This document shows positions 1-64,000 of a DNA stretch of 64,000 nt, one piece after another. Numbering within the stretch: the first letter of the stretch is position 1; the number at the start of each line of letters is the position of its first letter. The position numbers and the translations under genes were made by a program. The notes under the pieces were generated by a model. It had not been told where the DNA came from. It ran no database searches and saw only the letters and a list, made by a program, of their open reading frames with translations. This stretch comes from Pseudomonas fluorescens (lineage in GTDB: Bacteria > Pseudomonadota > Gammaproteobacteria > Pseudomonadales > Pseudomonadaceae), in the NCBI RefSeq assembly GCF_001623525.1, contig NZ_CP015225.1, positions 4,724,501-4,788,500 of the forward strand, given 5' to 3'.

Positions 1-150
1 CCTCTTCGCGTTATCGCTAACCTGATGTTGTGGCAGCGCCGCATCGCCAGCCGCCATCAACTGGCTCGTCTGGATTCGCGCCTGCTGGCTGACGCCGGTA
101 TCAGCGAAGCACAACGTTACGAAGAGCTGAGCAAGCCGTTCTGGCGCTAA
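1..150 (+). CDS. DUF1127 (YjiS-like) small protein, C-terminal part
   Basis: Frame 1 is open from the window edge to a TAA at 148-150 and gives 49 residues ending in KPFWR. The arginine-rich WQRRIASRHQLARLD stretch followed by LLADAGISE is the usual DUF1127 pattern. These short basic proteins are common in proteobacteria and have been linked to RNA turnover and phosphate or carbon metabolism in some species; nothing here shows its role. The start lies outside the window. A strong terminator follows at 207-262. Confidence 0.8.
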   Translation, partial: PLRVIANLMLWQRRIASRHQLARLDSRLLADAGISEAQRYEELSKPFWR

Positions 151-206
151 CTCAGCGTCGCTGGCCCTGACCCACCGGGTCCACCGCCAGCACCGAATTG
201 ACCAAA

Positions 207-262
207 CAAGACCCGTCGCGGGAAACCGCGACGGGTCTTGTCGTTTCCGGGTCCGTTTTTTT
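207..262 (+). terminator. Rho-independent terminator after the DUF1127 gene
   Basis: A perfect 14-bp stem (207-220 with 227-240, GC-rich core, 6-nt loop) is followed about 15 nt later by a run of seven T at 256-262. The T-run is further from the stem than usual, but the stem is very strong. The rest of the 344-bp gap (151-494) holds an AT-rich stretch around 262-320 that may carry the promoter of the DUF2388 cluster; I could not assign a clear -35/-10 pair. Confidence 0.7.
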
Positions 263-494
263 GGAAAACCAGGGATAAATAACAGTTTCTTATAAACAAA
301 AAACATACCAGTACAGTTAATCTTGAACCGTAGCGCCCAATGCGGGCATCATGCTGCCGATGACCGTCGCAAAGGGCTGTCAGCCAACGCGTTCTGGCCT
401 AATATCGATGCAAACGTGGCGAAGCGAGTCGAGCATGCGTCTCCTCTTCCAGCTACACGCACCGGTATCACCCCATCCTTCAAGGAGTTTCCTC

Positions 495-812
495 ATGATC
501 CGTCTCCGCCTGCTCAGCGCAGTTGCCCTGCTGGCCGTAGCCGCCCACTCCAACGCCAGCAGCTTCATCGTTACCACCGACTCCATCGTCGGAGCACTCA
601 AGGCCACCTCCGACGTGACCTCCGATGCAACCTCATCCCTGCGTGACAACAAGATCGTTCAAGCCGCCCGTGACGACGCTGCCAGCTTCGTGGCCAGCGA
701 AGGCGCCATCCGTGGTGTGAAACTGGAAAGTGCCCTGGACTACATCCGCCAGCAGGCACCACAGCTCAACGCCACCGATGCACAGCTGGCCCAGGCGATC
801 CTGGTGATCTGA
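495..812 (+). CDS. DUF2388 secreted protein, copy 1
   Basis: This 105-residue protein has a clear signal peptide (MIRLRLLSAVALLAVAAHSNA) followed by a small mature domain. The ATG at 495 is chosen because AAGGAG at 482-487 sits at proper spacing and the signal peptide begins there; an earlier in-frame ATG at 351 would bury it. The conserved block DDAASFVAS..RG..LESALDYIR recurs in the next two genes, so the three are tandem paralogues. The family is known almost only from Pseudomonas and has no established function; a periplasmic location follows from the signal peptide. Confidence 0.88.
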   Translation: MIRLRLLSAVALLAVAAHSNASSFIVTTDSIVGALKATSDVTSDATSSLRDNKIVQAARDDAASFVASEGAIRGVKLESALDYIRQQAPQLNATDAQLAQAILVI

Positions 813-918
813 TGCAACATGAAACATCGGGCGCCAAATGGTGTTCCGATGTTTCAACGCTGGCTCTGGCCCGCAGGTTTGCGCTAGCCTTCAGGCTCGC
901 CATCAACCGTCGAGCCCC

Positions 919-1227
919 ATGCGTTTTTACTCAGATCTGTTCATCGCGTCTTTCTTCGTAGTTTTTTGCTGGTCTGTTCCGGCCCATGCTTTCGATGTGT
1001 CCACCCAGCAAGTGGTGGTCAGCGGCTATGCCACGAGCATGGTGACCTCTGCGCCCTTCGACCATAAACTGATCGTCGCCGCTCACGATGACGCCGCGGC
1101 ATTCGTCGCCAGCGACGGGCAACTGCGAGGTGCACAACTGGAATCGGCCTTGGATTACCTGCGCCGGACCCAGCCAAAACTTCACGTCAGCGACCTTGAA
1201 CTGGCACAGGCAATTCTCGTCCAATAG
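919..1227 (+). CDS. DUF2388 secreted protein, copy 2
   Basis: This is a second DUF2388 protein, 102 residues. ATG 919 is preferred because the signal peptide (MRFYSDLFIASFFVVFCWSVPAHA) begins there; the longer reading from 838 adds 27 polar residues. The mature part keeps the DDAAAFVAS.GQLRGAQLESALDYLR block of copy 1 but lacks the DVTSDATSSLRD segment found in copies 1 and 3, reading ATSMVTSAPFDHK instead. It is the most diverged of the three. Its short spacings to copies 1 and 3 suggest one transcript. Function unknown. Confidence 0.85.
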   Translation: MRFYSDLFIASFFVVFCWSVPAHAFDVSTQQVVVSGYATSMVTSAPFDHKLIVAAHDDAAAFVASDGQLRGAQLESALDYLRRTQPKLHVSDLELAQAILVQ

Positions 1228-1254
1228 TTATCCTTATTTCTCCGGAGTCGTTCC

Positions 1255-1575
1255 ATGCGTAGCCCGCTGATTGCTGCCGCCCTAGGCCTGCTGGTGTTGG
1301 CCGATGTGGCCCAGGCACATACCCTGGTAGCCACCAGTAACATCATCGTTCGCGCTTCCCAGCGCACGATCGATTTCACTTCCGACACCACCACCTCCAT
1401 CCGTGATTCGAAAATCGTCCGCGAAGCCCACGACGATGCCGCCAGTTTTGTCGCCAGCAATGGTGAAATTCGTGGCGCTCATCTCGAGGCCGCCTTCGAC
1501 ACCTTGCGCACCCGCGTGCCGGAAGCCCGCGACGCCAGTGACCAGGTTCTCGCCGAAGCCATCCTCGCATTGTGA
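1255..1575 (+). CDS. DUF2388 secreted protein, copy 3
   Basis: This 106-residue protein has a signal peptide ending near AQAH and the same body as copy 1: DFTSDTTTSIRDSKIV, DDAASFVASNGEIRGAHLEAAFD, and a C-terminal end AEAILAL. A GGAG lies about 10 nt before the ATG. Its stop (TGA 1573-1575) overlaps the GTG start of the following DUF4105 gene, so translation of the two is probably coupled. That argues that DUF2388 proteins and the DUF4105 protein act in the same process in the cell envelope, which is inference. Confidence 0.88.
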   Translation: MRSPLIAAALGLLVLADVAQAHTLVATSNIIVRASQRTIDFTSDTTTSIRDSKIVREAHDDAASFVASNGEIRGAHLEAAFDTLRTRVPEARDASDQVLAEAILAL

Positions 1576-3533
1576 GGCGGTTCGCCGCCTGGCTGGCGGC
1601 CGGGGTCTTGCTGCTCACGAGCAGCCTGGCCCAGGCCGGCCTGCAACTGCACCTCAACGTCGAAGGCCTGAGCCCGGCGCAACAGCAGGCCAGCCAGGCG
1701 CTGCTCGATGAAGCCATGCAGGCGCTGCCGCCGCGCTTCATCGAGCGACTGGACCGACGCATCGATGTCGGCTGGACCGACCAGATGCCCGCTAACGCCT
1801 ACGGCCAGGCCTCGCTGGTGTCGCAACTGGACCTCAACAGCAACCTGCTTGATAGCCTTGTCGACGGCAGCGCCGCGAGGCAAAAGACCCATCGCCCCCA
1901 CGGCACCGTGCGACGGGAAATGCTCGCCACCGTCCTGCACGAACTGACCCACATTTATGACCGCTCGCGTCTATGGCCAGATGCCGAGCGTACGCTGATC
2001 CAGCGTTGCACTCGACGCAACAGCAGCGCCGGCTTGATCGGCCTTCCCGATGAATGCCGGGGCCAGAACGACCGCCGCTTCACCCTCAGCGATGATCCTC
2101 GCTTGCTGGACCTCGCCGGCTGGCCACAATACGTTGGCCGGCGCGGTGAGCGGGAACAGCACAACCGCCAGGTCGCCCGCAGCCCGGACCTCTATGAAAC
2201 GAGCAGCCCCAAGGAGTTCGTCGCGGTCAACATGGAGTACTTCCTCCTCGACCCAAGCTACGCCTGCCGACGCCCCGCCCTGTATCGCTATTACCAGGCA
2301 CACTTCGGCTGGGCACCTGCCGCCAAGGACACCTGCGCCCAATCGTTCGCGTTCCTCAACGCCGGCAATGACTTCGCCAAGACCCCACTGGGCAAAGTTG
2401 ATCCAGAGCGGGTCTATGCCATCGATTACCTGCTGGCCGAAGCCAACCAGAACTGGGTGAGCCGCTGGGGCCACAGCATGCTCCGGCTGGTGATCTGTGC
2501 ACCGGGTCGCCCACGTGGCCCGGACTGCCGACTGGATCTGGACCAACACCTGGTGCTGTCGTACCGCGCCTTCGTCGGCGATGTGCAGCTATCGAGTTGG
2601 GACGGGCTGGTTGGCAAATACCCGTCGCGCCTGTTCGTATTGCCGTTGGCCCAGGTGATCGATGAATACACCAAGACCGAGCTGCGCAGCCTGGCGTCGG
2701 TGCCGCTGAACCTGTCGCGCACCGAGATCGAGGAGACGGTCGAGCACGCCGCCGAAATGCATTGGAGCTACGACGGCAACTATTACTTCCTGTCCAATAA
2801 CTGCGCAGTGGAAAGCTTGAAGCTGCTACGCAGCGGCAGCAACAACGCGCAGCTCAACGGCCTGGACAGCATCATGCCCAACGGCTTGTTGGAAGTCCTC
2901 AAGGGCCGGGGCCTGGCGGATACCAGCGTGCTGGATGATCCCAAGGAAGCCTTGCGCCTGGGCTACCGCTTCGACTCGTTCCGCGAGCGGTACCAGGCGA
3001 TGTTCGATGTGCTGAAGAAGTATCTGCCGATCAAGCAGCAAACGGTGGAAGACTGGCTGGCCCTGGATGCCGCCGAACGCCGCGCCTGGTTCGAACAGGC
3101 CGACCTGCGCACCAGCGCGGCATTGTTGCTGCTGGAACAGGCCGGTTATCGCCGGCAATTGTTGTTGGCGCAGGATGAAGTCAAACAGCGCTACCTCGGC
3201 GCCCGTGAATTGCAAAACGGCGGCATGGAAAGGGCTAACGCGACGCTGCAGCAGATCCTCGCCAACAGCGGCTTCCTGAGCCGTCCGGCCGAACTGCTGG
3301 GCAGCAGCGGCTACGGCTTGCCACAACCCAGCGAGTGGCAACGCCTGGAATCGGAAAGCAGCTTGCGTCAGAAACAGCTTCAAACGCTGACAGGCGACCT
3401 GGACAAGGAAGTCCGGGCATTGCTTGAGCCGAGTCGCGCCGCTGAAATTGCTGCCAGCGAGGCCAATGTGAAAGCGATTGGCGAGCATTTGCGCAAACTG
3501 CACAAGGCCGGGGGCGGGTTGGAATTGCCCTGA
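1572..3533 (+). CDS. Secreted DUF4105 (Lnb N-terminal-like) protein with an N-terminal HEXXH segment
   Basis: The protein has 653 residues and a signal peptide (to about residue 22, ending LAQAG). Residues 118-130 read LATVLHELTHIYD, a zincin-type HEXXH motif (H123, E124, H127), and a downstream EFVAVNMEYFLLD segment could supply the third ligand, as in gluzincins. The central part carries the DUF4105 hallmarks: WVSRWGHSMLRLV and, later, YYFLSNNCAVESLKLL, a His and an Asn-Cys pair suggesting a papain/NlpC-like thiol site. The C-terminal 200 residues look helical. The GTG start at 1572 overlaps the stop of the preceding DUF2388 gene. An envelope hydrolase or envelope-remodelling protein is likely; the substrate is unknown. 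Confidence 0.85.
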   Translation: MRRFAAWLAAGVLLLTSSLAQAGLQLHLNVEGLSPAQQQASQALLDEAMQALPPRFIERLDRRIDVGWTDQMPANAYGQASLVSQLDLNSNLLDSLVDGSAARQKTHRPHGTVRREMLATVLHELTHIYDRSRLWPDAERTLIQRCTRRNSSAGLIGLPDECRGQNDRRFTLSDDPRLLDLAGWPQYVGRRGEREQHNRQVARSPDLYETSSPKEFVAVNMEYFLLDPSYACRRPALYRYYQAHFGWAPAAKDTCAQSFAFLNAGNDFAKTPLGKVDPERVYAIDYLLAEANQNWVSRWGHSMLRLVICAPGRPRGPDCRLDLDQHLVLSYRAFVGDVQLSSWDGLVGKYPSRLFVLPLAQVIDEYTKTELRSLASVPLNLSRTEIEETVEHAAEMHWSYDGNYYFLSNNCAVESLKLLRSGSNNAQLNGLDSIMPNGLLEVLKGRGLADTSVLDDPKEALRLGYRFDSFRERYQAMFDVLKKYLPIKQQTVEDWLALDAAERRAWFEQADLRTSAALLLLEQAGYRRQLLLAQDEVKQRYLGARELQNGGMERANATLQQILANSGFLSRPAELLGSSGYGLPQPSEWQRLESESSLRQKQLQTLTGDLDKEVRALLEPSRAAEIAASEANVKAIGEHLRKLHKAGGGLELP

Positions 3534-3556
3534 TGAGCACTGCTTGAAGCAATAAC

Positions 3557-3596
3557 AAAAAGGGGTTCAGAACCAAGCTCTGAACCCCTTTTTTCG
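3557..3596. terminator. Bidirectional terminator between the DUF4105 gene and trpA
   Basis: An AAAAGGGGTTCAG arm pairs with CTGAACCCCTTTT around a short loop, with A residues on one side and T6 on the other. It can therefore stop both the DUF4105 transcript (+) and the trpBA transcript (-), whose genes converge here. Confidence 0.9.
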
Positions 3597-3617
3597 TGCT
3601 GCGGGCCGAATCGACAA

Positions 3618-4429
3618 TCAGCTGACACGTGCCTTGCGCACACCATCAGCCAGGGCGGCACACAAACTCAACACGCCATCAATCGCCTGTTCCGCCGTAT
3701 CGGCATTGGCGATATGGTCGATCAGCGCCGAGCCAACCACCACCCCATCAGCCAATCGTGCGATAGCCGCAGCCTGCTCCGGCGTACGAATACCGAAACC
3801 AATGCTGATCGGCAAATCGGTGTGGCGACGCAAGCGCGCCACGGCTTCTTCCACGTGCTCCAACGTCGCGGCACCGGCACCAGTCACACCCGCCACCGAC
3901 ACGTAATATACAAAGCCCGAACTGCCGTTGAGCACCGTCGGCAAACGCACGTCATCGGTGGTTGGCGTGGTCAGACGGATGAAATCCAAGCCAGCTGCCT
4001 GGGCCGGTTCGCACAGTTCGCTGTTGTGCTCGGGCGGCATGTCCACAACGATCAGGCCATCCACGCCAGATTCCAGCGCCTCGCCAATGAAACGCTGCAC
4101 GCCATAACGGTGGATCGGGTTGAAGTACCCCATCAGCACCAGTGGTGTCTCGCTGTTGTCTTTGCGGAACTCACGAACCATCTGCAGGGTTTTCGCCAGG
4201 TTCTGCTGGGCGCCCAAGGCACGAATATTCGCCAACTGGATCGCCGGGCCGTCGGCCATCGGGTCGGTGAACGGCATGCCCAGCTCGATGACATCGGCAC
4301 CGGCTGCTGGCAGGCCCTTGAGGATTGCCAGCGACGTGTCGTAGTCCGGGTCGCCAGCCGTGACGAACGTCACCAGGGCAGCACGGTTTTGTTCCTTGAG
4401 TTCGGCAAAACGGGTTTGCAGGCGGCTCA

Positions 4430-4430
<1 letters not shown>
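3618..4430 (-). CDS. trpA: Tryptophan synthase alpha chain
   Basis: The protein has 270 residues and carries the TrpA TIM-barrel motifs: [12 protein letters not shown] near the N-terminus, [20 protein letters not shown] with the catalytic Glu and Asp, LMGYFNPI, and [10 protein letters not shown] near the phosphate site. It cleaves indole-3-glycerol phosphate to indole and glyceraldehyde 3-phosphate and channels indole to TrpB in the cytoplasmic alpha2-beta2 complex. The ATG at 4430 shares one base with the trpB stop (TGATG), so trpB and trpA are translationally coupled. The longer frame reaching 4613 lies inside trpB and is not used. Confidence 0.98.
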
Positions 4431-5770
<1,340 letters not shown>

Positions 5771-5774
5771 TCAC

Positions 5775-6692
5775 ATGAGCCACGACCTTCCCCCGCTCAA
5801 CGCCCTGCGCGCCTTCGAGGCCACCGCCCGCCTGAACAGCGTAAGCCAGGCGGCCGAACAGCTGCACGTCACCCATGGCGCTGTAAGTCGACAGCTGAAG
5901 GTGCTGGAAGAACATTTGGGTGTCAGCCTGTTCATCAAGGATGGACGCGGCTTGAAACTCACAGATGCCGGCATGCGCCTGCGTGATGCCAGCACTGACG
6001 CGTTCGAGCGGTTACGCAGCGTGTGCGCGGAACTGACGCAAAGCACCGCCGATGCCCCGTTCGTCCTGGGCTGCTCGGGAAGCTTGCTGGCGCGCTGGTT
6101 TATTCCCCGCCTGGGCAGGCTCAATGCCGACCTGCCGGATTTGCGCCTGCACCTGTCCGCCGGCGAGGGCGACCTGGACCCCAGGCGACCGGGACTGGAC
6201 GCCTTGCTGGTATTCGCCGAACCACCCTGGCCGGCCGACATGCAGGTGTATGAACTGGTGAGCGAGCGGATCGGCCCCGTGATGAGCCCGCACTACGCCG
6301 GATTTGCCCGCCTGCAGACCGCACCGGCCAGCGCGCTGCTGGACGAATCGTTGCTGCACACCACCTCCCGCCCACAGGCCTGGCCAACCTGGGCACAGCA
6401 AAACCACCTTGATCCCCGGGTATTGAAGTTCGGGCAAGGATTCGAGCATCTGTATTATTTGCTGGAGGCCGCCGTAGCGGGGCTCGGCGTGGCGATCGCG
6501 CCCGAGCCGCTGGTGGCTGAGGACGTGCGCGCCGGTCGCCTGGTCGCGCCGTGGGGTTTCGATGAAACGGCGGCGCGACTGGCGTTGTGGCTACCCAAGC
6601 GCGCCGCAGATGGACGTGCTCGGCAATTGGCCCAGTGGCTCAGGCATGAGCTGAGCCAACCGACTCAGTCTCCGCGTTTGCACAGCAAGTAA
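5775..6692 (+). CDS. trpI: LysR-family activator of trpBA
   Basis: The protein has 305 residues. Residues 7-65 form the LysR helix-turn-helix ([40 protein letters not shown]), and the rest is a substrate-binding-like effector domain. Divergence from trpBA and the dyad between them identify TrpI rather than a generic LysR (GcvA-like) protein. It binds the intergenic region and activates trpBA when indoleglycerol phosphate accumulates. No Shine-Dalgarno is obvious before ATG 5775. Its 3' end overlaps the convergent DUF883 gene by 28 bp. Confidence 0.92.
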
Positions 6693-6991
6693 GCAGCCAG
6701 CAAACCAAGCGCACCGACCGCGACACCCGCTGTGGTCCATGGGTGTTCCTGCGCGTAGTCGCGTGTGGCGATCCCGGTTTCACGGGTTTTCACCTTGACC
6801 TCTTCATACGCGTCGCTGAGCAGATGGCGAGAATGTTTCAGGGCGTTCTCGGCATTGGCCTTGAGCGACTTGAGGGTCTTACGCGACTCGTCCGAAGCAT
6901 CGTCCTTCAGGCTTTCCAACGACTTGAGCAGACTCTCGATCTCCGCTTCCATGCTTTGCAACGAGGCTTTGCGTAACGAATTGCTGGCCAT
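6665..6991 (-). CDS. DUF883 (ElaB/YqjD-like) inner-membrane protein
   Basis: The protein has 108 residues: a long amphipathic helical part (about residues 8-80, rich in E, K and S), the DUF883 motif [25 protein letters not shown], and a C-terminal membrane anchor ending KRGD. E. coli ElaB and YqjD are C-tail-anchored proteins that associate with ribosomes in stationary phase; the same is inferred here. GGAGAG lies just before ATG 6991. The stop at 6665 falls inside the end of trpI, giving a convergent 28-bp overlap. Confidence 0.88.
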
Positions 6992-7146
6992 GGTGGCTCT
7001 CTCCTGCAGTGGTTGAGTGGCGTGTGTGAATTGGGACTGCGGTCGTTTCTGAAAGTGCAGTAAATCTGAACTTCAGTGCGCAAACGGCGACACACGTATG
7101 ACGAAAAATCGCTGCTAGGCTGTTAAAAACAACCAAGGAGAACCTC

Positions 7147-7362
7147 ATGAGTGATCATCACACTTACAAAAAAGTCGAGCTGGTCGGCTCGTCTCCCACC
7201 AGCATTGAAGACGCCATCAATAACGCCCTGGCCGAGGCCAGCAAAAGCCTCAAGCACTTGGAGTGGTTCGAAGTCACGGAAACCCGCGGGCACATCGAAA
7301 ACGGCCGGGCCGCGCACTTTCAGGTCACCCTCAAAGTCGGGTTCCGGATTGTGAATAGCTGA
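7147..7362 (+). CDS. Dodecin family flavin-binding protein
   Basis: The protein has 71 residues with the dodecin signature: [40 protein letters not shown] (with the flavin-stacking Trp) and the final strand [11 protein letters not shown]. Dodecins form hollow dodecamers that store or buffer FMN, riboflavin or CoA in the cytoplasm. AAGGAGAA before the ATG fixes the start. It is flanked by unrelated small stress genes. Confidence 0.93.
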
Positions 7363-7477
7363 GGAACGATGAACTTGCACGCTGGCGGAGTGCCATAGGG
7401 AATGGCGATGCGCTATGGTACGCGCATTCTGTTTTTCCCATACCTGCCCTGTTTGATCCGACCAAGGAGTGCGAGCG

Positions 7478-7699
7478 ATGAAAAAATTGATGGTAGCCCT
7501 GGGTTTGCTGAGCCTTGCCGGTGGTGCGTTTGCGGCCGGCACGCCCTGCGAAGCGCTGAAAAGCGAAATCGCGGCGAAGCTGGATGCCAAGGGCGTGTCA
7601 GGTTATTCGCTGGAAATCGTCGATAAAGGCGCAGCGACCGACGGAAAAGTCGTAGGCACCTGTGAGGGCGGTACGAAAGAAATCGTCTATAAAAAGTGA
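7478..7699 (+). CDS. DUF1161 periplasmic protein, copy A
   Basis: The protein has 73 residues, with a signal peptide (MKKLMVALGLLSLAGGAFA) and a mature domain with two conserved cysteines (PCEALK and VGTCEGG) that could form a disulfide. ATG 7478 is chosen over GTG 7469 because AAGGAG (7464-7469) needs the spacing. A paralogue with the same SYSLEIV-type core and Cys pair sits at 9577. I recall two adjacent DUF1161 genes near trpI in P. aeruginosa; here the pair is separated by two enzymes. Function unknown. Confidence 0.85.
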   Translation: MKKLMVALGLLSLAGGAFAAGTPCEALKSEIAAKLDAKGVSGYSLEIVDKGAATDGKVVGTCEGGTKEIVYKK

Positions 7700-7714
7700 T
7701 TCTTTTCGAACGTC

Positions 7715-7742
7715 AAAGCCGACGCAGTGCGTCGGCTTTTTT
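7715..7742. terminator. Terminator after DUF1161 copy A
   Basis: AAAGCCGACGCA pairs perfectly with TGCGTCGGCTTT and is followed by T6. It separates this gene from the convergent LLM oxidoreductase gene and may serve both. Confidence 0.9.
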
Positions 7743-7753
7743 ATGCGCGTCAT

Positions 7754-8755
7754 TCAGCCTTTCATGACCTGCGCCAGCAACTCGTATGAGTGCAAACGAT
7801 CGGCATGCTCGTACAGGTCGCTGGTGAAAATCAGCTCATCGGCCTGGGTTTGCTCGATCAGCACGTCGAGCTTGGCGCGAATCTTCTGCGGACCGCCGAC
7901 CATGGCCAGTCCCAAGAAATCGCCAACCGCTTCTTTCTCATGGGGCAACCAGAGGCCGTTCATGGTTTCGACCGGTGGACGCTGCACCAGGCTCTGGCCA
8001 CGCATCAGCGCCAGGATCCGCTGATACACCGACGTCGCCAGGTAATCGGCCTGTTCATCCGTATCCGCCGCCACCAGCGGCACGCCGAGCATCACATAAG
8101 GCTTGTCGAGCACTGCCGACGGCTTGAAATGATTGCGGTAGATGCGAATTGCCTCGTGCATGTAGCGCGGTGCGAAATGGGAGGCGAACGCGTAGGGCAA
8201 ACCGCGTTCACCGGCCAATTGCGCACTGAACAGGCTCGACCCCAGCAGCCATACCGGCACGTTGGTCCCGGTGCCGGGCATGGCGATGATGCGTTGGTCC
8301 GGGGTGCGCGGGCCGAGGTAGCGCATCAGTTCGGCCACGTCTTCGGGGAAATCGTCCGCGCTGCCGGAGCGCTCGCGACGCAGCGCCCGAGCAGTCATCT
8401 GGTCGGAACCGGGCGCACGCCCCAACCCCAGGTCGATTCGACCCGGGTAGAGGCTTTCCAGCGTGCCAAACTGTTCGGCGATGATCAACGGCGCGTGATT
8501 GGGCAACATGACGCCGCCGGAGCCGACACGAATGGTCGAAGTCCCTCCCGCCAGATAACCCAGCAGCACCGCCGTCGCGGAGCTGGCGATACCGTCCATG
8601 TTGTGGTGTTCGGCCACCCAGAAGCGGGTATAACCGTATTTTTCCACGTGCTGCGCCAGGTCCAGCGAATTGCGCAAGGACTGGGCAGCATTGCCATCGG
8701 CGCGGACAGGCACCAGGTCGAGGGTTGAGAATTTCACGTCGGACAGCTGTTTCAT
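7754..8755 (-). CDS. LLM-class (luciferase-like) flavin-dependent oxidoreductase
   Basis: The protein has 333 residues and fits the bacterial luciferase-like monooxygenase family, group MsnO8/YhbW: N-terminal [19 protein letters not shown], then [46 protein letters not shown] and [14 protein letters not shown]. It probably uses FMNH2 or F420-like reduced flavin to oxidise an unknown substrate in the cytoplasm. It is monocistronic, divergent from OsmC and convergent with DUF1161 copy A. The substrate cannot be read from the sequence. Confidence 0.9.
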
Positions 8756-8994
8756 GGGCCGGGATCTCCAACGGCGTTCCGGGCTTTTCCCGAGGGCAAA
8801 AGCCTGCCGTTTCTAAAGGTGTGTTCCATGCAATGTGGGCATATACCCGAGTTTCAATAGCTGCGAAGAATTTTCCTACTAAATTCGTCGGCTAATCGAC
8901 AAGGTGAACTTTTCCGGGCGGTCTATCCTCACAACCCAGACAGCTAAAAAAATACCCAGGCGCGTCTCGCGCGCCGGATCTTCAGGAGGCAGAC

Positions 8995-9426
8995 ATGGCT
9001 ATCATCAAGAAAGCATCGGCTCATTGGGAAGGTGACCTGAAAACCGGTATCGGTTCCATCTCCACGGAAACCGGTGTGCTGCGCGAAGCGCCCTACGGCT
9101 TCAAGGCGCGCTTCGAAGGCGGCAAGGGCACCAACCCAGAGGAATTGATCGGCGCGGCCCATGCCGGCTGCTTTTCCATGGCCTTTTCGATGATCCTCGG
9201 CGATGCCGGGCTCAAGGCCGACAGCATCGACACCAACGCAGAAGTGACCCTGGACCAGGTCGATGGCGGTTTCGCGATCACTGCAGTCAAGTTGGTGCTC
9301 AAGGCGAAAATCCCCGGCGCCAGCCAGGCGCAATTCGACGAACTGAGCAAGAAGGCCAAGGAAGGATGCCCGGTTTCCAAGGTGCTGAACGCCCAGATCA
9401 CCCTGGATGCGACGCTGGTCAACTGA
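8995..9426 (+). CDS. osmC: OsmC-family peroxiredoxin
   Basis: The protein has 143 residues of OsmC type. AAHAGCFSMAFSMIL carries the first catalytic cysteine and KEGCPVSKVLNAQI the second; this pair reduces organic hydroperoxides with lipoyl-type donors. The N-terminus AHWEGDLKTGIGSISTETG is as in E. coli OsmC rather than Ohr. CAGGAGG precedes the ATG. It is divergent from the LLM oxidoreductase with 239 bp between them, room for two stress promoters, though I could not assign them. Osmotic or stationary-phase induction is the family norm and is inferred. Confidence 0.92.
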   Translation: MAIIKKASAHWEGDLKTGIGSISTETGVLREAPYGFKARFEGGKGTNPEELIGAAHAGCFSMAFSMILGDAGLKADSIDTNAEVTLDQVDGGFAITAVKLVLKAKIPGASQAQFDELSKKAKEGCPVSKVLNAQITLDATLVN

Positions 9427-9576
9427 CGCATGAAAGGGGTCGCAGCCTTCGCAGGCGCTGCCTAGGGCTGCGATTTCTTGAATACGGTCGAGCTGTTTAC
9501 CCTGGCGCAATTATGGTCGAATGAAACCTGCAGTTTCAGCGCACAGGCAGTGCGCGCTGCCATGAGGAATTCGAAC

Positions 9577-9810
9577 ATGAAACGATCAGCCCTGGTGGTC
9601 ATCGGTTGCGCATTCGCTGCATCTGCGCTTGCCGAACCGAAATCCTGTGAAGAGCTGAAAGCGGAAATCGAAGCGAAGATCCAGGCCAATAACGTATCGT
9701 CCTACACGTTGGAAATCGTCACCAACGACGAAGTCCACGATCAGAACATGGTGGTGGGCACTTGCGAAAACCGCACGAAAAAAATCATCTACCAGAAGAA
9801 CGACCGCTAG
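9577..9810 (+). CDS. DUF1161 periplasmic protein, copy B
   Basis: The protein has 77 residues. ATG 9577 begins a signal peptide (MKRSALVVIGCAFAASALA); a longer frame from 9478 is not needed, and TGAGGA lies at 9563-9568. The mature part SCEELKAEIEAKI..SSYTLEIV..VVGTCENRTKKIIYQK matches copy A at 7478 across its length, with both cysteines kept and a 4-residue insertion (NDEVHDQN region). Function unknown. Confidence 0.85.
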   Translation: MKRSALVVIGCAFAASALAEPKSCEELKAEIEAKIQANNVSSYTLEIVTNDEVHDQNMVVGTCENRTKKIIYQKNDR

Positions 9811-9816
9811 AAAGCG

Positions 9817-10242
9817 CTACGGAACGCAATTGATTTGTCGCTCTTCGGCCACGATTTGACGCTTGGCGTCATAGAGCCGGGCGCTGGGCGTGAACGCCAG
9901 GTTGCGAGCCTCCAGCCGATAGCGCTGGCCGGCCTCGAAATGGTCATAACGCACGAGCATGTAGCACAGCCGCTCTTGCGGTTCGGCTTGCATGCCCAGC
10001 CCACCACCGCTAAACACTTCGAAGTCGAAGCGCACTTTCAGTTCGTGGCTGCCCGGCGAAACCTGAAAGAACCGGCCGTCTCGCAATCGCTGGCCATCCA
10101 GGCTTTCAGCCATCAGCATTTTGCCGCCCGGCATGGGGGTAGCGAAATCGATCCACGCCATGTTCGGATCGACCGGGGGCAGTGGGCTCGTTGCACAACC
10201 GCTCATGGAGACCAGGACCAGTAACAGCAGAGGTAAGCGCAT
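9817..10242 (-). CDS. Putative lipoprotein, paralogue of the next gene
   Basis: The protein has 141 residues with a lipoprotein signal peptide (MRLPLLLLVLVSMSGC, lipobox SMSGC). The mature core shares a pattern with the neighbouring protein at 10282: AWIDFATP, FFQVSPGSHELKVRFDFEV, LCYMLVRYDHFEAGQRYRLEA, LYDAKR. ATG 10242 is used because the signal sequence starts there. The two genes lie in tandem on the same strand and look like a duplication. I do not recognise a named function; the PGSHELxVR pattern resembles lipoproteins that bind small ligands or stiffen the envelope, but this is not established. Confidence 0.8.
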   Translation of the reverse strand: MRLPLLLLVLVSMSGCATSPLPPVDPNMAWIDFATPMPGGKMLMAESLDGQRLRDGRFFQVSPGSHELKVRFDFEVFSGGGLGMQAEPQERLCYMLVRYDHFEAGQRYRLEARNLAFTPSARLYDAKRQIVAEERQINCVP

Positions 10243-10281
10243 GGTGAATTTCCTGAAATCAGACCCTGAGCATAGCGCCAA

Positions 10282-10695
10282 TCACGTTTGTTGGCAGCCC
10301 GCCGGCGTACCTTGCCCCACCACCTTGCGTTGCTGATCGTAAAGCTTGGCCCATGGCCGGAAACCAATGCTGCCGGCCTGCAACTGGTAACGTTGGCCAG
10401 CGTTGAAGTCCTTGAATTTCACGTTCAACCGGCAATCGCGCCACAGCGGCTCGGCATCCGGGCCGATGTTGCCGGGCTCGACGGCAAATTGATAACGCAC
10501 CGTCAGTTCATGGCTGCCGGGTTGCACTTCGAAATAGCGCCGGTCGATGGACGTCTTGTCATCGACTTTTAGCGCTTGCAGCGCAGTGTCCTGCTGGTTT
10601 CCCAGGTCGATCCACGCTTGGGATGGATCAGGATCAGGCAAACCGGCGCAACCGGTCAGCAGCAACAGGCCGCTCGTCAGCATCAACACGCGCAT
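10282..10695 (-). CDS. Putative lipoprotein, paralogue of the previous gene
   Basis: The protein has 137 residues with a lipobox LLLTGC near residue 16. It shares with its downstream neighbour the pattern AWIDLGNQ, YFEVQPGSHELTVRYQF, DCRLNVKFKDFNAGQRYQLQA and a C-terminal Cys. The stop is 39 bp upstream of the neighbour's ATG, so they are probably co-transcribed. It starts close to, and divergent from, the peptidase gene at 10754. Function unknown; outer-membrane lipoprotein by inference. Confidence 0.8.
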   Translation of the reverse strand: MRVLMLTSGLLLLTGCAGLPDPDPSQAWIDLGNQQDTALQALKVDDKTSIDRRYFEVQPGSHELTVRYQFAVEPGNIGPDAEPLWRDCRLNVKFKDFNAGQRYQLQAGSIGFRPWAKLYDQQRKVVGQGTPAGCQQT

Positions 10696-10753
10696 AGCGA
10701 AGCTCCAGGCAAGCGAGATAGTCTTGTGGGCAGACTTCCCAGGGTGATTCCAA

Positions 10754-11845
10754 TTGATCAGGCCGCATTCAAGCCATCGGTTACTCGACCGTGCTTTCCG
10801 GATTTTGTTTCCAGGCCTCCTGCTTTTGTTACTGAACGGTTGCTCAAGCGTCGGTTATTACAGCCAGCTCGTCGGTGGGCAATTGCGGTTGTTGCAAGCC
10901 CGGGAGCCTATCGACCAGGTCATTGCCGACCCTGCTCGCGATGCTCAACTGAAGGCGCACCTGACCCAGGCGCGTGAGGCACGGACGTTCGCCAGTGATC
11001 ACCTGCATTTGCCGGACAATAAAAGTTATCGCCTGTATGCAGACATTGGCCGACCGTTCGTAGTCTGGAATGTCTTCACCACGCCAGAGTTTTCCCTGGC
11101 GCCGCAAAATCATTGCTTCCCCATTGCCGGTTGCGTGGCTTATCGCGGTTATTACAGCCAGGGAGCCGCCCGTGGCGAGGCCGCGTTGCAGCGTTTGCAG
11201 GGCATGGACGTGTCGATCGGTGGTGTGGAGGCCTACTCGACATTGGGTTGGTTCAACGATCCGATCCTGAGTTCGATGATGCATTGGGGCGACGAACGCC
11301 TGGCGACGCTGATCTTCCATGAACTGGCGCACCAGCGGTTTTATGTCAAGGACGACACCGAATTCAATGAGTCCTTCGCCACCTTCGTCGAGCAGGAAGG
11401 CAGCCGGCAATGGCGCGCCAGTCGTGGGCTGGCGCCGGATAACGGCAAGCAGGCGCGCCAGCGCGACCAATTCATCCAATTGATCCTCGACACCCGCCAG
11501 CGCCTGGAAGCGCTCTACACCCAACCCCTGCCGACCGAACAGATGCGACAACGCAAGGCACAGGCATTCGAACGCCTACGCACCGACTATGAGCGGTTGC
11601 GGGACTCTCAATGGGCCGGTGACAAACGCTACGATGCCTGGGTCTATGCCCCACTGAACAATGCACGGCTGCTGCCGTTCGGGCTGTATGACCAGTGGGT
11701 GCCGGCGTTTGCGGCACTGTTCAGGCGGGAGGGCGGGGACTGGATCAGGTTTTACGCAGCGGTGGCAAAGCTCGGCAAATTGCCGATAGAAGAACGCAAG
11801 GCGGCCTTGAAGGCGTTGGCGGCACCGAAGACTTCTGCAGATTAG
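10754..11845 (+). CDS. Putative zinc aminopeptidase lipoprotein (COG4324-like)
   Basis: The protein has about 363 residues. The N-terminus FPGLLLLLLNGCSSVGYY is a lipoprotein signal with lipobox LLNGC. The central segment LATLIFHELAHQRFYVKDDTEFNESFATFVEQEG has an HEXXH motif followed by a conserved Glu (gluzincin style), and STLGWFNDP precedes it, as in the predicted aminopeptidase family COG4324. The start is TTG 10754 with AGGGTG about 7 nt upstream; no in-frame ATG precedes the lipobox. It is probably anchored in the outer membrane facing the periplasm. Substrate unknown. Confidence 0.82.
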   Translation: MIRPHSSHRLLDRAFRILFPGLLLLLLNGCSSVGYYSQLVGGQLRLLQAREPIDQVIADPARDAQLKAHLTQAREARTFASDHLHLPDNKSYRLYADIGRPFVVWNVFTTPEFSLAPQNHCFPIAGCVAYRGYYSQGAARGEAALQRLQGMDVSIGGVEAYSTLGWFNDPILSSMMHWGDERLATLIFHELAHQRFYVKDDTEFNESFATFVEQEGSRQWRASRGLAPDNGKQARQRDQFIQLILDTRQRLEALYTQPLPTEQMRQRKAQAFERLRTDYERLRDSQWAGDKRYDAWVYAPLNNARLLPFGLYDQWVPAFAALFRREGGDWIRFYAAVAKLGKLPIEERKAALKALAAPKTSAD

Positions 11846-11854
11846 GCAGACATC

Positions 11855-11983
11855 ATCGCGAGCAAGCTCGCACAGGGGCATCCCCAAATCCCGTGGCGAG
11901 GGAGCTTGCTCCCGCTCGGCTGCGCAGCAGTCGTCGCTTTTAGGGCCGCTTCGCGACCCAGCGGGAGCAAGCTCCCTCGCCAC
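11855..11983. repeat. REP half-site and REPIN after the peptidase gene
   Basis: A short palindrome TCGCGAGCAAGCTCGC sits at 11855-11870. It is followed by an inverted REP pair at 11892-11983: GTGGCGAGGGAGCTTGCTCC on one side and its reverse complement on the other, with a GC-rich middle. This is the commonest REPIN type of the P. fluorescens group, mobilised by RAYT transposases, none of which is in this window. Confidence 0.88.
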
Positions 11984-11993
11984 CCCCCAGCAC

Positions 11994-12030
11994 AAAAAAG
12001 GGCATACCGATTCATCGGTATGCCCTTTTG
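11994..12030. terminator. Bidirectional terminator between the peptidase and HU genes
   Basis: AAAAAAGGGCATACCGA pairs with TCGGTATGCCCTTTT around loop TTCA, with A and T runs on either side. It serves the convergent peptidase (+) and HU (-) transcripts. Confidence 0.9.
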
Positions 12031-12070
12031 ATTGCCGCTTTCTTCCCCCTGGCTGAGGTACTTGCAGCAA

Positions 12071-12346
12071 TTACGGGTTGACGCTTTCTTTCAGGAACTT
12101 GCCTGGTTTAAAGGCAACGGTGTTGCTGGCCTTGATCTTCACCGGCTCACCGGTCTGTGGGTTTTTGCCAGTGCGGGCGCCGCGGTGGCGTTGCAGGAAA
12201 GTGCCGAAGCCCACCAGGGTGACGCTGTCCTTGCGGTGCAGGGCGCCGGTGATTTCCTCGAGGACGGCGTTGAGGACGCGGTTGGCTTGTTCTTTGGTGA
12301 GGTCTGCTTTTTCCGCGATGGCGGCGGCGAGTTCTGGTTTACGCAT
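12071..12346 (-). CDS. HU-family DNA-binding protein
   Basis: The protein has 91 residues: MRKPELAAAIAEKADLTKEQANRVL, a VGFGTFLQRHRGARTGKNPQTG beta-arm containing the NPxTG tip that intercalates DNA, and a C-terminal helix KPGKFLKESV. It bends DNA non-specifically and shapes the nucleoid. Pseudomonas has several HU paralogues; this one, next to the rubredoxin genes, corresponds by position to PA5348 of PAO1 (from memory) and is probably not the major HupB. A purine-rich AAAGGGGC stretch lies before the ATG. Confidence 0.93.
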   Translation of the reverse strand: MRKPELAAAIAEKADLTKEQANRVLNAVLEEITGALHRKDSVTLVGFGTFLQRHRGARTGKNPQTGEPVKIKASNTVAFKPGKFLKESVNP

Positions 12347-12537
12347 GAATGAAGCCCCTTTGACGGTTTTTTTGTTGTTATGTCCGTGCCGTTCTCTTTG
12401 GAACGGCCCCTAAGGCGCCGCAGGCTCTACTCTGCGGCAGACGGGAGTGAGGATGGCACGGTGCCGAAAACGGCGCCAGTGGCCGGGCGACCTTTGTGGG
12501 ACCAAAAGTAGGGTTTTTGCGACAGAACGACCAGTAT

Positions 12538-13686
12538 TTACGCCAGCAGGGGTGGAAGTTTCTTGTTCAGTGCCAGTTTCTCCATCACCGCCGTGCCTGT
12601 CAGGGCGTACCCCAACAGATTGCCTTGAGCGTCGCGGCATAGCGCCTTGATGTCCGCGCCCTGCCCTTCGACGCTCCACACGCCCTCGCTACCTCGCGGT
12701 GGTGGCGACACCACCAGTGGGCACACCGGGGTTTTCACGGTAATCGGCATGGCGCCGTAGCTGACGGCCGTCGGGTTGCCGGCCAGGGTCTGGGCCAGGG
12801 CACGGGCGCAGCTCATCAGCGGCATGACATACAGCAGGTTCAAGCCATCGACCTCGGCGCAGTCACCCAGGGCGTAGATGTTGGCGTGAGAGGTTTTCAG
12901 GTGGCGGTCGACCACGACACCGCGGTTGACCACCAGGCCGGCGGCCGCCGCCAAGTCGATGCGTGGGCGCAAGCCGATGGCCGAGACCACCAGGTCACAG
13001 GCAATCACCTGGCCGTCGGACAGGTGGGCTTCCAACCCATCGGCGACCCGTTGCAGGCGATTGAGCACCGGCCCCAGGTGGAAGCGCGCGCCGAGGCTTT
13101 CCAGCCCGGCCTGTACAGCCTCAGCGGCGGCCGGGTGCAGCAGGGTCGGCATGACTTGCTCGCACGGCGCCACCAATTGCACTTCATAGCCACCCAGGAT
13201 CAGGTCGTTGGCGAACTCGCAGCCAATCAGCCCGGCGCCGAGCAGCAGCACGCGACGTTTGCCAGCCGCCGCTGCGCGAAAGCGTGCGTAGTCTTCCAGG
13301 TCGTTGATGGGGAAGATCAGGTCCGCGGCATCGCCCTGCACCGGCACGCGCACGGTTTCGGCGCCCCAGGCCAGGATCAGGTCGCGGTAGCTCACCGCTT
13401 CTTCGCCGATCCACAGCCGTTTGTGGCCCGGGTCGATGCCGCTGATGCGGGTATGGGTGCGCACTTCGGCCTTCAGTTGCTCGGCCATGGTCCCGGGCTC
13501 GGCCATGCTCAGGCCGTCGGCGTCTTTGTTTTTGCCAAAGCCCGTGGAAAGCATGGGCTTGGAGTACGAGCGACCGTCATCGGCGCTGATCAGCAGCAAT
13601 GGGGTTTCGCTGTCGAGTTTGCGAAATTCCCGGGCCAGGTTGTAACCGGCCAGCCCCGTACCGACGATGACGACAGGTGCGCTCAT
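12538..13686 (-). CDS. Rubredoxin:NAD+ reductase
   Basis: The protein has 382 residues and two dinucleotide folds: [18 protein letters not shown] at the N-terminus for FAD and [17 protein letters not shown] near residue 150 for NAD(P)H. The GDCAEVDG motif near residue 270 contacts FAD. It passes electrons from NADH to rubredoxin, whose gene lies 42 bp upstream, so the two form an electron-transfer operon. In P. aeruginosa the equivalent serves alkane hydroxylases; here no hydroxylase is nearby, so oxidative-stress or other roles are possible. ATG 13686 follows GGAGAG; the in-frame ATG at 13698 has no such site. Confidence 0.93.
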
Positions 13687-13728
13687 GCTGCTCTCCATGT
13701 GATGCTTTCCATGCCAGTTGAGAAACGA

Positions 13729-13896
13729 TCAGTTGATTTCGATCATTTCGAAATCCATCTTGCCGACGCCGCAGTCCGGGCACAGCCAGTCTGCCGGTAC
13801 GTCTTCCCAACGGGTGCCAGGTGCGATGCCATCATCCGGCCAACCGTCGGCTTCGTTGTAGATCAGGCCGCAGACGATACATTGCCACTTTTTCAT
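13729..13896 (-). CDS. Rubredoxin
   Basis: The protein has 55 residues with two Cys-X2-Cys pairs: CIVC (residues 6-9) and CPDC (39-42), the Fe(Cys)4 site. The conserved core [21 protein letters not shown] and KMDFEMI is typical of one-iron rubredoxins. Its electron donor is the reductase encoded directly downstream. AGGAAGTACCTGA precedes the ATG on the minus strand. PAO1 has two rubredoxins at this place; only one is present here, as the next gene upstream is divergent ubiC. Confidence 0.95.
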
Positions 13897-14088
13897 TCAG
13901 GTACTTCCTCAGGTGTCAGGCGTTTGCCGGTATAGGGTCGCTCGAGGCTGTTTTCCGGCTCAGGGCGTTTTGTACTGATCGGTCGTCGCAGATGCAAGCA
14001 CGATCGGCAGTGCAGCAGGCCCGAGCCGTCAAAATCGGCGACCGTCATGGTAAGCTCGCGGCCTCATTTGTTGCCTATCAAGACCCTC

Positions 14089-14652
14089 GTGCCGCATACA
14101 AATTCGATATTTCCAACACTCCAATGGCTGCCCCAACCCCTGCTGTCGCCCCGGCCCGATGCGGGCGTCCTCGACTGGCTGTTCGACGAAGGCTCCCTGA
14201 CCCGGCGCCTGACGCGCCTGTCGGACGGCCATTTCAGCGTGACGCCGTTGTTCGAAGGCTGGCAGCCACTGCGCGCCGACGAATGCGCCGCCCTGGACCT
14301 GGCCGAGGGTAGCGAAGGCTGGGTACGCGAGGTGTATCTGCGCGGCCATGACCAGCCGTGGGTGTTCGCCCGCAGTGTGGCGGCGCGCAGCGCCTTGCAC
14401 GGTGACGGCTTGCAGATGGACGAACTGGGCAGCCGTTCCCTGGGGGAGTTGCTATTTTGTGACCAGGCGTTCCAGCGCCGAGCCATCGAAGTTTGCCATT
14501 ACCCCGACGCCGGGTTGCCCGAAGAAGTGCGCGCCAGCGGGCTGTGGGGTCGCCGCTCACGTTTCGACCGCGGTGCATTGAGCGTGCTAGTGGCGGAAAT
14601 CTTCCTGCCGCGCCTGTGGACCGTCGCCCGTGCCTATTCGGAGAATTGCTGA
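14089..14652 (+). CDS. ubiC: Chorismate--pyruvate lyase
   Basis: The protein has about 187 residues. It converts chorismate to 4-hydroxybenzoate and pyruvate, the first committed step of ubiquinone synthesis. Family motifs are [47 protein letters not shown] and [12 protein letters not shown]. The start is uncertain: GTG 14089 gives an N-terminus of normal length, while ATG 14047 would add 14 residues; neither has a clear Shine-Dalgarno. The stop shares a base with the ubiA ATG (TGATG), so the pair is coupled. It is divergent from rubredoxin. Confidence 0.92.
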
Positions 14653-15542
14653 TGTACGTGCAACTGCTCAAATCCTTGAACCGCCTGAACCCGCGGGCCT
14701 GGGACTTCGTGCAACTGACCCGCATGGACAAGCCCATTGGCATCTACCTGCTGCTGTGGCCGACGTTGTGGGCGCTATGGATTGCCGGTGAAGGCTCACC
14801 GTCCATCGCCAACCTGGTGATTTTCGTCCTCGGCGTGGTGCTGACCCGCGCCGGCGGCTGTGTGATCAATGACTGGGCCGACCGCAAGGTGGACGGTCAC
14901 GTCAAGCGCACCGAGCAGCGCCCGCTGGTGAGCGGCAAGATCAGTTCGAAAGAGGCACTGGTGTTCTTCGCCGTGCTGATGAGCGTGAGTTTCCTGCTGG
15001 TGCTGTGCACCAACGCCCCGACTATCCTGCTCTCCCTCGGTGGCTTGGCGCTGGCGTTCAGTTACCCGTTCATGAAGCGCTATACCTACTACCCGCAAGT
15101 GGTCCTGGGCGCGGCGTTCTCCTGGGGCATGCCGATGGCGTTCACCGCCGAAACCGGTCATCTGCCGGCCGCCGCCTGGTTGCTGTACATCGCCAACCTG
15201 CTGTGGACGGTGGGCTACGACACCTATTACGCAATGACCGACCGGGACGATGACTTGCGAATCGGGGTGAAGTCCACGGCGATCCTGTTTGGCGATGCCG
15301 ACCGGGTGATCATCCTGACGTTGCAAGGCCTGGCACTGGGCTGCCTGTTGCTGGCCGGGTCGAAGTTCCAACTGGGCGGCTGGTTCCTCCTGGGGCTGGT
15401 GGCCGCTGCCGCGTGCTTCGCCTGGGAGTTCTGGTACACCCGTGGCAGGGACCGGATGCGCTGCTTCCAGGCGTTTTTGCACAACCATTGGGCCGGGTTG
15501 GCGATTTTCGTGGGGATTGTGCTGGATTATGCGTTGCGCTGA
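14652..15542 (+). CDS. ubiA: 4-hydroxybenzoate polyprenyltransferase
   Basis: The protein has 296 residues and about eight or nine hydrophobic membrane segments. The first Asp-rich motif [15 protein letters not shown] and the second [12 protein letters not shown] bind the Mg2+-diphosphate of the prenyl donor. It joins a polyprenyl chain to 4-hydroxybenzoate, the product of UbiC, in the inner membrane. Coupling to ubiC and consecutive pathway steps make the assignment firm. A REPIN follows within 50 bp. Confidence 0.97.
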
Positions 15543-15582
15543 GGCCTATGACCCAGCGGTGAACCTTGGGTCATGAAAGCCT

Positions 15583-15678
15583 TTGTGGCGAGGGAGCTTG
15601 CTCCCGCTCGGTTGCGCAGCAACCGCAAAATCTTGGGGCCGCTACGCAGCCCAGCGGGAGCAAGCTCCCTCGCCACAA
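15583..15678. repeat. REPIN after ubiA
   Basis: A TTGTGGCGAGGGAGCTTGCT arm and its reverse complement close a 96-bp element with a GC-rich centre containing TTGCGCAGCAA. Same family as the element at 11892. Confidence 0.9.
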
Positions 15679-15703
15679 GAGCATCCGCTCGGCGCCGTGC
15701 CCG

Positions 15704-16093
15704 TCAGTGGGGCTTGGCGACCTTCCAGGCGCCGTCCATCAAGCCGTCACCGGTCATGTCACCGGCCTTTGTATCCTTCACAAAGGTGTACAGCGGCTTG
15801 CCATCGTAGGCCCACTGCTTCTTTCGGTCGGCGCGGGTGATCACGGTCCATTTGCCCATGGACTTGTCGCTTTCTTCGGCCATGAGCGGCGGCCAGTTGG
15901 CGGCGCACTTGTCGTTGCACATCGACTTGCCGCCCGAGTCTTTGGCAAACGTATACAACGTCATGTTTTGGTGGTCCGTCAGTATGCCCTTCTCTTTATC
16001 GACCATCGCCGGCTCAGCCGCGAATGCCCATGTCGGCAGCGCCAGGGCAGCCGTTACCGCCAGTGCCCGGATGGATTGGGTAAGGTAAGTCAT
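15704..16093 (-). CDS. Secreted COG4315-type repeat protein
   Basis: The protein has 129 residues with a signal peptide (MTYLTQSIRALAVTAALALPTWAFA). The mature part contains two copies of the 'secreted repeat of unknown function': GILTDHQNMTLYTFAKDSGGKSMCNDKCAANWPPL, and later RKKQWAYDGKPLYTFVKDTKAGDMTGDG. The two Cys of MCNDKC are conserved in the family. Electron-transfer or metal-related roles have been proposed for such proteins; none is proven. It is divergent from phoB, with 152 bp between them. Confidence 0.85.
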   Translation of the reverse strand: MTYLTQSIRALAVTAALALPTWAFAAEPAMVDKEKGILTDHQNMTLYTFAKDSGGKSMCNDKCAANWPPLMAEESDKSMGKWTVITRADRKKQWAYDGKPLYTFVKDTKAGDMTGDGLMDGAWKVAKPH

Positions 16094-16174
16094 GGAAACC
16101 TTCTTGTGTGGTTGTCAGGATTCGGACTGAAAAGCTTAGTCCAGGATCCCCTTCGCTGCCGCTCGAGGAAATAA

Positions 16175-16208
16175 CTGTCACACGACTGCAATAATTCCGT
16201 TATCTAAT
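16175..16208 (+). promoter_or_regulatory. Pho box and -10 of phoB
   Basis: CTGTCAC (16175-16181), a 4-nt spacer and CTGCAAT (16186-16192) form the 7-4-7 PhoB direct repeat. After exactly 10 nt comes TCTAAT (16203-16208), a good -10. The same 10-nt geometry holds at pstS and pstC in this window. It indicates PhoB-controlled autoregulation of phoBR. Confidence 0.8.
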
Positions 16209-16245
16209 GCGGCGCAAGACAGTTAAATGACAAGAGGATTACCCC

Positions 16246-16935
16246 ATGGTTGGCAGGAGCATTCTGATCGTCGACGACGAGGCGCCCATCCGCGAGATGA
16301 TCGCCGTTGCGTTGGAGATGGCCGGCTATGACTGCATGGAAGCAGAAAACTCTCAACAGGCCCACGCCATCATCGTCGACCGCAAGCCCGATCTGATTCT
16401 GTTGGACTGGATGCTGCCCGGCACTTCGGGCATCGAGCTGGCGCGACGCCTCAAACGCGACGAGCTGACCGGTGATATTCCGATCATCATGCTCACCGCC
16501 AAGGGCGAAGAGGACAACAAGATCCAGGGCCTGGAAGTGGGCGCCGACGACTACATCACCAAGCCCTTCTCCCCACGGGAGCTGGTGGCGCGCCTGAAGG
16601 CCGTGCTGCGTCGCGCTGGCCCCACCGACGGCGAAGCACCGATCGAAGTCGGCGGCCTGCTCCTGGATCCCATCAGTCACCGCGTTACCATCGACGGCAA
16701 GCCCGCCGAGATGGGCCCCACGGAATACCGCCTGCTGCAATTCTTCATGACCCACCAGGAGCGTGCCTACACCCGTGGCCAACTGCTGGACCAGGTCTGG
16801 GGCGGTAACGTCTACGTGGAAGAGCGCACCGTGGATGTGCACATCCGACGCCTGCGCAAGGCCCTCGGCGACGCCTACGAGAATCTGGTACAAACCGTGC
16901 GCGGCACCGGTTATCGTTTTTCTACCAAGGCCTGA
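16246..16935 (+). CDS. phoB: Phosphate regulon response regulator
   Basis: The protein has 229 residues of OmpR/PhoB type. The receiver domain carries DDE at 10-12, phospho-acceptor D54 ([10 protein letters not shown]), T84 and K106. The C-terminal winged helix has [10 protein letters not shown] and [15 protein letters not shown] with GYRF at the end. Under phosphate starvation it is phosphorylated by PhoR and activates Pho-box promoters, of which three are visible here. An AGAGG motif precedes the ATG. phoR follows after 44 bp. Confidence 0.98.
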
Positions 16936-16979
16936 TCCGAGCCCTTACCGCCCGACAAGCTGACAAGGACGCGCGTCAC

Positions 16980-18302
16980 GTGAATCAAAACTGGCATGGC
17001 ACCCTGATTCGCCACATGTTGTTGCTGGTGACCGGCTGTCTGGTGATCGGCTTGATCAGCGGCTACTACGGCTGGAGCCTGGCCGCGGGCCTGGGGCTTT
17101 ACCTGGCCTGGACCCTCAAGCAATTGCTGCGCCTGCATGAATGGCTACGCCTGCACCAACCCGACGAAGCCCCGCCCGACGGCTATGGCCTCTGGGGTGA
17201 GGTATTCGACAGCATTTACCACCTGCAACGGCGCGACCAGCGCGTGCGCGGGCGCCTGCAAGCGGTGATCGACCGTGTCCAGGAGTCCACCGCGGCACTC
17301 AAAGACGCCGTGATCATGCTCGACAGCGATGGCAACCTGGAATGGTGGAACCGCGCCGCCGAAACCCTGTTGGGCCTCAAGACGCCACAGGACAGCGGCC
17401 AGCCGGTGACCAACCTGGTGCGTCATCCGCGCTTCAAGGAATATTTCGAGCAGGCCAATTACGCCGAGCCGCTGGAAATTCCTTCGCCCACCAATGATCG
17501 GCTACGTATCCAGCTGTACATCACGCGCTATGGCAACAATGAGCATCTGATGCTGGTCCGCGACGTCACGCGCATCCATCAGTTGGAACAGATGCGCAAG
17601 GACTTCATCGCCAACGTCTCCCACGAACTGCGCACGCCATTGACGGTGATCTGTGGTTATCTGGAAACCCTGCTCGACAACGTCGAGGAAGTGAACCCGC
17701 GCTGGAGCCGGGCCTTGCAGCAGATGCACCAGCAAAGCGGGCGCATGCAGACCCTGCTCAACGACTTGCTGCTGCTGGCGAAGCTGGAAGCCACCGATTA
17801 CCCGTCGGACAACCAGCCAGTGTCCATCGACGATCTGCTGCAAACCATTGTCGAAGACGCGCAGGAACTGTCCGGCTCCAAGCAGCAGACCATCACCCTG
17901 GAAGCCGACGCGGCCGTGCAGCTCAAAGGCAGCGAGGCGGAACTGCGCAGTGCGTTTTCCAACCTGGTGTTCAACGCGGTCAAATACACGCCGGAGCAAG
18001 GCCGGATCCATGTGCGCTGGTGGGGCGATGAGCAAGGCGCGCACCTGAGCGTGCGTGATTCGGGCATTGGCATCGACAGCAAACACCTGCCGCGCCTGAC
18101 CGAACGCTTCTACCGTGTCGACTCCAGCCGCAACTCCAATACCGGCGGCACCGGGCTGGGCCTGGCCATCGTCAAACACGTCCTGCTGCGCCATCGCGCC
18201 CGCATGGAAATCAGCAGCGTACCCGGCCATGGCAGCACCTTTACCTGCCATTTCGCTCCGACCCAGGTGGTTCGCGCACGCCTCGCTCGCCCCGCTGATT
18301 GA
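16980..18302 (+). CDS. phoR: Phosphate regulon sensor histidine kinase
   Basis: The protein has 440 residues. Two N-terminal membrane segments (about 10-50) lack a large periplasmic loop, as expected for PhoR, which senses phosphate through the Pst system and PhoU. A PAS domain follows (VIMLDSDGNLEWWNRAAETLLG), then the H box ANVSHELRTPLTV with H215, the N box NLVFNAVKY, and DSGIGID and GTGLGLAIVKH for ATP. The start is GTG 16980; the upstream GACAAGGACG is a modest Shine-Dalgarno. Confidence 0.97.
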   Translation: MNQNWHGTLIRHMLLLVTGCLVIGLISGYYGWSLAAGLGLYLAWTLKQLLRLHEWLRLHQPDEAPPDGYGLWGEVFDSIYHLQRRDQRVRGRLQAVIDRVQESTAALKDAVIMLDSDGNLEWWNRAAETLLGLKTPQDSGQPVTNLVRHPRFKEYFEQANYAEPLEIPSPTNDRLRIQLYITRYGNNEHLMLVRDVTRIHQLEQMRKDFIANVSHELRTPLTVICGYLETLLDNVEEVNPRWSRALQQMHQQSGRMQTLLNDLLLLAKLEATDYPSDNQPVSIDDLLQTIVEDAQELSGSKQQTITLEADAAVQLKGSEAELRSAFSNLVFNAVKYTPEQGRIHVRWWGDEQGAHLSVRDSGIGIDSKHLPRLTERFYRVDSSRNSNTGGTGLGLAIVKHVLLRHRARMEISSVPGHGSTFTCHFAPTQVVRARLARPAD

Positions 18303-18415
18303 GCACGCCCCCTAGGCAATTGCCGAGTCAGCCGCTACATTGACTGACTTGCGCCTGCCTTTTCAGGCGCTCATTTTCAATTCCTACGACTATACGGAAC
18401 CCGCAAAACTCCATC

Positions 18416-19756
18416 ATGGACCCTTCCCCTGGCTTGTCCCTCGTCACACTCTTCGCCGAATTCGGCATGATTCTTTTTGCTCTGATCCTGGTTTTGCTCA
18501 ACGGTTTTTTCGTTGCGGCCGAATTCGCCATGGTCAAGCTGCGCTCGACCCGGGTCGAAGCCATTGCCGAGCAGAACGGCTGGCGCGGGCATATCCTGCG
18601 CACCGTTCATAGCCAGCTCGACGCTTACCTGTCGGCGTGCCAGTTGGGTATCACCCTGGCCTCCCTGGGCCTGGGCTGGGTCGGTGAGCCGGCGTTCGCC
18701 CATATCCTCGAGCCGTTGCTGGGCGCAGTCGGCGTACAGTCGCCGGAAGTGATCAAGGGCGTGTCGTTCTTCACCGCGTTCTTCATCATTTCGTACCTGC
18801 ACATCGTGGTCGGTGAACTGGCGCCCAAATCCTGGGCCATTCGCAAACCCGAGCTGCTGTCGCTGTGGACCGCCGTGCCGCTGTACCTGTTCTACTGGGC
18901 GATGTACCCGGCGATCTACCTGCTCAACGCCAGCGCCAACGCCATCCTGCGCATCGCCGGCCAAGGCGAACCCGGCCCGCATCACGAGCACCATTACAGC
19001 CGCGAAGAACTGAAACTGATCCTACACTCCAGCCGTGGCCAGGACCCGAGCGACCAGGGCATGCGCGTGCTGGCCTCGGCCGTGGAGATGGGCGAGCTGG
19101 AAGTGGTGGACTGGGCCAACTCCCGGGAAGACCTGGTGACGCTGGAATTCAACGCGCCGCTCAAGGAAATCCTGGCGATGTTCCGGCGCCACAAGTTCAG
19201 CCGTTATCCGGTGTATGACAGCGAGCGCCAGGAGTTCGTCGGCCTGCTGCACATCAAGGACCTGCTGCTGGAACTGGCGGCCCTGGATCACATTCCCGAG
19301 TCGTTCAACCTGGCCGAACTGACCCGGCCGCTGGAGCGCGTGTCGCGGCACATGCCGCTTTCGCAATTGCTGGAGCAGTTCCGCAAGGGCGGCTCGCACT
19401 TCGCCTTGGTCGAGGAAGCCGACGGCAACATCATCGGTTACCTGACCATGGAAGACGTGCTGGAAGTGCTGGTGGGTGACATCCAGGACGAACACCGCAA
19501 AGCCGAACGCGGCATCCTGGCCTACCAGCCGGGCAAGCTGTTGGTACGGGGTGATACGCCGCTGTTCAAGGTCGAGCGCCTGCTAGGGATCGACCTGGAC
19601 CACATCGAAGCCGAAACCTTGGCTGGGTTGGTCTATGAAACCCTCAAGCGCGTGCCGGAAGAGGAAGAAGTGCTGGAGGTCGAAGGCCTGCGCATCATCA
19701 TCAAGAAGATGAAAGGACCTAAGATCATTCTGGCGAAGGTGTTGATGCTCGATTGA
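18416..19756 (+). CDS. CNNM/CBS-domain transporter-like protein (HlyC/CorC family)
   Basis: The protein has 446 residues. An N-terminal CNNM (DUF21) membrane domain with four hydrophobic segments (LILVLLNGFFVAAEFAMVKLR, LGITLASLGLGWVGEP) is followed by a CBS pair (about 210-340; FSRYPVYDSERQEFVGLLHIKDLL and IIGYLTMEDVLEVLVGDI) and a C-terminal CorC_HlyC domain. Family members export Mg2+ or Co2+ or modulate such export. By position it is the PA5361-5364 neighbour of phoR seen in other pseudomonads (from memory). A hemolysin role should not be assumed. Confidence 0.9.
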   Translation: MDPSPGLSLVTLFAEFGMILFALILVLLNGFFVAAEFAMVKLRSTRVEAIAEQNGWRGHILRTVHSQLDAYLSACQLGITLASLGLGWVGEPAFAHILEPLLGAVGVQSPEVIKGVSFFTAFFIISYLHIVVGELAPKSWAIRKPELLSLWTAVPLYLFYWAMYPAIYLLNASANAILRIAGQGEPGPHHEHHYSREELKLILHSSRGQDPSDQGMRVLASAVEMGELEVVDWANSREDLVTLEFNAPLKEILAMFRRHKFSRYPVYDSERQEFVGLLHIKDLLLELAALDHIPESFNLAELTRPLERVSRHMPLSQLLEQFRKGGSHFALVEEADGNIIGYLTMEDVLEVLVGDIQDEHRKAERGILAYQPGKLLVRGDTPLFKVERLLGIDLDHIEAETLAGLVYETLKRVPEEEEVLEVEGLRIIIKKMKGPKIILAKVLMLD

Positions 19757-19790
19757 GTATCGACCGGCCCCCAAGCCTCTAACACGATCC

Positions 19791-19885
19791 CTGTGGCGAG
19801 GGAGCTTGCTCCCGCTGGGCCGCGAAGCTGCCCCAAAAGCGACGACTGCTTCGCAGCCGAGCGGGAGCAACCCCCCTCGCCACAG
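19791..19885. repeat. REPIN with one degenerate arm
   Basis: The left arm is intact (GTGGCGAGGGAGCTTGCTCC). The right arm reads GGGAGCAACCCCCCTCGCCA, where AGCT is replaced by CCCC, breaking the inner palindrome. It lies between convergent genes. Confidence 0.88.
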
Positions 19886-19904
19886 GGGATCGGCGTGACC
19901 TGGA

Positions 19905-20801
19905 TTATTGCTTGCCCAACGCAAAGTTGGGCAGGTCGCCCACCGGTTGATTGAACTGGTAGGGAATCGACACCAGCCCCAGGCCGGTATTGCGCTGCAC
20001 CACGAAATGCAGGTGCGGGCCTGAGCTGTTGCCGGTGTTGCCCGACAACGCCAACGGCGTGCCCACCCCGACCCGCTGCCCTTCCCGTACGCTCACCGAA
20101 CCTTTCTGCAAGTGCAGGTAGACGCCCATGGTCCCGTCATCGTGCAGCACCCGCACGAAGTTGCCCGAAGGGTCGTCCCCGCGGCCGGTCTGCTCGTTTT
20201 CGGTCTTGATGACCACGCCGCCCCGCGCCGCGATGATCGGCGTGCCCACGGGCATGGCAATGTCCATGGCGTAGCGGTTCTTCGGGCCGTAATGGCTGTA
20301 CTGGCCGTTGGCACCCTGGCTCAGCCGGAACGGCCCACCACGCCACGGCAACGGGTACTGATAGGCCTGTGCCGCGCCTGCGGGGTCGCCCAGGGAATAT
20401 TCGAACCTTGGGGTGTAGACCAGCGGCCTCCCGGGCTGAGTGGCCGTGAGCAGCGCCAGGCGCAGGTTGCTGCGCGCCGGCAGCACCCGGCGAATCGGCC
20501 TGCTCGGTGCCCCGCTGACGTTGCGAAGCCCGGCGAAACTCAATTCGATCTCCACCGGCGCATACAAATCGTTGCGCACGAACACCGCGTCCGCGCCATT
20601 CTGCTTCTTGATATCCAGGAATACCTGTCGCTCCAGGCGCTCGACCATGCGGTCGCGGAACACGAACACCTGGGCGCCCTTGCTGGGGCGGTCGCTATAG
20701 GACACCACGCCATTGGCATCGGTGGATTTGTAGATCGTCATGGCCACGGCCGAGGTGGAGGCCAGGACAAGACCACAGGCAAACAGCAGGGGAGCGAGCA
20801 T
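19905..20801 (-). CDS. Secreted M23 peptidase with N-terminal DUF4124
   Basis: The protein has 298 residues with a signal peptide (first 20 residues). A DUF4124-like segment follows (IYKSTDANGVVSYSDRPSK). The LytM/M23 domain fills about 165-285: H170 and D180 (SHYGPKNRYAMDIAMP), H230 and H263-L-H265 (GPHLHF) form the zinc site, so it should be active on peptidoglycan crosslinks or be an amidase activator if degenerate; all ligands appear present. It lies alone between a REPIN and a different palindromic repeat. Confidence 0.92.
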   Translation of the reverse strand: MLAPLLFACGLVLASTSAVAMTIYKSTDANGVVSYSDRPSKGAQVFVFRDRMVERLERQVFLDIKKQNGADAVFVRNDLYAPVEIELSFAGLRNVSGAPSRPIRRVLPARSNLRLALLTATQPGRPLVYTPRFEYSLGDPAGAAQAYQYPLPWRGGPFRLSQGANGQYSHYGPKNRYAMDIAMPVGTPIIAARGGVVIKTENEQTGRGDDPSGNFVRVLHDDGTMGVYLHLQKGSVSVREGQRVGVGTPLALSGNTGNSSGPHLHFVVQRNTGLGLVSIPYQFNQPVGDLPNFALGKQ

Positions 20802-20908
20802 GGGTAAAGTTCTGTCGAAAAATGAAGGCCTGCACAGCAGCCTAGCAGCTGGGATGGACCAGCGTAGTCGACGGATGTTTCAAAATTGGATCAGCGATCG
20901 GTGTTGGT

Positions 20909-21018
20909 GATCGTTCCTACGCTCTGCGTGGGAATGCAGCCAGGGACGCTCCGCGTCCCCTCAAGCGCCGAACGCAGAGCGTCCGTAGAGGCATCCCACG
21001 CGGAGCATGGGAACGATC
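20909..21018. repeat. GATCGTTCC-type palindromic repeat pair
   Basis: Outer arms GATCGTTCCTACGCTCTGCG and CGGAGCATGGGAACGATC are inverted around an inner CGCTCCGCGTCC / CGCAGAGCGTCC region. This belongs to a second Pseudomonas intergenic family distinct from the GTGGCGAGGG REPs; it lies just downstream of the response-regulator gene and in the gap to the M23 peptidase. Confidence 0.8.
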
Positions 21019-21028
21019 TGCGGCTGTA

Positions 21029-21949
21029 TCAGGCGCCCGGTACGAAGTGCTTCTGCGCGGTGCCGCGGGCGATCAGGCGGGAGATGTAGTCGAGTTTCTG
21101 CGGGTCTTTGTCGACGAAGCGGAACGTCAACTGCAGCCATTCGCTATCGGGCGTCTGTTCATGGGCGACAATGGCGTGCAGGTAGCCGTTGAGACGAGCG
21201 GTTTCAGCGTTGTCGCCCTGCTCCATGTCCAGCACCGCACCTTCGAGGACTTGCGGCAGGGAGTCGGAGCGCTTGACCACCAGCAGCGCTTCCTTGAGGC
21301 TCAGGGCCTTGATCACGCATTGCTGGGTACCGCTGGACAGGCGCAACTGGCCTTGGCCGCGGTTGGCCGACGAAGCGGTGGCGGCTACCGGCGCCTTGAC
21401 CGGCGGGCTGTTTAGCAAGCCACGCGCCGGAGCGGCTGCAGCAGGGGCGGCGGGGGCCGAAGCCACAGCGGCAACCGGTGCCTTGCCGCCTGTCAGGGCG
21501 CTTAAAGAGTCATTGCCGAACGCCGAGTTCATCTTGGTCGGGGCACTGTTCATCAGCGTGTCGAGCTTGCCGACCTTATGCAGGGCCTGCTTGACCTTGG
21601 TCAGTAGCTGCTCGTTGGTGAACGGCTTGCTGACGTAGCCGGAAACGCCGGCCTGGATGGCTTGGACCACGTTTTCCTTGTCGCCGCGGCTGGTGACCAT
21701 CACGAACGGCATGCCCTTGAGGTTGTCCTGCTGGCGACACCAGGTCAGCAGTTCCAGGCCGGACATTTCCGGCATTTCCCAATCGCACAACACCAGGTCG
21801 AACGCTTCGCGAGCCAGCAGGGCTTGGGCTTTCTTGCCGTTCACCGCGTCTTCGATGCGCACGCCCGGGAAGTAGTTGCGCAGGCACTTCTTCACCAGGT
21901 CACGAATGAACGAAGCATCGTCCACGACCAACACACTGACCTTACTCAT
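21029..21949 (-). CDS. Response regulator with a C-terminal PilZ-like output domain
   Basis: The protein has 306 residues. The N-terminal CheY-like receiver has D10-D11, acceptor D56 (LVLCDWEMPEMSG), MVTSRG and the KPF lysine. A long Ala/Pro-rich linker (about 135-195) leads to a C-terminal domain (about 200-300: LRLSSGTQQCVIKALSLKEALLVV, LNGYLHAIVAHEQTP, WLQLTFRFVD). By position it matches PAO1 PA5364 next to phoU (from memory). The C-terminal part resembles the PilZ/YcgR beta-barrel layout, but I see no RxxxR and D/NxSxxG motif, so c-di-GMP binding is doubtful. Confidence 0.82.
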   Translation of the reverse strand: MSKVSVLVVDDASFIRDLVKKCLRNYFPGVRIEDAVNGKKAQALLAREAFDLVLCDWEMPEMSGLELLTWCRQQDNLKGMPFVMVTSRGDKENVVQAIQAGVSGYVSKPFTNEQLLTKVKQALHKVGKLDTLMNSAPTKMNSAFGNDSLSALTGGKAPVAAVASAPAAPAAAAPARGLLNSPPVKAPVAATASSANRGQGQLRLSSGTQQCVIKALSLKEALLVVKRSDSLPQVLEGAVLDMEQGDNAETARLNGYLHAIVAHEQTPDSEWLQLTFRFVDKDPQKLDYISRLIARGTAQKHFVPGA

Positions 21950-22071
21950 CCAGATACACCTCTAAAAAATCCCGGCAAGCATACCGCTTTTACTGATGGC
22001 ACATCGCCAAAAACCTTCAGTCACGCCGGGACTTTTCGTTCGCGGGGTGCTGCTTTCGATAAAAAAAAACC

Positions 22072-22106
22072 CAAAAAAAAGCCCGACCAGAAGGCCGGGC
22101 ACTTTT
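22072..22106 (-). terminator. phoU / pst operon terminator
   Basis: On the minus strand GCCCGGCCTTCTGGTCGGGC forms a stem-loop followed by eight T, with a second T-run beyond. It ends the pstSCAB-phoU transcript before the response-regulator gene. Confidence 0.88.
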
Positions 22107-22116
22107 CCTGGCAATC

Positions 22117-22878
22117 TTACTTATCGTCAGCTCCGTCCGGAACATTAGCAGTTTCGGACGGGGTGCCCTCAACTTCTTCCTTCATGCGCTTGAGCCCCAG
22201 ATGCCGGACATCGGTGCCGCGCACCAGGTAGATGACAAGTTCCGAGATGTTGCGCGCATGATCGCCGATGCGCTCCAGAGAACGCAGCACCCAGATGATG
22301 CTCAATACCCGGGAGATGGAGCGCGGGTCTTCCATCATGTAAGTCGCCAGCTCCCGCAGGGCGGTCTTGTATTCGCGGTCGATGATCTTGTCGTACTGGG
22401 CCACCGACAACGCCAGGTCGGCGTCGAAGCGGGCAAAGGCGTCCAGTGCATCGCGGACCATGTTGCGCACCTGGTCGCCAATATGGCGCACCTCGACGTA
22501 ACCGCGCGGCGCTTCGCCTTCTTCGCACAACTGGATGGCTCGACGGGCAATCTTGGTGGCTTCGTCGCCGATCCGCTCCAGGTCGATCACCGACTTGGAA
22601 ATGCTGATGATCAAGCGCAGGTCGGAAGCCGCCGGCTGACGACGGGCGAGGATGCGCAGGCACTCCTCGTCGATGTTGCGCTCCATCTGGTTGATCTGGT
22701 CGTCGATCTCGCGCACTTGCTGGGCCAGGCCCGAATCGGCCTCGATCAGCGCGGTCACCGCGTCGTTGACCTGCTTTTCCACCAGCCCGCCCATGGCCAG
22801 CAGGTGGCTGCGCACCTCCTCCAGCTCGGCGTTGAACTGTGCGGAAATGTGATGGGTGAGGCCTTCCTTCGAAATCAT
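22117..22878 (-). CDS. phoU: Phosphate-signalling protein PhoU
   Basis: The protein has 253 residues in two homologous three-helix bundles. The metal-binding motifs are visible as DLERIGDEATKIA (about residue 95-107) and the second-half SLERIGDHARNISE (about 200-213). It links the Pst transporter to PhoR and restrains the Pho response when phosphate is ample. ATG 22878 is chosen because MISKEGLTHHISAQFNAELE is the normal N-terminus; the frame extends into the repeat upstream. It is last in the pst operon. Confidence 0.97.
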   Translation of the reverse strand: MISKEGLTHHISAQFNAELEEVRSHLLAMGGLVEKQVNDAVTALIEADSGLAQQVREIDDQINQMERNIDEECLRILARRQPAASDLRLIISISKSVIDLERIGDEATKIARRAIQLCEEGEAPRGYVEVRHIGDQVRNMVRDALDAFARFDADLALSVAQYDKIIDREYKTALRELATYMMEDPRSISRVLSIIWVLRSLERIGDHARNISELVIYLVRGTDVRHLGLKRMKEEVEGTPSETANVPDGADDK

Positions 22879-22894
22879 GGTTTTGCTCCGCAAA

Positions 22895-22990
22895 AGCTGT
22901 GAGCTGCAAGCTACAAGCTGCAAGCTGATGTGTGTCGTTACGCTAAACTGCTTTTACTTGCCGCTTGAAGCTTGCGGCTCGCAGCTGCCG
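22895..22990. repeat. AGCTGCAAGCT-type repeat between pstB and phoU
   Basis: Tandem and inverted copies of GAGCTGCAAGCTACAAGCTG face CTTGCCGCTTGAAGCTTGCG across the 112-bp gap. A similar element fills the gap on the other side of pstB. It can fold into a stem-loop inside the operon mRNA. Confidence 0.75.
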
Positions 22991-23824
22991 CTAGCCATAG
23001 CGGCCCGTAATGTAGTCCTCGGTCTGCTTCTTGGCCGGATTGGTGAACAGCGTATCGGTGTCGCCGAATTCCACCAGTTTGCCCATGTACATAAACGCGG
23101 TGTAATCGGAAACCCGCGCCGCCTGTTGCATGTTGTGGGTCACGATGACGATGGTGAACTTGGACTTGAGCTCATAGATCAGTTCTTCGACTTTCAGCGT
23201 CGAGATCGGGTCCAGGGCCGAGCAGGGTTCGTCGAGCAGCAGCACTTCCGGCTCCACGGCGATGGTGCGGGCGATCACCAGGCGCTGCTGTTGACCGCCG
23301 GACAGGCCCAGGGCCGACTCATGCAGGCGGTCCTTGACCTCATCCCACAACGCCGCGCCCTTGAGGGCCCATTCCACGGCTTCGTCGAGGATGCGCTTCT
23401 TGTTGATGCCTTGGATGCGCAAGCCGTAGACCACGTTCTCGTAGATGGTTTTCGGGAACGGGTTGGGCTTCTGGAACACCATGCCCACGCGACGACGCAG
23501 CTCGGCCACATCTTCGCCCTTGCGGTAGATGTTGTTGCCGTAGAGGTTGATTTCCCCTTCGACGCGGCAGCCGTCCACCAGGTCGTTCATGCGGTTGAAG
23601 GTGCGCAGCAAGGTTGACTTGCCGCAGCCCGACGGACCGATGAACGCGGTGACACGCTGTTTCGGGATGTTCAGGCTGACGTCGTACAGTGCCTGCTTCT
23701 GGCCGTAGAACAGGTTCAGGCCGGGCACTTCGATGGCGACGGTTTCTTCGGCCAGGTTCAGGCTCTGCTTGTCGCGGCCCAGGGCCGACATGTTGATGCC
23801 GTGTGTATGTGCTTCGTGTTGCAT
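22991..23824 (-). CDS. pstB: Phosphate ABC transporter ATP-binding protein
   Basis: The protein has 277 residues. Walker A is GPSGCGKST, the signature is [14 protein letters not shown], Walker B is [14 protein letters not shown] and the switch His is in [13 protein letters not shown], all as in PstB. It drives phosphate import through PstCA. ATG 23824 gives [18 protein letters not shown]; the frame continues to 23863 but into the repeat. The N-terminal extension before [14 protein letters not shown] is common in pseudomonads. It lies between two AGCTGCAAGCT repeats. Confidence 0.98.
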
Positions 23825-23840
23825 GGTCTCACTCCGTTCG

Positions 23841-23909
23841 TAGCTGCAAGCTTCTAGCTGCAAGCTGCAAGTTTGAGCAAAAGCGGCCTGTAGCTTGCCG
23901 CTTGTGGCT
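23841..23909. repeat. AGCTGCAAGCT-type repeat between pstA and pstB
   Basis: TAGCTGCAAGCTTCTAGCTG and CAAGCTGCAAGTTTG face GCCTGTAGCTTGCCGCTTG, a partial inverted pair like that at 22895. It fills the pstA-pstB gap. Confidence 0.75.
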
Positions 23910-23917
23910 AATGACTT

Positions 23918-25588
23918 TTAGCTATCCAACGCTTTGTATTTCTCGCGCAGGTGGTTACGGATCCACACTGCCGACAGGTTGAGCGTGGCGATCACCAGCA
24001 CCAGCAGCAGCGCCGTGGCGTACACCAGCGGTCGCGCCGCTTCGACGTTCGGGCTCTGGAAGCCCACGTCATAGATATGGAAGCCCAGGTGCATGATCTT
24101 CTGGTCCAGGTGCAGATACGGGTAGTTGCCGTCCAGCGGCAGCGACGGGGCCAGCTTCACCACGCCTACCAGCATCAACGGTGCCACTTCACCGGCAGCA
24201 CGGGCCACGGCGAGGATCATCCCGGTCATCATCGCCGGGCTCGCCATGGGCAGGACAATTTTCCACAGGGTCTCGGCCTTGGTCGCACCAAGGGCCAGGG
24301 AGCCTTCGCGCACGGTACGCGGGATCCGCGCCAGGCCTTCCTCGGTGGCCACGATCACCACCGGCACCGCCAGCAGCGCCAGGGTCAGGGACGCCCAGAG
24401 CAGGCCCGGGGTGCCGAAGGTCGGCGCCGGCAAGGCCTCGGGGAAGAACAAGCGGTCGACCGAACCACCCAGCACGTAGACGAAGAAGCCCAGGCCAAAC
24501 ACACCGTAGACGATGGCCGGAACGCCGGCCAGGTTGTTCACCGCGATGCGGATCAGGCGGGTCATCGGGCCTTGACGGGCGTATTCACGCAGGTAGACCG
24601 CCGCCAGCACGCCGAACGGCGTCACGATCATCGCCATGATCAGGGTCATCATCACAGTGCCGAAAATCGCCGGGAAGATGCCACCTTCGGTGTTGGCTTC
24701 ACGCGGGTCGTCGCTGAGGAATTCCCAGACCTTGCTGACGTAGAAACCCATCTTGGTGAACGTGCCCATGCCGTTTGGCTGGTAGGCGTGCACCACTTTG
24801 CCGATTTCGATTTCCACTTCCTTGCCGTTGGCATCGCGGGCGGTCAGGCTGTCGCGATTGAACTGTGCATGCAGGTCGGCCAGGCGCGCTTCGATGTCCT
24901 TGTAGCGGGCATTGAGCTCGGCGCGCTCGCTTTCCAGGTCCGCCTGGGCAGAAGCGTCGAGCTTGCCGTCCAGCTCCAGTTTGCGACCGTGCAGACGGAT
25001 GCGTTCCAGGCCGGCGTTGATTGCACCGATGTCGACTTTTTCCAGGGTCTTGAGCTCGGAGGCCAACTGGTTGACGCGCTCTACGCGAGCCTGCAGTTGC
25101 GGCCAGGCGGCCTCGCCTTCGGCGATGACCTTGCCGTTTTCCTTGACGTTGACCAGGTAGCCGTAGAAGTTGCCCCACTCACGACGCTCGATGGCCATCA
25201 GCTCCGGCGGCGTAGTCTGGTTGGTCAGCCAGTCGCCGACGATCCAGGTGAAGTCGGTGCCGTTCAGGTCCCGGTTGCCCACCTTGATCAGTTCGCGGGT
25301 CATGAACTCGGGGCCTTCGTCCGGCACCGGCAGGCCAGCGCTTTTCAGGCGCTCACGAGGCACTTCTTCCTTCTGCACGACTTCGCCGACCACCAGGTGC
25401 GCAGGCATGCCCGGCACGTTGTAGCTGGCGTGGACCAGGTCCGCCGGCCAGAAGTGGCCCAGGCCGCGCACGGCGATCACCGCCAGCAGGCCAATGGTCA
25501 TGATGACCGCGATGGACACCGCACCACCGCTGATCCAGACGCCGGGGGCGCCGCTCTTGAACCATCCTTTCAGGGAGTTCTGTTTCAC
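23918..25588 (-). CDS. pstA: Phosphate ABC transporter permease PstA, long form
   Basis: The protein has 556 residues, nearly twice E. coli PstA (296). A first membrane segment (about 17-45) is followed by an insert of roughly 270 residues, helical and charged (AQADLESERAELNARYKDIEARLADLHAQ), probably a periplasmic coiled coil. The permease domain follows, with the EAA-type loop EEGLARIPRTVREGSLALGATKAETLWKIVLP. The start is GTG 25588, with AAGGTAG upstream and only 15 bp after the pstC stop. It forms the channel with PstC. Confidence 0.95.
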   Translation of the reverse strand: MKQNSLKGWFKSGAPGVWISGGAVSIAVIMTIGLLAVIAVRGLGHFWPADLVHASYNVPGMPAHLVVGEVVQKEEVPRERLKSAGLPVPDEGPEFMTRELIKVGNRDLNGTDFTWIVGDWLTNQTTPPELMAIERREWGNFYGYLVNVKENGKVIAEGEAAWPQLQARVERVNQLASELKTLEKVDIGAINAGLERIRLHGRKLELDGKLDASAQADLESERAELNARYKDIEARLADLHAQFNRDSLTARDANGKEVEIEIGKVVHAYQPNGMGTFTKMGFYVSKVWEFLSDDPREANTEGGIFPAIFGTVMMTLIMAMIVTPFGVLAAVYLREYARQGPMTRLIRIAVNNLAGVPAIVYGVFGLGFFVYVLGGSVDRLFFPEALPAPTFGTPGLLWASLTLALLAVPVVIVATEEGLARIPRTVREGSLALGATKAETLWKIVLPMASPAMMTGMILAVARAAGEVAPLMLVGVVKLAPSLPLDGNYPYLHLDQKIMHLGFHIYDVGFQSPNVEAARPLVYATALLLVLVIATLNLSAVWIRNHLREKYKALDS

Positions 25589-25603
25589 AGACTTCTACCT
25601 TTC

Positions 25604-27889
25604 TTAAAGCGACGAATATTTCTTGCGCAGACGCTGACGGATCAGCTCGGCGAGGGTGTTCATGACGAAGGTGAACAACAGCAGCACCAGGGCCGACAGG
25701 AACAACACGCGATAATGGCTGCCGCCGACTTCCGACTCAGGCATCTCCACCGCCACGTTGGCCGCCAGGGTGCGCAGGCCTTCGAACAGGTTCATTTCCA
25801 TGACCGGCGTGTTACCGGTGGCCATCAGCACGATCATGGTCTCGCCCACCGCACGGCCCATGCCGATCATCAGCGCCGAGAAGATGCCGGGGCTGGCGGT
25901 GAGGATCACCACGCGGGTCATGGTCTGCCACGGCGTGGCACCGAGGGCCAGGGAGCCCAGAGTCAGGCCACGCGGCACGCTGAACACGGCGTCTTCGGCG
26001 ATGGAATAGATGTTCGGGATCACCGCGAAGCCCATCGCCAGGCCGACCACCAGGGCGTTGCGCTGGTCGTAGGTGATGCCCAGGTCATGGGAGATCCACA
26101 TGCGCATGTCGCCGCCGAAGAACCACGCTTCCATGTACGGGCTCATGTACAGCGAGAGCCAGCCCACGAACAGGATCACCGGGATCAGCAGGGCGCTTTC
26201 CCAGCCGTCCGGCACTCTCAGGCGAATGGATTCCGGCAGCCGGCTGAAGACGAAACCGGCGACCAGGATGCCAATTGGCAGCAACATCAGCAGGCTGAAA
26301 ATACCCGGCAGGTGCCCTTCGACGTACGGCGCCAGGAACAGGCCAGCGAAGAACCCGAGGATCACCGTCGGCATCGCTTCCATCAGCTCGATCACCGGCT
26401 TGACCTTGCGGCGCATGCCCGGGGCCATGAAGTAGGCGGTGTAGATCGCGGCGGCAATGGCCAGCGGCGCAGCCAGCAACATCGCGTAGAACGCCGCTTT
26501 CAGGGTGCCGAAGGTCAGCGGCGAAAGGCTCATCTTGGGTTCGAAGTCGGTGTTGGCGGCGGTCGATTGCCAGACGTACTTGGGTTCGTCGTAGTTTTCG
26601 TACCAGACCTTGCTCCACAACGCGCTCCACGACACTTCCGGGTGCGGATTGTCCAGCGTCAACGGTTGCAGCTTGCCGCCCTGTTCAACGATCAGGCGGT
26701 TGGCCCGTGGCGACATGCCGAACAGGCCCTGGCCGTCGACCACCTGGTCCACCAGCAGAGTACGGTGGGCGGTGCTGTGGAACACGCCAAGCTTGCCGGC
26801 GGCGTCGAGCGCAACAAAGCCTTTGCGACGTTCTTCGGCGCTGATCTCGACGATGGGCGTGGTGCCCATCTGGAAAGTACGAATCTGTTTGAAGCGCAAC
26901 TCGCCGTCCGGATCGCGGGCCATGAACCACTGGGCCAGGCCGCCCTTGGAGTCGCCGATGATCAGCGAGATCCCGCCCACCAGCTGGGTGGCGGCGGTGA
27001 CTTGGGCGTCGGCGTTCTCGAGCAGCTTGTAGCGGCCATTGAGGCTCTTGTCCCGCAGACTGAACACGTCGGCCTGGGCACGTCCGTTGACCACATACAG
27101 CCATTGCTGACGCGGGTCGACGAAGATGTTCTTCACCGGCTCGGTCATCTGCGGCAGGTCGATGCGGGTCTGCTCGCTGGTGACCTCACCGGTCATCATG
27201 TTTTCTTCGCTGGTGAGCGACAGCACTTGCAGTTGGGCACCGCTGGAACCGGCCAGCAGCAGGGTCGAGTCGGTGGCGTTGAGGCTGACATGTTCCAGGG
27301 CCGCGCCCTGTTCGTTCAATGCAATCGGCGTCTCGCCGTAAGGGTATTCGACGGCAGGCGAGATTGTTTTCTTGCCGTCCGGGTAGCTGACCTTATAGGT
27401 GTGACGAAATACCAGGGCTTGGCCGTTGGACAGACCGATTGCCACCAGCGGGCTGCCGGGCTGGTCTTCGCCAATGGCGGTCACGCTGGCGCCGGCCGGA
27501 ATCGGCAGGTCGATGCGGCGCAGTTCGGCGCCACTGCTGATGTCGAAGAACAGCGCCTGGCCCTTGTCGGAAACCCGCATGGCGACTTGGTTCTGTTCTT
27601 CGATGGAGATCATCAAGGGTTTGCCGGCGTCTTGCATCCAGGCCGGGGTGATCGTGTCCTTGGCGGTCAGGTCCGCGCCCTGGAACAGGGGCAGCACCAC
27701 GTAGGCCAGGAAGAAGAAGATCAACGTAATGGCAGCAAGGACAGCGAGGCCACCGACCAGCACGTACCAGCGGGTCAGGCGATCCTTGAGCGCGCGAATA
27801 CGGCGCTTGCGTTGCAGCTCAGGCGTATTGAAGTCAATGCGCTTGGGAGGGGAAGTCGTAGTCATTGTGGAGTTGGCCAGATCATTCAT
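25604..27889 (-). CDS. pstC: Phosphate ABC transporter permease PstC, long form
   Basis: The protein has about 761 residues, against about 319 in E. coli. A cytoplasmic N-terminus and first membrane segment (about 40-65) are followed by a periplasmic insert of over 350 residues with repeated beta-type blocks resembling a propeller (LVAIGLSNGQALVFRHTYK, LLLAGSSGAQLQVLSL, YVVNGRAQADVFSLRD). The permease domain with EDAVFSVPRGLTLGSLALGATPW ends the protein. The start is uncertain: ATG 27889 has AGGGTG upstream, but the adjacent Pho box predicts transcription starting about there; ATG 27865 (MTTTSPPKRIDF) is the alternative. Confidence 0.93.
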   Translation of the reverse strand: MNDLANSTMTTTSPPKRIDFNTPELQRKRRIRALKDRLTRWYVLVGGLAVLAAITLIFFFLAYVVLPLFQGADLTAKDTITPAWMQDAGKPLMISIEEQNQVAMRVSDKGQALFFDISSGAELRRIDLPIPAGASVTAIGEDQPGSPLVAIGLSNGQALVFRHTYKVSYPDGKKTISPAVEYPYGETPIALNEQGAALEHVSLNATDSTLLLAGSSGAQLQVLSLTSEENMMTGEVTSEQTRIDLPQMTEPVKNIFVDPRQQWLYVVNGRAQADVFSLRDKSLNGRYKLLENADAQVTAATQLVGGISLIIGDSKGGLAQWFMARDPDGELRFKQIRTFQMGTTPIVEISAEERRKGFVALDAAGKLGVFHSTAHRTLLVDQVVDGQGLFGMSPRANRLIVEQGGKLQPLTLDNPHPEVSWSALWSKVWYENYDEPKYVWQSTAANTDFEPKMSLSPLTFGTLKAAFYAMLLAAPLAIAAAIYTAYFMAPGMRRKVKPVIELMEAMPTVILGFFAGLFLAPYVEGHLPGIFSLLMLLPIGILVAGFVFSRLPESIRLRVPDGWESALLIPVILFVGWLSLYMSPYMEAWFFGGDMRMWISHDLGITYDQRNALVVGLAMGFAVIPNIYSIAEDAVFSVPRGLTLGSLALGATPWQTMTRVVILTASPGIFSALMIGMGRAVGETMIVLMATGNTPVMEMNLFEGLRTLAANVAVEMPESEVGGSHYRVLFLSALVLLLFTFVMNTLAELIRQRLRKKYSSL

Positions 27890-27895
27890 GCGCAC

Positions 27896-27940
27896 ACCCT
27901 AGCGATCCTGTATGACAGAAAGATGACAATGCAGTGACGC
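27896..27940 (-). promoter_or_regulatory. Three-repeat Pho box and -10 directly before pstC
   Basis: On the minus strand three 7-mers spaced by 4 nt read GCGTCAC, TTGTCAT, CTGTCAT (27940-27912); the last two are close to the ideal PhoB box. Ten nt further is TAGGGT (27901-27896), a possible -10. This would give a pstC-pstA-pstB-phoU promoter separate from that of pstS. Transcription would begin about 27889. Confidence 0.75.
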
Positions 27941-27988
27941 AACAAATCCGCCGCCGGCAGAAAGCGGCAGCGGACAGGAATTTGGGTT

Positions 27989-28037
27989 GTGGGAGCAACC
28001 TTCACTCCCACGGGAGTCCGGGCGTTGGCCCGGGCTC
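27989..28037 (-). terminator. Two hairpins between pstS and pstC
   Basis: A perfect 10-bp stem (28014-28023 with 28028-28037; one T-A/G-T variation near the end) and a 7-bp stem (27989-27995 with 28005-28011) lie just after the pstS stop. No T-run follows, so this may be an mRNA-stabilising or partial terminator structure that lets pstS be made in excess of the permease. Confidence 0.55.
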
Positions 28038-28042
28038 AGGTA

Positions 28043-29041
28043 TTACTTCTTGGCGACGCTGCCGCCTTCCGACAGACCCAGGTCAGCCAGTGCCTTGGCG
28101 GCCACTTTGGCTGGCAACGGGATGTAACCGTCCTTGACCACGACTTCCTGGCCTTGCTTGGACAGGATCAGCTTCACGAACTCGGCTTCCAGCGGGGCCA
28201 GAGGCTTGTTCGGTGCCTTGTTGACGTAAACGTAGAGGAAGCGCGACAGCGGGTACTTGCCGTTCAGGGCGTTTTCTTCGGTGTCTTCGATGAACTCGCC
28301 GCCTTCTTTCTTGGCCAGGGCAACGGTTTTCACGCTGGCGGTCTTGTAGCCGATACCCGAGTAGCCAACGCCGTTGAGCGAGCTGCTGATCGACTGTACA
28401 ACCGAGGCCGAGCCAGGCTGTTCATTGACGTTGGACTTGTAGTCACCTTTGCACAGGGCTTCTTCTTTGAAGTAGCCGTAGGTGCCGGATACCGAGTTAC
28501 GACCGAACAACTGGACTGGCTTGTTGGCCAGGTCACCGGTCACGCCCAGGTCGCCCCAGGTCTTGACGTCGGCCTTGGCGCCGCACAGACGAGTAGAGGA
28601 GAAAATCGCATCAACCTGAGCCATGGTCAGGCCTTTGATCGGGTTGTCCTTGTGTACGAATACCGCCAAGGCGTCCACGGCAACCGGGATGGCGGTAGGC
28701 TTGTAACCGTATTTGGTTTCGAAAGCCTGCAGCTCGTTGTCCTTCATCTTGCGGCTCATCGGGCCCAGGTTGGAGGTGCCTTCGGTGAGAGCAGGTGGCG
28801 CGGTGGAGGAACCGGCGGCCTGAATCTGGATGTTTACGTTCGGGTATTCTTTCTTGTAGTTCTCGGCCCACAAGGTCATCAGGTTGGCCAGGGTATCGGA
28901 GCCGACGCTGGACAGGTTGCCCGATACACCAGTGGTCTTGGTGTAGCTCGGGATCGCAGGATCAACAGCGGCAACCGCGTTGGCAGTCGCAACGCCAGCA
29001 GCGACAAAAGTCATTGCCGCCATCAAACGCTTCAGTTTCAT
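28043..29041 (-). CDS. pstS: Periplasmic phosphate-binding protein
   Basis: The protein has 332 residues with signal peptide [24 protein letters not shown]. Phosphate-binding motifs are [37 protein letters not shown] and [10 protein letters not shown]. This is the large PstS type close to P. aeruginosa PstS/DING relatives: the mature N-terminus is not DING but [20 protein letters not shown] precedes the ATG. It is first in the pst cluster, behind a long Pho-box array. Confidence 0.97.
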
Positions 29042-29079
29042 GCCTTACTCCTAGCAGATAGGGTGTGTTAAGTCGGCCA

Positions 29080-29135
29080 AGTATCGGTAAGCCGTGTGAA
29101 CACTCTATGGCTGAAATATGACAATTGGATGAAAG
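29080..29135 (-). promoter_or_regulatory. Pho-box array and -10 of pstS
   Basis: Four 7-mers in 11-nt register on the minus strand read CTTTCAT, TTGTCAT, CAGCCAT, TGTTCAC (29135-29096), i.e. two adjacent PhoB boxes as at E. coli pstS. Exactly 10 nt after the last is GATACT (29085-29080), the likely -10. The predicted leader is about 30 nt. Confidence 0.8.
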
Positions 29136-29159
29136 GCCAGTATCGAGTTTTACAAGATG

Positions 29160-29291
29160 TTGTGGCGAGGGGATTTATCCCCGTTGGGGTGCGAAGCGGC
29201 CCTCAAGCCAGCGCCTCGGTGCTTCAGGCTGATTGCATCCAGCCATGGGGGCTGCTACGCAGCCCAACGGGGATAAATCCCCTCGCCACAG
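29160..29291. repeat. REPIN of the GGGGATTTATCCCC type
   Basis: TTGTGGCGAGGGGATTTATC and its reverse complement close a 132-bp element. The palindromic core GGGGATTTATCCCC differs from the GGAGCTTGCTCC core of the other family; another copy lies at 43050. Confidence 0.9.
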
Positions 29292-29309
29292 AAGCCTGTT
29301 CAGAGCCAT

Positions 29310-30608
29310 CTAGCGCCCTTTCTTCCAAAGGTAGCCGCCTACCACGATCCCGATCCCACAGATGGCCGCCACGTAATACGCCGGCCCCATCGGGCTCTCT
29401 TTCAACAGCAGGGTCACGACCATCGGGGTCAGGCCGCCGAAGATGGCGTAGGCCAGGTTGTAGGAGAACGACAAGCCGCTGAAACGCACCACGGCCGGGA
29501 AAGCATTGACCATGACATAAGGCACCGCGCCGATGGTACCCACCAGCAAGCCACTCAAGGCATACAGCGGGAACAGCCATTCGGGGTGATCGAACAAGCA
29601 ATGGTAGAAGGTCCAGAATGTGATCAACAGCAAACCGCTACCGAAGACAAACACCCGACCGGCACCAAAACGATCGGCCAGCACACCCGCACCGATGCAA
29701 CCGAAACTCAGGCACACGATCGCCAGGCTATTGGCCTGCAACGCGGTGGTCGGACTGAAGTGGTAAACCGTCTGCAGCACGGTCGGTGTCATCAGGATCA
29801 CCACAATGACGCCGGCCGACAACAACCAGGTCAACAGCATGGAAATGGCGATGGCGCCGCGGTGATCACGCAGCACGGCCCGCAGCGGCACTTCCTCGGC
29901 CAGAGCCTTGCGCAGTTGCAGCTCGGCGAACACCGGGGTTTCGTGCAACCAGCGACGCAGATACACCGAAAACAGCCCGAATACGCCACCCAGCAAGAAC
30001 GGGATCCGCCAGGCGTAATCGGCCACTTCCGCCGGTGTATAAAGGCTGTTGATCGCCGTGGCGACCAGCGAACCCAACAAAATCCCCGCCGTCAGGCCGC
30101 AGGTCAGCGTGCCGCAGGCATAGCCGATGTGGCGCACCGGAACGTGTTCGGAAACGAAGACCCAGGCGCCTGGCACTTCCCCGCCGATGGCCGCGCCCTG
30201 GATCACCCGCATCAGCAACAGCAGGATGGGCGCCCACATGCCGATCTGTGCATAAGTGGGCAGCAGGCCCATGATCAGGGTCGGCACGGCCATCATGAAA
30301 ATGCTCAGGGTGAACATCTTCTTGCGCCCCAGCAGATCGCCAAAATGGGCCATGACGATCCCGCCTAGCGGCCGGGCCAGGTAACCGGCGGCAAAAATGC
30401 CGAACGTCTGCATCAAGCGCAGCCACTCAGGCATTTCGGCAGGGAAGAACAATTTGCCGACCACGGTGGCAAAGAACACGAAAATGATGAAATCGTAGAA
30501 CTCCAGCGCACCGCCCAAGGCAGAAAGCGACAGGGTCTTGTAATCGTTGCGGGTCAATGGACGCGCGGGTTGTGCGGGCGTCGCCGTGCTCGAAGGCGCA
30601 GTGGTCAT
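29310..30608 (-). CDS. MFS transporter, metabolite:H+ symporter-like
   Basis: The protein has 432 residues and twelve predicted membrane segments. The cytoplasmic loop 2-3 motif reads YLARPLGGIVMAHFGDLLGRKKMF, the MFS signature in the form of the MHS/ProP-citrate subfamily, and RVIQGAAIGGEVPGAWVFVSEHV is typical of that group. It may take up an organic acid or amino acid; the substrate is not readable. The ATG at 30608 is chosen because the upstream 41 codons are not membrane-like. It matches PAO1 PA5370 by position (memory). Confidence 0.88.
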   Translation of the reverse strand: MTTAPSSTATPAQPARPLTRNDYKTLSLSALGGALEFYDFIIFVFFATVVGKLFFPAEMPEWLRLMQTFGIFAAGYLARPLGGIVMAHFGDLLGRKKMFTLSIFMMAVPTLIMGLLPTYAQIGMWAPILLLLMRVIQGAAIGGEVPGAWVFVSEHVPVRHIGYACGTLTCGLTAGILLGSLVATAINSLYTPAEVADYAWRIPFLLGGVFGLFSVYLRRWLHETPVFAELQLRKALAEEVPLRAVLRDHRGAIAISMLLTWLLSAGVIVVILMTPTVLQTVYHFSPTTALQANSLAIVCLSFGCIGAGVLADRFGAGRVFVFGSGLLLITFWTFYHCLFDHPEWLFPLYALSGLLVGTIGAVPYVMVNAFPAVVRFSGLSFSYNLAYAIFGGLTPMVVTLLLKESPMGPAYYVAAICGIGIVVGGYLWKKGR

Positions 30609-30986
30609 GGCAAGGGCTTCTCTTATAGTCGATTCTGCAACCCTGGCAATACGGGTTGGGGGGCCTGGGCAGGTCCGGCACGATAGCAAATTGTTCGAAA
30701 AAGCACATAGAGGTGCGTATTTGATAGTCAAAATCAGAACCGAGTGGTCGTCTCGACGTCTATCGCCCGATATACTCGCAACCTTGCAGTACTCTGTAAG
30801 GGGTTGCTGTGCGAAAACGTCGTTGGTGGCGTAGTACCAGAACCAGCCGGTTTCGCAGAGTTTCCCTTTGGCACGCCTTTACGAAAAACGTGACGAACGC
30901 AGTATGTTCGGGCTGAATCGTTTTTTACAAAGACGGCTATTCACCTGAAGTACAAGACAGCGTTACGGGTCAGAGGCACCCCCTGC
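30609..30986. other. 378-bp divergent gap between MFS and thioesterase genes
   Basis: This gap must hold two divergent promoters. TATACT at 30771-30776 (in GATATACTCG) is a good -10 for rightward transcription but lacks a clear -35. Close behind it 30780-30806 can fold as a short hairpin (AACCTTGCAG facing CTGTAAGGGGTT, one mismatch). A long untranslated leader or a small RNA is possible; no coding frame is convincing. Confidence 0.4.
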
Positions 30987-31391
30987 ATGATAGAGCTCGA
31001 ACAAGAAGATCCAATCCCGCAAGGCGACCTGGCCCTGCAAATCACCGCGCTCCCTCGCGAGACCAACGGCTTCGGCGATATTTTCGGCGGCTGGCTGGTG
31101 TCCCAGATGGACCTGGCCGGCACCGCCATGGCCAGCAAGGTAGCCGGCGGACGCGTGGCTACCGTGGCGATCGATCGCATGGCGTTCCTCGTGCCGGTGG
31201 CAGTGGGGGCGCAGCTTTCCTTTTATACCCAGGCGCTGGAAATCGGCCGCAGCTCGATCCAGATGATGGTCGAGGTCTGGAGCGACGACCCGTTGTCCAG
31301 TGAATGGCGCAAGGTGACCGAGGCGGTGTTTGTCTTCGTCGCCATCGACGGCAGTGGTCGGACCCGTTCGGTTCCGCCGCGCGCCCGTTAA
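30987..31391 (+). CDS. Acyl-CoA thioesterase (YciA-like hotdog)
   Basis: The protein has 134 residues. The hotdog-fold motif NGFGDIFGGWLVSQMDLAGTAMAS places the catalytic Asp on the long helix, as in YciA-type thioesterases; AIDRMAFLVPVAVGA and VTEAVFVFVAID complete the fold. It hydrolyses acyl-CoA thioesters in the cytoplasm. Next follows a sugar-phosphate epimerase gene 58 bp downstream, possibly on the same transcript but metabolically unrelated. Confidence 0.92.
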   Translation: MIELEQEDPIPQGDLALQITALPRETNGFGDIFGGWLVSQMDLAGTAMASKVAGGRVATVAIDRMAFLVPVAVGAQLSFYTQALEIGRSSIQMMVEVWSDDPLSSEWRKVTEAVFVFVAIDGSGRTRSVPPRAR

Positions 31392-31449
31392 ACACGGCGG
31401 CCGTTTTGCGGTCCATTGCAGTTCCTGTTCCCCGAGCGAGATTTGCAAC

Positions 31450-32349
31450 ATGCCTACGCCCAACGTCGAAGCCGTCAAACTGGATGAACTGAACGCCTGG
31501 CGCATCCGCCACGGTCAGGCCGAGTTGCTGGTGGCCCAACAAGGCGCGCATATCCTCAGCTATCAAGTGGACGGCCAGCCGCCGCTGATCTGGCTCAACG
31601 ACGAGGCCACGTTCAAGGCCGGCAAGAGCATTCGCGCGGGCGTGCCGGTGTGCTGGCCGTGGTTCGGCAACCTGACGCGCAACCCCGACAGCGTACAGGC
31701 CATGCGCGTGACCAACGACCCGGCCACGGCCCACGGCCTGGTACGGGCGATGGATTGGGAATTGAAGGGCATCGAAGCCGAAGGCGAAAGCCTCAAGGTG
31801 GAATTCGTGCTGCCCTACCCCGAAAACGGCCTTTCGGGCTGGCCTCACCGGGTGGACCTGACGCTGACCATCGTGATGGACGAGCAACTGCACATTCGCC
31901 TCACCAGTCATAACCGTGGCAGCGAAACCGTCAGCCTCAGCCAGGCGCTGCACAGCTACTTCGCCGTGAGCGACGTGCGCAACGTGCAGGTCGAAGGGGT
32001 CGATGGCCTGAACTACATCGAGACCCTGGACGACTGGAAAATCGTCACCCAGGCCGGCAACCTGCACTTTGCTGGCGAGACCGACCGCATCTATCTCGAT
32101 ACCCCACCAAAGCTGAGCATCATCGACCCGCAGTGGGAACGCCGGATCGAGCTGGCCAGCAGCGGTTCACGCTCGGCGGTGATCTGGAACCCCTGGACCG
32201 AACGCGCCAAGGCCTTCAGCGACATGGCCGACGATGGCTGGCAGCACATGCTATGCATCGAGACGGCGAATGTGATGGACGATGTGGTGACGCTGTTGCC
32301 CGACGCCAGCCATACCCTTGGCGTGAGCCTCTGCAGCAAGCCGCTCTAA
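31450..32349 (+). CDS. D-hexose-6-phosphate mutarotase (YeaD-like)
   Basis: The protein has 299 residues of aldose-1-epimerase-like fold. IRAGVPVCWPWFG, ATAHGLVRAMDWEL, HSYFAVSDV and a final WNPWTERAKAFSDM match the YeaD/YMR099c glucose-6-phosphate 1-epimerase group. It interconverts alpha and beta anomers of hexose 6-phosphates. The ATG at 31450 is about 60 bp after the thioesterase stop; longer in-frame readings overlap that gene. An isolated REP follows. Confidence 0.9.
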   Translation: MPTPNVEAVKLDELNAWRIRHGQAELLVAQQGAHILSYQVDGQPPLIWLNDEATFKAGKSIRAGVPVCWPWFGNLTRNPDSVQAMRVTNDPATAHGLVRAMDWELKGIEAEGESLKVEFVLPYPENGLSGWPHRVDLTLTIVMDEQLHIRLTSHNRGSETVSLSQALHSYFAVSDVRNVQVEGVDGLNYIETLDDWKIVTQAGNLHFAGETDRIYLDTPPKLSIIDPQWERRIELASSGSRSAVIWNPWTERAKAFSDMADDGWQHMLCIETANVMDDVVTLLPDASHTLGVSLCSKPL

Positions 32350-32368
32350 CCCACACCACAAAAACCAC

Positions 32369-32392
32369 TGTGGGAGCTTGCTCGCTCCCACA
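32369..32392. repeat. Single REP palindrome
   Basis: TGTGGGAGCTTGCTCGCTCC with CACA closing arm, a stand-alone 24-bp palindrome between convergent genes; a solo REP of the TGTGGGAGCGAGC family that may also act as a transcript-end hairpin. Confidence 0.8.
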
Positions 32393-32421
32393 TTGGATCT
32401 TGGGTCGCGCCAACCAGCCGG

Positions 32422-32958
32422 TTACAAATCCGCCTCCTGCACCACCCTCACCTTCTCCGCATCCAGCGCATACGCCGCGCTGGCCAGGTCGTTGTCGACC
32501 TTTTCGATCTTCAGCGTGCCGGTCACCCACAACGGCGTATAGATGTCATCCAGCTTCAGGCCCTTGGGGTAGCGCACCAGCACCAGTTGATTCGGTGGTG
32601 GTGGCGGGACGTGAATGCAGGCGCCGGGGTAAGGCACCAGGAAAAACAGCGTGCTACGGCCCTTGGCGTCGGTTTCCAATGGCACGGGGTAACCGCCGAT
32701 ACGAATGTGCTTGTCGTTCATCGACGCCACGGTCTTGGTCGAATACATCACCGCCGGCAAGCCTTTACTTTGCTTCAGGCCACCTTTTTCGGTGAAGGTG
32801 CCGCTGGCTTCGGGGGAGTCGTGGTCGATCTCGGGCATGGCCTCGAGGGCTTTCTGGTCCGACTTGGGCATCAGTTCGAGCCAGTCGGTTTCCGGCAGCT
32901 CGGCAGCATGGGCCAGGCCACTGCCCAGCAGAAGAAGGGTCAACACTAGACGGCGCAT
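32422..32958 (-). CDS. DUF3299 periplasmic protein
   Basis: The protein has 178 residues with a signal peptide (MRRLVLTLLLLGSGLAHA). DUF3299 motifs are LPAVMYSTKTVASMNDKHIRIGGYPVPLE, LVPYPGACIHVPPPPPNQ and IYTPLWVTGTL. The Cys-Ile-His of GACIHVPPPPPNQ suggests a metal or heme site. The PPPPPNQ run is a family hallmark. The function is unproven; relatives often sit beside ABC export genes, which is not so here. ATG 32958 is chosen because the signal peptide begins there. Confidence 0.85.
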   Translation of the reverse strand: MRRLVLTLLLLGSGLAHAAELPETDWLELMPKSDQKALEAMPEIDHDSPEASGTFTEKGGLKQSKGLPAVMYSTKTVASMNDKHIRIGGYPVPLETDAKGRSTLFFLVPYPGACIHVPPPPPNQLVLVRYPKGLKLDDIYTPLWVTGTLKIEKVDNDLASAAYALDAEKVRVVQEADL

Positions 32959-33047
32959 GAAAGGGCTCGGCAATGAGTGGAAAGTGAAACGCCGAGCATT
33001 CTAGCCCCCTCTGCGCGCCAGGCAGAGAGGGCTTTATCGCATTTGAA

Positions 33048-33293
33048 TCAGTTTCTTTTGATCAGGCCGTAGATCACCAGCAGCACCACCGCGCCCACCA
33101 GGGCACCGATGAAGCCAGCGCCTTGGCCAGCCTGGTAGATGCCCAAGGCCTGGCCGCCGTAAGTGGCTGCCAACGAACCGCCAATACCGAGCAAGATGGT
33201 CATGATCCAGCCCATGCTGTCATCGCCCGGTTTCAGGAACCGCGCCAGCAGGCCAACGATCAAGCCGATAAAGATGGTTCCGATGATTCCCAT
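33048..33293 (-). CDS. GlsB/YeaQ/YmgE-family small membrane protein
   Basis: The protein has 81 residues with three hydrophobic glycine-rich segments: MGIIGTIFIGLIVGLLARFL, WIMTILLGIGGSLAATYGG and GFIGALVGAVVLLVIYGLI. The GD-D-G turn (LKPGDDSMGW) between the first two is the family signature (transglycosylase-associated name in databases is misleading). Such proteins are stress-induced in enteric bacteria; here the role is inferred. It is followed by purK on the same strand but with a 100-bp gap. Confidence 0.9.
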   Translation of the reverse strand: MGIIGTIFIGLIVGLLARFLKPGDDSMGWIMTILLGIGGSLAATYGGQALGIYQAGQGAGFIGALVGAVVLLVIYGLIKRN

Positions 33294-33395
33294 GGCATTG
33301 CCCTCTGATTGGATAGCGATGCCAAAGCCCGATCAGGCTTTGGCACTTAGCCATGAGAGAGGTTAGCCGACGAATGGTTCCACCGATGGCGCGGA

Positions 33396-34481
33396 TTATT
33401 GCTCGGCGATCAGCGTCTCGACCTTGATGATCTGCTGGGCCAGCGTCGCTCGGTCCGCGCAGCGCAGGTTGGCGTGACCGACCTTGCGCCCGGCCTTGAA
33501 TGCCTTGCCATAGTGATGCAAATGGCAGTCAGCGATCGACAGGACTTTCTCGCTGTCCGGCACTTTGCCGATGAAGTTGAGCATCGCGCTCTCACCGACC
33601 TTGGCGGTCGACCCCAGTGGCAGCCCGGCCACCGCCCGCAGGTGGTTTTCGAACTGACTGCACTCGGCGCCTTCGGTGGTCCAGTGCCCGGAGTTGTGTA
33701 CCCGAGGGGCGATTTCGTTGGCCTTGAGGCCGCCGTCCACTTCAAAGAACTCGAATGCCATCACGCCGACATAATCGAGCTGCTTGAGCACCCGACTGGA
33801 ATAGTCCTCGGCCAGGGCCTGCAACGGATGGTCGGTGCTGGCGACGGACAGCTTGAGGATGCCGTCCTTGTGAGTGTTGTGCACCAGCGGATAGAAACGG
33901 ATCTCACCGTCACGGGCACGCACGGCGATCAGCGAGACTTCCCCGGTGAACGGCACGAAGCCTTCCAGCAGGCAGGCCACGCTGCCAAGTTCAGCGAACG
34001 TACCGACCACGTCTTCAGGCTTGCGCAGGACTTTCTGACCCTTGCCGTCGTAACCCAGGGTACGGGTCTTGAGCACGGCGGGGAGGCCGATGGCAGCGAC
34101 GGCGGCGTCCAGGTCGGCCTGGGACTGAATGTCGGCAAAAGCCGGCGTGGGGATGCCCAGGTCCTTGAACATGTTCTTTTCGAACCAGCGGTCACGGGCG
34201 ATCCGCAAGGCCTCGGCGCTCGGGTAGACCGGGACGAACTGGGACAGGAAGGCCACGGTCTCGGCAGGGACGCTTTCGAACTCGAAGGTCACCAGGTCGA
34301 CTTCATCGGCCAGTTGGCGCAGGTGATCCTGGTCGCCGTAGTCGGCCCGCAGGTGCTCACCCAACGCGCTAGCACAGGCGTCCGGCGCCGGGTCCAGGAA
34401 AGCGAAGTTCATTCCCAGCGGCGTACCTGCCAGGGCCAACATGCGACCCAACTGGCCGCCACCGATTACACCGATCTTCAT
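33396..34481 (-). CDS. purK: 5-(carboxyamino)imidazole ribonucleotide synthase
   Basis: The protein has 361 residues with an ATP-grasp fold. The N-terminus GVIGGGQLGRMLA, then FEFESVP, VLKTRTLGYDGKGQ, EGFVPFTGEVS and NEIAPRVHNSGHWT bind ATP, bicarbonate and AIR. It makes N5-CAIR, the substrate of PurE, whose gene lies 12 bp upstream in the same operon. Cytoplasmic purine synthesis. Confidence 0.98.
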   Translation of the reverse strand: MKIGVIGGGQLGRMLALAGTPLGMNFAFLDPAPDACASALGEHLRADYGDQDHLRQLADEVDLVTFEFESVPAETVAFLSQFVPVYPSAEALRIARDRWFEKNMFKDLGIPTPAFADIQSQADLDAAVAAIGLPAVLKTRTLGYDGKGQKVLRKPEDVVGTFAELGSVACLLEGFVPFTGEVSLIAVRARDGEIRFYPLVHNTHKDGILKLSVASTDHPLQALAEDYSSRVLKQLDYVGVMAFEFFEVDGGLKANEIAPRVHNSGHWTTEGAECSQFENHLRAVAGLPLGSTAKVGESAMLNFIGKVPDSEKVLSIADCHLHHYGKAFKAGRKVGHANLRCADRATLAQQIIKVETLIAEQ

Positions 34482-34493
34482 TCGTCAACAACC

Positions 34494-34985
34494 TCAGGCA
34501 ATGCGTGGGTCTGGATTGTCCAGGACGCTGTCTGTCTGCTCAGCGCGGAATTTTTTCAGCACGGTATGAAACTGTGGATGCTTGGCGCCCAAAATGCTCG
34601 CCGACAGCAGGGCCGCGTTGATCGCACCAGCCTTGCCGATGGCCAGGGTCGCGACCGGGATGCCGGCTGGCATCTGCACGATCGACAGCAACGAATCGAC
34701 GCCCGAAAGCATCGAAGACTGGACCGGCACGCCCAACACCGGCAGGTGGGTCTTGGCCGCACACATGCCTGGCAAATGGGCGGCGCCACCGGCACCGGCG
34801 ATGATCACCTCGATGCCACGCGCCTCGGCCTCTTCGGCGTACTGGAACAGCAGGTCCGGGGTACGGTGGGCGGAGACCACTTTCACCTCGTAAGGGATGC
34901 CGAGCTTTTCCAGCATATCGGCGGTGTGGCTAAGGGTGGACCAATCGGACTTGGAGCCCATGATCACGCCAACCAGTGCACTCAT
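34494..34985 (-). CDS. purE: N5-CAIR mutase
   Basis: The protein has 163 residues. [46 protein letters not shown] and [23 protein letters not shown] are the PurE phosphate and CAIR site motifs. It moves the carboxylate of N5-CAIR to give CAIR. It is first in purEK, behind an unusually long leader with an operator-like palindrome and a terminator-like hairpin. GAAGAGGC lies before the ATG. Confidence 0.98.
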
Positions 34986-35022
34986 CGTCGTGCCTCTTCT
35001 CTCTGGGCGCCCGCAGGCGCGT

Positions 35023-35065
35023 CAAAAAACAACAAGCCACGCAGGAAACCGGCGTGGCTTGTTGT
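35023..35065 (-). terminator. Terminator-like hairpin in the purE leader (candidate attenuator)
   Basis: On the minus strand ACAACAAGCCACGC (35065-35052) and GCGTGGCTTGTTGT (35042-35029) pair perfectly over 14 bp around a 9-nt loop, immediately followed by a T-run (TTGTTTTTT, to 35023). It lies 38 nt before the purE ATG and about 30 nt after the predicted transcript start, so it should reduce read-through into purEK unless something prevents it from folding. Confidence 0.75.
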
Positions 35066-35102
35066 ACGAATTATGGCCGGGCGAACCGACCGAAGGCCGG
35101 GC

Positions 35103-35132
35103 AGTATACCGAAAATGGTGCGTTAAACGCAC
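35103..35132 (-). promoter_or_regulatory. purE promoter with a palindromic operator candidate
   Basis: The minus strand has -10 TATACT (35108-35103) 17 nt from TGCGTT (35131-35126). The -35 lies inside the perfect 15-bp palindrome GTGCGTTTAACGCAC (35118-35132). A repressor bound there would block RNA polymerase. The half-site resembles PurR-type ACGCAA only loosely. Confidence 0.6.
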
Positions 35133-35511
35133 TTTCGCCGACCATCTGTCATTTGCGGTGAAGGGGCGGTTTTATTGACTCTCAGGTCAGCAGAGCAACG
35201 ACACAAATCCCCTGTGGGAGCGAGCAAGCCCACAGTTTGTTTTGGGTGTTCTCAAGATTTGCATACGCCACAGATCCCTTGTGGCGAGGGAGCTTGCTCC
35301 CGCTGGCGTGCGAAGCAGGCCCCGGCGGTCCTTCAGGCCGACCGTATCCGCCGGTTCTGCGACTGCTGCGCAGCCGAGCGGGAGCAAGCTCCCTCGCCAC
35401 AGGGTAGTTGTCTGGCTTGATTGCGCTGTTGGTTACGGTGGCAAGGGTGGGCCCAAGTGCTGTTGAGTTGAGGTAGCCTCAAGCCCGCACCACAGGGGAT
35501 CCGCGTTGTCT
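35133..35511. repeat. Gap between the purE promoter and a LysR gene with a partial REP and a REPIN
   Basis: A damaged REP (CTGTGGGAGCGAGCAAGCCC, 35211-35235) is followed by a full REPIN at 35279-35403 with GTGGCGAGGGAGCTTGCTCC arms. The rest (35404-35511) shows no gene. The LysR transcript (minus strand) would run through these elements toward purE unless stopped. Confidence 0.8.
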
Positions 35512-36429
35512 TCAGGATCCGGCCACACTCTGCGCCACACCACCTTCGAGCTTGCGCCACAACAACCGCACATTGGCCTTGCGCACCAGGGCGCAGCGGT
35601 ACAGGCGGATCTCCAGCGGCACGTGCCATTGTGTCCCACCGCAGATCACCAGTTCGCCCCGGGCCAGTTCGGCGCGTACGCTCAGGTGCGGCACCCAGGC
35701 GATGCCCAGGCCTTCCAGGGCCATGCTTTTGAGGCTGTCGGCCATGGCCGTCTCGTAGATGGTGGTGAACCGCAACGCCCGCTGGCGCAACAACTGGTTG
35801 ACCGAGCGCCCGAGGAAGGCCCCGGCGCTGTAGGCCAGCAGCGGCACGCTGGCCTCGCCTTCAAGGTCGAACAGCGGCTTGCCATCGGCACCGGCGGCGC
35901 ACACCGGCAGCATCTCGGTCTGGCCCAGGTGCAGCGACGGGAAGATTTCCGGGTCCATTTGCATGGCCGAATCCGGATCGTAGAAGGCCAGCATCAGGTC
36001 GCAGCCCCCTTCACGCAAGGCATGGACGGCATCGCCGACGTTGGTCGCCACCAGCCGCGTGGCGATGTTCATCCCTTCATTGCGCAGCTGGGCGATCCAA
36101 CGCGGGAAGAAGCCCAGCGCCAGGGAGTGGGCGGCGGCCACTTGTATGACTTCGCCCTGCCCGCCCTCCAGGTGATGCAAATGGCGCAACACTTCACCCA
36201 GTTGCTCGACCACCGTACGCGCCGTCACCAGGAACAACTGCCCCGCCGCCGTCAGCTCGACGGGCGTGCGCGAACGGTTGACCAGGGTCAGCCCCAGCGC
36301 CGCCTCGAGACTGCGGATTCGCCGGCTGAAGGCCGGTTGCGTGACGAAACGCCGCTCGGCCGCCTGGGAGAAACTGCGGGTGGCGGCCAGGGCACTGAAG
36401 TCCTCAAGCCATTTGCTTTCAAGATTCAT
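35512..36429 (-). CDS. LysR-family transcriptional regulator next to aspA
   Basis: The protein has 305 residues. Residues 5-62 form the helix-turn-helix (WLEDFSALAATRSFSQAAERRFVTQPAFSRRIRSLEAALG), and the remainder is the effector domain. It is divergent from aspA with 179 bp between, so it likely controls aspA and itself; the neighbouring PAO1 gene PA5428 has the same place (memory). The effector is unknown, perhaps aspartate or fumarate by inference. ATG 36429 gives MNLESKWLEDF; an earlier start at 36462 lacks support. Confidence 0.9.
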   Translation of the reverse strand: MNLESKWLEDFSALAATRSFSQAAERRFVTQPAFSRRIRSLEAALGLTLVNRSRTPVELTAAGQLFLVTARTVVEQLGEVLRHLHHLEGGQGEVIQVAAAHSLALGFFPRWIAQLRNEGMNIATRLVATNVGDAVHALREGGCDLMLAFYDPDSAMQMDPEIFPSLHLGQTEMLPVCAAGADGKPLFDLEGEASVPLLAYSAGAFLGRSVNQLLRQRALRFTTIYETAMADSLKSMALEGLGIAWVPHLSVRAELARGELVICGGTQWHVPLEIRLYRCALVRKANVRLLWRKLEGGVAQSVAGS

Positions 36430-36608
36430 CACGCCTCCCTTAAACGCACCAAAACAGGTCACACGTTCGTCGCACTGCCGACGTCACACCGACATTATGC
36501 CGAATATGCATAGGCCAGTGCTTAACAGCATTGGCCCTATTTTTTTCGAGAGCCTAGGATTCGCAGCGTTCCGGCTCAGACCGGGTCCTTATCGAGATGA
36601 TTTCCATC

Positions 36609-38033
<1,425 letters not shown>

Positions 38034-38087
38034 TCGACACGACCACCGCTCACCAGGTCGAGGGACTAGACACCTCTCACCTTTTGA

Positions 38088-38119
38088 GGGCTTGGGGATC
38101 TTCCCCAAGCCCTTTTTTT
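38088..38119 (+). terminator. Terminator after aspA
   Basis: GGGCTTGGGGA pairs with TCCCCAAGCCC around a short loop and is followed by T7. A strong intrinsic terminator. Confidence 0.93.
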
Positions 38120-38521
38120 AATTGATAGCAGCAAAGGATGACTGAACCTGTGGGAAGGAACCTACTCGCGATAAACGACGACGCGCTGCCCGTTGTAAAC
38201 CGCGTCGCCAGCCAACGCGAGCAGGCTCGTTCCCACAAGAACCTGACCGAAAGGCCAGGTGTTTCAAAGGGTTCGTTTCGTCGGACGCACCACAACTGTG
38301 CAGACGGGCACCGCACTGATAGGTATAGTGCCGCCCCTCTTCGCATGAGCGGTCGTCTGCAGCGAGATCCTTAAACATGCGAAAACCGAACTAATAACAA
38401 ACCCGCGAAAATGGACCGGGACGAAACATCGCCTCACCTGTTGTGCCGCGCGCCGACCGATGTAACGCGATATTTCCAAATGGCCAGCATTTGCTTAAAC
38501 AAAAAACAGCGAGGAATACTC
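38120..38521. repeat. Gap between aspA and the symporter, with a diverged REP pair
   Basis: At 38147-38239 CCTGTGGGAAGGAACCTACT and its partner GAGCAGGCTCGTTCCCACAAG form an inverted pair of a diverged REP type, with an inner GACGACGCG / CGCGTCGCC stem. Beyond it, 38240-38521 is the 5' region of the symporter gene; I see no second gene there and no clear sigma70 promoter. Confidence 0.75.
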
Positions 38522-39973
38522 ATGCTTGAAGTCATCAACGACTTCCTCTCAGGGAAAGTGCTGATCGTGCTCATTGTCGGGCTCGGAAGCTACTTCACGA
38601 TCCGCTCGCGTTTCGTCCAGTTCCGTCATTTCTTTCATATGTTCACGGTGTTCCGTGACAGCCTGAAAAGCAGCACTGACCAGCTCAGTTCCTTCCAGGC
38701 CCTGATGCTCAGCCTGGCCGGTCGTGTCGGCGCGGGCAACATCGCCGGTGTCGGTATCGCCGTGACCCTCGGCGGTCCTGGTGCGGTGTTCTGGATGTGG
38801 GTGACCGCGCTGGTCGGCATGTCCAGCAGCTTCTTCGAATGCTCCCTCGGCCAGCTCTACAAGCGCTGCGACTCCGAAGGCCAGTTCCGCGGCGGCCCGT
38901 CCTATTACATCCAGCACGGCCTGCAGAAGCGCTGGTTGGGCATGATCATGGCGTTCCTGCTGCTGGTTACCTTCGGCTTCGCCTTCAACGGCCTGCAAGC
39001 CCATGCCGTCACCCACTCGCTGAACAACGCCTTCGGCTTCGACACCACCTACACCGGCCTGGGCCTGGCGGTGCTGCTGGGCCTGGTGTTCATTGGCGGG
39101 ATCAAGCGTATCGCCAAGGTCGCCGACCTGCTGGTACCGGTCAAGACCCTGGCGTACATCGCCGTGACCATCTACGTGATCGTGCTGCAATTCGACCACG
39201 TACCGGCCATGCTGGCGACTATCGTCAAGAGCGCCTTCGGCCTGGACCAGGCCTTTGGCGGCCTGATCGGCAGTGCCATCGTCATGGGCGTCAAGCGTGG
39301 CGTGTTCGCCAACGAAGCCGGCCTGGGCAGTGCGCCTAACGTCGCTGCTGTCGCGTCGGTCGAACACCCGGTTGCCCAGGGTGTGGTACAGGCGTTCAGC
39401 GTGTTCCTGGACACCTTCGTGATCTGCACCTGCACCGCGCTGCTGATCCTGCTGTCGGGCTTCTACACCCCAGGTTTCGAAGGCGATGGCATTGCCCTGA
39501 CCCAGAACTCCCTGGCGGCCGTCGTGGGTGACTGGGGCCGGATGTTCATCTCTGTAGCCTTGGCGCTGTTCGTCTTCACCTCGATCCTCTACAACTACTA
39601 CCTGGGCGAGAACAACCTGCGCTTCATGCTGGGTGAAAACCGCAAGGCCCTGATCGCCTACCGCGCACTGGTCCTGGTCCTGATTTTCTGGGGCGCCATC
39701 GAAAACCTCAGCACCGTGTTCGCCTTCGCCGACATCACCATGACCCTGCTGGCGTTCGTGAACCTGATCGCGCTGTTCCTGCTGTTCAAGGTCGGCATGC
39801 GCATCCTGCGTGACTACGATGACCAGCGTTCGGCCGGCATCAAGACTCCTGTGTTCGATTCCAGCAAGTTCCCGGACCTGGATCTGGACCGCAAGGCTTG
39901 GCCTGCCAGCCCCTCGGCGCCGGTTGCCAAACCTGACGCCGCTGTTGCTGGCGCGACCGCAGCGCAACGCTGA
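38522..39973 (+). CDS. Alanine/glycine:cation symporter (AGCS family)
   Basis: The protein has 483 residues, with ten or eleven membrane segments. The AGCS signature is GRVGAGNIAGVGIAVTLGGPGAVFWMWVTAL with the sodium-site glycine and Asn; GPSYYIQHGL and RGVFANEAGLGSAPNVAA are further hallmarks. It imports alanine or glycine with Na+. GAGGAAT before ATG 38522 fixes the start. The C-terminus is an Ala/Pro-rich cytoplasmic tail. Proximity to aspA and asparaginase suggests an amino-acid-use neighbourhood. Confidence 0.94.
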   Translation: MLEVINDFLSGKVLIVLIVGLGSYFTIRSRFVQFRHFFHMFTVFRDSLKSSTDQLSSFQALMLSLAGRVGAGNIAGVGIAVTLGGPGAVFWMWVTALVGMSSSFFECSLGQLYKRCDSEGQFRGGPSYYIQHGLQKRWLGMIMAFLLLVTFGFAFNGLQAHAVTHSLNNAFGFDTTYTGLGLAVLLGLVFIGGIKRIAKVADLLVPVKTLAYIAVTIYVIVLQFDHVPAMLATIVKSAFGLDQAFGGLIGSAIVMGVKRGVFANEAGLGSAPNVAAVASVEHPVAQGVVQAFSVFLDTFVICTCTALLILLSGFYTPGFEGDGIALTQNSLAAVVGDWGRMFISVALALFVFTSILYNYYLGENNLRFMLGENRKALIAYRALVLVLIFWGAIENLSTVFAFADITMTLLAFVNLIALFLLFKVGMRILRDYDDQRSAGIKTPVFDSSKFPDLDLDRKAWPASPSAPVAKPDAAVAGATAAQR

Positions 39974-40108
39974 TCGGTAAAAGCTGTTTGTAAAAACCGG
40001 ACGCATCCCCTGCGTCCGGCGTGACACAGCCTAAGGTCGGCGTCATGCTCGACCTTATGTTGTGGCAGCTAACCCACGCTGCCGTTTTCGTCCTCGGAGA
40101 ACAACCCC

Positions 40109-41113
40109 ATGAATGGCTCGACCTACCCTGCCGCCCAGCACGTCATGGTGCTCTACACCGGCGGCACCATCGGCATGCAAGCCAGCGCCCACGGCCTGGC
40201 CCCGGCATCCGGTTTCGAAGCGCGGATGCGCGATTACCTGCACAGCCAACCTGAACTTGTCGTCCCGCAATGGCGCTTCCGGGAAATGTCGCCGCTGATC
40301 GATAGCGCCAACATGACACCGGCCTACTGGCAGCAACTGCGCGAAGCGGTGGTCGATGCCGTGGATGTGCAGGGCTGCGACAGCGTACTGATCCTGCATG
40401 GCACCGACACCCTGGCCTACAGCGCCGCGGCGATGAGTTTCCAACTGCTGGGCCTGCACGCGCGGGTCTGCTTCACCGGCTCCATGCTGCCTGCCGGCGT
40501 AATCGACAGTGACGCCTGGGAAAACCTCAGCGGTGCGCTGGTCGCTCTCGGCCAAGGCCTGGCGCCGGGTGTGCATCTGTACTTCCATGGTGAACTGCTG
40601 GCGCCAACCCGTTGCGCGAAAGTGCGCAGCTTTGGTCGTCACCCGTTCAAGCGCCTCGAACGCCAGGGCGGCGGCCTCAAAGCCTCCTCGCTGCCGGCGC
40701 AGTTGAATTACAACCAGCCCAAGCAACTGGCGAACATCGCAGCGCTACCGCTGTTTCCCGGCATCAGCGCCGAGATCCTGGACGGCCTGCTGGGCAGCGG
40801 CATCCAGGGTCTGGTGCTGGAATGCTACGGCAGCGGCACCGGGCCGAGCGACAACCCGGCCTTCCTCGCCAGCCTCGAGCGGGCGCGGGACAGCGGTGTG
40901 GTCATCGTGGCGGTGACCCAATGCCATGAAGGGGGCGTCGAGCTGGACGTTTACGAGGCTGGCAGTCGCTTGCGTGGCGTTGGCGTACTGTCCGGCGGCG
41001 GCATGACCCGTGAAGCCGCGTTCGGCAAGTTGCAGGCATTGATTGGCGCGGGGTTGCCCGTGGAAGAGGTGCGACGGCTGGTTGAGCTGGACCTGTGTGG
41101 CGAACTCGCCTGA
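40109..41113 (+). CDS. L-asparaginase, cytoplasmic (type I-like)
   Basis: The protein has 334 residues without a signal peptide. The catalytic threonines are in VLYTGGTIGM (T17) and LILHGTDTLAYSA (about T97-D98). It hydrolyses asparagine to aspartate and ammonia, feeding AspA encoded 2 kb upstream. Lack of a signal sequence and the YEAG..LRGVGVLSGGGMTREAAFGKL ending fit AnsA rather than periplasmic AnsB. It follows the symporter by 135 bp with a hairpin between. Confidence 0.93.
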   Translation: MNGSTYPAAQHVMVLYTGGTIGMQASAHGLAPASGFEARMRDYLHSQPELVVPQWRFREMSPLIDSANMTPAYWQQLREAVVDAVDVQGCDSVLILHGTDTLAYSAAAMSFQLLGLHARVCFTGSMLPAGVIDSDAWENLSGALVALGQGLAPGVHLYFHGELLAPTRCAKVRSFGRHPFKRLERQGGGLKASSLPAQLNYNQPKQLANIAALPLFPGISAEILDGLLGSGIQGLVLECYGSGTGPSDNPAFLASLERARDSGVVIVAVTQCHEGGVELDVYEAGSRLRGVGVLSGGGMTREAAFGKLQALIGAGLPVEEVRRLVELDLCGELA

Positions 41114-41130
41114 CCCAGGCTCCGCACTAA

Positions 41131-41227
41131 CCTGTGGCGAGGGAGCTTGCTCCCGCTGGAGCGCGAAGCGCTCCCAATGATCAGCGGTCGCTGCGCGCCC
41201 GAGCGGGAGCAAGCTCCCTCGCCACAA
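41131..41227. repeat. REPIN after the asparaginase gene
   Basis: CTGTGGCGAGGGAGCTTGCT and its reverse complement close a 97-bp element in the gap before the AraC gene. Confidence 0.9.
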
Positions 41228-41300
41228 CTGCAGTGTCATAGCACAAAGCGTCCGGCATATAACTTGCTCCGTTTCCAGCTTCCCCAGGCTGGAAACGGAC

Positions 41301-42293
41301 ATGCTTCATTCCCACCTCACCACCCTCAACGCCGTCTCACTGGTACTGAGCACCTTTAAAAGCGAAGGCTTGCCCAGTGATGCCTTGTTGGCCGGCAGCG
41401 GCATCAGCGCGGCGGACCTGAGCCGGGCCGATACGCGCATCACCACCAACCAGGAGATGCAGGTCTGCGCCAACGCCGTGGCCCTCAAGCGCGACATCGG
41501 CCTGGGGCTGGGCCTGCGCATGCACGTTTCGTCGTACGGCATGCTCGGCTATGCGCTGCTGACCAGTGCCACCTTAGGTGACGCCTTGCGCCTGGCGCTG
41601 CGCTATCCGGCGCTATTGGGAACACTCTTCGAACTGAACCTGGACGATGACGGCCAGTACGTCTGGTTCAGCGCCAGCGATTATCGGGAGAATCCGGCCC
41701 TGGCGGTGTTCAATGCCGAGTTCTGCATGGTTTCGCTGAGGGTCATCTGTAACGACCTTCTTGGTCATGCACTGCCCTTGCGTGCGGCACGCTTCGAACA
41801 TCCGGCGCCCGATTACCAGGCGCGCTACGCCGCGCTCTTCGATTGCCCGGTGCGCTTTGACAGCGTCGATAACGCGTTCGCCTTCGAGCGTCACTGGCTC
41901 GACCAACCCTTGCCCCTGGCCGACCCCGTCACCCATCACGCCATGGCCGAACGTTGCCGCCGGCAGAACACCGAATTCACCGGACGCCAGGCCTGGCTGG
42001 GACGGATCCGCCAGTTGCTCGACGCCCAACTGAACGCCGCCCCCGGGCTGGAAGGCCTGGCCGAACAAATGAACTGCTCGGCACGCACCTTGCGACGCCA
42101 CCTCAAGGACCTGGGCTGCAGCTACCAGGAACTGCTGGACGAACTGCGCTTCGAACGGGCCAAGCAGATGCTCTGCGAGGATCAATTGCCGATCTATCGA
42201 ATCGCCGAACGACTGGGCTTCAGCGAAACCGCCAGCTTCCGCCACGCCTTCGTGCGCTGGAGCGGCGTGGCGCCCAGCCAGTTCAGGCCTTGA
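41301..42293 (+). CDS. AraC-family transcriptional regulator
   Basis: The protein has 330 residues. The N-terminal arabinose-operon-type sensing domain of the OruR/ArgR-like 'AraC_binding_2' kind (ISAADLSRADTRITTNQEMQVCANAVALKRDIGLGLGLRMHVSSYGMLGYALLTS) is followed by a C-terminal double HTH (LEGLAEQMNCSARTLRRHLKDLG and IYRIAERLGFSETASFRHAFVRWSGVAPSQFR). Its target is unknown; it lies downstream of asparaginase, but a REPIN separates them. GGAAACGG precedes the ATG. Confidence 0.9.
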   Translation: MLHSHLTTLNAVSLVLSTFKSEGLPSDALLAGSGISAADLSRADTRITTNQEMQVCANAVALKRDIGLGLGLRMHVSSYGMLGYALLTSATLGDALRLALRYPALLGTLFELNLDDDGQYVWFSASDYRENPALAVFNAEFCMVSLRVICNDLLGHALPLRAARFEHPAPDYQARYAALFDCPVRFDSVDNAFAFERHWLDQPLPLADPVTHHAMAERCRRQNTEFTGRQAWLGRIRQLLDAQLNAAPGLEGLAEQMNCSARTLRRHLKDLGCSYQELLDELRFERAKQMLCEDQLPIYRIAERLGFSETASFRHAFVRWSGVAPSQFRP

Positions 42294-42363
42294 ACCGTCG
42301 CTTTCCAATGCTTGGGGGAACCGGGATATGGCTAGTACCTGTGGTGTGCACCTTGAGGCCCAG

Positions 42364-43014
42364 TCAGCCCCGCAAAAACGCCCGGTGCAATTCATCCACC
42401 GTCTGGAAATGATAAGCCGGACTCTCTGCACTCAACTCTTCACGGCTGCCAAACCCATACCCCACCGCCGCCGCATCCAGGCCGTTGCTGCGGGCGCCGA
42501 TCAGGTCGTGTTTGCGGTCGCCGATCATCAGGGTGCTGGCCGGGTCGAGGCCTTCTTCGGCCAGCAGGTGGGCGATCAGCTCGATTTTGTTGGTGCGGGT
42601 GCCGTCCAGTTCGCTGCCGTAGATCACCTTGAAGTGCCGGGCGAAGTCGAAGTGGCGGGCGATTTCCCGGGCGAAGACCCAGGGTTTGGAGGTGGCGATG
42701 TACAACTGGCGCCCTTGGCCGCCCAGGGTTTCCAGCAGTGGCATCACGCCGTCGAAGACGCGATTTTCGTATAGGCCAGTGACCTTGAAGCGCTCCCGAT
42801 AGAAATTCACCGCCTCCCAGGCCTTCGCTTCGTCGAAGCCGTAAAACTGCATGAAGGCCTGCAACAGCGGTGGGCCGATGAAATGCTCGAGGCGGCTCAG
42901 GTCGGGTTCGTCGATGCCCAGCTTGCTCAAGGCAAACTGGATCGAACGGGTGATGCCCTCGCGGGGGTCGGTGAGGGTGCCGTCAAGGTCGAAGAGTACG
43001 GTTTGGTAATGCAT
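42364..43014 (-). CDS. HAD-superfamily hydrolase, phosphoglycolate phosphatase-like
   Basis: The protein has 216 residues. HAD motif I is VLFDLDGTLTDPREG, motif II YIATSKPW (with the Ser/Thr), motif III K in TNKIEL, and motif IV LMIGDRKHDLIGARSNG. A helical cap domain (about 20-85) places it in the Gph/PpaX subgroup. Substrates may be phosphoglycolate, pyrophosphate or nucleotides; not readable. A REPIN follows upstream on the minus-strand side. Confidence 0.9.
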   Translation of the reverse strand: MHYQTVLFDLDGTLTDPREGITRSIQFALSKLGIDEPDLSRLEHFIGPPLLQAFMQFYGFDEAKAWEAVNFYRERFKVTGLYENRVFDGVMPLLETLGGQGRQLYIATSKPWVFAREIARHFDFARHFKVIYGSELDGTRTNKIELIAHLLAEEGLDPASTLMIGDRKHDLIGARSNGLDAAAVGYGFGSREELSAESPAYHFQTVDELHRAFLRG

Positions 43015-43049
43015 GTCAGTTCCAGAGTAATGGACGGGCTCGAATGCTT

Positions 43050-43175
43050 TTGTGGCGAGGGGATTTATCCCCGCTGGGGTGAGAAGCAGCCCCGATCAGG
43101 CTGAAAACTATCCAACCTGACACACCTCAGAGGGCTGCTGCGCAGCCCAGCGGGGATAAATCCCCTCGCCACAGG
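43050..43175. repeat. REPIN of the GGGGATTTATCCCC type
   Basis: TTGTGGCGAGGGGATTTATC and its reverse complement close a 126-bp element between the HAD and gamma carbonic anhydrase genes. Same variant as at 29160. Confidence 0.9.
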
Positions 43176-43191
43176 GTCCCGGGCAGGTCGG

Positions 43192-43743
43192 TCAGGATTG
43201 TGGCTGGTCGTAGCCTTCAGCCAGATGCAGGTCCTTGAGCTTCACGTAGTTCGCCGCACTGTAGGTGAAGAACGCGCGCTCCTTGTCCGTCAGCGGCCTG
43301 GCCTGCTTCACCGGGCTGCCCACATACAAAAAGCCGCTTTCCAGACGTTTGCCCGGCGGCACCAGGCTGCCAGCACCGATGATCACATCATCTTCGACCA
43401 CCGCGCCGTCCATGACGATGCTGCCCATGCCGATCAGGATCCGGCTGCCCACGGAGCAGCCATGGAGCATGACTTTGTGGGCGATGGTCACGTCGTCGCC
43501 GATCAGCAATGGGAAGCCCTCGGGATTGAACGGCCCGGCATGGGTGATGTGCAGCACGCAGCCGTCCTGAACACTGGTGCGGGCGCCGATGCGGATGCGG
43601 TGCATGTCGCCGCGAATGACCGTCAGCGGCCAGACGGAGCTGTCTTCGCCGATTTCGACGTCGCCGATCACCACCGCGGTGCTGTCGACAAAAGCGCCAC
43701 GGGCTAACTGCGGGCTGTGATTCTGGTACGTGCGAAGGGTCAC
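43192..43743 (-). CDS. Gamma-class carbonic anhydrase-like protein (YrdA/CaiE type)
   Basis: The protein has 183 residues of left-handed beta-helix hexapeptide repeats. The zinc histidines are visible in SVQDGCVLHITH, DVTIAHKVMLHGC and the conserved Arg and Asp in VIRGDMHRIRIG. Start GTG 43743 gives a normal length. This family contains active and inactive anhydrases, so activity is uncertain. It is divergent from prlC by 99 bp, as in PAO1 (memory). The window also codes for a beta-class anhydrase at 50397. Confidence 0.92.
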   Translation of the reverse strand: MTLRTYQNHSPQLARGAFVDSTAVVIGDVEIGEDSSVWPLTVIRGDMHRIRIGARTSVQDGCVLHITHAGPFNPEGFPLLIGDDVTIAHKVMLHGCSVGSRILIGMGSIVMDGAVVEDDVIIGAGSLVPPGKRLESGFLYVGSPVKQARPLTDKERAFFTYSAANYVKLKDLHLAEGYDQPQS

Positions 43744-43842
43744 GATAGGCTCTCTCTTTGTTACTGATAGGTGCTGCTAGCTGCGGTGAACGTCGATTGT
43801 AATTAAGATGGGCCCATGTTTCTTCCAGCCAAGGTGTCAACC

Positions 43843-45894
43843 GTGAGCGTGAACAACCCTCTTTTGCAATCCTATGACCTGCCGCCATTCTCGGCGATCC
43901 GTGCCGAGCACGTGCAACCGGCCATCGAGCAGATCCTGGCTGACAACCGTGCCGCCATCGCTGAAATTCTCAAGACCCAGGGCAGCCAGCCTACCTGGGC
44001 CGGCCTGGTATTGGCGATGGACGAACTCAATGATCGCCTGGGCGCCGCCTGGAGCCCGGTGAGCCACCTCAACGCCGTGCGCAACAGCCCGGAACTGCGC
44101 GAGGCCTACGAGGCCTGCCTGCCAGCGCTCAGTGCCTACTCCACCGAACTGGGCCAGAACCGCGAGCTGTTCCAGGCCTTCGAAGCCCTGGCGAGCAGCC
44201 CTGAAGCCGCCGGTTTCGACGTAGCGCAGAAAACCATCCTGGAACATTCCCTGCGTGACTTCCGCCTGTCGGGTATCGACCTGCCACCGGAGCAGCAGAA
44301 GCGTTACGCCGAGGTGCAGAGCAAACTGTCCGAGCTGGGCAGCCGCTTCTCCAATCAACTGCTGGACGCGACCCAGGCCTGGACCAAGCACGTCACTGAC
44401 GAAGCCGCCCTCGCTGGCCTGACCGATTCGGCCAAGGCGCAAATGGCCGCCGCTGCCCAGGCCAAGGAGCTGGACGGCTGGCTGATCAACCTGGAATTCC
44501 CCAGCTACTACGCAGTGATGACCTACGCCGAAGACCGCGCCCTGCGCGAAGAAGTCTACGCCGCCTACTGCACCCGCGCCTCCGACCAGGGCCCGAACGC
44601 CGGCCAGAACGACAACGGCCCGGTGATGGAACAGATCCTCGACCTGCGTCAGGAACTGGCCCAATTGCTCGGTTTCGCCAACTTCGCCGAGTTGAGCCTG
44701 GCGACCAAGATGGCCGAGTCCAGCGACCAGGTCCTCAGTTTCCTGCGTGACTTGGCCAAGCGCAGCAAGCCGTTCGCGGCCCTGGACCTGGAACAGCTCA
44801 AGGCCTTCGCCGCCGAACAGGGCTGCCCCGACCTGCAAAGCTGGGACAGCGGCTTCTACGGTGAAAAACTGCGCCAGCAGCGTTACAGCGTGGCCCAGGA
44901 AGCCCTGCGCGCCTACTTCCCGATCGACAAGGTCCTGAGCGGCCTGTTCGCCATCGTCCAGCGTCTGTATGGCATCGAGATCGCCGAACTGAAAGGTTTC
45001 GATAGCTGGCACCCGGACGTGCGCCTGTTCGAAATCAAGGAGAACGGCCAGCACGTCGGCCGCTTCTTCTTCGACCTCTACGCCCGCGCCAACAAGCGTG
45101 GCGGTGCCTGGATGGATGGCGCCCGCGACCGTCGCCGTACGATCGATGGCGTCCTGCAAAGCCCGGTCGCCAACCTGGTGTGCAACTTCACCCCGGCCGA
45201 CAGCGGCAAGCCGGCGCTGCTGACCCACGACGAAGTCACCACCCTGTTCCACGAGTTCGGCCATGGCCTGCACCACTTGCTGACCCGCGTCGAACATGCC
45301 GGCGTGTCCGGCATCAACGGCGTGGCCTGGGACGCCGTGGAGCTGCCGAGCCAGTTCATGGAAAACTGGTGCTGGGAACCCGAAGGCCTGGCGCTGATTT
45401 CCGGCCACTACGAAACCGGCGAACCGTTGCCCCAGGACCTGCTGGAGAAAATGCTCGCGGCGAAAAACTTCCAGTCCGGCCTGATGATGGTCCGTCAGCT
45501 GGAGTTCTCGCTGTTCGACTTCGAGCTGCACGCCACTCACGGTGACGGCCGCAGCGTGGCGCAAGTGCTCGAAGGCGTGCGCGACGAGGTGTCGGTCATG
45601 CGTCCGCCGGCCTACAACCGTTTCCCTAACAGCTTCGCCCACATCTTCGCTGGCGGTTACGCGGCGGGCTATTACAGCTACAAGTGGGCGGAAGTGCTAT
45701 CAGCCGATGCATTCTCCAAGTTCGAAGAGGACGGCGTGCTCAACGCCGACACCGGTCGCGCCTTCCGCGAGGCGATCCTGGCCCGTGGCGGTTCCCAGGA
45801 GCCGATGGTGCTGTTCGTCGACTTCCGTGGCCGTGAGCCGTCGATTGACGCACTCTTGCGCCACAGCGGCCTGACCGAGGACGCGGCAGCATGA
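43843..45894 (+). CDS. prlC: Oligopeptidase A
   Basis: The protein has 683 residues of M3 family type. The zinc site is HEFGHGLHH (H470, H474) with the third ligand in WDAVELPSQ (about E500); the C-terminal domain GGYAAGYYSYKWAEVLSADAF is typical. It degrades cytoplasmic peptides, including cleaved signal peptides. GTG 43843 follows AAGGTG at 7 nt and gives MSVNNPLLQSYDLPPF, the usual N-terminus. Its end overlaps the next gene by 4 bp (ATGA). Confidence 0.97.
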   Translation: MSVNNPLLQSYDLPPFSAIRAEHVQPAIEQILADNRAAIAEILKTQGSQPTWAGLVLAMDELNDRLGAAWSPVSHLNAVRNSPELREAYEACLPALSAYSTELGQNRELFQAFEALASSPEAAGFDVAQKTILEHSLRDFRLSGIDLPPEQQKRYAEVQSKLSELGSRFSNQLLDATQAWTKHVTDEAALAGLTDSAKAQMAAAAQAKELDGWLINLEFPSYYAVMTYAEDRALREEVYAAYCTRASDQGPNAGQNDNGPVMEQILDLRQELAQLLGFANFAELSLATKMAESSDQVLSFLRDLAKRSKPFAALDLEQLKAFAAEQGCPDLQSWDSGFYGEKLRQQRYSVAQEALRAYFPIDKVLSGLFAIVQRLYGIEIAELKGFDSWHPDVRLFEIKENGQHVGRFFFDLYARANKRGGAWMDGARDRRRTIDGVLQSPVANLVCNFTPADSGKPALLTHDEVTTLFHEFGHGLHHLLTRVEHAGVSGINGVAWDAVELPSQFMENWCWEPEGLALISGHYETGEPLPQDLLEKMLAAKNFQSGLMMVRQLEFSLFDFELHATHGDGRSVAQVLEGVRDEVSVMRPPAYNRFPNSFAHIFAGGYAAGYYSYKWAEVLSADAFSKFEEDGVLNADTGRAFREAILARGGSQEPMVLFVDFRGREPSIDALLRHSGLTEDAAA

Positions 45895-46169
45895 GTGAGG
45901 GACCTGTGATTACCAAGCGACGCTTTATCGCCGGGGCGGTCTGCCCGGCCTGCAGCGAGCCGGACAAATTGATGATGTGGAACGAAGACGGCGTACCGCA
46001 CCGTGAATGTGTGGCCTGCGGTTATTCCGACACACTCAACGAGCAAGGCCTGTCGGTGCCCAAGGAATTGGGCACCCGGGTCAATACCTCGGCGCTCAAG
46101 GCGCCGGACGCCAAGGTCCAGGCGGTGCAGTTTTTCCCCAACCCCAAGTTGAAGAAAAAAACCGACTGA
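45891..46169 (+). CDS. YheV-family zinc-ribbon protein
   Basis: The protein has 92 residues. Two Cys pairs (AVCPACSEPD and HRECVACGYSD) form a zinc-ribbon motif, and the C-terminus KVQAVQFFPNPKLKKK is conserved in the family. It overlaps prlC by 4 bp, a conserved pairing in gamma-proteobacteria. Function unknown; the coupling suggests work with PrlC, but this is inference. Confidence 0.93.
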   Translation: MSEGPVITKRRFIAGAVCPACSEPDKLMMWNEDGVPHRECVACGYSDTLNEQGLSVPKELGTRVNTSALKAPDAKVQAVQFFPNPKLKKKTD

Positions 46170-46284
46170 CATCTGCGGCATCACCTTCCGGGCCGCCCGG
46201 CCCGGAAGCGGTACATATATACCGCAGGGCTTACGGCCTTCCTGCCCAGACTTGTTCATCAAGTCCACTGACAGGAAGGCTTCC

Positions 46285-48336
46285 ATGCCCCACGCTGACA
46301 ACCCGCTGTTGCAGGCCTACGATCTGCCCCCTTTCGACCGAATCAAAGCCAGGCATTTCTCACCGGCCCTTGACCGGATCCTGGCCGAGAGCCGTGCCCA
46401 AGTCGCCCATATCATCAAGACCCAGGCAGCGTTTCCCACCTGGGACGACCTGGTGCTGGCCATGGATGAAATCCACACGCGATTGGAAGGTTTCGACGCC
46501 CTACTGGACCTTCTGGCCTCGGCCCGAAGCGGGGACGCATGGACGCAGGCTTCATTGGACTGCACGGCGCGGCTGCATGATTTCCAGCGCTGGCTGAGGC
46601 AGCATCCGGAACTGTTCCAACTTTATCAGCGCCTGGCAGACAGCCAGATCGCCCAGCATTTCGAACCGGCGCGCACACGCGTCCTGGAAAAAATCCTCCG
46701 ACAATTTCGCCAGAACGGTCTGGCGCACACGTCGCGGCCCGACCTGGACGCCTTGAAGCGCCGCATCAAAGAGGCTCAACAACAGTTTCTGGAGAACCTG
46801 CACAAGGCCAATAACGCCTGGAGCAAAACCTTCGACGATGAAAGCGAGTTGAGCGGCCTGCCGTCGGCTTTCAAGCAGCAGATGGCCCGCCAGGCGCGCG
46901 AGGCTGGGCACACCGGATGGCGGCTGGCCCTCAGCGACGAGTCATTTGGCATCGTCACGGGTTACGCCGACAATCGCCTTTTGCGCCAAGCACTGTACGT
47001 GGCCTACAGCACCCGCGCATCGGACCAGGGGCCCCACGCCGGCCAGTTCGATAACGGCAAGGTTCTCCAACAATTGCTCGATGATCGACACCAGTACGCG
47101 ACAGCACTCGGCTACGCGAATTTCGCCCAAATGGCGCTCGAGCCAGAACAAGCCGAATCGGCCGAGCAGGTCACGGCATTCTTGCGCGGGCAACTCGCCC
47201 TGCACCAAAGCGCTTTTGCCAAAGACACCGAACAGCTCAAGGCCTTTGCCCGCCTGCATGGTTTCAGCGAGCTGCAACCTTGGGATTATCCGTTCCTGAC
47301 GGAAAAGCTTCGCCAGCAGGCGGCGGGAACCTCCCGACATGCGCTCAGTGCCTGGTTCCCCTTGGCGTCGACATTTGCACAACTGCTGCTGATCGCAACG
47401 GAGCTGTTCGGGGTGGATTTCATCGAGCGTCAGGACGTTGCCACCTGGCATCCGGAGGTGCGGCTTTTCGAAGTTCGTGAATGGGATCAGCTCATCGGCT
47501 ACCTGTATTTCGATCCGTTCGACGACGCGAACCGCAACGGCTACCCCAATACCACCACCCTGCGAAACCGCTCCATCACCGCCGAAGGCCGGCCTCGGCA
47601 CCCTATCGCAATCCTGCATGGCTGGCTGCCGCGCGGCTCGGGTGACCAGCCAGCCGTGCTCGACCACCTGCAGTTGCGCATTTTGTTTCATGAGTTCGGC
47701 CATTGCCTGCATCATCTGCTGACCCGGGCCGAGTACCGCGAGATTTCGGGCATCACCGATCTATCCCGCGATACGTCCGAGTTTGCCGGCATGCTGTTGG
47801 AACAATGGTGTTTCTCCAAGCCATGCCTGGTCCGCGTGTCGAAGCACTACCAAACCGGTGCGGCGATGCCGGAGAAGGTCGCTGATCAACTGCTGACCTT
47901 CGCCAATACTCAGGCCAGTTGGGAAACCGCCTTACTGTTGCGCAATGCGTTATTCGATATGGAGCTGCATCGGACCCACGGCGACGGGCGTAGCGTCCAG
48001 CAGGTGTTCGACCAGGTCAACGCGCACACGGGGCATTTGCCCTCGTTCGCGAACGAACGCTGGCCCAATGGCCTGGACTATATGGTGACCGGTTATGCGG
48101 CGAGGATTTACGCCTATTCCTGGTCGAAGGAATGGGCCCTCAGCGTGTTCGAGCGGTTCAAGCGCGACGGCCTGTTCAACCCGGCGACAGGCCGGGCACT
48201 GCGCGAAACCGTGTTTGGTCCGGGCGACTCGCGGCCACTGTCCGAATCCATCGCCGCCTTTATCGGCCCATCGCCGATCAATGCTCCGGCTGCAAAACCT
48301 GAGGATCGAGGTGTCGCGCCGTCGTCGTTGAATTGA
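46285..48336 (+). CDS. Second M3-family oligopeptidase, PrlC paralogue
   Basis: The protein has 683 residues, the same length as PrlC, and aligns with it from MPHADNPLLQAYDLPPFDRI onward. The zinc motif HEFGHCLHH (H469, H473) is intact, and a Glu is kept 30 residues after the first His (RDTSEFAG). Many conserved PrlC residues near it are changed: WDAVELPSQFMENWCWEPEG became RDTSEFAGMLLEQWCFSKPC. AGGAAGG precedes ATG 46285. It lies 115 bp after the yheV-like gene on the same strand and ends by overlapping the convergent phosphatase gene by 59 bp. It probably has shifted peptide specificity. Confidence 0.9.
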   Translation: MPHADNPLLQAYDLPPFDRIKARHFSPALDRILAESRAQVAHIIKTQAAFPTWDDLVLAMDEIHTRLEGFDALLDLLASARSGDAWTQASLDCTARLHDFQRWLRQHPELFQLYQRLADSQIAQHFEPARTRVLEKILRQFRQNGLAHTSRPDLDALKRRIKEAQQQFLENLHKANNAWSKTFDDESELSGLPSAFKQQMARQAREAGHTGWRLALSDESFGIVTGYADNRLLRQALYVAYSTRASDQGPHAGQFDNGKVLQQLLDDRHQYATALGYANFAQMALEPEQAESAEQVTAFLRGQLALHQSAFAKDTEQLKAFARLHGFSELQPWDYPFLTEKLRQQAAGTSRHALSAWFPLASTFAQLLLIATELFGVDFIERQDVATWHPEVRLFEVREWDQLIGYLYFDPFDDANRNGYPNTTTLRNRSITAEGRPRHPIAILHGWLPRGSGDQPAVLDHLQLRILFHEFGHCLHHLLTRAEYREISGITDLSRDTSEFAGMLLEQWCFSKPCLVRVSKHYQTGAAMPEKVADQLLTFANTQASWETALLLRNALFDMELHRTHGDGRSVQQVFDQVNAHTGHLPSFANERWPNGLDYMVTGYAARIYAYSWSKEWALSVFERFKRDGLFNPATGRALRETVFGPGDSRPLSESIAAFIGPSPINAPAAKPEDRGVAPSSLN

Positions 48337-48958
48337 CCCAGCTTTCCAGTGAGCACAGGGCAAACACGCTGGTGCTGCAGTCGCCGTTCGCCAATGCCGT
48401 GCGAAGTTTTTCCACATCGGCCTGCATCATGTAGCGAACGCCATCCTTGAAGTGATGGCTGTCACCGAAGCCGCCCTCTGTCATTTCGTTCAGGGCGTCT
48501 TCCTTGCTCCAGCCCTGAACGACCACCCGGTACATGGCGGCCACCAGCCCGGTGCGATCCGAGCCGTGCTTGCAGTGCATCAGCACCGGCCCCTTGGCCT
48601 CGGCAGCCTGGACGGCGCGCAGGGCCCGGAGAATGTCACTGTCGTCGACATGGTTGGTGCGATAGGGCAACTGCACTTGCTCGATGCCGGGGGTGGACAG
48701 CCAGCGCTTATCCGACTCCGGCAGGAAGGTAATGACCGTGCCGATCCTGAGTTTGCTCAGCAGGGGCAAGGCCCCGCCGTCCGGCAAGGAGCTGCGGTAG
48801 AGCGTGGGGGACATCTGGTAAAGGTTGTAGTCCTTTTCCACTGGCCGGGCCCATTCAGCAGGCCTCGTCCCGGCGGCATCATCCGCCTGGACCGGGGATT
48901 CGGCGAGTCCGACGAGCAAGGCCAGGCAGAGCAGTGAACGGGTACATAACTTGAACAT
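48278..48958 (-). CDS. Secreted protein tyrosine/dual-specificity phosphatase-like protein
   Basis: The protein has 226 residues with a signal peptide (MFKLCTRSLLCLALLVGLAESPVQA). The phosphatase loop VLMHCKHGSDRTGLVAAMYR has the Cys-X5-Arg motif (C129, R135). TVITFLPESDKRWL and NHVDDSDILRAL follow the family layout. It is related to bacterial dual-specificity or phytase-like phosphatases; a periplasmic place follows from the signal peptide. It converges on the second M3 gene with a 59-bp overlap. Substrate unknown. Confidence 0.88.
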   Translation of the reverse strand: MFKLCTRSLLCLALLVGLAESPVQADDAAGTRPAEWARPVEKDYNLYQMSPTLYRSSLPDGGALPLLSKLRIGTVITFLPESDKRWLSTPGIEQVQLPYRTNHVDDSDILRALRAVQAAEAKGPVLMHCKHGSDRTGLVAAMYRVVVQGWSKEDALNEMTEGGFGDSHHFKDGVRYMMQADVEKLRTALANGDCSTSVFALCSLESWVNSTTTARHLDPQVLQPEH

Positions 48959-49112
48959 GCAGGAGCGACCAGGAGCGAAAGAGTACGAGACGGCCAGTTT
49001 CGGCTCGCTCCGGTTAAAACCCCGTAAGGAGGATGTCAAAGTGTTGTGAATTGCGCACCGGGTGCCCATCGGGCTGCTGAATGGCACTGGCCTAAATGGA
49101 AGGCAGCGAATA

Positions 49113-49128
49113 CTGTATGAACATACAG
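49113..49128 (+). promoter_or_regulatory. LexA (SOS) box before the radical SAM gene
   Basis: CTGTATGAACATACAG is a perfect CTGT-N8-ACAG palindrome-type LexA operator, 16 nt before the start codon of the gene at 49145. This position should block transcription until LexA is cleaved. Confidence 0.85.
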
Positions 49129-49144
49129 CTATTGGAGTATCGCC

Positions 49145-50203
49145 ATGTCAGCCTCTCTGCCGCCGCGCGGTCGCGGCACCGCTGCCAACCCGCACAATCG
49201 CTTTGCCCCGAGCCGCTCGGTGACCGAGGACGACGGCTGGTATCAGGAAGTCCCGCCGACCCAGGGCACCGAAGTGCGCATCGAAATGGCCAAGACCATC
49301 ATTACCCGCAACACCTCGTCCGATATCCCCTTCGACCGCTCGATCAACCCGTACCGAGGCTGCGAACACGGCTGCATCTACTGCTATGCGCGGCCCAGCC
49401 ATGCCTATTGGGACATGTCGCCGGGGCTGGATTTCGAAACGAAGCTGATCGCCAAGAGCAATGCCGCCGATGTGCTCGAAGAGCAATTGTCCCGGCGCGG
49501 CTATCAATGCGCACCGATCGCGCTGGGGTCCAACACCGATCCCTATCAGCCTATCGAGCGTGAACAACGGATCACCCGCCGGATTCTCGAGGTGCTGCTG
49601 CGCTATCGGCATCCGGTGACCATCGTCACCAAGGGTTCGCTGATCCTGCGCGACCTGGACCTGCTGACCGAGCTGGCGCAACAACGCCTGGTGCACGTGA
49701 TGATCAGCCTCACCACCCTGGACGATGAGCTCAAGCGTATTCTCGAACCCCGCGCGGCAGCGCCCAAGGCGCGGTTGCGTGCGATCAAGGTCATGCGCGA
49801 GGCGGGCATTGCCGTGGGGGTGCTGTGTGCACCGATGATCCCGATGATCAATGACAGCGAGATCGAGAGCCTGCTGACCGAAGCCCACGCCGCCGGCGCG
49901 CAGAATGCCGCCTACGTCATGCTGCGCCTGCCGCTGGAAGTCGCGCCGCTGTTCGAGGATTGGTTGCAGGCGCACTACCCGCAGCGCGCCGCCCATGTGT
50001 TGAGCCTGGTCCGCCAGAGCCGCGGCGGCGAGTTGTATGACAGTCGCTTCGGTGCGCGGATGCGCGGTGAAGGCCCGTTCGCCGACCTGCTGGCCCAGCG
50101 TTTCGTCAAGGCACTCAAGCGCTTGGGGCTGGAGCGCCGCGACGGATACAATCTGGATTGCGATGCCTTCTGTCCGCCGGGCCGACAGATGTCTTTGATT
50201 TGA
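49145..50203 (+). CDS. PA0069-family radical SAM protein
   Basis: The protein has 352 residues. The iron-sulfur motif is RGCEHGCIYCYARPSHAYW (C73, C77, C80), in the CxxxCxxC order of radical SAM enzymes. GSNTDPYQPIEREQRITR and VTIVTKGSLILRDLDLL are shared with spore photoproduct lyase-like and SplB-type proteins. The LexA box upstream suggests a DNA-damage role, perhaps repair; I recall PAO1 PA0069 among LexA-controlled genes. TTGGAG precedes the ATG. The reaction is unknown. Confidence 0.92.
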   Translation: MSASLPPRGRGTAANPHNRFAPSRSVTEDDGWYQEVPPTQGTEVRIEMAKTIITRNTSSDIPFDRSINPYRGCEHGCIYCYARPSHAYWDMSPGLDFETKLIAKSNAADVLEEQLSRRGYQCAPIALGSNTDPYQPIEREQRITRRILEVLLRYRHPVTIVTKGSLILRDLDLLTELAQQRLVHVMISLTTLDDELKRILEPRAAAPKARLRAIKVMREAGIAVGVLCAPMIPMINDSEIESLLTEAHAAGAQNAAYVMLRLPLEVAPLFEDWLQAHYPQRAAHVLSLVRQSRGGELYDSRFGARMRGEGPFADLLAQRFVKALKRLGLERRDGYNLDCDAFCPPGRQMSLI

Positions 50204-50396
50204 TTAAAGTTGACCTTGGAACGGCTGCTGGACATGAACTGCGCCAGTGTTTCGCCACCCCTGTAATCGTTGTCCTAGAGCCTTCGATTTCAGTTTGAGT
50301 TAAGTTTCGGCCGCTACCTTGTTCTTCGAGTGACTGACGGGTCGAACATGTCGACCTGGATGTTTTAGCCACTGGTTCCGTCAAAGAGGATGAATC

Positions 50397-51128
50397 ATGA
50401 GTGACAAGGATAAACAGCCGTTGGCTGCGTCGGCTTCAGCCCAACCCGAGGCGGAAACCGCCGATGCAGCGCTGCAGCATATTGTTGACGGCTTTTTGCA
50501 TTTCCATCACGAGATCTTTCCGCAACAGGAAGAGCTCTTCAAGAAACTCGCCACCGCCCAGAAACCCCGGGCGATGTTCATCACCTGCGCCGACTCGCGC
50601 ATCGTGCCCGAGTTGATCACCCATAGCTCACCCGGCGACCTGTTCGTGACCCGTAACGTCGGCAACGTCGTTCCACCTTATGGGCAAATGAACGGCGGCG
50701 TCTCCACCGCCATCGAATACGCCGTACTGGCCCTCGGCGTGCAGCACATCATTGTCTGCGGCCATTCCGATTGCGGCGCCATGCGTGCCGTGCTCAACCC
50801 GGACACCCTGGAAAAAATGCCCACGGTCAAGGCCTGGCTGCGCCACGCCGAAGTGGCCAAGACCATGGTCCACGACAACTGTCCGTGTGGCGACGAAAAA
50901 CAGACCATGCCGATCCTCACCGAAGAGAACGTGATCGCACAGCTGCAGCATTTGCGAACGCATCCCTCGGTCGCATCGCGCATGGCCAATGGTCAGCTGT
51001 TCATCCATGGCTGGGTGTACAACATCGAGACCAGCGAGATCAAAGCCTATGACGCGGACCAGGGACGTTTCCTGCCGCTCGATGGCAGCCATCCGATACC
51101 GGTGGCGACGCCCAAAGCGCGCTTCTAA
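50397..51128 (+). CDS. Beta-class carbonic anhydrase
   Basis: The protein has 243 residues. Zinc ligands and the Asp-Arg dyad are C64, D66, R68 (MFITCADSRIVPEL), H123 and C126 (VCGHSDCGAMRAVL). It interconverts CO2 and bicarbonate in the cytoplasm. AGAGG lies before ATG 50397. The SulP transporter gene begins 88 bp downstream; such CA-SulP pairs are known and suggest bicarbonate transport. By position it is PAO1 PA0102, psCA1 (memory). Confidence 0.95.
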   Translation: MSDKDKQPLAASASAQPEAETADAALQHIVDGFLHFHHEIFPQQEELFKKLATAQKPRAMFITCADSRIVPELITHSSPGDLFVTRNVGNVVPPYGQMNGGVSTAIEYAVLALGVQHIIVCGHSDCGAMRAVLNPDTLEKMPTVKAWLRHAEVAKTMVHDNCPCGDEKQTMPILTEENVIAQLQHLRTHPSVASRMANGQLFIHGWVYNIETSEIKAYDADQGRFLPLDGSHPIPVATPKARF

Positions 51129-51216
51129 CCACTCCTAAACTTGTGTGGTTCAAGCCTTGCCGCCATTTGCGCGGTAGGGCCTCGCCATGCCTGAAGAAAA
51201 CTTCGGGAGAGTCGCC

Positions 51217-52743
51217 ATGCGTGCTCAATTAAAAGCTGTTCTGCCACGGGAGCTATTGGCTTCGGTGGTGGTGTTTCTGGTGGCGCTGCCCTTGTGCATG
51301 GGCATTGCCATCGCGTCCGGCCTGCCACCGGCCAAAGGCCTGATCACCGGCATCATCGGTGGCCTGGTGGTGGGTTTCCTGGCAGGTTCCAAGCTGCAAG
51401 TCAGTGGCCCGGCCGCCGGGTTGGCGGTGTTGGTCTTCGAATTGGTGCGCCAGCATGGCGTGGCAATGCTCGGGCCGATCCTGTTGCTGGCCGGTCTGTT
51501 GCAATTGTTGGCCGGGCGCTTTCGCCTCGGCTGCTGGTTCCGGGTCACCGCGCCTGCGGTGGTGTACGGGATGCTGGCGGGTATCGGCGTGCTGATCGTA
51601 TTGTCCCAGGTCCATGTGATGCTCGACGCCGCGCCCAAGCCGTCAGGGCTGGATAACCTCGCGGCGTTCCCGGCGGCGGTGGCCCAGGCCTTGCCGTCCT
51701 TCGGCTGGCAGGCCGGCTTGCTTGGTTTGTCGACGATTGCGGTGATGTGGTTGTGGGAGAAGTTTCGCCCTCACAGCCTGCGCTTCATTCCCGGCGCCTT
51801 GCTTGGGGTGGGCCTGGCGACCATCGCCAGCCTGCTGCTAGCCTTGCAGGTCAAACGGGTGGAAGTCCCGGAGAACCTCGCCGAAGCCATTGATTGGTTG
51901 CGCCCGGCGGACCTGTTGAACCTGGCCGACCCGACGCTGCTGATCGCCGCCTTCGCTGTCGCCTTCATTGCCAGCGCCGAAACCCTGCTGTCGGCAGCCG
52001 CCGTGGACCGTATGCACAGCGGTGATCGTGCGGACTTCGACCGCGAACTGTCGGCCCAAGGTATCGGCAACATGCTCTGCGGCCTGCTCGGCGCCCTGCC
52101 GATGACTGGGGTGATCGTGCGCAGCTCGGCCAACGTCCAAGCTGGGGCTACCACGAGGATGTCGACGATTTTCCACGGCCTGTGGTTGCTGCTGTTCGTG
52201 TTGTTGCTATCCAGCGTGCTGCAAAGCATTCCGGTGGCGAGCCTGGCGGGCGTGCTGGTGTACACCGGTTTCAAACTGGTGGACCTCAAGGCGTTTCGCG
52301 GCCTGGGCCGTTATGGCCGGATGCCGATGTTCGTTTACGCCGCGACGGCGTTGGCGATCATCTTCACCGACCTGCTGACCGGTGTGCTGATCGGCTTCGG
52401 CCTGACCCTGGCGAAACTGGCCTGGAAAGCCTCACGGCTGAAAATCAGCCTGATCGACCTGCCCCAGGAAGGCGAAATGGAACTGCGACTGGTCGGAGCG
52501 GCGACCTTCCTCAAGGTGCCGGCGCTGACCCAAGTGCTGGGCAGCATACCGACAGGCGCGACCGTGCATGTGCCGCTCAATAACCTGAGCTACATCGATC
52601 ACTCGTGCCTGGAGCTACTGGAAGAATGGGGCCGGGCGAATGCCAGCAAGGGTTCGAAGCTGCTGATCGAATCCCGCGGGCTCAAGCGCAGGTTGGAGGG
52701 GCGGTTGCGCACGACCGTGGGGGTTGGCGCGGCTTCTGCCTGA
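51217..52743 (+). CDS. SulP-family anion transporter (probable bicarbonate or sulfate)
   Basis: The protein has 508 residues, with about twelve membrane segments and a C-terminal STAS-like domain (about 430-505, containing HVPLNNLSYIDHSCLELLEEWG). LPLCMGIAIASGLPPAKGLITGIIGG is the SulP core motif. It follows beta carbonic anhydrase, which argues for bicarbonate rather than sulfate. ATG 51217 has GGGAGAG upstream; ATG 51187 would add ten residues without such a site. Confidence 0.92.
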   Translation: MRAQLKAVLPRELLASVVVFLVALPLCMGIAIASGLPPAKGLITGIIGGLVVGFLAGSKLQVSGPAAGLAVLVFELVRQHGVAMLGPILLLAGLLQLLAGRFRLGCWFRVTAPAVVYGMLAGIGVLIVLSQVHVMLDAAPKPSGLDNLAAFPAAVAQALPSFGWQAGLLGLSTIAVMWLWEKFRPHSLRFIPGALLGVGLATIASLLLALQVKRVEVPENLAEAIDWLRPADLLNLADPTLLIAAFAVAFIASAETLLSAAAVDRMHSGDRADFDRELSAQGIGNMLCGLLGALPMTGVIVRSSANVQAGATTRMSTIFHGLWLLLFVLLLSSVLQSIPVASLAGVLVYTGFKLVDLKAFRGLGRYGRMPMFVYAATALAIIFTDLLTGVLIGFGLTLAKLAWKASRLKISLIDLPQEGEMELRLVGAATFLKVPALTQVLGSIPTGATVHVPLNNLSYIDHSCLELLEEWGRANASKGSKLLIESRGLKRRLEGRLRTTVGVGAASA

Positions 52744-52785
52744 CGCTCCCACAGGCAACCGCTCACTCAAGGTTTGCTTGATTCA

Positions 52786-52878
52786 TTGTGGCGAGGGAGC
52801 TTGCTCCCGCTGGACTGCGCAGCAGGCCCATTTTTGTGAGTGCTTCGCACTCGAGCGGGAGCAAGCTCCCTCGCCACG
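52786..52878. repeat. REPIN after the SulP gene
   Basis: TTGTGGCGAGGGAGCTTGCT and its reverse complement close a 93-bp element between convergent genes. Same family as at 11892. Confidence 0.9.
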
Positions 52879-52905
52879 GGGGCCGCTATTTTCTTGAGTG
52901 GCCCA

Positions 52906-53556
52906 TCAAGCCGCCGGCTGATCCAGCTCCAGCCCAACGCCCAGACGACGGGACATGCACGGCCAGCGCTTCCAGGCCGCGCCGGTTTGCGGGCTACTGA
53001 GCTTCTCGCGGTAGGTTTCTACCGACTCCAATGCAAACGTCTCGTCGTTGAGCATCTCATCGAACGTGTGATGGACCACTTCATCGAGTTGGTTGGCAAA
53101 TGCCTCACCGATCAACTGGTGAGCGATCAGATTGGCGACCGTCATGTCCAAGGGGATCAATGGCTGGCCGAAATGCTTGATATACAGGTCGTTGACCTCT
53201 TCGACGAACCGATGTGCCAGGTAGGCTTCGTCCAGAAGGCTGTCGAGCCCGACATGCCCGGCCATGATGGTCGGCGGCTGGAGGAAGTACTGTTCGGCAA
53301 TCTTCAATACCGGTTTGATCTGCGACTCGATACCCGCCTCCCTGGCGACGTCATTGGCTGCATCCAGCAGGTCGGGTACTTCCTCAATGTAAGCGGCGAC
53401 AAAACGCGCCAGGACGTCGTTGGCGTCCGCGTCCGGCAATTGAATGGCTCGGTGCAGGTTCGGCAGTTGGGCCGTCAACTGACGAGTCAACTGGCCGGTT
53501 TCGGCCTCGTGTTGTTGGGCTTTTTGGATCTGCTCGCGCAATGCGGCGGTGTTCAT
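52906..53556 (-). CDS. Conserved hypothetical protein (PA0104-like)
   Basis: The protein has 216 residues, helical and without a signal peptide or membrane segment. MNTAALREQIQKAQQHEAETGQ begins a heptad-like helix, and IPLDMTVANLIAHQLIGEAFANQLDEVVHHTFD is a conserved-looking core. It lies between the SulP and coxB genes at the PA0104 position of PAO1 (memory). I know no function; a link to oxidase biogenesis is only positional. ATG 53556 is chosen because the upstream 21 codons are in the promoter region. Confidence 0.82.
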   Translation of the reverse strand: MNTAALREQIQKAQQHEAETGQLTRQLTAQLPNLHRAIQLPDADANDVLARFVAAYIEEVPDLLDAANDVAREAGIESQIKPVLKIAEQYFLQPPTIMAGHVGLDSLLDEAYLAHRFVEEVNDLYIKHFGQPLIPLDMTVANLIAHQLIGEAFANQLDEVVHHTFDEMLNDETFALESVETYREKLSSPQTGAAWKRWPCMSRRLGVGLELDQPAA

Positions 53557-53928
53557 GACAACTCCAGGAAACAAAGGCAATGAAATAGGGAAGACATAAC
53601 TTAGCTGGCGCAAAAACACTCCTAAGACCTATTTTTCATAACTGTCGCTTCCTTGCTACGCCGCAGTTATATCGATTTGCCATCACTCAGGTCGCATCCT
53701 TCTCCATTCGTGGGCTCTAGCGCAAGCCCCGGCTGTTTCAAACGATTTACGCCATCGCGTTGCGAGGTTGCAGGTGCTGTCTATACTCGGTTTGGAATGG
53801 AGTTAGCTGATGACACCCGATTGCATGTGCAGCAAGGCGCGGCGAGTCAATTAAGCAGTCTGAATAGCCGATCCCTTGCCGCAGGCTTTACGCCTACGGG
53901 ATAACAAGAACGATAAGGGGAACCCGCA
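53557..53928. other. 372-bp divergent gap with coxB promoter and leader
   Basis: A rightward promoter is visible: TTGCGA (53760-53765), 16 nt, TATACT (53782-53787). The resulting leader of about 135 nt contains a 35-codon open frame (ATG 53797 to TGA-type stop at 53904) and an imperfect hairpin (CGCAGGCTTTACGCCTACG) near 53880-53898. The gap also holds the minus-strand 5' region of the gene at 52906, where I see no clear promoter. Confidence 0.55.
53760..53787 (+). promoter_or_regulatory. Predicted coxB sigma70 promoter
   Basis: TTGCGA and TATACT are separated by 16 nt. The -10 matches the consensus at five of six positions. No Anr/Dnr box is seen on top of it, in line with an aerobic aa3 oxidase. 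Confidence 0.6.
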
Positions 53929-55056
53929 ATGACGCGACATCCACACGTATGGATGGGCCTCCTGTTGTGGTCGATTTTCAGCCAGGCGCAAGCGGCCTGG
54001 ACTGTGAATATGGCGCCTGGAGCGACACAGATCAGCAACGCAGTGTTCGACCTGCACATGACCATTTTCTGGATCTGTGTGGTCATCGGCATCATCGTCT
54101 TCGGCGCCATGTTCTGGTCGATGATGATGCACCGCCGCTCAACCGGCCAAAATGCCGCGCATTTCCACGAAAACACCCGCGTCGAAATCCTCTGGACCAT
54201 CGTACCCTTCGTGATCCTGGTGCTGATGGCGATTCCGGCCACCGCCACCCTGATCAAGATGTACGACTCCAGTGAATCGGACATCGATATCCAGGTCACC
54301 GGCTATCAATGGAAGTGGCACTACAAGTACCTGGGCCAGGACGTCGAGTTCTTCAGCAACCTGGCCACCCCCGCCGAACAGATCCATAACCAGAGCGCCA
54401 AGGGCGAGCACTACCTGTTGGAGGTCGACAAGCCGCTGGTGCTTCCGGTCGATGCCAAGGTGCGCTTTTTGGTGACCTCCGCCGACGTGATCCACTCCTG
54501 GTGGGTGCCGGCCTTCGCGGTCAAGCGCGATGCGATCCCCGGGTTCGTCAACGAAGCCTGGACCCGCGTCGACAAGCCCGGCCTGTACCGTGGCCAATGC
54601 GCCGAGCTGTGCGGCAAGGACCACGGCTTCATGCCGATCGTGGTGGAGGTCAAGAGCAAGCCCGACTATGAGAAATGGCTGGGTGAGCGCAAGGCCGAAG
54701 CCGCGCAGCTTAAAGAATTGACCAGTAAGGAATGGACGCGCGAAGAACTCGTTGAGCGCGGCGACAAGGTCTACCACACCACCTGCGTGGCTTGTCACCA
54801 GGCCGAAGGCCAGGGCCTGCCGCCAATGTTCCCAGCACTCAAGGGCTCGAAAATCGCCACCGGGCCGATCAAGGATCACCTGAACATTGTCTTCCACGGC
54901 AAACCCGGCACCTCCATGGCCGCGTTCGGCAAACAGTTGTCGGAAGTCGATATCGCCGCGGTCGTGACCTATGAACGCAACGCCTGGGGCAACAACAAGG
55001 GCGACATGGTGACGCCCAAAGAAGTGCTGGAACTCAAACAGGCAGAAAGCCAATGA
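53929..55056 (+). CDS. coxB: Cytochrome c oxidase subunit II with fused cytochrome c
   Basis: The protein has 375 residues with a signal peptide (to about residue 22) and two membrane segments. The CuA site is visible as HSWWVPAFAVK and QCAELCGKDHGFMP (C224, C228, H232, M235). A C-terminal cytochrome c domain carries CVACH (286-290) and a distal Met in GTSMAAFG. This caa3-like form is usual for Pseudomonas aa3 oxidases. AAGGGG before the ATG fixes the start. Confidence 0.97.
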   Translation: MTRHPHVWMGLLLWSIFSQAQAAWTVNMAPGATQISNAVFDLHMTIFWICVVIGIIVFGAMFWSMMMHRRSTGQNAAHFHENTRVEILWTIVPFVILVLMAIPATATLIKMYDSSESDIDIQVTGYQWKWHYKYLGQDVEFFSNLATPAEQIHNQSAKGEHYLLEVDKPLVLPVDAKVRFLVTSADVIHSWWVPAFAVKRDAIPGFVNEAWTRVDKPGLYRGQCAELCGKDHGFMPIVVEVKSKPDYEKWLGERKAEAAQLKELTSKEWTREELVERGDKVYHTTCVACHQAEGQGLPPMFPALKGSKIATGPIKDHLNIVFHGKPGTSMAAFGKQLSEVDIAAVVTYERNAWGNNKGDMVTPKEVLELKQAESQ

Positions 55057-55138
55057 GCCGTCCTGACGTGTGTTCCCGCAACCGGTCGGGGCTCATTGCC
55101 CCGCGCCGTCCAGCCCACTCGTTCGAAGGAGACAGGAC

Positions 55139-56731
55139 ATGAGTGCTGTGATCGATGACCACGGTCATGCCGGCGCCGACCACGCCCACGGCCCCGCCAA
55201 GGGCCTGATGCGCTGGGTGCTGACCACCAACCACAAGGATATCGGCACGCTGTACCTGTGGTTCGCCTTCTCGATGTTCCTGCTGGGCGGCTCGTTCGCC
55301 ATGGTGATCCGCGCCGAGTTGTTCCAGCCCGGCCTGCAGATCGTGCAGCCGGAATTCTTCAACCAGATGACCACCATGCACGGCCTGGTGATGGTCTTCG
55401 GTGCGGTGATGCCGGCGTTCGTCGGCCTTGCCAACTGGATGATCCCGCTGATGATCGGCGCGCCGGACATGGCCCTGCCACGGATGAACAACTTCAGCTT
55501 CTGGCTGTTGCCGGCGGCGTTCCTGATGCTGGTGTCGACGCTGTTCACCCCGGGGGGCGGGCCGAACTTCGGCTGGACCTTCTATGCGCCGCTGTCCACT
55601 ACCTATGCGCCGGAAAGCGTAACGTTCTTCATCTTTGCCATCCACCTGATGGGCATCAGCTCGATCATGGGCGCGATCAACGTGATCGCCACCATCCTCA
55701 ACCTACGTGCCCCCGGCATGACCCTGATGAAGATGCCGCTGTTCGTCTGGACCTGGCTGATCACCGCGTTCCTGCTGATCGCGGTGATGCCGGTGCTGGC
55801 CGGCTGCGTGACGATGATGCTGATGGACATCCACTTCGGCACCAGCTTCTTCAGTGCCGCCGGTGGCGGTGACCCGGTGCTGTTCCAGCATGTGTTCTGG
55901 TTCTTCGGCCACCCCGAGGTATACATCATGATCCTGCCGGCCTTCGGCGCCGTCAGCTCGATCATTCCGGCCTTCTCGCGCAAACCGTTGTTCGGCTACA
56001 CCTCGATGGTCTATGCCACGGCCGCCATCGCGTTCCTGTCGTTCATCGTCTGGGCGCACCACATGTTCGTGGTCGGCATTCCGCTGGTAGGCGAGCTGTT
56101 CTTCATGTACGCGACCCTGCTGATCGCCGTGCCCACCGGGGTGAAGGTGTTCAATTGGGCCAGCACCATGTGGCAAGGCTCTCTGACCTTCGAGACGCCG
56201 ATGCTGTTTGCCGTCGCGTTCGTGATCCTGTTCTCCATCGGTGGTTTCTCCGGGCTAATGCTGGCCATCGCCCCGGCGGACTTCCAGTACCAGGACACCT
56301 ACTTCGTGGTCGCGCACTTCCACTACGTGCTGGTGCCCGGCGCCATCTTCGGGATTTTCGCCTCGGCCTACTATTGGCTACCGAAATGGACCGGCCATAT
56401 GTACGACGAAACCCTCGGCAAGCTGCACTTCTGGCTGTCGTTCATCGGCATGAACCTGGCGTTCTTCCCGATGCACTTTGTCGGCCTGGCGGGCATGCCC
56501 CGGCGGATTCCTGACTACAACCTGCAGTTCGCCGACTTCAACATGGTCTCGTCCATCGGCGCCTTCATGTTCGGCACCACGCAGATCTTCTTCCTGTTCA
56601 TTGTGATCAAGACCATCCGTGGCGGCGAGCCGGCACCGGCCAAGCCTTGGGATGGTGCTGAAGGCTTGGAGTGGAGCGTGCCGTCGCCAGCGCCGTATCA
56701 CACCTTTACCACGCCGCCGGAAGTGAAATGA
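55139..56731 (+). CDS. coxA: Cytochrome c oxidase subunit I
   Basis: The protein has 530 residues with twelve membrane segments. HGLVMVFGAVMP has a heme a ligand His, HPEVYIMILPAFGAVS contains the His-Tyr cross-link of the CuB site, WAHHMFVVG supplies two CuB histidines, and AHFHYVLVPG binds heme a3 and a. It reduces O2 and pumps protons. GGAGACAGG before ATG 55139 fixes the start. The stop is followed by a REPIN inside the operon. Confidence 0.98.
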   Translation: MSAVIDDHGHAGADHAHGPAKGLMRWVLTTNHKDIGTLYLWFAFSMFLLGGSFAMVIRAELFQPGLQIVQPEFFNQMTTMHGLVMVFGAVMPAFVGLANWMIPLMIGAPDMALPRMNNFSFWLLPAAFLMLVSTLFTPGGGPNFGWTFYAPLSTTYAPESVTFFIFAIHLMGISSIMGAINVIATILNLRAPGMTLMKMPLFVWTWLITAFLLIAVMPVLAGCVTMMLMDIHFGTSFFSAAGGGDPVLFQHVFWFFGHPEVYIMILPAFGAVSSIIPAFSRKPLFGYTSMVYATAAIAFLSFIVWAHHMFVVGIPLVGELFFMYATLLIAVPTGVKVFNWASTMWQGSLTFETPMLFAVAFVILFSIGGFSGLMLAIAPADFQYQDTYFVVAHFHYVLVPGAIFGIFASAYYWLPKWTGHMYDETLGKLHFWLSFIGMNLAFFPMHFVGLAGMPRRIPDYNLQFADFNMVSSIGAFMFGTTQIFFLFIVIKTIRGGEPAPAKPWDGAEGLEWSVPSPAPYHTFTTPPEVK

Positions 56732-56747
56732 GATGACTCATGGAACC

Positions 56748-56830
56748 CCTGTGGGAGCGAGCTTGCTCGCGATGGCGGTCTGCCTGGCACACCGCGTCGC
56801 CTGCATCGCGAGCAAGCTCGCTCCCACAGG
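56748..56830. repeat. REPIN inside the cox operon
   Basis: CCTGTGGGAGCGAGCTTGCT and its reverse complement enclose GATGGCGGTCTGCC / CATCGCG. It is the TGTGGGAGCGAGC variant and lies between coxA and ctaG, where it may fold in the mRNA and alter the ratio of CoxBA to downstream products. Confidence 0.9.
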
Positions 56831-56853
56831 AATACGGGTGAGGGTTGAGGATC

Positions 56854-57405
56854 ATGGCTGATTCGATTTCGATGAAGAAACTGGTCACCCGTCTGTTGCT
56901 GGTGGTGGTGGCCATGTTCGTCTTCGGGTTTGCCCTGGTGCCGATCTACGACGTGATGTGCAAGGCGTTCGGCATCAACGGCAAGACCGCCGGGCAATAC
57001 GAAGGCGAGCAGACCGTCGATGAATCACGCCAGGTTCGCGTGCAGTTCCTGTCGACCAATTCGGTGGACATGCCCTGGGACTTCTACCCCAAGGGCGATC
57101 AGTTGGTGGTCCAGCCGGGGGCGGTGAACGAAATGGTCTTTGTCGCCCACAACCCCACCGACCGGCCAATGAGTGCCCAGGCGGTGCCGAGCATCGCGCC
57201 GAGCAACGCAGCGGCGTATTTCCACAAGACCGAGTGTTTTTGTTTTACCCAGCAAGTGCTGCAACCCGGCGAACGCATCGAAATGCCCATGCGCTTCATC
57301 GTTGACCGGGACATGCCCAAGGAAGTGAAGCACCTGACGCTGTCCTACACGCTGTTCGATATCACCGCTCGTCATCCACCGGTGGCTCTAAACACTGACC
57401 GATAG
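56854..57405 (+). CDS. ctaG: Cytochrome c oxidase assembly protein CtaG (Cox11)
   Basis: The protein has 183 residues: one N-terminal membrane anchor (about 8-30) and a periplasmic immunoglobulin-like domain. The copper motif ECFCFTQQVLQPGE holds the CxC of Cox11. It delivers copper to CuB of CoxA. ATG 56854 is three codons inside a TTG-start reading; GAGG lies upstream. It lies between a REPIN and coxC. Confidence 0.96.
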   Translation: MADSISMKKLVTRLLLVVVAMFVFGFALVPIYDVMCKAFGINGKTAGQYEGEQTVDESRQVRVQFLSTNSVDMPWDFYPKGDQLVVQPGAVNEMVFVAHNPTDRPMSAQAVPSIAPSNAAAYFHKTECFCFTQQVLQPGERIEMPMRFIVDRDMPKEVKHLTLSYTLFDITARHPPVALNTDR

Positions 57406-57429
57406 CGTGCCCGATAAGGAGAACAATAA

Positions 57430-58317
57430 ATGGCAACTCACGAACACTATTACGTTCCGGCCCAGAGCAAATGGCCGATCATCGCCACGGTCGGGATGTT
57501 CGTCACGGTGTATGGCCTGGCCACCTGGTTCAACGACCTGAAGGCCGCCCGGCCGGATTCCCACGGGCCGCTGATCTTTTTCGTCGGCGGCCTGCTGCTG
57601 GCCTACATGCTGTTCGGCTGGTTCGGCGCGGTGATCAAGGAAAGCCGCGCCGGGCTCTACAGCGCGCAGCTCGACCGCTCGTTCCGCTGGGGCATGAGCT
57701 GGTTCATCTTTTCCGAAGTGATGTTCTTCATCGCGTTCTTCGGCGCCCTGTTCTATGTGCGCATGATCTCCGCGCCCGGCCTGGCGGGTGAAGGCACCAA
57801 GGGCCTGTCACACATGCTCTGGCCGAGCTTCGAGTTCGCCTGGCCGCTGCTGAACAACCCCGATCCGAAACTCTTCCCGGCGCCCAAGGACGTCATCAGC
57901 CCCTGGGGCTTGCCGCTGCTCAACACGGTGCTGCTGGTCAGCTCCAGCGTCACCGTCACCATCGCCCACCATGCCTTGAAAAAAGGCCATCGTGGCGCGC
58001 TGAAACTCTGGCTGGCGATCACCGTGCTGCTGGGTTGCGCCTTCCTGGGCTTCCAGGCCGAGGAATACATCCACGCTTATAAAGAGCTGGGCCTGACCCT
58101 GGGTTCCGGCGTCTACGGCGCGACCTTCTTCATGCTCACCGGTTTCCACGGCGCCCACGTCACCATCGGCACGATCATCCTGTTCGTCATGCTGATGCGC
58201 ATCATGCGCGGGCACTTCGACAACGAGCACCAGTTCGGCTTCGAGGCGGCGAGCTGGTATTGGCACTTCGTCGACGTGGTGTGGATCGGCTTGTTCGTCT
58301 TCGTCTACGTGCTCTGA
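57430..58317 (+). CDS. coxC: Cytochrome c oxidase subunit III
   Basis: The protein has 295 residues and seven hydrophobic segments. KAARPDSHGPLIFFVGGLLLA, WGMSWFIFSEVMFFIAFFGA and the C-terminal FHGAHVTIGTIILFVMLM and YWHFVDVVWIGLFVFVYVL are COX3 hallmarks. It stabilises the CoxAB core. AAGGAGAAC lies before the ATG. A convergent small gene follows within 9 bp of its stop. Confidence 0.98.
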   Translation: MATHEHYYVPAQSKWPIIATVGMFVTVYGLATWFNDLKAARPDSHGPLIFFVGGLLLAYMLFGWFGAVIKESRAGLYSAQLDRSFRWGMSWFIFSEVMFFIAFFGALFYVRMISAPGLAGEGTKGLSHMLWPSFEFAWPLLNNPDPKLFPAPKDVISPWGLPLLNTVLLVSSSVTVTIAHHALKKGHRGALKLWLAITVLLGCAFLGFQAEEYIHAYKELGLTLGSGVYGATFFMLTGFHGAHVTIGTIILFVMLMRIMRGHFDNEHQFGFEAASWYWHFVDVVWIGLFVFVYVL

Positions 58318-58325
58318 AACCAACG

Positions 58326-58529
58326 TTACCAGGGTGCGTGGGAGACCAACTGGCCGCTGAAAAAGCCCCAGGCGATCAAGCCGACGGTGGCGGCGGCCAG
58401 GCTGACCCGAATCGCCAGGGCGATGACCAGGCGATTGGAACTGCTGTCGTCCTTGACCAGAAAAAACAGACCACTGAACAGGCTGGCAATCGTGGCAATC
58501 AGCATCAGGACGATGGCTGCTTTTAGCAT
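58326..58529 (-). CDS. DUF2909 twin-transmembrane protein
   Basis: The protein has 67 residues with two hydrophobic helices (LKAAIVLMLIATIASLFSGLFFLV and VIALAIRVSLAAATVGLIAWGFF) around a short charged loop KDDSSSNR. GGAG lies 9 nt before ATG 58529; a GTG at 58538 is too close to it. It is inverted within the cox cluster, so it has its own promoter or depends on antisense-orientation transcription. Family function unknown, presumably oxidase-related by conserved position. Confidence 0.9.
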   Translation of the reverse strand: MLKAAIVLMLIATIASLFSGLFFLVKDDSSSNRLVIALAIRVSLAAATVGLIAWGFFSGQLVSHAPW

Positions 58530-58599
58530 TAGGGACACTCCGGGGGGACGCGATGCACGTGAGTATAGCTATCCCGTTCGACGGCTTTCGGACGGCACC

Positions 58600-59337
58600 A
58601 TGAAAGGCTTCCGGCCGGGCATCGTGCCGTCTTTGGTGGTGGCCGTGTTGGTGCCGGTGATGGTGTGCCTGGGGTTCTGGCAATTGAGCCGGGGCGAACA
58701 GAAGCGTGTGCTCATGGACACTTACGCCGAGCGCCGCGTGGCGCCGCCGATGGACAGCACCGAGCTGGCACACACCAGCGATCCAGCCTTTCGAGCGGTC
58801 ATACTGCAGGGCCAGTTCGACGCCGAGCACAGCATCCTGCTGGATAACCGCCAACACGACGGCAAGGTCGGCGTGGAGTTGCTGCAACCGTTCCTCGACC
58901 ACCGGACCGGGCTCTGGCTGCTGGTCAATCGCGGCTGGCTGCCCTGGCCGGACCGGCGTACCCCGCCGGTCTTTGACACGCCAGAACAATCCGTCAGCCT
59001 CCAGGCCTGGGTCTATGTCGCACCGGGCGCGACGTTCCAGCTTCACCCCGACCCGACGGGCGCCCCCTGGCCGCGCCTGGTCACCGCCATCGAGCCGGAC
59101 AAGCTCTGGGCCGACCTGGGCCGCAACGGCTTCGCCTATGAAATGCGCCAACAAAACGGCCCCGGCGCCTACCGGACCGATTGGCCGGTGGTGGCCATGG
59201 GGCCGGAAAAACACCTCGGTTATGCCGTGCAGTGGTTCGCCATGGCGGCGGCGCTGTTCGGCCTTTTTCTTTATCTCGGATGGCACAACGCAGGGAGACA
59301 CCATGGGAAGCACCATGAATCCAACCAACACGTCTGA
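58600..59337 (+). CDS. SURF1-family oxidase assembly protein
   Basis: The protein has 245 residues. N-terminal and C-terminal membrane segments (about 7-24 and 212-230) flank a periplasmic domain. WQLSRGEQKR, the VILQGQFDAEHSILLDNRQHDGKVGVELLQPF block and VNRGWLPWP are the SURF1 motifs; the last segment YAVQWFAMAAALFGLFLYL is also conserved. It helps insert heme a into CoxA. The start is ATG 58600 with a weak Shine-Dalgarno. It overlaps the next gene by 35 bp. Confidence 0.93.
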   Translation: MKGFRPGIVPSLVVAVLVPVMVCLGFWQLSRGEQKRVLMDTYAERRVAPPMDSTELAHTSDPAFRAVILQGQFDAEHSILLDNRQHDGKVGVELLQPFLDHRTGLWLLVNRGWLPWPDRRTPPVFDTPEQSVSLQAWVYVAPGATFQLHPDPTGAPWPRLVTAIEPDKLWADLGRNGFAYEMRQQNGPGAYRTDWPVVAMGPEKHLGYAVQWFAMAAALFGLFLYLGWHNAGRHHGKHHESNQHV

Positions 59338-59896
59338 GGCGCCCGCGGCACACAACCGTCGCAAGGGCCGCGTGCAATTGCTGCTGATCGTGCTCGGGGT
59401 GATCGGCCCGATGATCCTGGCCACCGGCATGTACAAGTTCCAGTTCTGGGTGCCCGACAGCCGCAGCTACCACGGCGAACTGATCGGCACCGGCCAGACC
59501 CGCGCCGAGATCGGGGTACAGGCCGATGAGCAACGCTGGCAGATTTTGGTCACGGCGCCACAGGAATGCTCGGTGGATTGCCGGCAACTGGTGTACCTGG
59601 CCCGACAAGTCCAGATCGGCCTGGGCCGCGAAGCCTCTCGCGCCAGCCATGCCCTGGCGGTGGCGCAACCGTTGGACGCCGAGTACGACGCCCAACTGCA
59701 GCGCGAATACCCGCAATTGCAACGCTACCCACTGGACCTGCCGGCCTATCAGAAAGGCGCCCAGGGCTCCGGTGGCGCCCAACTATGGATCATCGACCCC
59801 CACAGCAACCTGGTGCTGCGCTACGACGCTCGGGTCAAGGGCAAGGACCTGCTCAACGACCTGCGCCATTTGCTGAAACTGTCGAACATCGGATGA
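59303..59896 (+). CDS. Cox cluster membrane protein of unknown function (PA0111-like)
   Basis: The protein has 197 residues: one membrane helix (about 25-45, VQLLLIVLGVIGPMILATGMY), then a periplasmic domain with a CSVDC motif (about residue 90-95) and an ending WIIDPHSNLVLRYDARVKGKDLLNDLRHLL that resembles the end of Sco/thioredoxin-like proteins. The CxxxC spacing as in Sco suggests copper or thiol chemistry in CuA assembly. ATG 59303 (GGGAG upstream) overlaps SURF1 by 35 bp; ATG 59315 is an alternative. Confidence 0.85.
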   Translation: MGSTMNPTNTSEAPAAHNRRKGRVQLLLIVLGVIGPMILATGMYKFQFWVPDSRSYHGELIGTGQTRAEIGVQADEQRWQILVTAPQECSVDCRQLVYLARQVQIGLGREASRASHALAVAQPLDAEYDAQLQREYPQLQRYPLDLPAYQKGAQGSGGAQLWIIDPHSNLVLRYDARVKGKDLLNDLRHLLKLSNIG

Positions 59897-59906
59897 GGGC
59901 ATCGAC

Positions 59907-60986
59907 ATGGCCAAACCAGGATTTCGCCTCGCGCTGTTTGCCACGCTGCTGGCATTGATCGTCGTCCTGCTGGGCGCCTACACCCGGCTGACCCACGCCG
60001 GCCTCGGCTGCCCCGACTGGCCCGGTTGCTACGGGTTCATCAGCGTGCCCAAGAGCGAAGCCCAACTGGCCCACGCCGAGTTGCACTTTCCCGACACCCC
60101 GGTGGAAGCCCACAAGGGTTGGAACGAGATGGTCCATCGCTACTTCGCCGGGGGCCTGGGCTTGATGATCGTAGCGTTGGCGGCACGGTCCTGGATGAAC
60201 CGCCACCGTCCGGGCCAGCCATTGAAGTTGCCACTGTTCCTGCTGGCCGTGGTCTTTGCGCAAGCGGCGTTCGGCATGTGGACCGTGACCCTGAAACTCT
60301 GGCCACAAGTGGTCACCGGGCATTTGCTGGGCGGCTTCGCGACGTTGAGCCTGCTGTTTCTGCTGACCTTGAGATTGTCCGGCGTGCTGCCGGCGCTGAC
60401 CGTGCCCAAACGCCTGCAACACTGGGCCACCGCCGGGCTGCTGCTGGTGATCGGCCAGATCGCCCTCGGCGGCTGGGTCAGCTCCAATTACGCCGCCGTG
60501 GCCTGCATCGATTTCCCCACCTGCCACGGCCAATGGCTGCCACCGGCCGATTTTGCCAACGGCTTTCACCTGACCCAGCACATCGGCCCGAACTACCTGG
60601 GCGGGCAACTGGACAGCGACGCCCGTACCGCCATCCACCTGACCCACCGCATCGGCGCGTTGCTGGTGACCGTGGTACTGCTGGGGCTGGCCTGGCAATT
60701 GAAAACCGTCGGCATGACCCGCCTGGCCGGCCTGGTGCTGATCGCACTAGGGGCCCAGATCACCCTGGGCATCAGCAACGTGCTGTTTCATCTGCCGCTG
60801 CCGGTGGCCGTCGCCCACAACGCCGGGGGCGCCGCACTGCTGCTGACCCTGGTGCTGGTCAATTATCATGCCCGCACCAGCCTGGTCCGGGTCAAGCATC
60901 AAGTCCCGCTGCGCTGGCGGTTCAACCCGCATAAACACAGCGCCAGCCCCATAACTATAAAAGGAGAGATGCCATGGCAACCTTGA
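59907..60986 (+). CDS. ctaA: Heme A synthase
   Basis: The protein has 359 residues, with eight membrane segments in two four-helix halves. [18 protein letters not shown] holds the conserved Cys and the first-half His, [13 protein letters not shown] the second, and in the second half [23 protein letters not shown] and [12 protein letters not shown] repeat the pattern. It oxidises the C8 methyl of heme O to give heme A. Its last 13 bp overlap cyoE/ctaB, so they are coupled. Confidence 0.96.
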
Positions 60987-61873
60987 CCGGTGAACGCCAC
61001 AGCCAAGCGATCTGGCGCGATTACCTGGAGCTGACCAAGCCCAAAGTGGTGGTGCTGATGCTGATCACCTCACTGGTGGGCATGTTCCTCGCCACCCGCG
61101 CCGGCGTACCGTGGACGGTGCTGGTATTCGGCAACCTGGGCATCGCCCTGTGTGCCGGCGGCGCGGCGGCGGTCAACCATGTAGTGGACCGGCGCATCGA
61201 CGCGGTGATGGCCCGCACCCATAAACGCCCCTTGGCCGAAGGGCGGATTTCCCCAGCCGCCGCCCTGACCTTCGCCCTGGCCCTGGCCGTGATCGGCCAG
61301 GCCTTGCTGCTGGCCTTCACCAACCCGCTGACCGCCTGGCTGACCCTCGCCTCACTGCTCGGTTATGCGGTGGTCTACACCGGCTTCCTCAAGCGCGCAA
61401 CGCCGCAGAACATCGTCATCGGCGGCTTGGCCGGCGCGGCGCCACCGCTGCTGGGCTGGGTCGCGGCCACCGGGCATGTCAGCGCCGAACCACTGCTGCT
61501 GGTGCTGATCATCTTCGCCTGGACCCCACCGCACTTCTGGGCCCTGGCGATCCACCGCAAAGAAGAATACGCCAAGGCCGACATCCCGATGCTGCCGGTG
61601 ACCCACGGCGAGCACTACACCAAGGTGCATATCCTGCTGTACACCCTGGTGCTGCTGGCGGTGAGCCTGATGCCGTTCGTGATCCAGATGAGCGGCATGC
61701 TCTACCTGATTTGCGCGCTGGTGCTCGGCGCCCGGTTCCTGCAATGGGCCGTGGTGTTGTACCGTGGCAGTCGGCCGCACGCGGCGATCAATACGTTCAA
61801 GTACTCTATTTATTACTTGTTCCTGCTGTTCATCGCCCTGCTTGTAGATCATTACTTACTGTTGAGCCTATGA
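60974..61873 (+). CDS. ctaB: Protoheme IX farnesyltransferase
   Basis: The protein has 299 residues and nine membrane segments. The prenyltransferase motif [21 protein letters not shown] binds farnesyl diphosphate. It makes heme O, the substrate of CtaA. AAGGAGAG before ATG 60974 lies within the end of ctaA. The downstream sco gene starts in its last codons (ATGA). The paralogous cyoE of bo3 oxidase would be elsewhere. Confidence 0.97.
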
Positions 61874-62505
61874 CTCGAACCCAGAAAACCGTCTTCATCC
61901 TCGTGGCCGTGATCGCACTGATCCTCGGCCTGACCATCAACAAGGTGCTGTCGGGCAAAGGCCAGGGCGACCCGACCGCGCTGATCGACGCCGGCATCAT
62001 CCTGCTGCCCCAGAGCCGCAACCTGCCGGACGTGAAAATGACCGACCAGGACGGCCAGCCCGTGGCGATGGACGGGTTGAAAGACAAATGGAGCCTGCTG
62101 TTCTTCGGCTACACCTTCTGCCCGGACATCTGCCCGACCACCCTCGCCCAACTGCGCCAGATCAAAAGCGAGTTGCCGAAAGAGGCTGTGGATAAGTTGC
62201 AGATCGTACTGGTCAGCGTCGACCCGAACCGCGACACGCCCAAGCAGCTGAAGCAGTATCTGGGGTACTTTGATCCGCAGTTCATTGGGCTGACGGCTTC
62301 GTCGGTTGAAGACCTGCAAAAACTGGCGAATGCGGTGAGCATTCCGTTTATTCCGGCGGATACCAGTAAACCTAACTACACGGTTGATCACAGCGGCAAC
62401 CTGGCGGTGATTGGGCCGGACGGTACTCAGCGTGGGTTTATTCGTGCGCCGTTGAATAATCAGAAGCTGGTGGCGCAGTTGCCGGAAATGCTGAAGCGCA
62501 AATAA
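61870..62505 (+). CDS. SCO1/SenC copper chaperone
   Basis: The protein has 211 residues: an N-terminal membrane anchor (about 8-26) and a thioredoxin-fold periplasmic domain. The copper site is C84, C88 ([15 protein letters not shown]) and H174 ([11 protein letters not shown]). It loads CuA in CoxB. ATG 61870 overlaps the ctaB stop by 4 bp (ATGA), closing the ten-gene cox cluster. The following gap holds degenerate REPs. Confidence 0.96.
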
Positions 62506-62951
62506 CCTCCGAGGGGCACACCGCTCAGCTAAGCCATCCCGATTCCTTGTGGTGAGGAAGTCCCTTGTGGCAATGAAATCCATTGTGGCGAGGGAGCTTG
62601 CTCCCGCTGGGCTGCGCAGCAGCCCCCGAAAAGCTGAACACGATCAACATGGCACAACGCGATGACTGGCCTCCAGCCCCCAATCTCTCTGTGGGAGCTG
62701 GTGAACACAGTATCTGCAACAGCCCCCAATCCCTGTGGGAGCGAGCTTGCTCGCGATGAAATCGACACGGTTCCAGACCAAAACAAGTCACCCGCATCGT
62801 CGACAAACCCTGCTCCTACAGACCCCACCTACACCCCACCACCAACCCACGCATCCTTGCGCCTTTGCCTACAACTACGCCAGAATCCGCCCGCTTGTGC
62901 GCCTTGTCCCGGGGTTCTATTGTTTTCCTGCCACTGCCCATCAGTGGTCGG
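62506..62951. repeat. 446-bp gap with degenerate REP copies
   Basis: A GTGGCGAGGGAGCTTGCTCC half-element with GCTGGGCTGCGCAGCAGCCC lies at 62583-62628 without its right arm. A TGTGGGAGCGAGCTTGCTCG half follows at 62733-62758, and fragments (CTTGTGGCAATG, CTGTGGGAGCTGG) between them look like decayed copies. From about 62770 to 62880 the sequence is C- and A-rich (TACACCCCACCACC) without a plausible gene. Confidence 0.75.
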
Positions 62952-63136
62952 GTTTAGTAGCCCGGTTAAGGATACGGTCGCATGAGTCTCATCAGTCGGG
63001 CATTGCCCGCACTCGATGGTGGCTGTGCGCATGGCGCCTTCGGGCGCGCCGGGTTTTCCGTTGTCCTACCGGTCTACTAACTTGCGCACAGCTGCCTCCC
63101 TTTCGTTTAGTAGCGAGACGGTAGCGGCCTACTAAC
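62952..63136 (+). other. Structured leader with four alternating complementary arms
   Basis: GTTTAGTAG occurs at 62952-62960 and 63105-63113, and CTACTAAC at 63074-63081 and 63129-63136. The first pair extends: 62952-62976 (GTTTAGTAGCCCGGTTAAGG) is complementary to about 63056-63081 (GTCCTACCGGTCTACTAAC) with few mismatches. Inside are small hairpins: CGGGCATTGCCCG (62998-63010) and GGCGCC-TTCG-GGCGC (about 63033-63047). The second pair closes a short hairpin ending 2 nt before the Shine-Dalgarno of the next gene. Arms 2 and 3 can also pair with each other. Confidence 0.65.
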
Positions 63137-63151
63137 AAAGGAAACGTGAAA

Positions 63152-63514
63152 ATGTTCAAAGCAACTCCAAATCCCCCAGATGCAGACCCCACCCCGCAAT
63201 CCGCAAAATCCAAAGCCAAGCAGCAAGACGAAACCACCAAACGCGTGCTCGATCACTACCTGCTGCCGAAATCTGAAAAATCTAAAGATGAACCAAAACC
63301 GGGCCAGCTATTCACCGTCGTGAAAGGCCTCGATAACGAATGCTTGCTCGCCAACCTCAGTGAGACGCTGGCTTCGGCTGATGCGATGGTGAGTGATCTG
63401 GCGTTCGACCTGAAAGGCTCGCGGCGTCATTTGGCGCTGGGGATTCAGCAGTTGATTGAGCTGAGCTCGTTGTTGGCGAATCAGGTATTGGATAATGTGG
63501 AGCCGGGGCGGTAG
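63152..63514 (+). CDS. DUF6124 / DUF3077-like small protein
   Basis: The protein has 120 residues, soluble, without a signal sequence. MFKATPNPPDADPTPQSAKS is a Pro-rich start found widely in this Pseudomonas family, followed by a basic linker and a helical C-terminal domain (LFTVVKGLDNECLLANLSETLASADAMVSDLAFDL, LALGIQQLIELSSLLANQVLD). AAGGA at 63138-63142 suits ATG 63152; GTG 63146 is too close to it. Pseudomonas genomes often carry several copies. No function is known. Confidence 0.82.
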   Translation: MFKATPNPPDADPTPQSAKSKAKQQDETTKRVLDHYLLPKSEKSKDEPKPGQLFTVVKGLDNECLLANLSETLASADAMVSDLAFDLKGSRRHLALGIQQLIELSSLLANQVLDNVEPGR

Positions 63515-63531
63515 GTAGGCTGTTCCCAACG

Positions 63532-63560
63532 GAAAAACCCGGCGTTCTGCGTCGGGTTTT
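63532..63560 (+). terminator. Terminator after the DUF6124 gene
   Basis: AAAAACCCGGCG and CGTCGGGTTTT pair (one G-T) around TTCTG, with T4 at the end. A moderately strong intrinsic terminator. Confidence 0.75.
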
Positions 63561-63719
63561 AGTGCGTTCATCCATAGACGTGAACGAGTTCTCTCTAAAC
63601 AAGAACTCTTCCAACAACAATCGCTCCTCACCTTCCACACAGCCCTTTTAGCGAAAGGCTGAAAACGGCCAGAAGACCTATGGAACTTGGGGCAGTTTAT
63701 TTCTGATTTTGCAGCGGGT

Positions 63720-64000
63720 ATGACAGACACCGATTTTTTTGGACACCTTTCGAGAAACAATGTGGCGATTCGACGGTTCAGAATCGGAGATGAGATTGCG
63801 TTGTTCCACGTCTTTTACTCTGCCATTCACGATATTGCGTCAAGAGATTACACCCACGATCAAATCGAAGCCTGGGCTCCTGCTGATCTTGATCCAGAGC
63901 TCTGGGCGAATCATCTTCGAGATCTCCGTCCGTTCGTGGCTGAGATCGACGGCGAAATAGTAGGCTACGCCGACATTCAACCGAACGGTTACATCGACCA
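63720..64000 (+). CDS. GNAT-family N-acetyltransferase, N-terminal part
   Basis: An open frame from ATG 63720 runs to the window edge without a stop and gives 93 complete codons. AIRRFRIGDEIALFHVFYSAIHDIASRDYTHDQIEAWAP is the N-terminal pattern of YafP-type GNAT enzymes, and FVAEIDGEIVGYADIQPNGYIDH begins the GNAT core (strand 4). The acetyl-CoA loop lies outside. The codon use is AT-richer than in the neighbours, and no good Shine-Dalgarno is seen, so the region may be acquired. Confidence 0.8.
   Translation, partial: MTDTDFFGHLSRNNVAIRRFRIGDEIALFHVFYSAIHDIASRDYTHDQIEAWAPADLDPELWANHLRDLRPFVAEIDGEIVGYADIQPNGYID

Follow-up and report, generated by a model that had tools for sequence, protein, structure and literature searches.

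The window, by which we mean the whole analysed stretch of 64,000 nucleotides from Pseudomonas fluorescens, carries a gene of the DUF6124 family (PF19619) at 63152-63514, which encodes a protein of 120 amino acids and scores 102.3 bits against a family cut-off of 27. The PF19619 scan started at an upstream in-frame GTG (63146); the ATG at 63152 was chosen as the start codon because starts of the MFK type align among the paralogues. The gene is followed by a terminator-like inverted repeat, AAAACCCG...CGGGTTTT, at 63534-63560, which was read from the sequence and was not listed by the pattern scan; a GNAT gene lies downstream of the DUF6124 gene. The open reading frames upstream of the leader are, as we take them from their translations, those of SCO1/SenC-like and CyoE-like proteins. 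Stretches at 62574-62760 presumably resemble Pseudomonas REP elements; the part at about 62584-62626 has many matches of ~90% identity in the genomes compared. All features described here at the locus, the gene and the inverted repeat included, are on the forward strand.

The leader contains two arms, each present twice: GTTTAGTAG at 62952-62960 (A1) and 63105-63113 (A2), and CTACTAAC at 63074-63081 (B1) and 63129-63136 (B2). They lie exactly where the first-pass annotation had placed them, and the A-B-A-B order that it reported is real; it is the order a1 - C4(a') - a2 of a C4 operon. A search of the whole window with Infernal against all Rfam families returned two families above their gathering scores and no others: C4 (RF01695) at 63012-63102 (69.9 bits, gathering score 45, E 1.5e-11) and c4-a1b1 (RF03163) at 62917-62968 (53.3 bits, gathering score 46.7, E 1.2e-10). 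On the E values of these two matches the arms are far beyond chance. A structured regulatory RNA thus does precede the DUF6124 gene, as had been proposed; the further suggestion that it might be an undescribed RNA fails, both of its parts being in Rfam already, and no riboswitch family matches in the window to bear out a riboswitch. Membership of isrK (RF01394) was rejected, with 21.6 bits against a gathering score of 50 over the a1b1 region.

The c4-a1b1 element (62917-62968) consists of two hairpins and carries the upstream target of the RNA, a1, in the second loop. By the model alignment, arm A1 is this target (62953-62960; exact complement of seven bases of a', within a hairpin with the stem CGGG/CCCG at 62949-62964), and arm B1 is the a' segment of C4 (63073-63081), which is complementary to both a1 and a2. 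The second upstream target, b1, was placed by eye at 62970-62977 and is imperfect here. The C4 fold (P1-P3, a closing stem and two inner hairpins) aligns over the whole RF01695 model with two non-standard pairs in the closing stem, which is 96.5% paired across the alignment of leaders (32% when shifted by one column). The mature RNA is probably 63018-63099, its ends being taken from the alignment with the annotated C4 of phage P1; GGT at 63018 is the presumed 5' end, with putative cleavage by RNase P. The b' segment (63053-63068) forms the loop of the P3 hairpin and pairs with b2, at -13.6 kcal/mol in this locus, and c' (63091-63099) is the 3' strand of the closing stem. Directly after C4 lies a2 (arm A2; 63106-63113), the downstream target of a', followed by c2 (63120-63128), by B2 as a second copy of a', and by b2 (63137-63147), which holds the Shine-Dalgarno sequence AGGA (63139-63142) of the DUF6124 gene. 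A putative promoter at 62895-62923 (-35 TTGTGC at 62895-62900, a spacer of 17 nt, -10 TATTGT at 62918-62923) was placed by alignment to the annotated -10 of the P1 promoter P1c4; a generic promoter scan found no promoter at this place.

The C4 RNAs of phages P1 and P7 are described as processed, trans-acting antisense RNAs that block synthesis of the Ant proteins, with a 5' end made by RNase P (PMC8546580, PMC8198154, PMC12197685, PMC5320573). In the GenBank record of P1 (AF234172) the immI operon is annotated with a1, b1, C4, a2 and b2 ahead of icd. There a1 and a2 share one 7-mer, the fourth base past C4 is the first of a2, and the end of b2 is 11 positions ahead of where icd starts. The window resembles the immI operon (c4-icd-ant) of P1/P7 in the order a1, b1, C4, a2, b2 and start codon, in the C4 fold, in the position of a2 a few bases after the C4 stem, in the placing of b2 just before the start codon (with the Shine-Dalgarno sequence, ahead of ATG 63152), and in GGTGG at the presumed 5' end of C4. 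Judged on these sequence features, all of which agree with the C4 family, the leader is a complete C4 antisense-RNA unit. Its setting is unusual: instead of a phage location with icd and ant downstream, the unit is chromosomal, is one of about 25 copies in the genome with various codes, and leads a DUF6124 gene that is followed by GNAT.

The genome of the window holds 25 C4 matches, all above the cut-off, and 24 DUF6124 matches. For 21 of the 25 C4, a DUF6124 domain follows 170-221 nt downstream on the same strand. The exceptions are the four copies at genome positions 5467499, 3925181, 1710248 and 3517334, the last being a duplicate that has lost its matches and has a different ORF downstream. 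Since three of the 24 DUF6124 genes (4238173, 3316310 and 2603219) have no C4, the RNA is not required for the family. An a1b1 match precedes DUF6124 at 4238173 (51.2 bits, above the cut-off) and at 3316310 (45.6 bits, just below it); these two loci (L063 and L064) keep an a1b1-like start of the leader in the absence of C4, as if freed from its control. Two DUF6124 frames, at 49545 and 5077571, lack an in-frame ATG. Among named genomes, a profile HMM built from the copies of this genome and of a 30-locus panel found C4 within 260 nt upstream in 76 of the best 80 of 461 DUF6124 loci; the four without a match are left out of the 76 named loci used below. The RNA therefore travels with the gene family, as the first-pass annotation had supposed for its repeat.

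Across the genus, C4 scores above the Rfam cut-off in 183 of 199 genomes (up to 20 candidates per genome scored, which caps the copies counted at 20) and DUF6124 in 156 (158 at E 0.001). The 15 genomes without a C4 match all fall among the 41 without a DUF6124 match, a joint absence whose chance would be 4.7e-12 for independent genomes; these genomes are not independent. Among 273 other genomes drawn from the class, C4 was found in 17 (18 of 274 with the present genome), with at most six matches each when the best 15 candidates per genome were scored. One of these class genomes (G459, contig C9, locus L273) has four tandem C4 units within 1.4 kb, with different a' codes and with similar ORFs behind the first and third C4. 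Pseudomonas seems to have multiplied C4 on the chromosome into about two dozen differently coded copies, which mostly precede DUF6124 genes. Many C4 copies with variable a' segments in one chromosome are also described for Acinetobacter baumannii, compared here by description; targets are conjectural there, whereas most copies here have matched a2 and b2 and a gene of one family (PMC5320573).

The C4 unit beside SCO1 is also present in genome G010 (locus L236), at 80-83% DNA identity; no C4 was found after SCO1 in five other genomes in which enough sequence was covered, a sixth stretch being too short to count. Relatives of the window protein at E 1e-5 were found in one of 50,697 phage records and in none of 72,556 plasmid records. 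A relative is encoded on 88 IMG/VR stretches, and C4 was found in nine of ten tested (80 were fetched), stretches that may be prophage or host flank. On one viral_contigs record (L212, 4455-4526, reverse strand) the Rfam sRNA P10 (RF01668) adjoins a C4-DUF6124 unit.

The complementarity of C4 to its two flanks matches within loci and differs between them. At least six of the seven bases match between a' and a2 in 23/25 loci of the present genome, 30/30 of the panel and 74/76 named loci, and between a' and a1 in 24/25, 29/30 and 75/76, respectively. The a' 7-mer takes 15 forms among the 25 loci, several copies sharing one. In the own, panel and named sets alike, none of 20000 permutations is as good as the summed cognate energy of the a'-a2, b'-b2, a'-a1 or b'-b1 duplexes; for b'-b2 pairing z is -12.1, -12.9 and -23.9 (0/20000 each). 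For the whole loop region of C4, paired with its own or with foreign leaders, 0/100000 permutations reach the observed sum, upstream and downstream alike. In an alignment of 127 distinct leaders (the copy at 3517334 and three identical leaders left out) a'-a2 pairs in 94.8% of cells against 78.2% in shuffles, falls to 21-49% in slid registers, and shows 217 two-sided changes against 56.7 in shuffles, present in seven of seven pairs. The covariation check that the first-pass annotation had named is thereby answered, as a'-a2 and b'-b2 pairing covaries. Shuffle-based tests of this kind are inflated by related sequences, and the windows used for the duplex energies were chosen when the first loci were already in view.

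At single loci the code is less sharp. In the window, b'-b2 pairing contains a bulge, b' has no long perfect run against b1 or b2, and the b' site at the ribosome-binding site is imperfect, while across loci it is strong. Ranked individually against all 25 leaders, 18 C4 pair best with their own upstream leader and seven with their own downstream leader; for the C4 of the window these two leaders rank first and third. Clean orthogonality between the copies is not established, since the own downstream leader is seldom first and a' 7-mers are shared. Two young duplicates, at 3701405 and 5730066, are identical at 541 of 606 aligned bases. Two bases differ between them in a1, two in a' and two in a2, so that either copy still matches itself, a divergence that recalls the heteroimmunity of P1 and P7. 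Complementarity and its coevolution are both shown by the sequences.

The hairpin that the first-pass annotation had drawn between A2 and B2 stands only in part. B2 is present at the locus and is also visible in the orthologue L236, but the interval from a2 to the start codon contains an exact seven-base copy of a' in 1/25 loci of the genome (this one), 0/30 of the panel and 1/76 named loci, where six-base matches add five more. Because the B2 copy is nearly absent from other loci, the hairpin is a local feature, confined to this locus and its near relatives, and was rejected as a general element.

A conserved box at 62855-62906 (core TTGCCTACAACTNCGCCAGAATCCGCC at 62865-62891) is probably a regulatory site common to many C4 units. 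The part CCAGARTCCGCC of the box occurs in 15/25 C4 loci of the genome, and these loci can be aligned without gaps as far as the presumed -10. The core has 17 matches in the genome at three mismatches or fewer (none for the reversed pattern as a control), of which 14 are upstream of C4, one is before an a1b1-like match and two lie elsewhere, at 191443 and 191943, with no listed C4. A shorter core was found in 24/59 genomes of the genus. As the conserved box is common to 15 of the 25 loci and its core matches are mostly before C4, the sequences suggest that one regulator may serve much of the C4 set. The box, as GCCTTGCGCCNTTGCCTACAACTNCGCCAGAATCCGCCSGCTTGTGCGCC, stands before the presumed promoter in the window and at 14 other C4 loci of the genome, and is apparently more conserved than the leader.

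Pfam gives the protein of the window as a domain of unknown function only, and no significant family was found in NCBIfam or PHROGs. In its AlphaFold model (pLDDT 72.8 overall) residues 62-86 and 90-115 form a confidently predicted helical hairpin, and Foldseek gave no match against the PDB at E 0.001. As the family and Foldseek searches gave no match, no function is claimed for DUF6124. Behind 50 further C4 of the genus (an uneven sample of the 30 top-scoring loci and 20 chosen from the listed next ranks) the ORFs encode mainly DUF6124, DUF3077, proteins with LLIDTQAP-type motifs, a protein of 52-57 amino acids and Bro-N; a few loci have no clear ORF. Pfam, run on ten proteins from the further loci and the present genome, found DUF6124/DUF3077 in four and Bro-N in one, and no family for the LLIDTQAP-type and 52-57 amino acid proteins among the ten. 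DUF6124 and DUF3077 cross-match in some members. Many of the best-scoring Pseudomonas C4 (L010-L013, L285, L286 and others) are followed, after about 50 nt, by the conserved protein of 52-57 amino acids, which has no Pfam family in the two members scanned. Other Pseudomonas C4 precede Bro-N-type proteins (L027, L028, L030, L033, L034, L036 and L037; Pfam was run on L027 only), the frame at L036 being much shorter. Bro-N is an antirepressor-type domain; Ant1 of P1 matches ANT, not Bro-N. Titles and abstract openings listed for DUF6124/DUF3077, RF01695, C4 antisense RNA and Pseudomonas C4 report no link between C4 and DUF6124; what was listed for DUF6124/DUF3077 concerns furfural tolerance and not RNA.

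A third complementarity involves c2, the stretch of mRNA between a2 and b2, and c', the 3' strand of the C4 closing stem; their pairing would lengthen the hairpin that bears a2. For P1 and 17 C4 loci of the class, drawn from 14 genomes other than the present one, the energy sum of cognate c'-c2 duplexes beats all 20000 permutations (z -5.4), while in the controls on the same set (the 5' strand against the c2 stretch, z +1.0; c' against the upstream leader, z -0.6) neither does. With one locus per genome and the window (n=16, three of four tandem copies of one genome dropped) the signal is confined to +10 to +42 (0/20000), with 8/20000 for +0 to +32, and is absent further downstream. P1 has a complement of eight out of nine bases (-13.3 kcal/mol), but its own c' ranks 13th of 18. 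The signal is weaker in Pseudomonas, where 6/20000 permutations are as good in the own set and 1/20000 in the named set, and it is not significant in the 30-locus panel (1589/20000). In the 127 leaders c'-c2 shows 54 two-sided changes against 15.7 in shuffles and is paired in 81.5% against 79.7%, a slight excess, with 26-65% in slid registers. The covered portions of the C4 literature hold no mention of a third site.

When the last 22 bases of C4 are folded alone with the sequence up to +45, at least six of them pair beyond +8 in 24/25 loci of the genome, 30/30 of the panel, 74/76 named loci and 18/18 of a diverse set; in P1 part of this downstream pairing uses the C4 tail and not c2. Own partners are likewise favoured in the short stem around a2, where 8/5000 permutations are as good in the own set and 0/5000 in the others (one locus each of the named and diverse sets could not be positioned and was left out). 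The c2 hairpin excludes the C4 closing stem. In folds of the full leader the 3' end of C4 is predicted to pair downstream in 17/25 own, 16/30 panel, 47/76 named and 11/18 diverse loci; the C4 stem is predicted in 9/25 own leaders, one fold having parts of both, and the full leader of P1 is predicted in the C4 fold. Enforcing the C4 fold costs a mean of 4.5 kcal/mol in the own set and 1.3, 3.6 and 3.5 kcal/mol in the other sets. With 97 nt upstream of C4 the leader in the window is predicted in the alternative form and with 105 nt in the C4 stem; the two folds are therefore close in energy. These models suggest two mutually exclusive folds of the leader, the close fold energies not amounting to proof. 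The alternative pairing that had been anticipated (B1 with A2) finds partial support in another form, the predicted split being between the C4 fold and a1-a' pairing with the 3' strand of C4 paired downstream.

We interpret the leader, with a probability of roughly 0.87, as a chromosomal C4 antisense-RNA unit of the P1/P7 immI type that controls the DUF6124 mRNA. One transcript would run from near 62930 through a1/b1, C4, a2/b2 and the DUF6124 gene, and C4 would be excised from it as an RNA of about 80 nt, by RNase P if the analogy with P1 and P7 holds. The released RNA would bind DUF6124 mRNA in trans, with a'-a2 pairing giving specificity and b'-b2 pairing covering the Shine-Dalgarno sequence, so that translation would be blocked. 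The a1/b1 element would be a second binding site on the same transcript, probably acting as a decoy or as a holder in which C4 stays inactive before its release. As the roughly 25 copies differ in their a'/b' codes, each should prefer its own gene, with some crosstalk where codes are similar.

An extension of this reading is offered tentatively, and the odds are somewhat against it. Here c2 would be a third coevolving site, an imitation of the 5' strand in the closing stem of C4, and the transcript would fold either as C4, the released repressor, or as mRNA; in the mRNA fold a1/b1 would hold a'/b', c2 would hold the 3' strand, a2 would stand in a hairpin loop and the ribosome site would be free. 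Pseudomonas would then have multiplied a bistable unit as differently coded switches on DUF6124-type proteins, many of them with a common box.

The isrK locus of the Salmonella prophage Gifsy-1 (IsrK/STnc1160) resembles this arrangement. It has a short leader RNA, a stable processed RNA downstream with sequence complementary to the first, a leader with two mutually exclusive folds, and a small ORF followed by an anti-repressor-like gene, and its alternative structures were shown experimentally to switch translation; IsrK differs in ending at its own terminator and in activating in trans (PMC4825925). We infer that STnc1160 is a C4 RNA. Mapping in Burkholderia cenocepacia placed isrK and C4 RNAs within a single transcriptional unit (PMC4603805). 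In satellite phage P4 an antisense RNA, the CI RNA (with seqA and seqC), is likewise cut from a leader in which complementary sites flank it on both sides, but it acts by transcription termination (PMC4825925).

The Gifsy-1 precedent (PMC4825925) and the split of the full-leader folds would both suit a cis-acting attenuator or riboswitch, in which the alternative pairings answer a signal on the nascent transcript and C4 stays unreleased. We do not favour it as the main reading and hold it to be the least probable of the alternatives: no riboswitch family matches, the C4 of P1 is described as acting in trans (PMC8546580), and a' and b' are each complementary to two sites, which fits a target-binding RNA even if a cis switch could use some of the pairs. 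That the window copy is a decaying relic of a prophage operon, with no present function, is scarcely more probable. Some copies of the set are indeed degenerate (the C4 at 3517334, the two DUF6124 frames lacking an in-frame ATG) and C4 is missing after SCO1 in the five other genomes examined; here, however, the C4 stems, a1, a2 and the reading frame are intact, and the orthologue L236 has kept the unit.

A somewhat better case, though still an unlikely one, can be made for immunity as the main task of the C4 copies, directed at incoming phages or elements that carry matching targets, with the DUF6124 genes secondary. C4 is an immunity RNA in P1 and P7, and phage immunity is one of two roles proposed for the group 1 C4-like sRNAs of A. 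baumannii (PMC5320573). Against this, the C4 copies, taken together, are matched to the leaders downstream of them, and relatives of the window protein are nearly absent from the phage records and absent from the plasmid records at the threshold given above.

C4 is familiar as an RNA of phage immunity. What is seen here looks like a chromosomal control device, present in many copies and belonging to one genus. The copies form natural sets of antisense codes within a single cell, and the two young duplicates, which changed all three pairing sites together, amount to a natural experiment. With such code sets and duplicates, the specificity of antisense pairing, crosstalk between copies and the role of DUF6124 are all open to direct tests. 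Should the third complementarity be confirmed, it would account for a single transcript that serves as an antisense RNA and at once as its own target.
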